Assembly (NCBI GenBank): GCA_028876395.1
Contig: JAGWRX010000075.1
Span: forward strand, 1-32,868
Source: Acidobacteriota bacterium
GTDB lineage: Bacteria; Acidobacteriota; Terriglobia; Terriglobales; Acidobacteriaceae
Direction: 5' to 3'
Length of the DNA stretch: 32,868 bases
Positions 1-32,868 of the stretch are shown here, piece by piece (within the stretch, counting starts at the first letter, position 1; each line of letters begins with the position of its first letter). The notes beneath the pieces were generated by a model. It had not been told where the DNA came from. It searched no databases and saw nothing but the letters and a program-made list of their open reading frames with translations. The translations under genes were made by a program, and so were the position numbers.

Positions 1-252
1 CTGGCGGCGCTGGGCGTGCCTGACGTTGTGGCCACCCGCTGGCAGATAGATTCCGCCTCGGGTGTTCCAATGATGGATGCTTTCTACCGGGGTCTGGCCA
101 GTGGACTCAGCGTGCCGGAGGCGCTGACTGCGGCACGCCTTTCACTTTCTCACAATCCCCGGTACAGCCACCCGTACTACTGGGCGGCCTACTATGCCTC
201 CGGTGCTGGAAACACAACGTTGCGCGAGGTATTTCATGACACCAGCAGGTAA
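1..252 (+). CDS. CHAT-domain (caspase-like) protein, C-terminal fragment
   Basis: The window opens inside this gene; only the last 83 residues are present, read in frame from base 1. The segment has the typical end of a CHAT peptidase domain: a VVATRW strand, then a helix with DAFYRGLASG, a PEALTAAR helix, and a closing HPYYWAAYYASG block. CHAT domains are caspase-like cysteine proteases or scaffolds, often fused to TPR repeats. The catalytic His and Cys would lie upstream and cannot be checked. The stop codon (250-252) lies 17 bases inside the next gene, so the two are probably co-translated. Family assignment is from motif recognition and is fairly firm; activity and target are unknown. Confidence 0.8.
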   Translation: MAALGVPDVVATRWQIDSASGVPMMDAFYRGLASGLSVPEALTAARLSLSHNPRYSHPYYWAAYYASGAGNTTLREVFHDTSR

Positions 253-1012
253 TTCCCCAGTCTCTGCCACGCAGATCGATGTCGTTTTCGATGGAACCTG
301 GGTGTTTGTACCCAGCGTGGATACGTCCGGCCACATCATCGGCGTGGATGTCTACGCCCCGTCCTGCGGCCATCCGCAGGGAGTGACCTTCACCAACACG
401 ATCAACCCCAGCCCCTGGCCCGACTCGGCGGCCTTCTACATGCTTGACAATCACAGCCACACGATCAGCATCCAGCGCGCGTCCGGAACCCAGGCTGGCA
501 TGGCCGCGAGCGGCATCGACTCCACGATCAACCATTGCATCAAGGTGGCGCGCCCTCTGGGCGCCCAGTGGGATCTGCTGATCTCCATCCCCTGCGGGCC
601 GGATGCCTGGACGTCGAGCGACACGGTCAACCCGGTGTACACCAACTCCGCTGGCGCGACCGTTCCCTGCGTGAGCGGCAGAGACGCGCCCACCGGCAAG
701 GTGTCTGCGCTGCAGACGCTCAGCTTCAAGGGCGTAACGGCCGTAGACGTGTGCGGCGCCCCGGTCGCCGTGCAGGGCCTGCTTCCCGCGCCCTGGAGCA
801 ACTCCGGCTCGCTGATCTTCGAGGGCGAGGTGCCGTACATCCCGACGCTCCAGCACGAGCGCACGGCCATCTTAGCCATGGCGAACCTGGCGGGTCTGGA
901 TATGGCGCTCGACTATCCCCTGCCCTCCAGCCGCAGCATGCAAGCGAGATCCGTGGTGAGGCCCATGAACCGAACCACCGGCAACTGCGGCTTCTCGACC
1001 ATCGTGATGTGA
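236..1012 (+). CDS. Unrecognised protein coupled to the CHAT gene
   Basis: Encodes 258 residues from ATG 236, chosen because it overlaps the CHAT stop by 17 bases; an upstream in-frame ATG at 194 would overlap further. I recognise no family. There is no signal peptide or membrane span. The sequence looks beta-rich, with many short hydrophobic strands, and holds several cysteines, including ones in an SCGHPQG segment, an IPCGPD segment, a VDVCG segment and near the C-terminus (GNCGFS). An AILAMANLAG helix stands out at about residues 210-220. Its position makes it a candidate partner, regulator or substrate of the CHAT protein. That is inference from context only. Confidence 0.7.
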   Translation: MTPAGNSPVSATQIDVVFDGTWVFVPSVDTSGHIIGVDVYAPSCGHPQGVTFTNTINPSPWPDSAAFYMLDNHSHTISIQRASGTQAGMAASGIDSTINHCIKVARPLGAQWDLLISIPCGPDAWTSSDTVNPVYTNSAGATVPCVSGRDAPTGKVSALQTLSFKGVTAVDVCGAPVAVQGLLPAPWSNSGSLIFEGEVPYIPTLQHERTAILAMANLAGLDMALDYPLPSSRSMQARSVVRPMNRTTGNCGFSTIVM

Positions 1013-1023
1013 CCTGCAGCTGG

Positions 1024-1064
1024 ACCCCCGCGGCGCAGTTGCCAGCGCACTGCGCCGCGGGGGT
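1024..1064 (+). terminator. Long GC-rich hairpin after the CHAT-linked gene
   Basis: A perfect inverted repeat: CCCCCGCGGCGCAGT (1025-1039) pairs with its complement (1049-1063), plus one flanking A-T pair, giving a 16-bp stem and 9-base loop. It begins 12 bases after the stop at 1012 and ends 24 bases before the next ATG. There is no uridine tract directly after the stem, only TTTTT some 15 bases later, so it may be an imperfect terminator or an mRNA-stabilising hairpin. Confidence 0.55.
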
Positions 1065-1088
1065 GCAATGCTGTAGCCTTTTTCTGCG

Positions 1089-3440
1089 ATGAAGAACACA
1101 TACGCGTCTGCTTTTCTTGCAGCCGGTCTGCTGCTTGCAACCCTGCCCGCCGCACGCATCAACGCCCAGATGGTCTCCCCTGCCATCGACCAGCCCGGCC
1201 AGCCTTTCTCCTACTTTTCCAGGCCCACGGACGAAATCGGCATGATGGACGCCGAGGCCGCCACCGAAATTACGCCGGAGGGCTACCTGCGCACCGGCTT
1301 CGGCGAGATGATGTTCTTCTCCGGCCCGGAGCTGACGCCGACCAGCGTGCGCCTTCGCACCCTTGAAGAGGGGCGCATGCCCATCGATCATTACCAGTTC
1401 GAGGACGACGGCATTGTCTACCGCTTCACGCTGTTTGCCGCCACGCTCGACGGCAGGCCCGAAGGCACGCTGGTGAACTTCATCCGCGTCACGATGCACA
1501 ACGAGGGCCATGAAGGCACGCGCGCCATTTTCGCCACAGGCGTGCGCTATGACGCGCCGGGCAACACCAATACGCCGCACGGCGACAATCGCTTCTACCG
1601 GCCGCGCGAGGGCAAATTCCCCGGCGACTACCGGCAGATTGGCGAGAAGTTCAACCCGGGCTGGACTTACTCGTTCACGACGGATGGATTTCTGCGCGAT
1701 GGCCGCCTGCTTTACACCTATCCCGCGGGCTATGCGAGCCGCGGCTACACGCTGCATGGCCGCTACAACGACCCGCAGGACGTGAGCAGGCCGTCAAAGC
1801 TGATTGTGGACCCCACCGTTGCGGTGGGGATTGTCACCTACTCCCGCCTGCTGAAGCCGGGCGAGGAGTACACGGTGGACCTGAAGATGCCGGTGGTCCC
1901 CACAGCCGATGCGGTTACCCTTGCCGCCATTGAGCAGGCAACATTCGATCACGCGAAAGACCAGGTCACCGCATTCTGGAACCATATTCTCGCCGAGGGC
2001 ATGCAGATTACGCTGCCCGAGCAGAAGCCGGTGGATACGTTCTACACCAGCCTCATCTATGACCTGATTGCCCGCGACCACATCGGACCGGACTACATCC
2101 AGACGGTGAACAAGCTGCACTATCACTCGTTCTACCTGCGCGACGGAGCCGATATCGTGCACAGCTACGACGTGACCGGCTATCCGCAGATCGCGAAGCA
2201 GGATCTGGATTTCTTTGCCAAGTCGCAAAAGCCGGACGGCAACTTCCTCTCGCAGCCGCAGCAGTACGACGGCTGGGGCGAGGCGGTCTGGGGCTACTCG
2301 CAGCACTACCGCATGACCCGCGACAGGGCCTTTGCCGAGTGGGCGCTGCCGCAGATTGCCCGCGCGGTGGACTGGCTGAAGCAGGCGCGCGCCGGCGACC
2401 CGCTGCACATCATGCCGGCCAGCGACGTGCGCGACAACGAATACGTGCCCGGCCACCTGACCGGCTACAACTTCCTCGCGCTCAGCGGCCTGAAGCTCGC
2501 GATCCGGATGGCCGAGGAAACGGGCCATACCGATATGGCAAAGGCGTGGCAGGGCGAATACGACGACTATCGCACGGCCTTCTTCAAGGTGCTGGATGAG
2601 CAGACGCGCGCGCACGATGGCTACATTCCGCCCGCGCTCGACGGGCAGGAGGGCGGCTACGACTGGGGCAACCTGCTGGCGGTGGTGCCGGAGCCGACGC
2701 TGGCGGCCAACGACCGGCGCGTGACCGCCACGCTGAAGGCCACGCAGGCCAAGTACGCCGAGGGCATCATGACCTACGCCAACGGCAGATTCCTGCACCA
2801 CTACCTGACCATCAAGAACACGATGACGGAGACCATCCGCGGAGACCAGGAGCAGGCGTTGAAGGAGCTGTATGCGCTTCTGATGCACACCAGCTCAACG
2901 CATGCGGGCTTTGAGTTTGCCATCCTGCCGTGGGGCGACCGCAACTTCCAGGACAATCTGGCGCCGCATGGCTGGTTCGCCGCGGAGTACCGCACGCTGC
3001 TGCGCATCATGCTGCTGCGCGAAGACGGCGACCAGTTGCACCTGCTCAGTGTGCTTTCGCCGGAGTGGATTGGAGCGGGCAAGACCATCGCCGTCAGCCA
3101 GGCTCCCACGTATTTCGGCGCGGTCGCCTTCACCCTGGAGCAGCCCTCGGCGGAGGAAGCCGTTTTGCACCTGAACACCAGCTTCACCACTGCACCGAGG
3201 CAGATCGTCATCCACGTGCCGTGGTTTGTCGAGCTGAAGAGCGCGACCGTCGATGGCAAATCCACGCGAGCTTTGGACGGCATGCTGATTGTCCCGGCAA
3301 ATACGCGGGAAGTCCGGATGCGCTGGGCCATCAAGCCCAATGCGCCGCACATGAGCTATGAGAGCACCGTGGAGGCGTACAAGGCCGAGTACGCGCGCCG
3401 CTACCGGAGCCTGATGCATGGAGAGGCGGAGAACAAGTAG
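1089..3440 (+). CDS. Secreted six-hairpin glycosidase-like protein
   Basis: Encodes 783 residues. Residues 1-27 form a signal peptide (KN.. n-region, hydrophobic AFLAAGLLLATL, cleavage after INA), so the product is exported. The first third looks like a beta-sandwich domain; the middle (about 320-650) is helix-rich with aromatic and acidic patches such as GYPQIAKQDLDFFAKSQKPDG, DGWGEAVWGY, PASDVRDNEYVPGHLTGYNF and the THAGFEFAILPWGDR block, the look of an (alpha/alpha)6 glycosidase toroid; the last 120 residues look like a small beta domain. The overall plan resembles GH families with six-hairpin folds such as GH63/GH78/glucoamylase-like enzymes. I cannot name the family, substrate or catalytic acids. 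Its start has no strong ribosome site. Likely role: periplasmic or extracellular carbohydrate degradation. Confidence 0.75.
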   Translation: MKNTYASAFLAAGLLLATLPAARINAQMVSPAIDQPGQPFSYFSRPTDEIGMMDAEAATEITPEGYLRTGFGEMMFFSGPELTPTSVRLRTLEEGRMPIDHYQFEDDGIVYRFTLFAATLDGRPEGTLVNFIRVTMHNEGHEGTRAIFATGVRYDAPGNTNTPHGDNRFYRPREGKFPGDYRQIGEKFNPGWTYSFTTDGFLRDGRLLYTYPAGYASRGYTLHGRYNDPQDVSRPSKLIVDPTVAVGIVTYSRLLKPGEEYTVDLKMPVVPTADAVTLAAIEQATFDHAKDQVTAFWNHILAEGMQITLPEQKPVDTFYTSLIYDLIARDHIGPDYIQTVNKLHYHSFYLRDGADIVHSYDVTGYPQIAKQDLDFFAKSQKPDGNFLSQPQQYDGWGEAVWGYSQHYRMTRDRAFAEWALPQIARAVDWLKQARAGDPLHIMPASDVRDNEYVPGHLTGYNFLALSGLKLAIRMAEETGHTDMAKAWQGEYDDYRTAFFKVLDEQTRAHDGYIPPALDGQEGGYDWGNLLAVVPEPTLAANDRRVTATLKATQAKYAEGIMTYANGRFLHHYLTIKNTMTETIRGDQEQALKELYALLMHTSSTHAGFEFAILPWGDRNFQDNLAPHGWFAAEYRTLLRIMLLREDGDQLHLLSVLSPEWIGAGKTIAVSQAPTYFGAVAFTLEQPSAEEAVLHLNTSFTTAPRQIVIHVPWFVELKSATVDGKSTRALDGMLIVPANTREVRMRWAIKPNAPHMSYESTVEAYKAEYARRYRSLMHGEAENK

Positions 3441-3494
3441 CCCGGAGCGGCATCTGCCGTCCGGCGAATGCCGGATTTCCCCGGAGCCATGCGC

Positions 3495-4388
3495 TCATTT
3501 CTCCAGGCTTTGTATCAGCGTGCCTTCAGGCACCTTGATATGGAACTGGTCGTCGGTCAGGGGCATATTCTCGACAACCTTTTCGACCGTGAGCACGGCC
3601 TGATACTCATCCAGCGGGCGCCGGATGGTCACGGTTGAGGGATACGTGCCGTCACCGAAGTCCCGGTAGCGACGATACGACACTTCGGTCTCCAGATTGC
3701 CATCGCTGTCATACAGATCCTGCTTATACGGCAAAAGATCGTCGCGATGGAAGGTGATCACGCGCACCGGCGCAAGCTCCTGGCTGCCTTTTTTGCGGCG
3801 CATGATGCTCAGAATGTATTCGGGAACCAGCAGAAGGTGCTTTTTCGACGCGTCTTCCACGGTATCTGTATCCGCTGTGACCATGTACTCGTCGTCCGGC
3901 TCCAGCCCGCGCACCACCATGGCGTCAAAAAAGAATCCCGGCCGCATGTTCTCTATCCTGCTCGCCGATTTCTTCGTCAGCGTGGTCGAACCTTCAACGG
4001 CCTTTTTCTTTGACGGAATGTAGAGCGTGAAATTCCTGCCGTCGCTGGCCATGTCAAACATGGTCATGCCCAGCACCGGCACCTGGCCTAGCACGCGAAG
4101 CTGCTCCGGCTTGCGCATCAGGATGTGTCCGCGGAAGGTGGTGTAGTCCTTGGCCACACCCTCCTTGGTCTTGAGCACGCTGGCCTGGATTTCGACCGTT
4201 GCGTTGAGCGTCTGCATGGCGCCCCAGCGCTGATTAAGCCGTTCCACCAGGTCGTTGGGCGTGACCGTCTGCACCATCGAAGGCGCCCTGGGCACGGGCA
4301 GCCTGCGCGTAGTAAACAGGCAGCCGGAAAGCAGCAGGACGGGAAGGCTGAGGGCCGCGGCGGCCACGCTCCGATGGATTTTCTTCAC
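3495..4388 (-). CDS. DUF4292-like outer-membrane lipoprotein
   Basis: Encodes 297 residues from a GTG start at 4388. This start overlaps the mltG stop as GTGA (4 bases) and places a lipoprotein signal at the N-terminus: KK, hydrophobic stretch, then lipobox LLSGC with Cys23. The mature protein looks beta-rich, with phrases such as TLNATVEIQAS, FRGHILMRKPEQLRVLG and DGRNFTLYIPSKKK that resemble LolA/LolB-type or DUF4292 lipid-binding folds. Such lipoproteins probably sit at the outer membrane and may bind a lipid or peptide. Translational coupling to mltG suggests an envelope role. Family placement is by resemblance; function is not established. Confidence 0.75.
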   Translation of the reverse strand: MKKIHRSVAAAALSLPVLLLSGCLFTTRRLPVPRAPSMVQTVTPNDLVERLNQRWGAMQTLNATVEIQASVLKTKEGVAKDYTTFRGHILMRKPEQLRVLGQVPVLGMTMFDMASDGRNFTLYIPSKKKAVEGSTTLTKKSASRIENMRPGFFFDAMVVRGLEPDDEYMVTADTDTVEDASKKHLLLVPEYILSIMRRKKGSQELAPVRVITFHRDDLLPYKQDLYDSDGNLETEVSYRRYRDFGDGTYPSTVTIRRPLDEYQAVLTVEKVVENMPLTDDQFHIKVPEGTLIQSLEK

Positions 4389-5425
4389 CGGCCACCAGCC
4401 TTCTTTAAGGCGTTCCGGTACCCGGTCACGTCGCGGGCGTGCTCCGCGAGTGTGGTGGAGAACAGGGACCGGCCCTGGGGATTGGCTCCGGCGGCAACAA
4501 AGTAGAGATAGTCCGTGCGGGCAGGGCTCATGGCCGCGCGCAGCGACTGCATGCCGGGATTCGCGATGGGGCCTGGCGGCAACCCGGCGTGCAGATAGGT
4601 GTTGTAGGGCGTGTTGCGCTTCAGGTCGCTCTGGTGGATGACGCCGCGCCAATCACCCGCGATCTCAAGCCCGTAGATCACGGCCGGATCGGTCATGAGC
4701 GGCATTCTTTGGGCGAGCCTGTTCTCAAACACGCTGGCGACCAGCGGCCTCTCCGCGTCCAAGGCAGTCTCCTTTTCCACCAGCGAAGCCATCGTCACCA
4801 CTGCGTGTACATTCTCCTTCAATCCCAACTGCGCAGCCGCCAGCCTGAACTGCCGAACCATGGCGGCGGTAATGTGCGCCATAGTCGCCTTGCGGGCAAA
4901 GCGGTAGGTGTCAGGGAACAGATACCCCTCGAGGCTCTTCGCCTTCGGGTCCAGATCGGCGATGAGGCCGGTCTGCCGTGCCTGCTCCTCAAGAAACTTC
5001 TGCCGCGTGCCCAGTCCTGCCTGCTCCAGGCGCGCGCCAATATCAAAGATGGTCGCGCCTTCAGGCACGACGACCGTCACCGTATAGACATCCCCGCGCT
5101 CAATGCGCGCGTAGACCTCCTCGACCGTGGCGGGATGGTCAAACCGGTACTCGCCGGCCAGCAGCGTCCCCCTCTTCAACCAGCGGACAAGATAAAACGC
5201 ATACCGGCTGCGCACAACGCCCGCCGCCTCCAGTTGCCGGCCGATGCGCACCGCCGAGGAACCCGGTGCCAGCTCGACAAACGTCTCGGTCGCGGGCCCG
5301 AAGGGCGTATACACCAGCCAGGCCGCGGCGCCCGCCGCTCCCACCGCCACAAGAAGCCCCAGCAGCAAGGTTCCCGCCGCGCCTAAGCCCTTGCTTTTTC
5401 TGGTCTTCTGTCTGCGGCGCGCCAT
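4385..5425 (-). CDS. mltG: Endolytic murein transglycosylase MltG
   Basis: Encodes 346 residues, the usual length. MltG cleaves nascent glycan strands at the inner membrane and helps set peptidoglycan chain length. A basic N-terminus (RRRQKTRKSK) precedes one membrane helix (about 15-39). A LysM-like subdomain follows (VELAPGSSAVRIGRQLEAAG, then GEYRF), then the YceG catalytic domain with SLEGYLFPDTY (164-174), ASLVEKET (213-220) and NRL..RMPLMTDPAVIYG. By comparison with E. coli Glu218, the catalytic acid is Glu217. It lies divergent from ruvX and directly ahead of the lipoprotein gene. In many bacteria mltG neighbours ruvX, which supports both calls. Confidence 0.95.
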   Translation of the reverse strand: MARRRQKTRKSKGLGAAGTLLLGLLVAVGAAGAAAWLVYTPFGPATETFVELAPGSSAVRIGRQLEAAGVVRSRYAFYLVRWLKRGTLLAGEYRFDHPATVEEVYARIERGDVYTVTVVVPEGATIFDIGARLEQAGLGTRQKFLEEQARQTGLIADLDPKAKSLEGYLFPDTYRFARKATMAHITAAMVRQFRLAAAQLGLKENVHAVVTMASLVEKETALDAERPLVASVFENRLAQRMPLMTDPAVIYGLEIAGDWRGVIHQSDLKRNTPYNTYLHAGLPPGPIANPGMQSLRAAMSPARTDYLYFVAAGANPQGRSLFSTTLAEHARDVTGYRNALKKAGGR

Positions 5426-5567
5426 TCCCTGCCAAAAATCCTTGCGTTACTGAAAGATGAGAGTTATGCCCCTGCGGATTCTCTACCTTCTATGATTGTA
5501 TCGGGAGTTCGTCGCAGGAAGGGCATTTCCTGCCGCCGCCGCCAATCACTGGAGCCTGAAGAGTCAT

Positions 5568-6014
5568 ATGCCGGAATCCGCCCGTCCGCCCCGCTTCCTC
5601 GCCCTCGACGTGGGCACAAAGCGCATCGGCGTGGCCGTTTCAGACGAACTGGGCCTGACGGCGCAGCCCGTGCTGACACTGGAGCGGCGACGCAACCCGC
5701 GCGACGACCTGCGCTCCCTGGCCCGGCTGGCGCGGCGATTCGGCGTGGCAGGCCTCGTCGTAGGCAACCCGCTGCACCTCTCCGGAGACCTCAGCCCGCG
5801 GGCCGCCAAAACCCAGGCCTTCGCCGCCGAGTTGGGCGAGCTGACCGGCTTGCCCATCCACCTGTGGGATGAGCGGCTGACCACCCGCGAGGCCCACCAG
5901 ATTCTCTACGAGGCCGGCAAAGCCCGCCAGGAACACCGGCGCGTGGTGGACCAGGTGGCCGCCACGCTGATTCTGCAGTCGTTTCTGGATGAAAAGACAG
6001 GGAATAGGGAATAG
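5568..6014 (+). CDS. ruvX: Holliday-junction resolvase-like pre-16S rRNA nuclease RuvX (YqgF)
   Basis: Encodes 148 residues from ATG 5568, preceded by GAAGAG at 5558-5563; this start puts the conserved LALDVGTKRIGVAVSD strand near the N-terminus as in the family. YqgF/RuvX has an RNase H fold and processes the 5' end of 16S rRNA. Other family marks are VVGNPLHLSGD, LPIHLWDERLTT and VDQVAATLILQSFLD near the end, with the first Asp (in DVGT), the Glu of DERLTT and the Asp of VDQ as likely metal ligands. The final residues TGNRE and the stop codon are encoded by a GGGAATA heptamer repeat, so the native C-terminus may have been altered by repeat insertion. Confidence 0.93.
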   Translation: MPESARPPRFLALDVGTKRIGVAVSDELGLTAQPVLTLERRRNPRDDLRSLARLARRFGVAGLVVGNPLHLSGDLSPRAAKTQAFAAELGELTGLPIHLWDERLTTREAHQILYEAGKARQEHRRVVDQVAATLILQSFLDEKTGNRE

Positions 6015-6211
6015 GGAGGTCATCCGTGGGTGTGGGGCGCCCTGTGCCCTGGAAAGAGCAGGAATGGCGCGGAGCGGCATCGGCTGGTCCTGAAGCAGTC
6101 CGGAACCGTCGCGGACGCCGGATGCAGAGCAGACCTTGAACTTAGACCGGATCAGGGCCTCCCCGCCTGTTCCCTAGTCCCTATTCCCTATTCCATTCCG
6201 TATTCCCTGTC
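5996..6211. repeat. Heptamer repeat arms in inverted orientation flanking the ruvX-greA gap
   Basis: GGAATAGGGAATAGGGA (6001-6017) recurs as its exact reverse complement at 6178-6194 (17 bases). The word GACAGGGAATA (5996-6006) also recurs inverted at 6201-6211. The right side is a run of degenerate heptamers of the TTCCCTA type (about 6170-6211). The roughly 160 bases between carry no convincing gene. This could be a short palindromic mobile or REP-like element, or the remains of two heptamer tracts. No target-site duplication was identified. Confidence 0.6.
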
Positions 6212-6234
6212 TTCCTGCCATTTCCCCGTCCGCG

Positions 6235-6240
6235 TATAAT
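6235..6240 (+). promoter_or_regulatory. Candidate -10 box of the greA promoter
   Basis: A perfect TATAAT lies 64 bases before the greA ATG. The region 16-18 bases upstream (around 6212, TTCCTG) matches a -35 box poorly and lies against the heptamer repeat. The implied leader contains a 6-bp GC hairpin, GCGGGG/CCCCGC with loop CGCT, at 6276-6291, just before the start region. Confidence 0.45.
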
Positions 6241-6303
6241 TAAGAAGTCTAGATCGTCTATCTCTCGCGGTTTGAGCGGGGCGCTCCCCGCCACGGAACA
6301 CGG

Positions 6304-6813
6304 ATGCCTGATCACATAAAAAAGCAGCTTCTCAAAGAGATTCAGATTCTTGAGCACGAGCTTGCCCACGAGCTGCCCGCGGAAATCAAGAAAGCGGTGG
6401 CGCTGGGAGACCTGTCGGAAAACGCCGAGTATCACATGGCGAAGCAGCGCCAGGACTTTGTGAACGCGCGCCTGGGCCAGCTCAAGAAGCGCATGGCTGA
6501 GCTCTCGCTGGTGAATCTGGCCAACATTCCGCGGGACAAGGCAGGCTTCGGCTCCACGGTTGTGGTGTACGACTCCACCAAGGAAGAGGAGATCGTCTAC
6601 CGCCTGGTGACCAGCGAGGAGTCCGACGTGGCCAAGGGGCTGATCTCAACCACCTCGCCCATCGGGCGCGGCCTGGTGGGCAGGCAGGTGGGTGACGTGG
6701 CCACCGTCGTCACGCCCAACGGCAAACGCGAGCTGGAAGTGCTGAAGCTCACCACCATTCACGACGAAGCCGACGATGATGATGAAGACGCCGGCAACGG
6801 CACGACGAACTAG
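6304..6813 (+). CDS. greA: Transcription elongation factor GreA
   Basis: Encodes 169 residues. GreA enters the secondary channel of RNA polymerase and stimulates cleavage of backtracked transcripts. The N-terminal half is a coiled coil (about 4-80) carrying the tip motif GDLSENAEYH (35-44), which holds the acidic pair needed for cleavage. The C-terminal FKBP-like domain contains GFGSTVVVYD and SPIGRGLVGRQVGDVATV. An acidic tail (DEADDDDEDAG) extends beyond the usual end. The gene lies 14 bases ahead of a CDP-alcohol phosphatidyltransferase gene and is probably co-transcribed with it. Confidence 0.95.
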   Translation: MPDHIKKQLLKEIQILEHELAHELPAEIKKAVALGDLSENAEYHMAKQRQDFVNARLGQLKKRMAELSLVNLANIPRDKAGFGSTVVVYDSTKEEEIVYRLVTSEESDVAKGLISTTSPIGRGLVGRQVGDVATVVTPNGKRELEVLKLTTIHDEADDDDEDAGNGTTN

Positions 6814-6827
6814 CTAGGACGATTGGG

Positions 6828-7460
6828 ATGACCTGGACCAGTGCTTTCGGCCGCGGCTGCGGCTGGCTTCTTGACCGCATCGTGCACGGTCTGGCGCTCA
6901 CCCGCATTTCCCCCAATGTGCTCACGTTTGTCGGCCTGGTGATCAACATCGCGGCCGCGTTCCTGTTTGGCCACGCCAACGCCGCCAACGCGGGCCGCAT
7001 GTTCCTCTATGCCGGGCTGGTGATCATCGGCGCCGGTATCTTTGACATGGTGGATGGCCGCGTGGCCCGACGCAACAACCAGGTGACGGTCTTCGGCGCC
7101 TTCTTCGATTCAGTCATCGACCGCTATTCCGACGTGGTGCTGTTCTTCGGCCTGCTGGTCTACTACGGGCGCATCAACCGCTTCCGCTACGTGGTGCTGG
7201 TTGCCTTTGTGATGGTCACATCGCTGATGGTCAGCTACACGCGCGCCCGCGCCGAGGCCCTTATCGGCCAGTGCAAAGTGGGCTTCATGGAGCGGCCGGA
7301 GCGGATCGTGCTGGTGATTCTGGGCGCCTTGTTCAACCACTGGGGCGTGATGGCTCCGGTGCTGTGGGTGCTGGCCGTGCTCTCCACGATCACCGTCATC
7401 CACCGCATTACCTACACCTACCAGAACACCAAGCACCTGGCCCCGCTGAGCCAGGGGTAG
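6828..7460 (+). CDS. CDP-alcohol phosphatidyltransferase
   Basis: Encodes 210 residues of an integral membrane enzyme that joins a CDP-diacylglycerol (or related CDP-activated) lipid to an alcohol. The complete family signature is present: D73-x2-D76-G77-x2-A80-R81-x8-G90-x3-D94-x3-D98. About six hydrophobic helices are visible, including NVLTFVGLVINIAAAFLF, MFLYAGLVIIGAGIF, DVVLFFGLLVYYG and VVLVAFVMVTSLMVSY. The acceptor alcohol (glycerol phosphate, serine or inositol phosphate) cannot be told from sequence alone. It starts 14 bases after greA. Confidence 0.9.
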   Translation: MTWTSAFGRGCGWLLDRIVHGLALTRISPNVLTFVGLVINIAAAFLFGHANAANAGRMFLYAGLVIIGAGIFDMVDGRVARRNNQVTVFGAFFDSVIDRYSDVVLFFGLLVYYGRINRFRYVVLVAFVMVTSLMVSYTRARAEALIGQCKVGFMERPERIVLVILGALFNHWGVMAPVLWVLAVLSTITVIHRITYTYQNTKHLAPLSQG

Positions 7461-7478
7461 CGCCGGCCTGCGCCTCAG

Positions 7479-7976
7479 CTAGCAGGTCACCATCACCGCC
7501 GAGCAGCCGGGCTTGACGGGCTTCCACTGCACAAGGAACTGCGTCACCATGCCTGGGTCCAGGCGGCCCATTTTCTCAAACTGGCCATTTTTCTGGCTGT
7601 AGAGCAGCTTGCCCTTCTCTGTGAGCACGGCCAGCGCGGGTACGCCTTTCTCCAGCGGAATTCCGTACTGCCGGGCAATGTCCAGGTTGGCATCGTAGTA
7701 GCCGACGTTCACCTCGACGAGCACGAAGTTGGCATCCAGAATGGGCCGGTTCTGCGCATTGTGCAGGTAAATGTCGAGCACGTGGCAGTCGCCGCACCAG
7801 TCGCCGCCAAAGTCCAGCAGGATGCGCTTGTGGGTGGCGGCGGCCTCCTTGACTGCTTTTGCGATGTCGCCTTTGGCCTGAGCGGGATCAGGATAAATGT
7901 CGCGAAGCACGGCATGGGCTGAACAGGTCGCCAGTGCGACTCCGACGGCAATAGCGAGCAGTCTGGCAACTTTCAT
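7479..7976 (-). CDS. Periplasmic thioredoxin-family protein
   Basis: Encodes 165 residues from ATG 7976, chosen because it begins a clean signal peptide (KVARLLAIAVGVALATCSAHA, cleavage near residue 22); the frame stays open upstream but that part is not protein-like. The mature domain has a thioredoxin fold with active site W60-C61-G-D-C64 and a cis-Pro loop in GVPALAVL. WCGDC differs from WCGPC of cytosolic thioredoxin, suggesting a specialised redox role such as reduction of exported disulfides. Two further cysteines lie near the C-terminus (PGCSAVMVTC, ending at the last residue), which may form an extra disulfide. Convergent with the phosphatidyltransferase, divergent from the next gene. 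Confidence 0.85.
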   Translation of the reverse strand: MKVARLLAIAVGVALATCSAHAVLRDIYPDPAQAKGDIAKAVKEAAATHKRILLDFGGDWCGDCHVLDIYLHNAQNRPILDANFVLVEVNVGYYDANLDIARQYGIPLEKGVPALAVLTEKGKLLYSQKNGQFEKMGRLDPGMVTQFLVQWKPVKPGCSAVMVTC

Positions 7977-8078
7977 GGCTTGCGAAAACCTCCAGCGACT
8001 GTTCTCAGTCTGCCATAGGCATCGGGCGGCGTACCATTTTGCGTGCCGCCGACCCACGCGGACCATGTACCCTGAAGT

Positions 8079-8519
8079 GTGGCTAGCGATCTGCGCAAAC
8101 GGCTGGAGTCAACGAGCTTTCCCGATCTGGGCGCGATGATGGAGGGCTATGCGCGGGCCGCTGCGGAACTGGCTCGCAGCGAGTTTCGCCAGAAGCTCGA
8201 CTTCACCCCCGATTCGATTGACGCGCTCGACGAGATTCTCGTGCTGGTGGGCGAAAGCCCCGAGATTGACCTCGACTTCGAAGCGCGCCTGTGGGGCAGC
8301 TATCTGGGCGAGGTGCTGCGGCGGCGCTACGCCGGCACCTGGGAGATGACCCTCTATCCCGGCGGCGTGGCCGCGGTTCCCGCCGTGGACGTGCGCGGGT
8401 CAAGGCTGTTTCCCCTGATGAAGGTCTATCGGCGGCTGACCATGGGCAGGGAGGAAGACCTGCGCAGCTTCTATGCCATGGTTACGGAGCGGCTGGGCAA
8501 TCCGGCGCGGGTAAATTAG
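8079..8519 (+). CDS. Unrecognised cytosolic protein
   Basis: Encodes 146 residues from GTG 8079; ATG 8136 is an alternative that would remove 19 residues. No signal peptide or membrane span. The N-terminal half looks helical (YARAAAELARSEF, SIDALDEILVLVGE); the middle has LWGSYLGEVLRRRYAGTWEM, a pattern seen in uncharacterised bacterial families with an alpha/beta fold and a buried GxYxGE helix; the end has PLMKVYRR and SFYAMVTERLG. I cannot name a function. Divergent from the thioredoxin gene with a 102-base gap. Confidence 0.65.
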   Translation: MASDLRKRLESTSFPDLGAMMEGYARAAAELARSEFRQKLDFTPDSIDALDEILVLVGESPEIDLDFEARLWGSYLGEVLRRRYAGTWEMTLYPGGVAAVPAVDVRGSRLFPLMKVYRRLTMGREEDLRSFYAMVTERLGNPARVN

Positions 8520-8628
8520 CGTTCATAAGAAGAGAGGCTGCTGCCGCAAGCGCGCCTGCACGCCTTTGTGCGACAATAATCATTGACACGGCATGCCGGT
8601 TCTAGCGCGGCATGCGGAGGGTAGAAAT

Positions 8629-8856
8629 ATGGGCGATCTATTGCAGCCAACGCACCTGATCGTGCTGGCCATCGTGGCGTTCCTGCTGTTCGGCGCCAAG
8701 CGGCTGCCGGAGCTGGGCAAAGGATTGGGCGAGGGCCTGAAGGGCTTCAAGGAAGGGCTGAAGGGCATCACGGAGCCGTCGGCTCCCGCACCCAACGTGC
8801 AGCAGAGCGCGCCGCCCGCGCCGCCGCCGAGCACCCCCCCGACCGAGCAAAAGTAA
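8629..8856 (+). CDS. tatA: Sec-independent protein translocase subunit TatA/TatE
   Basis: Encodes 75 residues from ATG 8629, preceded by a strong ribosome site GGAGGG (8616-8621) at 7 bases. TatA forms the pore-like oligomer that moves folded twin-arginine substrates across the inner membrane. A short membrane helix (THLIVLAIVAFLLFGAK) carries the conserved FG hinge, followed by the amphipathic helix KRLPELGKGLGEGLKGFKEG, then a Pro/Ala-rich tail. It stands alone: no tatB or tatC is nearby. A terminator follows 100 bases after the stop. Confidence 0.93.
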   Translation: MGDLLQPTHLIVLAIVAFLLFGAKRLPELGKGLGEGLKGFKEGLKGITEPSAPAPNVQQSAPPAPPPSTPPTEQK

Positions 8857-8955
8857 GCGCGCACACCGCCGCGCCGCCGGCGCAATTGACCGAGAAGGCA
8901 AGCGCGGGGCAACGCAGCTGCTTGAAGCGGCGGGTTTGCGCAAGGATTTTCACGA

Positions 8956-8986
8956 AGGGCCTGGGCCGCGAGCGCAGGCCCTTTTT
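8956..8986 (+). terminator. Intrinsic terminator of tatA
   Basis: AGGGCCTG (8956-8963) pairs with CAGGCCCT (8975-8982) across an 11-base loop and is followed by TTTT. It lies about 100 bases downstream of the tatA stop in the correct orientation. Confidence 0.8.
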
Positions 8987-9078
8987 GCGTATGGACTCTG
9001 CCCTAGGCCGGACGTACAGCGCGGCTTCCGCCCCTGCCGCCCGGTCCCCGGCCTCAAGACATCCACTCGAACAGCAAA

Positions 9079-9097
9079 CCCCACCGGGAAGGCGGGG
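9079..9097 (-). terminator. Possible weak terminator of the first VWA gene
   Basis: On the minus strand, CCCCGCC (9097-9091) pairs with GGTGGGG (9085-9079) with one G-T wobble and a 5-base loop, then TTTG follows. It lies about 36 bases beyond the stop of the VWA gene ending at 9133. The T tract is short. Confidence 0.4.
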
Positions 9098-9132
9098 CTG
9101 TTGTTGGATGCAGAAGACTGATTGCGCTGGCG

Positions 9133-10455
9133 TTAGCGCATATCCTCAGCGGAGGGATAATACCCCGGCTTGGCGATGACCTCAAGACCCGGCCGGTCAA
9201 CGCGCACGTCAATCTTGCGGAACTTGCCATCGATGACCGGCTGGTGGCTCAGGTAGCCCAGCGTGTACTGGGTGCGCGCCTCCTCGGCAATCTTGGCGTA
9301 ACTCTTTTCAATGCCGTTCAGATCCCGCTCAGACTCCAGGGTGCCGCCAGTGGCGAAGGTGTACTTGGCCAACAGGTTGTCATACATGCTGAAGGGCAGG
9401 TGGATGCGGCTCACGAAGCCCTCGCCCCAGCGCGCCGAGTCGCCCACCAGCGTGCCATAGACCGCAATCTGGTTCGTCTGCAGATAGCGGATTACGTCGC
9501 GGTAAGATGCCTTGCTGCCGTACTCCTTGCCGTCGGAGATGACGTAAATCAGGCGGCGGCGGCCCTTGGGCCGGGTGGAGAGTTCCTTGGCCGCAGCCAG
9601 AATCGCATCGTTCAGGGTGTGGATTTCCTTGGGAATCGTGATGAACGGGCCAGAGCCTGCGGAGCGCCCGGGCTGAATGTTCGGATCGGCGCAGTTGCCG
9701 TTGACGTGCACGTTGCAGCCGGCCATGGGACCGCTGTTGATCGGCACCAGCATCTCGCTGCCGGTCTCCCGCGTCAGGGCCAGCACGGCGGGCAGACGGC
9801 TGCTCTGGGCGCCGGTAAAGCCGGTACGTTCCTGGGCCCCGTTGTTATAGGTGAAGACGGCCACTTCGTCATAGGGCGTGAGCGCGCCCTGGATGGCGTC
9901 CAGCGAGTTGTTCACCTTGGCCATCACGTCGCTGGTCAGGCTCTGATCAATGACAAAGGCGATCGAAAGCATGGCCGGGTCCACGGTAAACAGCCGCAGA
10001 GGCTCGCGGGTATCGTTCTCGTAGACCTTGAAATCGCGCCAGGTCAGGCCCGCAACCAGGTTCCCTTTGGAATCCTTAACCGTGACTGGAACGACAACAA
10101 AATTCACGTTCAGGCGGATGATCGTGGTCGTCTTTTCGTAGCCTTCCCCGGGGGGTGGCATCTCCGGCGGTGTCGTCTGGATCTGGTCCTTGGGCTCGGC
10201 GGCAGGGGGTCGCACAGGCTGCTGGCCGATCGGGGCCGTGGAGGTGGATGAGCCGGTGGCGGCGGCAGGCGCGGCTGCCGCGCCGATGCCGGGCGTTATG
10301 GGGCCGCTCACATCGGTCAACAGGCCGGGACTTTGAGGCGCAGGGGCGTCCGGCACGGCGGGTTGCTGCTGTTGCTGGGCCAAAACTGCCGTGTCCAGAA
10401 CCGAACCCGAACTTAAAAGCGCCGCCAGCGCCAATGCCGTCAAACCTAGCTTCAC
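9133..10455 (-). CDS. Secreted VWFA-related protein, acidobacterial type (1)
   Basis: Encodes 440 residues from GTG 10455, chosen because GAGGAAG stands about 8 bases upstream and a signal peptide follows at once (KLGLTALALAALLSS, cleavage near residue 26). A long Gln/Pro/Ala-rich linker (27-105) leads to a beta-strand module (NFVVVPVTVKDSKG, LTWRDFKVYEND) and then a von Willebrand A domain beginning IAFVID. This order is typical of the VWFA-related domain family of Acidobacteria. The metal-site motif reads D170-Q-S172-L-T174, so the second Ser of DxSxS is Thr. Function unknown; VWA domains usually mediate metal-dependent protein binding. Divergent from a second VWA gene. Confidence 0.88.
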   Translation of the reverse strand: MKLGLTALALAALLSSGSVLDTAVLAQQQQQPAVPDAPAPQSPGLLTDVSGPITPGIGAAAAPAAATGSSTSTAPIGQQPVRPPAAEPKDQIQTTPPEMPPPGEGYEKTTTIIRLNVNFVVVPVTVKDSKGNLVAGLTWRDFKVYENDTREPLRLFTVDPAMLSIAFVIDQSLTSDVMAKVNNSLDAIQGALTPYDEVAVFTYNNGAQERTGFTGAQSSRLPAVLALTRETGSEMLVPINSGPMAGCNVHVNGNCADPNIQPGRSAGSGPFITIPKEIHTLNDAILAAAKELSTRPKGRRRLIYVISDGKEYGSKASYRDVIRYLQTNQIAVYGTLVGDSARWGEGFVSRIHLPFSMYDNLLAKYTFATGGTLESERDLNGIEKSYAKIAEEARTQYTLGYLSHQPVIDGKFRKIDVRVDRPGLEVIAKPGYYPSAEDMR

Positions 10456-10652
10456 AGGTATATCTTCCTCCCGAATGCCCTGCCCGGCCAGTGAACGGCC
10501 TGCGGAACCTCGCCGCCCCGGCCGCAAACCGGCAAAATGGGCTGCACTCGTCAGAGTATCAGACGCGCCAGCCCAACACAGGTTGCCTGCCGGCAGGGAA
10601 AGAGTTCGCGTATGCTCTCTTCGGGGGCTCCGTTCCGTCTATATTGACCAGG

Positions 10653-11705
10653 ATGCGCATTCCGTCGATTGCCGCTGCTCTGTTGCTGGCTCTGCCGCTC
10701 GTGTCTCCGGCCGGATGGGCCCAGCTCGCTCCCTCGCCGGATGCTCCACCTGTGAGCACTGCCCCTCCCCCGGCGCCCGAAGATCAGTCCGTGGCGACCT
10801 TCAAGCTCCGGGTCAACCTGGTGGACCTGTTTTTCACCGTGAAGGACAAGAACGGCAACCTGGTTCCTCACCTGACGGAAGGCGACTGCTCGGTGAAGGA
10901 AGACAATGCGCCGCAGACGCTCAAGCACTTTGTGGCCGAAACCAATCAGCCGCTCACGCTGGGCATTCTGCTGGATACCTCGGGCAGCCAGTACGAGGTC
11001 CTGCCGCTGGAGCAGCAGGCGGGCGGCGAGTTTCTCGACCGGGTACTGAAGGCAAAAGATCAGGCATTTCTGCTGTCGTTTGACGTGAACGTGGACCTGC
11101 TGCAGGACTTCACCAACAGCGCCCACCTGCTGACGCGCGCCATGAACAAGGCCCAGATCAATACCGCCGGAGGCAATGGCGCAGCGGGCATTCCCGGCGC
11201 GGGCGGGGGAACGGTGCCCACCTATGGAACGCCCAAGGGCACGCTGCTCTATGACGCGGTTTATCTCGCCGCCAACCAGAAGCTGAATCAGGAAACCGGC
11301 CGCAAAGCCATGATCATCCTGACCGACGGCGACGACCAGGGCAGCAATACCAAGATCAACGATGCGATTGCGGCCGCGCAGCGCTCCAACGCCATTATCT
11401 ATGTGATTCTGATTGCCGATACGGGCTTCTATGGAAACTTCGGGATGGGCTATAGCGGCTACTCCGCCGCAAAGAAGATGGCCGAAGAGACCGGCGGGCG
11501 CCTCATCAACGTGGGCAACAACGGCAAAAAGCTTGAGGCCGCTTTCCAGCAGATTGAGGAGGAGTTGCGCACCCAGTACGTGGCCAGCTACACGCCCACC
11601 AACGCCAAGCTGGACGGCACCTTCCGGCATGTGGCCGTCTCCTGCGGCAACGGGATGAAGGTCCAGGTGCGCAAGGGTTACTTTGCGCCCTCGCCGGAAA
11701 ACTGA
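10653..11705 (+). CDS. Secreted VWFA-related protein, acidobacterial type (2)
   Basis: Encodes 350 residues from ATG 10653, which begins a signal peptide (MRIPSIAAALLLALPLVSPAGWAQ). The frame stays open far upstream but that part overlaps the divergent gene and is not protein-like. After a Pro-rich linker comes the module LRVNLVDLFFTVKDKNGN / LTEGDCSVKEDN and a VWA domain with an intact metal site D108-T-S110-G-S112 and the conserved IILTDGDDQG strand. It belongs to the same acidobacterial family as its divergent neighbour but is shorter and has the canonical motif. A glycine-rich insert (GAAGIPGAGGGTVPTYG) precedes the second half of the domain. Confidence 0.88.
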   Translation: MRIPSIAAALLLALPLVSPAGWAQLAPSPDAPPVSTAPPPAPEDQSVATFKLRVNLVDLFFTVKDKNGNLVPHLTEGDCSVKEDNAPQTLKHFVAETNQPLTLGILLDTSGSQYEVLPLEQQAGGEFLDRVLKAKDQAFLLSFDVNVDLLQDFTNSAHLLTRAMNKAQINTAGGNGAAGIPGAGGGTVPTYGTPKGTLLYDAVYLAANQKLNQETGRKAMIILTDGDDQGSNTKINDAIAAAQRSNAIIYVILIADTGFYGNFGMGYSGYSAAKKMAEETGGRLINVGNNGKKLEAAFQQIEEELRTQYVASYTPTNAKLDGTFRHVAVSCGNGMKVQVRKGYFAPSPEN

Positions 11706-11920
11706 GAATCGGGATACAATCCGAAGCGCGAGACCCCAGCCCGTCGGGGAAAGAAGGAATGCCGCCGGCAGGGACTCCTGAGTTCGCGCAACCCTCGGCG
11801 GCTCATCCGGCACACAGGCATGTATCCACCGGATTGCGGCGCGTGGTTGCCTTGCAACTGAACGAACGCGGCAACGCATTGCTGCGATGCCGCCATGGCA
11901 AAACACGGGAGAGCATCTCG

Positions 11921-12991
11921 ATGAGAAAGCAGATCTTCAATCAGAAACATTCCTGGCTTGCAGGAGCAGCCATGCTGGCTCTTGCTGTTGGACTGGCTTC
12001 CGGATGCAAGACACAGCAGCCGGCGGAACAGCCCGTGGCTCGCACTGACCAGCAGATCGCCAACGACGTACAGGCGAAGATTCAGGGCGAATCGGCCCTG
12101 GCGGGGCAGAGCATTCAGATCAGCGTGACCGGCGGCGTGGCCACGCTCAGCGGAACCGTCAACGACGATGCATCGCGCGCCCTGGCCGGCAACGACAGCG
12201 GCGCGGTTGACGGCGTGAAGACCGTGGTGAATAACCTGACCGTGCAGCCGCAACAGACGCAGGCGCGCGGCGCGGCGCCGCCCTCGACGCAAAGCAGGAG
12301 CGCGCGGCCCCGATACACGCCACCGCAGCAGACTGCCGCGGCACCTGCGCCTGTGCAGCCCGCACCGCCGGTGCAGGCTGCGCCCGTGCCTGCCGCACCG
12401 CAAGGACCCGTGGTCAAGGAAATCACGATTGCGGCCGGCACCGTGGTGCCGGTTCGCATGACAGATGCGCTGGACACCAAAACAGCGCAGCCGAATGACG
12501 TGTTTCACGGCACGCTGGCCAGCGATCTGAAAGCCAACGGCGTGGTCGCGCTCCCGCGCGGAACGCCGATTCTGGGCCGCGTGGTGGATGCCAAGGGAGC
12601 CGCGCACTTCAAGGGCAACTCGCTGCTCACAATCGAGCTGACGCAACTGACCGCGCACGGGCAAAAGATCAGCCTGGTTACAGACGCTTACAGCAAAGAA
12701 GGCAAGGGGCGCGGCAAGGATACGGCGGTGAAGACAGGCGCCGGCGCGGCGGTTGGCGCCATCATTGGCGCGCTGGCGGGCGGCGGCAAAGGCGCTGCCA
12801 TTGGCGCTGCGGCGGGCGGCGGCACCGGCGCGGGCATCAATGCCATTACACGCGGCCAGGAGGTCCAGATTCCTGCGGAGACACTCCTCAACTTCAACTT
12901 GCAATCGCCGATTACGGTCACTGTCACCCTTGACCCCTCCGGCAATGTGGTCAATACGCCGAATCCCGAGCCGCAGCTGCAGCATCGGTAA
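11921..12991 (+). CDS. BON-domain lipoprotein with glycine zipper
   Basis: Encodes 356 residues from ATG 11921, preceded by GGGAGAG (11907-11913) at 7 bases. Residues 1-29 form a lipoprotein signal ending in LASGC (Cys29). A BON domain follows (about 42-105: [40 protein letters not shown]), then a Pro/Ala/Gln low-complexity linker (about 108-165), a beta-rich domain ([35 protein letters not shown]) and a glycine-zipper stretch ([29 protein letters not shown]), which can insert in membranes. BON domains are thought to bind phospholipid or other envelope ligands. Likely outer-membrane-anchored. Exact role unknown. Confidence 0.88.
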
Positions 12992-13244
12992 AGCGCGATG
13001 GGCGCGGATGCCCCCGCAGTTCGCATGCTGATTGGGTCACGCTGGAGCGCCGCATCGGGCGGCCGCCGGGCGGCCTGATGCGGGCGCGCCTGTCCCATTT
13101 TCAGACAGGCACTTACCTAAGTTCTGCCAGGCGGTAATCTGGCGCGTAGAGCCGGTTATCACTACTATCGGCAGAGGCTTGAAAAGCCTGAGGCCGCAGC
13201 CGAAAAAATCCCCGGCCTCCGATCGTTCCTCCGAGGTGCGCGCC

Positions 13245-13496
13245 ATGTTTCCCAACCCCGCTGAACAGGACGGCTTTGAAATCAGCCCCCGGTTTCGCCG
13301 CACCATCGAGGAGCGCATTGCCCGGCTGGAGCGGGATGCCGATTATGACGAGGCCCAGATAGCGCGGCTTCAAAATGGCGATCACATCCGCCGCCAGACG
13401 CGCCTGGTGGCCGCCGAGCGCGCCGAAGCGCTGCGCATGCGGCTGTTTCTTGACCGCGCTCGAACGCGCCAGCCCGGCCCGCTCATCACTCTCTGA
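13245..13496 (+). CDS. Small charged helical protein, unrecognised
   Basis: Encodes 83 residues from ATG 13245, with GAGG at 13233-13236 as a plausible ribosome site. The frame is open upstream to 13032 but that extension is not protein-like. The sequence is rich in Arg and Glu (RFRRTIEERIARLERDADYDEAQIARLQ) and predicted to be a helical hairpin or coiled coil; no cysteine, no membrane span. No family recognised. The upstream gap (12992-13244) holds two small hairpins, near 13053-13083 and at 13175-13189 (AGGCTT/AAGCCT). Confidence 0.5.
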   Translation: MFPNPAEQDGFEISPRFRRTIEERIARLERDADYDEAQIARLQNGDHIRRQTRLVAAERAEALRMRLFLDRARTRQPGPLITL

Positions 13497-13687
13497 CCCG
13501 CCCAGTCCGCGCGCCATGTCAGGCCGCACGTTGCCCTTGGGTTGCGCCTCGGTAATGCCGGGTGCCATCCTTTGGTTTCTCGGCGTCATTCGCCCTTCCC
13601 CGGCTCCTCCGCGCACCCTGGGTGGTGCCATGCGTTTGCAGGCACAGATGGCCGGATCCGGCAATGTGAGCCGCGGTACAAGACGGC

Positions 13688-13701
13688 GTGACAGCTGTCA
13701 C
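13688..13701. promoter_or_regulatory. 14-bp perfect palindrome upstream of the sulfur operon
   Basis: GTGACAGCTGTCAC is a perfect 14-base palindrome located 82 bases before the ArsR-type gene. It looks like a dimeric regulator site; the cognate protein is unknown. Confidence 0.4.
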
Positions 13702-13738
13702 AGAGCGCTGGAGCCAGGTCGCCTAGACTGAGGCTGTG

Positions 13739-13756
13739 TTTGCGAGATTACGCAAA
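13739..13756. promoter_or_regulatory. Candidate operator TTTGCG-N6-CGCAAA of the ArsR-type regulator
   Basis: A perfect interrupted palindrome with 6-base arms and a 6-base spacer, centred 35 bases before the ArsR-type start codon. Position and symmetry fit autoregulation by the winged-helix protein encoded next. A half-site-like TTCGCAA occurs again at about 14190-14196, before the flavoprotein gene. Confidence 0.5.
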
Positions 13757-13782
13757 TACGCAGTTAGCCGAGGAGAAGCCGG

Positions 13783-14151
13783 ATGAAGCAGACCATGAGC
13801 GACGCGTCGTGCGAAATGCTCGGCGACTTCTTTGCCACCTTTGCGCATACCACCCGCATGCGCATCTTCTGCGCGCTGCAGCGGGGACCCAAGACCGTGA
13901 CGGAAATTGCCGCGGAGGCGGGAGTAACCATCACCAACGCCTCGCAGCATCTGCGCCTGATGCGCGACCGGGGCGCCGTGATCGCGGAAAAGCATGCGCA
14001 GAGCGTTCACTACCATATCGCCGACCGGCGCTTTGTCGAAGCGGCGATCCAGATTCGCGAAGCGCTGTTTGAACGCTTGCGCCATGAAGCAGAACAGGCG
14101 GCTGTGCGCCCTTCGCGGCGACGGTTGCCTGTGGCGTCACCGCCTGCATGA
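13783..14151 (+). CDS. ArsR-family winged-helix transcriptional regulator
   Basis: Encodes 122 residues with AGGAGAAG just upstream of the ATG. The fold is the ArsR/SmtB dimeric repressor type: a LGDFFATFAHTTRMRIFCALQ helix pair, recognition helices TVTEIAAEAGVTITNASQHLRLM, and a wing (DRGAVIAEKHAQSVHYHIA). The only cysteines are Cys10 and Cys30. They are not at the positions used by the sulfide sensors BigR/SqrR, as I recall those, but could still form a redox or persulfide switch. It leads a five-gene set for sulfur handling, and a palindrome lies 27-44 bases upstream. Most likely a sulfur-compound-responsive repressor of this operon; effector is inference. Confidence 0.85.
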   Translation: MKQTMSDASCEMLGDFFATFAHTTRMRIFCALQRGPKTVTEIAAEAGVTITNASQHLRLMRDRGAVIAEKHAQSVHYHIADRRFVEAAIQIREALFERLRHEAEQAAVRPSRRRLPVASPPA

Positions 14152-14245
14152 GGACAATGCAGATGGAAATTTGAGGGATGGTTGTAACATTCGCAATTTT
14201 GGTGACTTTCATTGGAGTAAGGCTTTTGGGGGAAGGAGAAATACG

Positions 14246-15481
14246 ATGCGGCAGCTTTTGATTCTAGGCGGGGGAACCGGGGGAACGATTATGGCCAACA
14301 AGCTGGCTCCCGTTCTCGACAGCAATGAGTGGCAGATCACCCTCGTCGACAGCACGGACAAGCATTACTACCAGCCTGGATTCCTGCTGGCTCCCTTTGG
14401 CGTCTACAACGTGCAGGATCTTGTGCGGCCGCGGCGACGGTATCTGCCTCCCGGCGTGAAGGTCATCATTTCTGCCGTCGACCATATCGATGCGGAAAAG
14501 AAGACCGTCACGCTGGAGAACAAAGTCGCGCTGCAGTACGACTACCTGATCATCGCCACCGGCGCCGACATTCATCCCGAGCAGACAGAGGGCCTTCTTG
14601 ATGAGGAGTGGGGCCGCAGCAAGTTTGATTTTTACACCCCGCACGGGACGGAGAAGCTGGCGAAGTTCCTGAAGACGTGGCAGGGCGGAAAGCTCGTTCT
14701 GAACATGACGGAGATGCCCATCAAGTGCCCGGTTGCGCCGCTCGAGTTTTTGTTCCTGGCGGACGCATACTTCACGGAGCGCGGCATGCGCGACAAGGTC
14801 GAATTGCAACTGGTGACGCCGCTTTCTGGCGCCTTCACCAAGCCGACATCGAGCCGCGTGCTGGGCGAGTTCCTCGATCGCAAGGGCATCTCGGTGGTGC
14901 CGGACTTCAGCCTGGCGCGCGTGGACAGCCAGGAGAAGAAGATTGTGTCCTGGGATGAGAACGAAGTGAACTACGATGTACTCATCTCCATCCCCACCAA
15001 CATGGGCGATGCCTCCATTGCGCGCAGCGGCCTTGGCAATGAACTCAACTTCATTCCCACGAACAAGGAGACGCTGCTGGCCGATGGATTGAAGGACGTG
15101 TTTGTGCTGGGCGATGCCACCAACCTGCCTAGTTCGAAGGCCGGATCGGTGGTTCACTTCCAGTCGGAGATTCTCTTTGAGAATTTCCTTGAGCACATCG
15201 ATGGCCGGCCCATGCATGCCCGCTTTGATGGCCACGCGAACTGCTTTATCGAGTCCGGCTTTGGCAAGGGCCTGCTGATTGACTTCAACTATCAAACGGA
15301 ACCTCTGCCAGGCGAGTTCCCGCTGCCCGGCATCGGGCCCATGACGCTGCTGAAAGAGAGCCGCATCAACCACTATGGCAAGCTGATGTTCCGCTGGGTC
15401 TACTGGAATATCCTGCTGCGCGGGATTGAACTGCCGATCGGGTCCGCGATGTCGATGGCAGGAAAGAGGGAGTTGCCATGA
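14246..15481 (+). CDS. Sulfide:quinone oxidoreductase-like FAD flavoprotein
   Basis: Encodes 411 residues from ATG 14246, preceded by GGAAGGAG (14231-14238). Two Rossmann folds are visible: the N-terminal LLILGGGTGGT, an ATGAD motif (104-108), and the FAD-contacting VFVLGDATNLPSSKAG (286-300). The whole protein has exactly two cysteines, Cys161 (MPIKCPVAP) and Cys333 (NCFIE), matching the two redox cysteines that oxidise sulfide and carry polysulfur in SQR enzymes. A C-terminal amphipathic/hydrophobic end (FRWVYWNILLRG) could dock to the membrane, as in SQR. Likely reaction: H2S to sulfane sulfur with electrons to quinone. Its stop overlaps the next start (ATGA). NADH-dependent persulfide reductase is an alternative. 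Confidence 0.85.
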   Translation: MRQLLILGGGTGGTIMANKLAPVLDSNEWQITLVDSTDKHYYQPGFLLAPFGVYNVQDLVRPRRRYLPPGVKVIISAVDHIDAEKKTVTLENKVALQYDYLIIATGADIHPEQTEGLLDEEWGRSKFDFYTPHGTEKLAKFLKTWQGGKLVLNMTEMPIKCPVAPLEFLFLADAYFTERGMRDKVELQLVTPLSGAFTKPTSSRVLGEFLDRKGISVVPDFSLARVDSQEKKIVSWDENEVNYDVLISIPTNMGDASIARSGLGNELNFIPTNKETLLADGLKDVFVLGDATNLPSSKAGSVVHFQSEILFENFLEHIDGRPMHARFDGHANCFIESGFGKGLLIDFNYQTEPLPGEFPLPGIGPMTLLKESRINHYGKLMFRWVYWNILLRGIELPIGSAMSMAGKRELP

Positions 15482-16167
15482 CCAACCCTGAAGTCGATGA
15501 ACGCATCATCGAGATGAACCAGAAGCTCGACGCGATCGCGGAAGAGCTTGGGCACCTGAGACGGTACAGGCAAAGTGCCGAAGACCTCGCCGCAGATCTC
15601 TCCCTGGTGGGGAAAGACGCCATGGGAGGCGCGATCGAAGCCTGCGAGTCGCTTGACTTCCGCGTGCAGGATGCGGTGCCGCTGGTGAAGGCTGTGCTGG
15701 CGAATACCCGGTTGCTGACCCAGGCTGTGCAACAGCTTGAGAGCGCCGCCGATTTTGTGACGGATGTGCAGCCGATTGTTCGCGACGTCTATCAGCAAGC
15801 GGTCAGTGGGAGCCAGTTTCTCGAGGAGAAGGGATACTACAGGGCTGCATTTGCCGGACTGCGCATCGGCGACGCGCTGATTCAGTCGCATTCCCCGGAG
15901 GACCTGAAGCAGGTCGAGGCCAGCGTGCCTCAACTCATCGGCTTCCTGCGGGAGTTGACCCGGCCCGAGGTTCTGCAGGCCCTGGAAGCGATCATTCACG
16001 GCTTCGGACAGGTGCAGGCAACGATGAACGTCAACAAGTCGGTCCTGGAAATTGTGCGGGACCTCAATTCCAAGGACGCACGCCGCGGCATAGCGATCAT
16101 CGTGGAATTTCTCAAGGTTGTTGGGGCGCAGAGCGTGTTCGCGCAAGCAAAGAACCGACAAAAGTAA
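15478..16167 (+). CDS. DUF1641 family protein
   Basis: Encodes 229 residues; its ATG overlaps the flavoprotein stop by 4 bases, so the two are translationally coupled. The sequence is almost wholly helical, starting with a coiled-coil-like EMNQKLDAIAEELGHLRRYRQ segment and followed by the DUF1641-type block ending in IIHGFGQVQ. There is no membrane span, and the only cysteine lies early, in an EACESL segment. DUF1641 proteins are known beside SQR-like and formate-dehydrogenase-like genes, but their function is not established. Coupling suggests a partner or membrane adaptor of the flavoprotein. Confidence 0.8.
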   Translation: MTNPEVDERIIEMNQKLDAIAEELGHLRRYRQSAEDLAADLSLVGKDAMGGAIEACESLDFRVQDAVPLVKAVLANTRLLTQAVQQLESAADFVTDVQPIVRDVYQQAVSGSQFLEEKGYYRAAFAGLRIGDALIQSHSPEDLKQVEASVPQLIGFLRELTRPEVLQALEAIIHGFGQVQATMNVNKSVLEIVRDLNSKDARRGIAIIVEFLKVVGAQSVFAQAKNRQK

Positions 16168-16186
16168 AAGACGGAGAGGTGAAAAC

Positions 16187-16504
16187 ATGGCAACACTGAC
16201 AGTAGGTGGCAAGGCACTCGAACTCGACGCGGACGGGAACCTGGCTCACATCAACGACTGGACGGAAGACATCGCCCGCGAAATCGCCGTGCAGGATGGC
16301 ATTCCCGAACTCACGCCGCAGCACTGGACGGTGATCAACTTCATGCGCCAGGTCTTCATGAAGGAAGGCGATGCGCCCAGCATTCGCCGCCTGACCAAGG
16401 AGAGCGGCATCGACACCAAGACCCTTTATCAGCTTTTTCCCAAAGGGCCGGCGAAGCGCGCGGCAAAGATTGCGGGCCTTCCGAAACCCAAAGGATGCAT
16501 CTGA
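16187..16504 (+). CDS. DsrC/TusE-family sulfur carrier, single C-terminal cysteine
   Basis: Encodes 105 residues from ATG 16187, with GGAGAGG at 16173-16179. The family pattern is clear: LDADGNLAHINDWTEDIA, ELTPQHWTVINFMRQ and the C-terminal arm GLPKPKGCI. In DsrC proper, the arm has two redox cysteines; here the penultimate Cys104 is kept but the upstream one, normally in a GACK-type segment, is replaced (RAAK). It is the only cysteine in the protein. By that criterion it is TusE-like: able to carry a persulfide but not to form the intramolecular trisulfide used with dissimilatory sulfite reductase. No dsrAB or tusBCD lies in the window. Confidence 0.9.
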   Translation: MATLTVGGKALELDADGNLAHINDWTEDIAREIAVQDGIPELTPQHWTVINFMRQVFMKEGDAPSIRRLTKESGIDTKTLYQLFPKGPAKRAAKIAGLPKPKGCI

Positions 16505-16518
16505 AACAGGAGAGAACC

Positions 16519-16995
16519 ATGGCAGACACAGCACAGCCCATTGAAAAGGTTTCGATCATCATCTCGCGCGGATCGCTCGAGGGCGTCTATCCCGGCCTGA
16601 TCATGGCCAATGGAGCACGGATGGAGGGCATCGAGGCATCGTTGTTCTTCACGTTCTTTGGCCTTGACGCGGTCATCAAGAAACGGATGAATGACCTCAA
16701 GGTGGCCACAGTCGGCAATCCCGCGATGCACATTCCCACACTGGTCGGGGCGATACCTGGCATGTCCTCCTTCGCCACGAGCATGATGAAGAAGGAAATG
16801 GAGAAGCTCGACATTCCTCCAGTGGCCGAGTTCCTCACCATGATTCATGATGCGGGCGCGCCGATGTATGCCTGCCGCGCAACCGTGGACATGTTTCATC
16901 TGAAGAAGGATGACTTCTGTCCGGAAATTGATGGCGTGATCTCCGTCGGGCAGTTCTACGAGATGGCCGCGGGCGGGCAAATCATCTTCACGTAG
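16519..16995 (+). CDS. DsrE/DsrF/DrsH-like sulfurtransferase
   Basis: Encodes 158 residues from ATG 16519, preceded by AGGAGAG, 14 bases after the DsrC-like stop. The fold is that of DsrE-like proteins: VSIIISRGSLEGVYPGLIMANGA, then a helix-strand core, and a closing strand-helix DGVISVGQFYEMAAGG. Cys119 (MYACRAT) sits where the persulfide-carrying cysteine of the family is expected; Cys134 (DDFCPE) is the only other cysteine. DsrE proteins pass sulfane sulfur to DsrC/TusE-type carriers. Coupled here to an SQR-like enzyme, it probably receives the sulfur that enzyme releases. Confidence 0.85.
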   Translation: MADTAQPIEKVSIIISRGSLEGVYPGLIMANGARMEGIEASLFFTFFGLDAVIKKRMNDLKVATVGNPAMHIPTLVGAIPGMSSFATSMMKKEMEKLDIPPVAEFLTMIHDAGAPMYACRATVDMFHLKKDDFCPEIDGVISVGQFYEMAAGGQIIFT

Positions 16996-17022
16996 CCTGC
17001 GCGTCGCGCGCTGAACCGCGTT

Positions 17023-17058
17023 TGTGGCCTTTTGTAGAGCAGAAGACAGGAGGCCACA
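17023..17058 (+). terminator. Hairpin after the sulfur operon
   Basis: TGTGGCCT (17023-17030) pairs perfectly with AGGCCACA (17051-17058) across a 20-base loop, 28 bases after the dsrE-like stop. No T tract follows, so it may be Rho-dependent, a stabilising hairpin or a regulatory site. Confidence 0.35.
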
Positions 17059-17172
17059 GATAGCGCCTTGCGTCGCCGAGCACCCGCGAGGCGGCTGCCT
17101 AACGGCCGCCGCTTATCGCACCTGCGCAACGGCGATCTGCATTGCGGTTCCCTTCTGCCTCATAATCTAGTG

Positions 17173-18081
17173 ATGCGGATGGATGCGGGCGCGGCCCGGG
17201 TGGAACTCGAGTACTTCATCGTCGATGTATTTACTGACACCGCGCTGGCCGGCAACCCGCTGGCCGTGGTGGTCGACTCCGCTGGCCTTGCCGCGGAACG
17301 CATGCAGGCCATCGCGCAGGAATTCAACCTGTCTGAGACCACGTTTGTCCAGCGCAGACCTCCCGCTATTGAACAAGCCCAGGGCGTGCGCGTGCGCATC
17401 TTCACCACGCAGGAGGAACTGCCTTTCGCCGGTCACCCCACGCTGGGCACGGCGAGCGTGCTCCGGTTGCACTGGCCTGAAACGGTGCAGGCAAATACCG
17501 TGACGCTGGAACTGAACGTGGGTCAGGTGCCGGTGCGATTTGAAGCGGACAGCCTCTTTGGTGAAATGACGCAACCTGATCCGGAGTTTGGCGAAGTATT
17601 GGACCCGGCGGAAGTGGCCCGGCTCATCGGGCTGCGGCCGAAAGACCTGGACCCCGCGCTGCCTCCGCAGGTGGTCTCCACCGGAACCGCATTCGCCATC
17701 GTGGCATTGCGTTCGGCAGCGTCGTTGTCGCACCTTAACGTGAAGCAGCAGCAGGCCACGCCGTGGCTCCGCGAGCGTGGAGCGCGCTGGTTCTACGTGC
17801 TGGGGCCAATAGGCCAACAGGAGCCAGCGTGGAGGGCGCGGATGCAGTTCTACGGCGGCGAGGACCCGGCCACCGGATCAGCGGCAGGCTGCGCCATCAG
17901 CTACCTTGTCGCGCATGGCGCAGTTCCTTCAGACCAGAGAATCATGCTGCGCCAGGGTGTGGAGATCGGCCGGCCCAGCAATCTTTTCCTCTCCGCAACG
18001 GCGCAATCGGCGAGGGTGACCGATGTGCGCGTGGCGGGCAGCACCGTTCTTGTTGCAAGTGGACGGTTTTTCCTGCCGTAA
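17173..18081 (+). CDS. PhzF-family isomerase
   Basis: Encodes 302 residues from ATG 17173; GTG 17170 and ATG 17179 are close alternatives. The duplicated hotdog-like fold of the PhzF/diaminopimelate-epimerase superfamily is indicated by VDVFTD.LAGNPLAVV, NLSETTFV with Glu55 as the likely catalytic acid, LPFAGHPTLGTA and GGEDPATGSAAGC. In phenazine producers PhzF isomerises dihydrohydroxyanthranilate, but most homologues have unknown substrates and no phenazine genes are near. It follows the sulfur operon with a 177-base gap and is probably independent of it. Confidence 0.9.
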   Translation: MRMDAGAARVELEYFIVDVFTDTALAGNPLAVVVDSAGLAAERMQAIAQEFNLSETTFVQRRPPAIEQAQGVRVRIFTTQEELPFAGHPTLGTASVLRLHWPETVQANTVTLELNVGQVPVRFEADSLFGEMTQPDPEFGEVLDPAEVARLIGLRPKDLDPALPPQVVSTGTAFAIVALRSAASLSHLNVKQQQATPWLRERGARWFYVLGPIGQQEPAWRARMQFYGGEDPATGSAAGCAISYLVAHGAVPSDQRIMLRQGVEIGRPSNLFLSATAQSARVTDVRVAGSTVLVASGRFFLP

Positions 18082-18540
18082 TGCACATGCTTTCAACAGA
18101 CTTTCATCAACGCAAGTCACGCTGTGTGTTTGCGGTACCCGGTTTCCAACTGTTACATGATGTTTTCCACTCACTATTTACGCCTTTCTTTCTCTCTTTC
18201 CATGGGCTCAGACTCCTCTTACTCTTGCCAAGCATTGAAACAATTGAGTCGGCAATTTTGCCGTACTTACCCGCAGGCATCAAACACAATTTGACCGCGC
18301 AAGAAGGCGATCTTCCTGTGGCTTGATTCCCGGATGGTCTTGGTCTCGAGTGTCGTCTTCGCAGAGGCACCGTCGAGCAGGCAGGCAATCCGCAATCAGC
18401 TCAGCCAGGCAAACGACCCCCTCACAGCGGCCACCGGCCCCGGAGATATGTCGCTCAAGCCTGCCGATAGAGCAGGCACGGGAGATGTGTGTCCAACGCA
18501 AGACCAACGAATTCGATTGAAGGAGAGCGTTTCAAAAATC
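18082..18540. other. 459-base non-coding gap, pyrimidine-rich and lower in GC
   Basis: Between the PhzF-like and receiver genes. The stretch 18141-18200 is T/C-rich on the plus strand and clearly lower in GC than its surroundings. It contains one small hairpin (CGGCA-ATTT-TGCCG, 18250-18263). I see no gene, convincing promoter or terminator. The reading frame of the receiver gene is open back to 18334 but the translation there does not look like protein. Confidence 0.5.
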
Positions 18541-18963
18541 ATGAGGCCTAAAAAAGTCATTCTCTGCGTAGACGACAACGAACAGGACCTGTCCGTACTC
18601 AAGTTCATGTTGTCAACCAATGGATACCGGGTGCTATCGGCCAACAGCGGCCAGGAGGCCGTGAGCATTTTTGCCGAGAACCTCGTCGATCTTGTGCTGG
18701 CTGACTTCTTCATGCCGCAGATGAGCGGCGACCAGTTGGTGGGCCGGCTCAAGCAGATTGCCTCCCATGTGCCGATGATTCTGCTGGGCGATCCGCAGAA
18801 AATGAACGGCCAGATTCACGGGGCGGACGCCCTGCTGGCCAAGAAGACATGCTCCCCGCAGGAGCTGCTGGAGCGCGTCAAGATCATGAGCGCCCGCAAG
18901 CGCGGCCCGCGCAAGGGCATGCATCGCATGGCGCCGGCCCCTGAGCTGGCCGTAGCCTCGTGA
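18541..18963 (+). CDS. Stand-alone response-regulator receiver protein
   Basis: Encodes 140 residues from ATG 18541; GGAG at 18522-18525 is 15 bases away, rather far, and TTG 18517 is a possible alternative start. A single receiver domain: acidic pair Asp11-Asp12 in VDDNEQD, phosphoacceptor Asp55 (LVLADFFMP), Lys101 (LLAKKT). The conserved Thr/Ser that normally ends the fourth strand appears replaced (MILLGDP), so phosphorylation signalling may be altered. A basic tail (SARKRGPRKG) follows with no output domain. No histidine kinase is adjacent, so its partner is unknown. Confidence 0.85.
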   Translation: MRPKKVILCVDDNEQDLSVLKFMLSTNGYRVLSANSGQEAVSIFAENLVDLVLADFFMPQMSGDQLVGRLKQIASHVPMILLGDPQKMNGQIHGADALLAKKTCSPQELLERVKIMSARKRGPRKGMHRMAPAPELAVAS

Positions 18964-19144
18964 GGCGAGGAGGCGCGGCGGTTGGAGAGCCGGCATAGGG
19001 CAGCATTCATGCCGGGTCCAGATGCCTGGGTCCCCGCAATCAGCGGCGCTGCCTCACACGCCGTCTGGCTGCAAGCCGCCCAGTTTTTCCGACCCCGTCG
19101 CTCATTCGTCTTTCGGCAAAACGCAATCGCCGGCCGTTCGCCCC

Positions 19145-19174
19145 TTGACGACTCGGAGCGCGGCTAGGCATACT
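19145..19174 (+). promoter_or_regulatory. Candidate promoter of the PIN/TRAM gene
   Basis: TTGACG (19145-19150), an 18-base spacer and CATACT (19169-19174), matching the -35 and -10 consensus at 5/6 and 4/6 positions, 57 bases before the ATG at 19231. Confidence 0.4.
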
Positions 19175-19230
19175 CGCCAACTATGGTTGGCTGGCGCAGG
19201 TTATCTTTCGCCGGCGGAAGCGGGCTTCCT

Positions 19231-20265
19231 ATGGATCTCATTCTGATTCGTCTTCTTTTTGTGGCCGTGCTGTCCGGAGTATGCTACTTCCTTCGCCCGT
19301 TCGGCATGCCGGCATGGGCGGGTGCAGCCGCGGGCGCAGTAGCGGCCTGCGCGGTGATTATTTTCGAGCTGCGCGTGCGCGCGCTCAGCCTGCGGCGGCT
19401 CATTGGCGCGGTTGCCGGCAGCGTGCTGGGCATCTTTGGCGCGGCGCTGTTCTGCCTGGTTCTGCGCAGCGCGCCCATCAGCGGCGGCACCTCGGCCGTG
19501 CTGCAGATCTTCGTGCTGCTGCTGATGACCTACGTGGGCCTGCTGGTTGGCGCCAGCAAAGGCGACCTGCTCAATCCCGCGGCCCTGGGCATGATCTTCA
19601 GCGGCGAGCGCCCCAACCGCCGCAGTGCCAAAGTGCTGGACACGAGCGTGATCATCGATGGGCGCATCGCCGACATCGCCGAAGCGGGCTTTATCGACGG
19701 CATGCTGGTGGTGCCGGAGTTCGTGCTGCGCGAGCTGCAGATTGTGGCCGACTCCACTGACGGCTCCAAGCGCCAGCGCGGCCGCCGCGGCCTGGACATG
19801 CTGCAGCGCATGCAGTCCAGCGACAACATTCAGGTGCAGATTGTGCCGGACGACTTCCCTTCCATCCGCGAGGTGGACCTGAAGCTGCTGGAGCTGGCGA
19901 AGAAGTGGGAAGCCAAGGTGGTGACCAACGACTTCAACCTGAACAAGGTGGCCCATCTGCATCACGTTGAAGTGCTCAACATCAACGACCTGGCCAACGC
20001 GCTCAAGCCCGTGGTTCTGCCCGGCGAACACATGCACGTGCTCATCCTGAAGGAAGGCAAGGAATTCAACCAGGGCGTGGGCTATCTGGACGACGGCACC
20101 ATGGTGGTCGTGGATCACGCGCGCAAGATGATCGGGAAGTCCGTGGACATTTCCGTCACCAGCGTGCTGCAGACGGCAAGCGGCAAGATGATCTTCGGCA
20201 AGATCGACGAAAACGGCAAGACCGCGGAACCGCCAAGGCCAGCCGCGACTGAGATCACGCACTGA
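19231..20265 (+). CDS. Membrane PIN/TRAM-domain protein (YacL-like)
   Basis: Encodes 344 residues from ATG 19231; an earlier ATG at 19183 would add 16 residues ahead of the first membrane helix. Four hydrophobic helices (about 3-22, 28-45, 57-79, 87-108) precede a cytosolic PIN nuclease domain with acidic residues in KVLDTSVIIDGR (Asp137), FVLRELQ (Glu168) and VVTNDFNLNK (Asp234), and a C-terminal TRAM domain (about 262-325) that probably binds RNA. This is the architecture of Bacillus YacL and related proteins, presumed membrane-tethered ribonucleases. The RNA target is unknown. A bidirectional terminator follows. Confidence 0.92.
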   Translation: MDLILIRLLFVAVLSGVCYFLRPFGMPAWAGAAAGAVAACAVIIFELRVRALSLRRLIGAVAGSVLGIFGAALFCLVLRSAPISGGTSAVLQIFVLLLMTYVGLLVGASKGDLLNPAALGMIFSGERPNRRSAKVLDTSVIIDGRIADIAEAGFIDGMLVVPEFVLRELQIVADSTDGSKRQRGRRGLDMLQRMQSSDNIQVQIVPDDFPSIREVDLKLLELAKKWEAKVVTNDFNLNKVAHLHHVEVLNINDLANALKPVVLPGEHMHVLILKEGKEFNQGVGYLDDGTMVVVDHARKMIGKSVDISVTSVLQTASGKMIFGKIDENGKTAEPPRPAATEITH

Positions 20266-20288
20266 GGCCGAGCCCGCCGCAGAGAACA

Positions 20289-20318
20289 AAGGCCCGATTC
20301 CATCAGGAGTCGGGCCTT
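20289..20318. terminator. Bidirectional hairpin between convergent genes
   Basis: AAGGCCCGATTCC (20289-20301) pairs with GGAGTCGGGCCTT (20306-20318) around loop ATCA, 13 bp with one T-G wobble. It lies 24 bases after the PIN/TRAM stop and 45 bases beyond the end of the minus-strand MoeZ-type gene. On the minus strand the stem is followed by TGTTCTC, so U-richness is modest on both sides. Confidence 0.65.
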
Positions 20319-20362
20319 GTCGTTGATGCGGTCACTCCCGGCAAAAACTTGCCGGCAAGTCC

Positions 20363-21544
20363 TCAGTATTTGCGCACCGACGGATCAATCTCGTCGCTCC
20401 AGGCCAGGATGCCGCCGGCGAGGTTCGCGACCTTCGCGTAGCCAGACTGCTTGAGGAACTCCGCGATGCGCTGCGAGCGCGCGCCACTGCGGCACTGCAC
20501 CACCACTTCGCGCTCGCGGTCGATCTCGGCTAGGCGCTGCGGCACGTCGTTCTGCGGAATCAGCGTTCCGCCGATGTTGGCGATCTGGTACTCATAGGGC
20601 TCGCGCACATCGAGGATGAACACATCCTCGCCCGCATCGAGGCGCTGCTTCAGCTCCTTCACGCTGAGCTGCGGAATGCCGTTCTTCAATGACTTCTCCT
20701 CTTTTGTCTCCGGATGAATTCCGCAGAATTGCTGATAGTCGATGAGTTGCGTGACGGTCGGATGCTTGCCACACACGGGGCAGTCTGGGTTCTTGCGCAG
20801 TTTCAATTCGCGAAAGCGCATGCCGAGCGCGTCCACCAGCAGCAGGCGGCCGACGAGCGAGTCGCCCTTGCCCAGAATCAGCTTGATGGCCTCGGTGGCC
20901 TGGATGACGCCTACCAGTCCGGGCAGAATGCCCAGCACGCCGCCCTCGGCACAGCTGGGAACCAGACCGGGCGGCGGCGGCTCAGGATAGAGACAGCGGT
21001 AGCAGGGGCCTGCCTCCGTGGCAAAGATGCTGGCCTGCCCCTCGAAGCGAAAGATCGAGCCGTAAACGTTCGGCTTGCCCAGCAGCACGCAGGCATCGTT
21101 GACCAGATAGCGCGTGGGAAAGTTGTCCGTCCCGTCGGCGACGATGTCGTAGTCCTTCAGAATCTCAAGGGCGTTGGCGCTGGTGAGCATCGTCTCATGC
21201 TTCACCACGTTGAGCGCGGGGTTCAGCGCCTTGAGCTTCTCCTCGGCGGAGTCCAGCTTCTTGCGGCCAATGTCTTTGGTCGAGTGGATAATCTGGCGCT
21301 GCAGGTTGCTCGCGTCCACCACGTCAAAGTCCACCAGCCCCAGCGTGCCTATACCGGCCGCTGCCAGATAGAAAGCCAGCGGCGAGCCCAGCCCGCCCGT
21401 GCCCACGCAGAGCACCTTGGCCGCCTTCAGCTTCCGCTGGCCCTCCATGCCCACCTCGGGCAAAATGATGTGCCGCGAGTAGCGGGAGAGATCGTCGGTG
21501 GTCAGCTCAGGCAGGGGAATCGGTTCCATCGTGGTTGCCATCAT
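20363..21544 (-). CDS. moeZ: Adenylyltransferase/sulfurtransferase MoeZ-type (ThiF domain plus rhodanese)
   Basis: Encodes 393 residues from ATG 21544 (a second ATG follows directly). The N-terminal ThiF/MoeB domain has VLCVGTGGLGSPLAFYLAAAGIG (nucleotide loop), the DADNLQRQ-type block VVDASNLQRQ, and zinc cysteines C181/C184 and C255/C258. Cys198 (PSCAEGG) is in the crossover loop. The C-terminal rhodanese domain (about 290-393) carries the persulfide Cys351 in CRSGAR. Such fusions adenylate the C-terminal glycine of ubiquitin-like sulfur carriers (MoaD, ThiS, CysO) and transfer sulfur to them. The JAMM peptidase gene nearby fits a CysO-like pathway; no carrier gene is seen. Confidence 0.92.
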   Translation of the reverse strand: MMATTMEPIPLPELTTDDLSRYSRHIILPEVGMEGQRKLKAAKVLCVGTGGLGSPLAFYLAAAGIGTLGLVDFDVVDASNLQRQIIHSTKDIGRKKLDSAEEKLKALNPALNVVKHETMLTSANALEILKDYDIVADGTDNFPTRYLVNDACVLLGKPNVYGSIFRFEGQASIFATEAGPCYRCLYPEPPPPGLVPSCAEGGVLGILPGLVGVIQATEAIKLILGKGDSLVGRLLLVDALGMRFRELKLRKNPDCPVCGKHPTVTQLIDYQQFCGIHPETKEEKSLKNGIPQLSVKELKQRLDAGEDVFILDVREPYEYQIANIGGTLIPQNDVPQRLAEIDREREVVVQCRSGARSQRIAEFLKQSGYAKVANLAGGILAWSDEIDPSVRKY

Positions 21545-21756
21545 GCATGTCTCATTTTCTTGCGCCGGTCTGATCCGGCAAACTGCGGCGTTGAGGCGCC
21601 GCTCGTCAGCGTGGTCAATCCCGGATGAAAGCGACGGGGAAATCCGGAGCATGGCGAGCGCACATCTGGCCGTGCTTCTATAAGGTTAACAAAAGCGCGC
21701 AGTCTTCCCCCTGCGTCGAACAGATTCAGCGGCGCACCCGCTTCAACGAACACGCA

Positions 21757-21792
21757 AAAGAGCGGCTCCGGCCGTGCCGAAAACCGCTCTTT
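21757..21792 (-). terminator. Intrinsic terminator of the secreted two-repeat protein gene
   Basis: AAAGAGCGG (21757-21765) pairs with CCGCTCTTT (21784-21792); the 18-base loop holds an inner CGGC/GCCG stem. On the minus strand the hairpin ends in CTCTTTT and lies 42 bases past the stop at 21834. Confidence 0.7.
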
Positions 21793-21833
21793 GAATGGCT
21801 GCAATTGAAGTTGGAACGATACAACCTGAATGC

Positions 21834-22658
21834 TTACTGCGCGGGCTTCCAGAAGTCCGGATCGGTCTTGATCCAGTCGTCGGAAACGTAGCTCTGGCGC
21901 GGGTTGATGGCGAATAGCTGACTGTTCGCGCTTTCCACTGTCGCGGCATCAAGTTCCTCGAACTTCTTCATGCCCTCTTCGCCCATGGCCGCCCGGATCT
22001 TCTTGCCCTCGGCGAAGCCGCTATCAATCTCGGCCATCGATTTGTCTGAGCTTAAGAGCAGATAGGTGCCACCTGAGCCACCGTATTCCAGGTGGAACAT
22101 CGCCCAGTGAGCGCTGGTTCCTGCCTTCTCGCACGCCGCGATATACATCTTTGCCAGATCGGCAAAATCCTTGGTGTGGCCGGCGCGAACATGGAATTCG
22201 GTGATTTCCATGAAACGCGCTTGCGGCCTTGGACCCGGTGCGTGATAGCTCATGTCTTCGTCGTAGACAAGAACGGCCTGATCCACTGAGTCGAGCAAAT
22301 CGCCATCGGCTGCCATGGCCTGGTCCAGCTTGGCTGAGAGGTCCTTATTCTTCGCGACCGCTTCTGTGTCCTTCTGCCACGCATCGAACGAAGAATAGGG
22401 GGTAAAGTAAAGGCATCGCGATTTTCCAGAGAGCGAACACATTGCCGTGTAGTGGGTCGGCGACTTGGCCTCTGCCATGGCATTTACAAAGGCGCTCTCT
22501 GATTTGTCATGCGTCATACCGGCTTTGCCGGGCTTTACGAATTCCCGCGTCAGCTGTATGACCTTGGGTACCGAGGTGGATGCTTGCTGCGCCGCGGACA
22601 TCGAACTGCCGGCAACCGCGAGGGACAGTCCCAACAGAACTGGGCTGATTTTTTTCAT
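21834..22658 (-). CDS. Secreted protein with two ferredoxin-like repeats
   Basis: Encodes 274 residues; ACCTCCTT on the plus strand (22667-22674) gives a perfect AAGGAGGT ribosome site 8 bases before the ATG, so high translation is expected. Residues 1-23 form a signal peptide. Two repeats with a similar beginning are visible: KVIQLTREFVKPGKAG (about 32) and RFMEITEFHVRAGHTKDF (about 148), each followed by a long helix and a strand ending in a tyrosine- or leucine-rich stretch; this suggests a pair of dimeric alpha/beta-barrel domains. Two cysteines lie close together in the first repeat (CSLSGKSRC). No function can be named. Likely periplasmic. Confidence 0.75.
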   Translation of the reverse strand: MKKISPVLLGLSLAVAGSSMSAAQQASTSVPKVIQLTREFVKPGKAGMTHDKSESAFVNAMAEAKSPTHYTAMCSLSGKSRCLYFTPYSSFDAWQKDTEAVAKNKDLSAKLDQAMAADGDLLDSVDQAVLVYDEDMSYHAPGPRPQARFMEITEFHVRAGHTKDFADLAKMYIAACEKAGTSAHWAMFHLEYGGSGGTYLLLSSDKSMAEIDSGFAEGKKIRAAMGEEGMKKFEELDAATVESANSQLFAINPRQSYVSDDWIKTDPDFWKPAQ

Positions 22659-22746
22659 ATGGAATAACCTCCTTGACTTGCTTAGAGATCACCCGCGTTG
22701 GGGGATGGGAGAGACCGGGGAAGCGCGCGCTCTCTGAGACTGCGCG

Positions 22747-22775
22747 ATTATGGTGCTGAAATGCCTTAAAGTAAA
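22747..22775 (-). promoter_or_regulatory. Candidate promoter of the secreted two-repeat protein gene
   Basis: On the minus strand, TTTACT (22775-22770), a 17-base spacer and CATAAT (22752-22747), with 4/6 and 5/6 matches, about 89 bases before the start codon, in a locally AT-rich stretch. Confidence 0.45.
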
Positions 22776-22879
22776 GAAGTTTCTGAATGTCTTGAAGATT
22801 TTTTAACTGGGCCCCGGGTCTTCCTTGCGCGGCGAAGCGCTCATCCAGCCTATCGCGTATCGAGACAGGCCCCTCGAAT

Positions 22880-23386
22880 TCATTCCGCGCCCGCCGTTTC
22901 GCCGTCCAGCCTGATAACTTCCCGCACAAATCGCTTGCATTCCTCTCTTGTCCCCGACAGCAGGAAGGAGTTAGTCTCCATAGCTTTACCCTGCGCTACG
23001 GCGGTAATGACATACGAGCAGCCCAGCCAGTGTGCCTCGGCGAGGTCGGTCGCGGACCATTGCGCCCCATGGTCGGGGTGGGAATGGTAGAAGCCCGCAA
23101 TCTGCAGGCCGCGGCGGCGTGCCCCGATCTCGATCTTCACCAGCTCTTTGGGGGCGATGCAGTAGCGGTTGTGAGCCGAGTCAGTATGCGCGTTGGCTGC
23201 CCGCACCGCCTCCTCGATCCGCCACCCCTCCGGCGTGGAGTGGCCCAGCAGCACGCCGCAGCACTCGTGCGGGTAGGTCTCCTCGGCGTGGACGCGAAGG
23301 GCAAGATATGCGGCGCGCGGAAGCCGCAGGGTCGAGACAGGCGCGGCTTTTGCGTCACTGGATTCCATGGCGGAATTGCGGCCCAT
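22880..23386 (-). CDS. M67-family JAMM metallopeptidase
   Basis: Encodes 168 residues from ATG 23386; ATG 23368 would remove six residues. The complete zinc site is visible: Glu41 in HECCGVLLGH, and H101-S-H103-P...S111-A-T-D114 (HxHP-x6-SxxD). Bacterial JAMM proteases of this size, such as Mec+ of mycobacteria, trim the C-terminus of ubiquitin-like sulfur carriers such as CysO, and are linked to MoeZ-type adenylyltransferases. The MoeZ-type gene lies two genes away, on the same strand. No carrier or cysteine synthase gene is seen in the window, so the link is probable but not shown. Confidence 0.88.
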   Translation of the reverse strand: MGRNSAMESSDAKAAPVSTLRLPRAAYLALRVHAEETYPHECCGVLLGHSTPEGWRIEEAVRAANAHTDSAHNRYCIAPKELVKIEIGARRRGLQIAGFYHSHPDHGAQWSATDLAEAHWLGCSYVITAVAQGKAMETNSFLLSGTREECKRFVREVIRLDGETAGAE

Positions 23387-23465
23387 GCTCCCGGTCTGCG
23401 AAGATGGAGCGAGGGGCGGGATTGTTTCAGCCTCTCATTCCATATTCGCAGACAGGAAAGCGACC

Positions 23466-23921
23466 ATGGCTAAAAAGCCCGCAGTTCCGAGCTTCAATCA
23501 GATGCTGGACATTTTGCGCGCACATTCCTTTGGTGTCGCGCCCTACGCCGCCATTCAGGGCGGCATGCTGGTCGGCAAGCACGGAGCCGCCGCGGTTCTC
23601 GTGCCCGCGCCGCAGGCCGATGCACCGGCAGCCTTCGCCGTGCATCCCGGCGCGCTGGTCCGGGGCGAGGTGGCCCGGCTGCTCGATCGGGGCTATCAGA
23701 AGTTCATTAAGACATCCCAATTTGAGCTGCCCGCAACGGCCAGCCAATTGCAGGCGATTCATCTGTTTACCGAGGAACTGAAGCTGCTGACCGGCGGCAC
23801 GAGCCTCTATAACGAGTCGCTCGGCACCACCAGCGATCTGTACCGGTATGACCGCCTGAAAGGCCGGGAAGCCGCGCAGCCTGCGCCCGCGCGCCCCTGG
23901 GAACTGACCGGGGGACACTGA
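23466..23921 (+). CDS. Unrecognised 151-aa protein
   Basis: Encodes 151 residues from ATG 23466, preceded by AGGAAAG (23454-23460). The frame is open back to 23367 but that part lies in the divergent promoter region. No signal peptide, membrane span or cysteine. It looks alpha/beta with an N-terminal FNQMLDILRAHSFGV helix, a GGMLVGKHGAAAVLVP strand pair and a C-terminal helical part (QLQAIHLFTEELKLL). I recognise no family. A PilZ gene follows 29 bases later, suggesting a two-gene operon. Confidence 0.7.
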   Translation: MAKKPAVPSFNQMLDILRAHSFGVAPYAAIQGGMLVGKHGAAAVLVPAPQADAPAAFAVHPGALVRGEVARLLDRGYQKFIKTSQFELPATASQLQAIHLFTEELKLLTGGTSLYNESLGTTSDLYRYDRLKGREAAQPAPARPWELTGGH

Positions 23922-23950
23922 GCTTTCCCCGCAATCAGGCGGGGAGGGTT

Positions 23951-24364
23951 ATGGAACCGGAAGGCAAATCAGAGACTCCTGCGGTACGCGGCAGGCGGAC
24001 CAGGGCGCATCCGCGCTTTGCCATCGGCGACGAAGCCTCGCTTCTGCTCGTCAACCAGGGGGCGGCCCTTCCCTGTCGCATTCTCGACCTCAGCCAGGGC
24101 GGCTGCCGGATTCATACCCAGGATCGCTTCGTTGCGGGCATGATGGTCCGCGTCGAGGTAATCCTCAAGCTGTTCGGGATGCCCTTCCGCCTCTCGGGCG
24201 TGACCCAGTGGACCAACCGCAAGCACCTCGTGGGCGTGCGCTTCATTGACCTGAGCGACCGCAAACGCGAGCAGCTCGCGCAGCTGATTGAGGAACTGCG
24301 CGCGCAGCAGCAACGCCCCGCCGATCCGGCGGCAGCTGAAACAAATCAGGATCTGCCCGGCTAG
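23951..24364 (+). CDS. PilZ-domain protein (probable c-di-GMP receptor)
   Basis: Encodes 137 residues; GGGGAGGG directly precedes the ATG. The c-di-GMP binding marks are both present: R18-A-H-P-R22 (RxxxR) and D46-L-S48-Q-G-G51 (D/NxSxxG). A single PilZ domain spans about 15-115, with a Gln/Ala-rich tail. It probably controls motility, polysaccharide or another c-di-GMP process by interacting with a partner. Convergent with the DUF971 gene, which ends 4 bases inside this gene's last codons. Confidence 0.9.
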   Translation: MEPEGKSETPAVRGRRTRAHPRFAIGDEASLLLVNQGAALPCRILDLSQGGCRIHTQDRFVAGMMVRVEVILKLFGMPFRLSGVTQWTNRKHLVGVRFIDLSDRKREQLAQLIEELRAQQQRPADPAAAETNQDLPG

Positions 24365-24816
24365 TTGGGCGCGCCTTCGGTTTCCGATGCGGCAAAGGTG
24401 CACTCCGGGCACTGGCAGTTGCGGCGCAGGTATTCCCACGAGTAGATGCCGGCCGAGTGGCCATCGAGCCAGTTGAACTGCAGGGCGTAGCGGCCCACGG
24501 CCTGCGCGCTGGCGGGCTTGGCCGCCGGCTTGTACATCGGCAGCAGCTCGGCGGATTTGGGCCGGGCCTGGCCGATCTTGCGGCCTTCCTTCTTGCGCTC
24601 ATCCACGCAGGTGGCGCAGGGACAGGCATCGCGCAGCCAGGCAAAGCTCCAGGCGCTCCGGTGCCCGTCCACCCAGTCAATCTCCAGGCCCTTGCCCTCA
24701 GTGAGCAGAACCCTCACCTTGGCCGGGGTGATGGCGATACGCGGCAGCGGGCGGTTCTCTTCAGACTCGCGCGCCTGCTCTTCCTTCGACACGTAGCGGA
24801 TGCCTTCGTGGCTCAT
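24361..24816 (-). CDS. DUF971 (GBBH-like N-terminal domain) protein
   Basis: Encodes 151 residues. The DUF971 domain, found at the N-terminus of gamma-butyrobetaine hydroxylases, is recognised by GLEIDWVDGHRSAWSFAWLRDACPC and a second half YALQFNWLDGHSAGIYSWEYLR. Zinc-type cysteines C65/C67/C70 and C134/C136/C139 frame the domain. Stand-alone DUF971 proteins also occur near iron-sulfur carrier (Mrp/ApbC) genes in other bacteria; here its operon partners are transporters. Its ATG overlaps the SemiSWEET stop (ATGA). The 3' end overlaps the PilZ gene by 4 bases in opposite orientation. Confidence 0.85.
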   Translation of the reverse strand: MSHEGIRYVSKEEQARESEENRPLPRIAITPAKVRVLLTEGKGLEIDWVDGHRSAWSFAWLRDACPCATCVDERKKEGRKIGQARPKSAELLPMYKPAAKPASAQAVGRYALQFNWLDGHSAGIYSWEYLRRNCQCPECTFAASETEGAPN

Positions 24817-25142
24817 GGCTTTATTTTATCGGAGGACCACTCACTGCCGCCCGGCCTGTTGCGGCGGTCGTACCGCAGCTTGAGCACCAGGATCGCGAGA
24901 GACAAGGCCAGCGTGACGGCGTTGGCCACGGTCACCGGGCCGGAGCCGATGCCCACGCCGTAGATCAGCCAGCAGGCCAGTCCGAAGCTGAAAAGCAGAA
25001 ACATGGTGAGCGAGATGTCGCTGGCGCTCTTGCGACGCCACACCCGCACAAGCTGAGGCACAAAGGATGCGGTGGTGCTGAAGGCGGCCGTGGAGCCGAT
25101 CCACTCCAAAGCCCAGCGCGGAAACAGGTCAGGCGGCGTCAT
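24813..25142 (-). CDS. SemiSWEET-type PQ-loop membrane protein
   Basis: Encodes 109 residues from ATG 25142, 5 bases below the stop of the TauE-like gene; an upstream ATG at 25262 would lie within that gene. Three membrane helices are visible, with the PQ-loop signature FVPQLVRVWRRKSASDISL in and after the first, then LTMFLLFSFGLACWLIYGVG and VTVANAVTLALSLAILVLKL. SemiSWEETs form homodimeric sugar transporters, but substrate cannot be told. Part of a minus-strand operon TauE-like, SemiSWEET, DUF971 with overlapping or near-touching ends. Confidence 0.85.
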   Translation of the reverse strand: MTPPDLFPRWALEWIGSTAAFSTTASFVPQLVRVWRRKSASDISLTMFLLFSFGLACWLIYGVGIGSGPVTVANAVTLALSLAILVLKLRYDRRNRPGGSEWSSDKIKP

Positions 25143-25146
25143 ACGT

Positions 25147-25959
25147 TCAGGGATTTCTCCAGAAGAACCAGGCGGCCATGAAGAGGCCAAGGAAAACGAC
25201 AGAACCGCGCAGCACCGGTTGCGGCACCTTGCGAGCCATGCTGGCGGAAGTGTAGCCGCCAATGGCCGAGCTGACCATGGCCAGCAGACAGTAGCGCCAC
25301 ACCACCTGGCCGTTCACCACAAAGATGGCAAAAGCGATGCCGTTGGCCATGGTGGTTGAGACCACTTTGAGCGCATTGATCTCGTGGATGTCCTGGTACC
25401 CGAAGAGCGAAAGCAGCGTGATGATCAGGAATCCCGCGCCGGCGCCAAAGTACCCGATGTAGAAGCAGACCACGACGGTGGCCACAAAAACCGGCAGGCG
25501 GCGCTGCGCATGCGCGCCGCCCGCGGCGTCTGCGCGGCGGGCCGCGTTCCGGCGCTCAAGCCAGCGGGAGACCGGTCCGCTCACGGCAAAGATGATGGCT
25601 GCGACAAGCAGCAGCCACGGTACCAGATGCAGGAAGGTCAACTGCGGCGTGATGAGCAGAACGATAGCGCCGGCCGTGCCGCCCAGCAGCCCGGCCAGCC
25701 CCAGCGGCAGGGCCACCCGCAGGTTTTTGCGAATGTCATGACGATAGGCGGCAATGGATGTGAGCTGGCCCGGCCACAGCGCCACGGTATTGGTGGCGTT
25801 GGCCTGGATGGGCAGCATCTTCATGCTCAGCATGGCGGGAAACAGGAGAAAGGAGCCGCCGCCTGCCACGGCATTGAGCACCCCGGCAATAAAGGCAGCC
25901 GCCGTGAGCCAGAGCCAGTGCCAGTCCATGTAAGCAGGAAGGCTGAAGAGATGCATCAT
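25147..25959 (-). CDS. TauE/SafE-family membrane transporter
   Basis: Encodes 270 residues from ATG 25959 (another ATG follows at 25956); an ATG at 26016 would add a non-hydrophobic leader. About seven or eight membrane helices, with the typical AFIAGVLNAVAGGGSFLLFPAML and NATNTVALWPGQ motifs in the first half and YFGAGAGFLIITLLSLFG / NALKVVSTTMANG in the second, the duplicated TauE/SafE pattern. Family members export sulfite, sulfoacetate or other small organic or sulfur anions. The substrate is not known here; the nearby sulfur genes make a sulfur anion attractive but unproven. First gene of a three-gene operon. Confidence 0.9.
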   Translation of the reverse strand: MMHLFSLPAYMDWHWLWLTAAAFIAGVLNAVAGGGSFLLFPAMLSMKMLPIQANATNTVALWPGQLTSIAAYRHDIRKNLRVALPLGLAGLLGGTAGAIVLLITPQLTFLHLVPWLLLVAAIIFAVSGPVSRWLERRNAARRADAAGGAHAQRRLPVFVATVVVCFYIGYFGAGAGFLIITLLSLFGYQDIHEINALKVVSTTMANGIAFAIFVVNGQVVWRYCLLAMVSSAIGGYTSASMARKVPQPVLRGSVVFLGLFMAAWFFWRNP

Positions 25960-26081
25960 CTGACGGATATTGTAGAGTGCAGGGCCTGAACCTATCTTGA
26001 AAGCGCCTGCGGGCAACGGCGGGATGAACGTACCCCCGAAAATGCCCTTTCGCGCCAGAGCTTTCGGAGTATGCTCTTGTC

Positions 26082-28163
26082 ATGCTTTCGCTTCCCCGTC
26101 GTTCCATGCTCGCCGTGGGGTTGATGTTGATTGCCTTGTTCGCAGCCCCGCCCCGGTCTGCCGCACAGTCCAGCGCCCCGGTGCTTGAAGTCGATGGTCT
26201 CGGCAAAGGCTCCGCTCCGCTCGAAGGGCCGTGGCAGTTTCATCTGGGCGATAATCCCGCATGGGCGCTGCCGCAAGCCGGCGACGACCAGAACAGCGTC
26301 GGCTGGGAGCAGATCAGCCCGGACAAGACCTGGGGCGCGCAGGGCCATCCGGCCTACACCGGCTTCGCCTGGTATCGGAAGCACATCCGGCTCTCCCCTG
26401 CGCCCGGCGCATCGCCCGACGTTGCCCTGCTGATTCGCCATATCGACGACGCATACGAAATCTACTGGAATGGCCAGCTCATCGGCCGCCATGGCACGAT
26501 GCCTCCGAACCCCTCATGGCCGTATAGCCCGCCGGCGCAGACCTTCGGCATGGGACCCGCCCGCGAAGGCGTCCTCGCCCTGCGCGTGTGGAAGGGGCCC
26601 TTGACCTCATTCGATTCAGAAAAACTGGGCGGGCTGTATGCAGCGCCCATCGTCGGCAGCCCGGCAGCCATCGCCGGCTTGAAAGCCGAACTCGACTACA
26701 CCTGGCTGCGCAGCCGGCAGTATGACTTCGGCCTGAATTCCCTCTACTTTCTGGTGATGGTGCTCAGCCTGCTGGCGTGGATGCGCAACCGCTCGCAGCG
26801 CGTCGTTCTCTGGATGGCCGTCTTCAGCGGCGCGCCCGTGCTGATTACCCTGCTCGTCGGGCTCCGGATTCCCTTTTCCTTCAACTTCGCCCTCGGCTGG
26901 CTGCAGCCGGTTTTAGCTCTGGCAGACATCAGCCTCTGGTTCGTTCTCCTCTATCTCCTCAAACTGGACGAATCTTCCACCTTCGCGCATCTCACACGCC
27001 TGCTGGCCATCAGCAGCATCTGCGCTACATCCCTGGACGGCCTGCTGACCATGCTGGACTGGAGCAATCCGCTCATCGCACCCTGGGTGCAGGCGACAGA
27101 CGGCGTCCTGACAGTCGTGTTTACCCTCGCCGAGGCGTATCCGCTGGTGCTGGTAGCCGCCGCGCTCCGCAAACGCCTGGACGCCACACGCTGGATGGTT
27201 GCAATAGCCGCCCTTCTCGACGGCATGATCTCCGTGGTGCGTATCGCCGTGCAGCAGGGCAGCCGCTACACCCACTGGACGCTGGGCGAGAAGATCGGCG
27301 CGCCGCTGTTCACTCTCAATGGCAACACATTCACCGCGAAAACCATCGCCAGCACCCTCCTGCTGCTGGCCATCATCTACGCCGTCTACCGCTACCTGCA
27401 GGACTCAAGCCAGCGCCAGAGCGTGCTGGAGCAGGAATTCAAAAGCGCGCGCGAGCTGCAGCAGGTCCTCATTCCAGAGACCATTCCCGCCATCCCCGGA
27501 TTCGCCCTCAGCAGCGCCTACCGCCCCGCGCAGGAGGTGGGCGGCGACTTCTTCCAGATCATGCCGCTCGAAGGCGACCACGCCGGCTCCACGCTCATCA
27601 TCCTGGGTGACGTGAGCGGCAAAGGCCTGAGAGCCGCCATGACCGTGTCGCTCATCGTGGGAGCGGTGCGCACACTGGCGCGCTTCGCGCCCAACCCCGC
27701 AGAAATGCTGAGTGAGCTCAACCGTCGACTCTTCGGCCGCCTGCAGGGAGGCTTCGCAACCTGCCTCGTGCTGCGGCTGGACCCCGGCGGCCATTGCGTC
27801 ATCGCCAGCGCCGGCCACCCGGCGCCCTTCCTCAACAAACACGAGCTTGGCCTGCCGGGAGCGCTGCCGCTCGGCGTCGTGGCCGCCGCCCACTACGAAG
27901 AGACCTCGATGCGCCTCCACGAGGGCGACCACTTTGCCTGCTACACAGACGGCCTGCTCGAAGCCCGCAGCGCCAGCGGGGAGATCTTCAGCTTCGAGCG
28001 GCTCGGCGCGCTCTTCTCCTCCCGCCCGGACGCCACCAAGGCCATGGAAGCCGCCGTGGACTTCGGCCAGGATGACGACATCACCGTCCTCACCTTCACC
28101 CGGCTGGGCACCGGCGAACAGTCCACAACAACCATTTCCGTGCCGAAGTTCGCTCAAGCCTGA
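26082..28163 (+). CDS. Membrane SpoIIE-type PP2C phosphatase with periplasmic sensor (1)
   Basis: Encodes 693 residues. Signal peptide (about 1-28), then a periplasmic beta-sandwich domain (LEGPWQFHLGDNP, YTGFAWYRKHIRL, DDAYEIYWNGQLIGRHG) resembling the sugar-binding jelly roll of beta-galactosidases; seven membrane helices (about 210-445); a short coiled coil (QRQSVLEQEFKSARELQQVLIP); and a SpoIIE/PP2C domain with EVGGDFF, GDVSGKGLRAAM, ASAGHPAPF and DDDITVL, holding the expected metal-binding aspartates. It probably couples a periplasmic ligand to dephosphorylation of an anti-sigma antagonist; no antagonist or kinase gene is adjacent. It is followed 100 bases on by a paralogue with the same architecture. 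Confidence 0.88.
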   Translation: MLSLPRRSMLAVGLMLIALFAAPPRSAAQSSAPVLEVDGLGKGSAPLEGPWQFHLGDNPAWALPQAGDDQNSVGWEQISPDKTWGAQGHPAYTGFAWYRKHIRLSPAPGASPDVALLIRHIDDAYEIYWNGQLIGRHGTMPPNPSWPYSPPAQTFGMGPAREGVLALRVWKGPLTSFDSEKLGGLYAAPIVGSPAAIAGLKAELDYTWLRSRQYDFGLNSLYFLVMVLSLLAWMRNRSQRVVLWMAVFSGAPVLITLLVGLRIPFSFNFALGWLQPVLALADISLWFVLLYLLKLDESSTFAHLTRLLAISSICATSLDGLLTMLDWSNPLIAPWVQATDGVLTVVFTLAEAYPLVLVAAALRKRLDATRWMVAIAALLDGMISVVRIAVQQGSRYTHWTLGEKIGAPLFTLNGNTFTAKTIASTLLLLAIIYAVYRYLQDSSQRQSVLEQEFKSARELQQVLIPETIPAIPGFALSSAYRPAQEVGGDFFQIMPLEGDHAGSTLIILGDVSGKGLRAAMTVSLIVGAVRTLARFAPNPAEMLSELNRRLFGRLQGGFATCLVLRLDPGGHCVIASAGHPAPFLNKHELGLPGALPLGVVAAAHYEETSMRLHEGDHFACYTDGLLEARSASGEIFSFERLGALFSSRPDATKAMEAAVDFGQDDDITVLTFTRLGTGEQSTTTISVPKFAQA

Positions 28164-28275
28164 GCCGCGTCCGGACTGGCGGAAAGACAAAGCGCCGCAG
28201 CCCTCAACCCACCGGCTCGCGCCAGCTCTGAGAATTCGCTATTGCGGAAACAGGCAGCAGAGTATGCTTTTTCCC

Positions 28276-30243
28276 ATGCTTCCCCTGCGCCCGCCTCGCG
28301 TGGCGGAACTCCACGCTGCATTTCTGGCTCTCCTGCTCGCGCTGCCCGGCGCGCTCGCCGCGCAATCCATCATCGCAATCACGCCGCAACAATGCGTGTG
28401 GCGGTTCGGCGACAACCCTGCCTGGGCCGCTCCGACACTCGACGAGAGCGGCTGGCAACCCTCCGCGCAATGGAAGCTGCCACTCGAAGAGCCGCACCTG
28501 TGGGCGCGCTGCCATGGGGATTTGAGCTCACTGCGCGGCACGGCGCATCCGGCAGTGCAAATCAGCCTTGCTGGCGCTTATCAGCTTTTCGTGAACGGAG
28601 TGCCCGTCGGCGGTGCCGGCAATATGCGCACCGGTTTTTTCAGGATGGACACAATCCGGCAGTATCCGCTGCCGGCCGCCGCGCTTGAAACTCAGCCGGG
28701 CAGCATAGCATTGCGGATCACCTCCCCTCAGGCGATTTGGAATACCAACCCTCTGGAGATTCATGCCGGGGATTCGGAGGCGCTTACGGGGCAGCGTGCC
28801 GGCTTTGTCCTCGCCCAGAGCGAGAGTGTCCTGGTGGTTGCGCTTTGGTACCCTCTGATCGGCGTAGTCGGCCTCATGCTGCTGGGACTCTTCTACTACG
28901 ACCGCAGCCGCTGGGAGCTGCTGTACCTGTGCATCATATGCGTAATCAGAGCCACTTATGGAATCTTTGCGTACTGTGCCGCGGCGCTGATGAATTTCCC
29001 GTGGGCCCTCTCCACGGCAATTCAGGGGGTAGCAAGCGCTGTGGATCCGGTCGTGTTTGTCCTGTTCTTCTTTGCAATGGCGCGACGCCGCGTACCCCGA
29101 CTCTTTTGGCTGGCCGCTGCATTCGTCGCTGTGCCCAATGGACTGTACGCACCCGCTCTATTGCTTCCTGCTGATCAATCGCTCTGGCTGCAAGGAAGGA
29201 TTCTGGATCTAAGTGTGAACACCGTTCTGGTTACTGTCGCGTGGCTGGCAATTTCGATATCGCCTTTTCTAGCCTTCTGGCCGTACAGGCAAATCTCACG
29301 CCGTATGCGCGCCATGGCTGCCCTGTGCATGCTGTTTGGGGCGTTCGACTTCGTCTGGTTCGCCGTGGCAATGACCGGTGATCCGCGGCTGGGATTGCCA
29401 AACCTGTTCGCCTACTGGCATCGCGGGCTTCTGGAAACGCTGGCTTTTCTCACAGGTTGCCTGCTGACGGGGTTGCTCGGGTTGCTCTTCCGGGACCAGA
29501 GGCGGGTGACGGAGGAGCGTGCCATGCTGGCAGGCGAAATGCAGGCGGCCAGCGAGATTCAGCGCATGCTGGCGCCGGCAAAGATCGACAGCGCGCCTGG
29601 CCTGCATATCGAGGTCGCATTTCACCCCGCGCGCGATGTGGGCGGGGACTTTTATCTCTGCCGCGTGCTCGGGGACGACCGCCAGCGCGTGCTGGTGGGC
29701 GACGTGAGCGGAAAGGGCGCGGCCGCTGCCATGACTGCGGCCCTGCTCAACGGAGCAGCCGGGCGTCGCGACAGCGACTCACCATCGGAACTGCTCCGCC
29801 ACCTGAACCTCGTGATGAAGGACATGCGCCTTGGTGGTTTCGCCACCTGCCTTTGCGCGGAACTCTCGGCAGACGGCACCCTGACCGTCGCCAACGCCGG
29901 CCACCTGGCCCCCTATCGCAACGGGGACGAAATCACCCTCCATAACGGATTGCCGCTCGGCATCTCGTCGGAAGCCGAATACACCGAATCCACCTGCCAG
30001 CTCGCCCCCGGCGATTCGCTCACCTTCGTCTCAGACGGTGTTGTCGAAGCGCGCAACGCGGCCGGCGAGCTCTTCGGATTCGACCGCACCGCCGCCATTG
30101 CCACCGAGCCACCCGGCGCGATTGCCAGCGCGGCTCAGCGCTTCGGCCAGGAGGACGACATCACCGTGCTGACCCTGACCCGGCTGGCCGCGGGCAGAGA
30201 GTCACCGGCACCCCTCGCCATCCCGGCAGCCGAGCCTGCCTGA
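28276..30243 (+). CDS. Membrane SpoIIE-type PP2C phosphatase with periplasmic sensor (2)
   Basis: Encodes 655 residues from ATG 28276, in frame with ATG 28264, which would add four residues. I prefer 28276 because the two tandem genes share GAGTATGCT then ATGCTT around this ATG. Order as in the first: signal peptide, shorter periplasmic beta domain (VWRFGDNPAWAAP, SLAGAYQLFVNGVPVGGAG), seven membrane helices, coiled coil (REAAGEM-type stretch EERAMLAGEMQAASEIQRMLAP), and a PP2C domain with DVGGDFY, GDVSGKGAAAAM, NAGHLAPY and EDDITVL. The ligand domain differs more than the phosphatase domain, suggesting duplication followed by new signal input. Confidence 0.87.
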   Translation: MLPLRPPRVAELHAAFLALLLALPGALAAQSIIAITPQQCVWRFGDNPAWAAPTLDESGWQPSAQWKLPLEEPHLWARCHGDLSSLRGTAHPAVQISLAGAYQLFVNGVPVGGAGNMRTGFFRMDTIRQYPLPAAALETQPGSIALRITSPQAIWNTNPLEIHAGDSEALTGQRAGFVLAQSESVLVVALWYPLIGVVGLMLLGLFYYDRSRWELLYLCIICVIRATYGIFAYCAAALMNFPWALSTAIQGVASAVDPVVFVLFFFAMARRRVPRLFWLAAAFVAVPNGLYAPALLLPADQSLWLQGRILDLSVNTVLVTVAWLAISISPFLAFWPYRQISRRMRAMAALCMLFGAFDFVWFAVAMTGDPRLGLPNLFAYWHRGLLETLAFLTGCLLTGLLGLLFRDQRRVTEERAMLAGEMQAASEIQRMLAPAKIDSAPGLHIEVAFHPARDVGGDFYLCRVLGDDRQRVLVGDVSGKGAAAAMTAALLNGAAGRRDSDSPSELLRHLNLVMKDMRLGGFATCLCAELSADGTLTVANAGHLAPYRNGDEITLHNGLPLGISSEAEYTESTCQLAPGDSLTFVSDGVVEARNAAGELFGFDRTAAIATEPPGAIASAAQRFGQEDDITVLTLTRLAAGRESPAPLAIPAAEPA

Positions 30244-30404
30244 GCGCTTTCCAGCCTGAAAACGAGAATTGGTTGCGGATAAATCATTGTTAAATAAACA
30301 CGTTAGACTTTTTCTAAAACATTAGCGTAATACACTCATATTTTATGAATCATTTGTGCTATAGTTCTATCAGAATGATTGGGGGCTGGGATTCTACCCA
30401 CCCC
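30244..30404 (+). promoter_or_regulatory. AT-rich, repeat-bearing leader of the Hsp20 gene
   Basis: Much richer in A and T than the rest of the window. It contains TTAGA-N5-TCTAA (30303-30317), TATAGT (30360-30365) as a possible -10 box, AATCATT (30348-30354) paired with AATGATT (30374-30380), and a GC hairpin with stem GGGG-c-TGGG / CCCA-CCCC and loop ATTCTA (30382-30404). The ribosome site GGAGG (30423-30427) lies beyond the last hairpin and is not sequestered by it. No CIRCE element fits. Confidence 0.45.
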
Positions 30405-30435
30405 ATCACTCTGACATCATCTGGAGGACAAATTC

Positions 30436-30876
30436 ATGGCAATCACTCGTTGGGATCCATTCCGTGAAGTCGTCGCATTGCAGAATCGCTTCAACACCAT
30501 CTTTCGCGATTTCAAGGAGAGCGAAAGCCCGTTGACCACTGCAAACTTCGTGCCCGCGGTCGATATCTATGAGGATGAGAAGAAGGTCGTCCTCAAGCTC
30601 GAAGTTCCGGGCATTGAAGAGAAGGACCTGGATGTGCGCGTGGAGAACAACACGCTGACCGTGAGGGGCGAGCGCAAGTTCGAGTCCGAGGAAAAGGAAG
30701 AGAACTTCCATCGCATTGAGCGCAGCTACGGCAGCTTCTATCGTGCCTTCACCCTGCCCACGACGGTGGATACCGAGCACGTGGAGGCCAAGTACACGGC
30801 CGGCGTGCTCAAGCTGGAGCTGAAGAAGAAGGTCGAGGCCCAGCCCAAGCAGATCAAGGTCAACGTGGCGGCGTAA
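30436..30876 (+). CDS. Small heat shock protein Hsp20/alpha-crystallin
   Basis: Encodes 146 residues, a normal length. GGAGG lies 8 bases before the ATG. A short N-terminal arm (WDPFREVVALQNRFN) precedes the alpha-crystallin domain (about 38-130: FVPAVDIYEDEKKVVLKLEVPG, LTVRGERKFE, RSYGSFYRAFTLP, AKYTAGVLKLELKKK). It binds unfolding proteins without ATP and hands them to Hsp70/ClpB. It sits just ahead of clpB with a terminator between. Confidence 0.95.
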   Translation: MAITRWDPFREVVALQNRFNTIFRDFKESESPLTTANFVPAVDIYEDEKKVVLKLEVPGIEEKDLDVRVENNTLTVRGERKFESEEKEENFHRIERSYGSFYRAFTLPTTVDTEHVEAKYTAGVLKLELKKKVEAQPKQIKVNVAA

Positions 30877-30934
30877 GGGCTGCCGCTTATCCGCCCTGAA
30901 TGCCCTTGCAGAGGGCGGGGTGAGGTTCTGGATG

Positions 30935-30979
30935 CGCCGGGCTCGGGTGCGAGTTTGTTCGGCCCGGCGATCTTTTTTT
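30935..30979 (+). terminator. Intrinsic terminator of the Hsp20 gene
   Basis: CGCCGGGC (30935-30942) pairs with GCCCGGCG (30962-30969) over a 19-base loop that can itself fold (CTCG/CGAG), followed by ATC and a run of seven T (30973-30979). Confidence 0.85.
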
Positions 30980-31022
30980 GTACCCGGCTGGGGTTGTATT
31001 CAGCCCCGGCAGAATGGAGTCT

Positions 31023-31057
31023 GGATTCCAGCAGCCAGGTTAACCGGGCTGGAATCC
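31023..31057. promoter_or_regulatory. Perfect 10-bp inverted repeat in the clpB leader
   Basis: GGATTCCAGC (31023-31032) pairs with GCTGGAATCC (31048-31057) over a 15-base spacer that itself contains GGTTAACC. It ends 19 bases before the clpB ATG and directly precedes the ribosome site GGGAG (31065-31069). It could be an operator for a dimeric heat-shock repressor or an mRNA hairpin. Confidence 0.55.
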
Positions 31058-31076
31058 GGCCGCTGGGAGTTGAGGA

Positions 31077-32868
<1,792 letters not shown>

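Follow-up and report, generated by a model that had tools for sequence, protein, structure and literature searches.

An SQR-DUF1641-DsrC-DsrE operon with a putative quinone-coupling subunit in an acidobacterial soil bacterium

Genes and features of the locus

The window analysed here, a 32,868-nucleotide stretch from the genome of an acidobacterial soil bacterium (G000, 87% complete), holds five consecutive open reading frames (ORFs) led by an arsR gene and separated by gaps of 94, -4, 19 and 14 bases (Table 1). The ORF set, these gaps and the carrier cysteines (DsrC Cys104 and DsrE Cys119) were as an initial annotation of this DNA had described them, and its family calls (ArsR, SQR-like, DUF1641, DsrC/TusE-like and DsrE-like) were confirmed by profile scores, for DUF1641 barely. 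No fused SQR-DUF1641 ORF was seen, apparent cases being stop-to-stop overlaps only. Of the 30 window ORFs searched with Pfam, the 25 outside the operon matched no Dsr or Hdr family.

Table 1. Features of the operon and its upstream region, with profile scores and, in brackets, the cut-offs applied
Feature	Position	Strand	Details
14-bp perfect palindrome GTGACAGCTGTCAC, possible second regulator site	13688..13701	.	upstream of arsR
18-bp perfect palindrome TTTGCG-N6-CGCAAA, putative ArsR operator	13739..13756	.	26 bases before arsR start
ArsR/SmtB-family regulator	13783-14151	+	122 aa; Cys10, Cys30; PF01022 over cut-off; NF033788 65.2 bits (55)
Type III SQR, Cys at the family's Sec position	14246-15481	+	411 aa; NF049943 630 bits (525)
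DUF1641 protein, putative quinone-coupling subunit, ForE-related	15478-16167	+	229 aa; PF07849 21.7 bits (21)
TusE-like DsrC	16187-16504	+	105 aa; Cys104; PF04358 122 bits (24.9); TIGR03342 over cut-off
DsrE-family sulfurtransferase, putative active Cys119	16519-16995	+	158 aa; PF13686 105 bits (25)

The flavoprotein passed the curated type III SQR cut-off, and Cys161 and Cys333, the residues examined for type III membership, were present in 103 of 103 aligned rows; each aligns with a cysteine of human SQOR. The family has two catalytic residues, one in an IKCP motif (here Cys161) and one in HxxU/C (here Cys333). A selenoprotein was rejected, because at the HxxU position (motif tabulated in PMC13188914) the window carries a cysteine codon, not an in-frame TGA, and all 103 rows show Cys.

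The initial annotation had spoken of a DsrC-type carrier, which proved right for the family but had to be corrected to the one-cysteine, TusE-like kind. Canonical DsrC, with CysB and CysA, was rejected, since alignment to solved DsrC puts Ala at the CysB place and leaves Cys104 as the single arm cysteine; it is kept in 91 of the 92 rows (93 in all) that have no gap there, whereas a sister dsr-linked DsrC carries both. A penultimate cysteine only is the TusE trait, yet the protein missed the TusE equivalog cut-off PRK11508 (84.9 vs 191 bits). For DsrE the best solved relative was 2qs7 (1.1e-15), and Cys119 was kept in 87/87 ungapped rows (of 91). Assignment to DsrE2 was rejected (NF047629 103 bits, cut-off 210), as was DsrE3A, which is defined by a Cys-X7-Cys motif (PMC4175335); the cysteines here are Cys119 and Cys134, of which Cys134 is not conserved. 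The DsrE4 group is defined by location downstream of SQR (PMC4175335) and the window DsrE is by position a candidate member, with DUF1641 and DsrC in between. Because no DsrH/TusB homologue was found in any of 70 SQR-bearing genomes, this protein probably does not belong to a DsrEFH/TusBCD complex, and that reading was dropped.

The 18-bp palindrome had a single match in the window at up to three mismatches (0.04 expected). Its core was found at 9 of 238 loci, which represent five distinct sites, each before an arsR gene: one in the window and two operons in each of the sister genomes G033 and G443. It was not found before the ArsR-bearing SQR operons of loci L036, L045 and L047. The putative operator occurs in three of six ArsR-led acidobacterial operons, which counts against the reading we prefer below. 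The palindrome GTGACAGCTGTCAC, also with one window match (up to two mismatches, 0.07 expected), recurs upstream of an ArsR-TusA-Hdr cluster at L229, and at L230 with 13 of 14 bases in the stretch shown. Of 12 ArsR proteins encoded next to an SQR, that of the window included, 10 had both Cys10 and Cys30 (absent in L094 and L099); a BigR/SqrR persulfide sensor was rejected, as NF040642 gave 32.2 bits against a cut-off of 155.

Conservation of the gene order

Conservation of the order in relatives was something on which the initial annotation had made its reading depend. Since 71 of 80 related loci retain SQR-DUF1641-DsrC-DsrE (these 80 being the best of 134, a choice that favours close relatives), the arrangement is far beyond chance; of the other nine, five lacked DUF1641 only and four were interrupted by contig ends. 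Partner searches in the 70 SQR-bearing genomes gave 55 with SQR-DUF1641-DsrC, 12 with SQR-DsrC-DsrE without DUF1641, and three with SQR alone; a match over the PF07849 cut-off occurred anywhere in the genome in 41 of the 70. Clustering of flanking ORFs turned up largely spurious, overlapping frames and pointed to no clear further partner.

SQR, DsrC and DsrE occur without DUF1641 at 13 related loci, which counts against a quinone-adaptor role. Loss was greater in a phylum sample (L116-L137, n=22): DUF1641 adjoined SQR in 6/22, DsrC-DsrE occurred without DUF1641 in 8/22, and SQR had none of these neighbours within 1.5 kb in 8/22. These eight solitary Acidobacteriota SQRs weigh against our preferred reading, as does the patchiness of the operon, with an over-cut-off SQR in 5 of 60 relatives. 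Across the Acidobacteriota, SQR was found in 25 of 396 genomes.

In an SQR tree of 97 rows, built by a quick method and carrying a long-branch warning, only two changes explained the presence of DUF1641: its holders fall within one 77-row clade (SH-aLRT 99) with a single loss, at L055. The tree omits L040, L070, L085 and L103, which meet a contig end, L115, whose SQR is split in two, and L118 (taken as the genome of L037 again); it retains L105 although its SQR spans two ORFs. SQR and DUF1641 distances showed the highest correlation among six pairs (r 0.89, 77 loci), which, like the tree, favours our preferred reading.

Dsr and Hdr partners

The initial annotation had seen no Dsr or Hdr partner within reach. 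For the window genome this was upheld and extended, as neither TusA, FlpD, DsrH nor an over-cut-off dsrA was found in G000 (87% complete). Two weak dsrA matches, far below cut-off, lay within a CysI-like protein; three sulfite-reductase-fold matches in two proteins looked assimilatory by eye; and the search for an Hdr-like complex returned six CCG-domain matches in three proteins, by eye other enzymes. For the genus the claim fails with respect to Hdr, because G033 and G443 carry, no more than 20 kb from the SQR operon, a TusA-FlpD-HdrA-QmoC-like-DsrE cluster headed by a similar ArsR with the same palindrome.

Among the 70 SQR-bearing genomes, dsrA passed the cut-off in four, the window genome not among them, and the canonical Dsr pathway was dropped; any match at E up to 0.001 was seen in 17/70, mostly weak. 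An in-frame TGA within dsrA of G018 and G032 appears, on reading, to be an ordinary gene end. All of dsrA, TusA and FlpD were absent from 29/70 SQR-bearing genomes, and from 22 of the 55 with SQR-DUF1641-DsrC.

Relation of DUF1641 to quinone-coupling subunits

An adaptor role had been suggested for the DUF1641 protein; that idea could be sharpened, since those members of the family that have been studied link their enzymes to menaquinone. A profile of 69 operon members (A2) matched ForE1 (PDB 8rqz) at 2.7e-8. ForE1 couples a formate dehydrogenase to menaquinone, and formate:menadione activity requires ForE (PMC8808070). This kinship, as judged from profile comparison, is the main new point of the operon. 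The hydrogenase-linked DUF1641 protein of L217 matched HucM (PDB 7uus) at 7.8e-11, and HucM is proposed to form a hydrophobic tube that brings menaquinone to Huc (PMC10017518). By analogy, the operon protein is probably a ForE/HucM-like quinone-coupling subunit that would give SQR access to membrane (mena)quinone.

Several results point the other way. The window protein clears PF07849 by only 0.7 bits, and the weaker A2 matches, to YjlC (5e-4), an 'NDH-2 membrane coupling protein' (1e-3) and HucM (1), scored near or worse than designed helical proteins (0.002). In addition, SQRs are normally able to reach quinone unaided, and the window SQR retains a C-terminal segment alignable to human SQOR; both argue against a need for DUF1641. 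A fold model (pLDDT 81.7, pTM 0.38) gave no match in a fold search at E up to 0.001.

Two published studies in which neighbouring proteins increase jointly favour the adaptor reading: in Sulfobacillus on sulfide ore, SQR and DUF1641 proteins were up 5.8-fold and 2.2-fold (PMC7409299), and in an Ignicoccus co-culture an adjacent FAD-oxidoreductase/DUF1641 pair was up 5-fold and 10-fold (PMC3149612). DUF1641 together with DsrE or 'sulfide quinone' was not found among the literature matches listed.

Discussion

From the protein families, conserved cysteines, gene order, ForE kinship and shared palindrome we infer the activities, quinone handling, sulfur flow and inducer of the operon. We read it as a sulfide-oxidising module in which SQR is served by a DUF1641 quinone adaptor and by DsrC and DsrE as a private sulfur relay, and give this a probability of about 0.58. 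The type III SQR would take H2S, form a persulfide on Cys161/Cys333 and reduce its FAD, and DUF1641, like ForE and HucM, would open membrane (mena)quinone to it. Proteins, not a small thiol, would remove the sulfane sulfur, with the flexible Cys104 arm of DsrC and Cys119 of DsrE relaying it in whichever order. Sulfur may end on thiols, polysulfide or S0, or on a TusA/Hdr-like complex where present, and ArsR may keep the operon repressed as long as its Cys10/Cys30 are not oxidised by sulfide or persulfide. Sulfide oxidation with a DsrE/DsrC-type relay, for which the initial annotation had proposed a still hypothetical DsrE-to-DsrC direction, gains support from the SQR family, the cysteines and the kept order, all at the level of sequence.

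The carriers might instead deliver sulfur to an Hdr/Qmo-like complex. A single dissimilatory pathway would then begin at the SQR operon and end at TusA-FlpD-HdrA-QmoC-like-DsrE, and its second half would have been lost from the window genome or missed by assembly. The clusters of G033 and G443, with their similar ArsR and shared palindrome, speak for this, as do the presence of both TusA and FlpD in 17/70 SQR-bearing genomes, and their neighbouring coordinates in nine, the G494 pair lying some 11 kb from DUF1641 of the operon. However, the 22 genomes without dsrA, TusA and FlpD include nearly complete ones (G449, 99%; G037, 96%), and the ThiF-TauE interval, where the cluster sits in G443, holds other genes in the window. 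We consider this pathway unlikely; it is compatible with the DUF1641 part of our preferred reading.

It also seems improbable that the operon serves detoxification only, SQR persulfide or polysulfide leaving as S0 while DsrC and DsrE merely buffer persulfide. Methylacidiphilum forms S0 with its SQR-TusA-DsrE2 operon raised (PMC10205796), and no constant downstream partner emerged among the families searched, but the strict conservation of two carriers and their cysteines suggests specific transfer. E. coli TusBCD-TusE supplies sulfur for tRNA 2-thiouridine, and a biosynthetic relay from SQR sulfane sulfur through DsrE and TusE-like DsrC to this modification (MnmA) or another thiolation would suit the one-cysteine arm; with TusA and DsrH not found in the genome, a substitute could be needed. 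The patchy distribution of SQR in Acidobacteriota is unlike a housekeeping need, and the missed PRK11508 cut-off and the putative operator common to operon and Hdr-like cluster in the sister genomes make this relay very unlikely.

A bolder version of the preferred sulfide-oxidising module, which we offer tentatively and would sooner doubt than believe, is a multi-protein SQR. A DUF1641 oligomer would form a hydrophobic menaquinone stalk, as proposed for HucM and Huc, and the DsrC arm would enter SQR and remove the persulfide directly, so that sulfide oxidation would be coupled at either end with no recourse to Dsr, Hdr or a small-thiol acceptor. The module would be old, found across at least 11 phyla, and SQR would join the enzyme classes that a single quinone-extraction family serves.

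In the open-access journal literature searched, SQR-DUF1641-DsrC-DsrE was not found described as a unit. The closest known systems are SQR-TusA-DsrE operons. In Methylacidiphilum fumariolicum, a sulfur carrier and then a DsrE-family protein likewise come after a type III SQR, in an operon up about 1.7-fold with H2S; the carrier is TusA, whereas that of the window is a one-cysteine DsrC, and no mention of DUF1641 or ArsR was found in its description (PMC10205796). TusA-SQR-DsrE4 of Metallosphaera cuprina (Mcup_1722-1724) also places DsrE downstream of SQR, but is archaeal and has TusA in place of DsrC (PMC4175335). DsrEFH-DsrC and TusBCD-TusE share DsrE-family and DsrC-family carriers with the window, which differs in having no over-cut-off dsrA, DsrH, DsrF or second DsrC cysteine.

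On the quinone side, the operon of the menaquinone-linked formate dehydrogenase ForCE likewise pairs a small DUF1641 subunit with an enzyme that reduces quinone, although the partner is a Mo/Fe-S enzyme there and an SQR flavoprotein here (PMC8808070). The likeness to the Huc stalk HucM runs through the hydrogenase-linked protein of L217, the direct SQR-operon profile match being weak. Chain names for YjlC and the 'NDH-2 membrane coupling protein' (PDB 9snk, 9pxk) suggest coupling to NDH-2, with near-noise matches; no paper on either was found in the literature searched. NDH-2 and SQR are flavoproteins that share a superfamily (PMC9666304).

If our reading is true, DUF1641, a family without a stated function, would gain one at more than 70 of the SQR loci examined, and soluble adaptors that hand membrane quinone to respiratory enzymes would extend from formate and hydrogen to sulfide. 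Sulfide oxidation would then be predictable in lineages without Dsr or Hdr markers. The operon also offers a clean test of the role of a one-cysteine DsrC outside tRNA thiolation.

Conservation of the SQR gene order

The five ORFs described in the initial annotation, with gaps of 94, -4, 19 and 14 bases, were reproduced at exactly the same positions. Pfam and NCBIfam profile scans confirmed ArsR, DsrC and DsrE_2, assigned the SQR to type III (630 bits; cut-off 525), and placed DUF1641 just over its cut-off (21.7 versus 21 bits). The gene order also proved conserved. In a scan of one genome per species (84,980 species) we obtained 134 SQR relatives, and among the best 80 of these 134 the order SQR-DUF1641-DsrC-DsrE was found at 71 loci, 11 of which have ArsR immediately upstream. 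DUF1641 alone is missing from five of the 80, and contig ends interrupt four. These 80 loci span 12 named phyla (submitters' labels) plus unnamed groups such as KSB1; since a locus without DUF1641 is the sole representative of Chlorobiota, the full order was seen in 11 phyla. Close to home the distribution is patchy: the SQR exceeded its cut-off in 5 of 60 relatives, four of them among the 36 same-genus genomes (window included), and in the Acidobacteriota sample 25 of 396 genomes carry it. DsrC was present in 24 of these 25, versus 71 of the 371 without SQR. In a tree of 97 SQRs, the closest relatives of the window's protein were from Acidobacteriota.

DUF1641 as a candidate quinone-coupling protein

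In the mechanism that we propose, the SQR would oxidise sulfide, electrons would pass via FAD to quinone delivered through DUF1641, and the sulfane sulfur would depart bound to cysteines of the DsrC and DsrE proteins, towards a final acceptor that probably differs among genomes. SQR combined with the carrier TusA and DsrE is already known from the available parts of PMC10205796 and PMC4175335, whereas the window operon has a one-cysteine DsrC and DUF1641, an association with SQR for which no description was found in the available portions of the literature searched.

The main new point is the coupling of SQR to quinone by DUF1641, which we infer from kinship with ForE and HucM. A profile built from 69 operon members and searched against PDB chains matched ForE1 (8rqz) at 2.7e-8, YjlC (9snk) at 5e-4 and an 'NDH-2 membrane coupling protein' (9pxk) at 1e-3, the latter two lying near the value for designed helical proteins (2e-3). 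HucM gave E = 1 with this profile; a DUF1641 protein from an operon-bearing Anaerolineales genome (locus L217), flanked, as judged by eye, by hyp genes or regulators on one side and a [NiFe] hydrogenase large subunit on the other, matched HucM at 7.8e-11, which ties HucM to DUF1641. According to the available sections of the respective papers, formate:menadione activity of ForC requires ForE (PMC8808070), and HucM is a hydrophobic stalk with a proposed menaquinone path to Huc (PMC10017518). The parts seen of two proteomics studies report joint increases of neighbouring DUF1641 and SQR proteins (PMC7409299; DUF1641 function termed unknown there) and of adjacent DUF1641 and FAD-oxidoreductase proteins (PMC3149612; significance termed unclear there). 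Counting against quinone coupling by DUF1641 are 13 loci with SQR-DsrC-DsrE that lack it, and the C-terminal segment, alignable with human SQOR, that the window SQR itself retains.

On a quick, unrooted tree of 97 SQRs, DUF1641 presence takes two changes: its holders form one clade of 77 rows (SH-aLRT 99) with a single loss, and the change at the base may be a gain or a loss. In Acidobacteriota family f51, SQRs matching the type III profile NF049943 (L125-L130, L134) have no DUF1641, DsrC or DsrE within 1.5 kb, and the sole DsrC inspected there (L175, genome G313) is of the two-cysteine kind.

Putative catalytic and carrier cysteines

Cys161 and Cys333 of the SQR are invariant (103 of 103 aligned homologues) and line up with two cysteines of human SQOR, which we take to be its catalytic ones. 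NCBIfam labels the family as the selenoprotein subtype, whose HxxU motif contains Sec (PMC13188914, part seen). Cys takes the place of Sec in the window and in every one of the 103 rows, an observation in favour of Cys333 being catalytic.

Operon DsrC has a single cysteine, the penultimate residue, and Ala stands at the site of the second. Of 93 rows, 92 are ungapped at the penultimate position and 91 of them have the cysteine. Sister genomes G018 and G032 hold both kinds: two cysteines in the dsrAB-adjacent DsrC, one in the operon copy. Among the 30 best-scoring Acidobacteriota DsrC loci, a ranking that excludes the window's operon kind, 29 encode two-cysteine proteins and carry no operon-type DsrE within the examined flanks; the sole one-cysteine DsrC is followed by such a DsrE. 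At L171 (genome G305) a one-cysteine DsrC precedes an operon-type DsrE. No NF049943 SQR was listed for G305 at E 1e-100, and another partner or a diverged SQR may be present. Cys119 of DsrE is invariant: of 91 rows, 87 are ungapped at this position, and all 87 have it. DsrH was found in none of the 70 SQR-bearing genomes searched, which makes it unlikely that the operon DsrE belongs to a DsrEFH complex.

Downstream partners and a possible regulon

Within these 70 genomes, dsrA exceeded its cut-off in four, TusA in 25 and FlpD in 33. None of the three was found in 29 of the 70, nor in 22 of the 55 with SQR-DUF1641-DsrC. The initial annotation had placed neither a Dsr nor an Hdr partner within reach. 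This is supported for the window's genome, where no TusA, no FlpD and no dsrA over cut-off was found (87% complete; a 3.85-Mb draft in 246 contigs, of which the window is contig C22 entire), as in G449 (99%) and G037 (96%). It does not hold for the same-genus genomes G033 and G443, where a cluster of ArsR, TusA, FlpD, HdrA-like, QmoC-like and DsrE proteins has its nearest gene ~7 and ~10 kb, respectively, from the SQR operon. Two HdrA-like proteins and a QmoC-like protein were identified in G033, and one HdrA-like-looking protein was scanned in G443 (Pfam only). The G033 TusA was taken as + strand following the TusA search; a simple ORF list has an antisense ORF there. ThiF and TauE (the latter by eye) border the G443 cluster; in the window, other genes occupy the site between them. 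Close to the operon, the window encodes ThiF-rhodanese, JAB-domain and TauE/SafE-type proteins, members of families that are frequent in sulfur metabolism.

The cluster's ArsR closely resembles that of the SQR operon, and TTTGCG-N6-CGCAAA or a near form precedes both. The core occurs at 9 of 238 compared loci (five sites, every one ahead of arsR) and was not found at three other ArsR-led acidobacterial operons (L036, L045, L047). Ahead of the Hdr-like cluster, the 14-bp palindrome GTGACAGCTGTCAC recurs in L229, and in L230 13 of its 14 bases are visible. Together, the ArsR paralogue and common promoter palindrome point to a two-operon sulfur regulon in the two sister genomes. Ten of 12 SQR-adjacent ArsR proteins have Cys10 and Cys30, making a putative sulfide/persulfide switch plausible.

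Coordinates of features in the window and in compared loci
Feature	Location	Remark
14-bp perfect palindrome	window 13688-13701	37 bases ahead of 18-bp palindrome
ThiF-rhodanese protein	window 20363-21652	
JAB-domain protein	window 22880-23386	
TauE/SafE-type exporter	window 25147-26016	
SpoIIE-domain phosphatase ORF	window 26082-28163	neighbours the next
SpoIIE-domain phosphatase ORF	window 27712-30243	
DUF1641 protein with hydrogenase neighbours, Anaerolineales genome	L217:3779-7428	
TusA-Hdr-like cluster	L229:2362-8506	and beyond
TusA-Hdr-like cluster	L230:7056-13816
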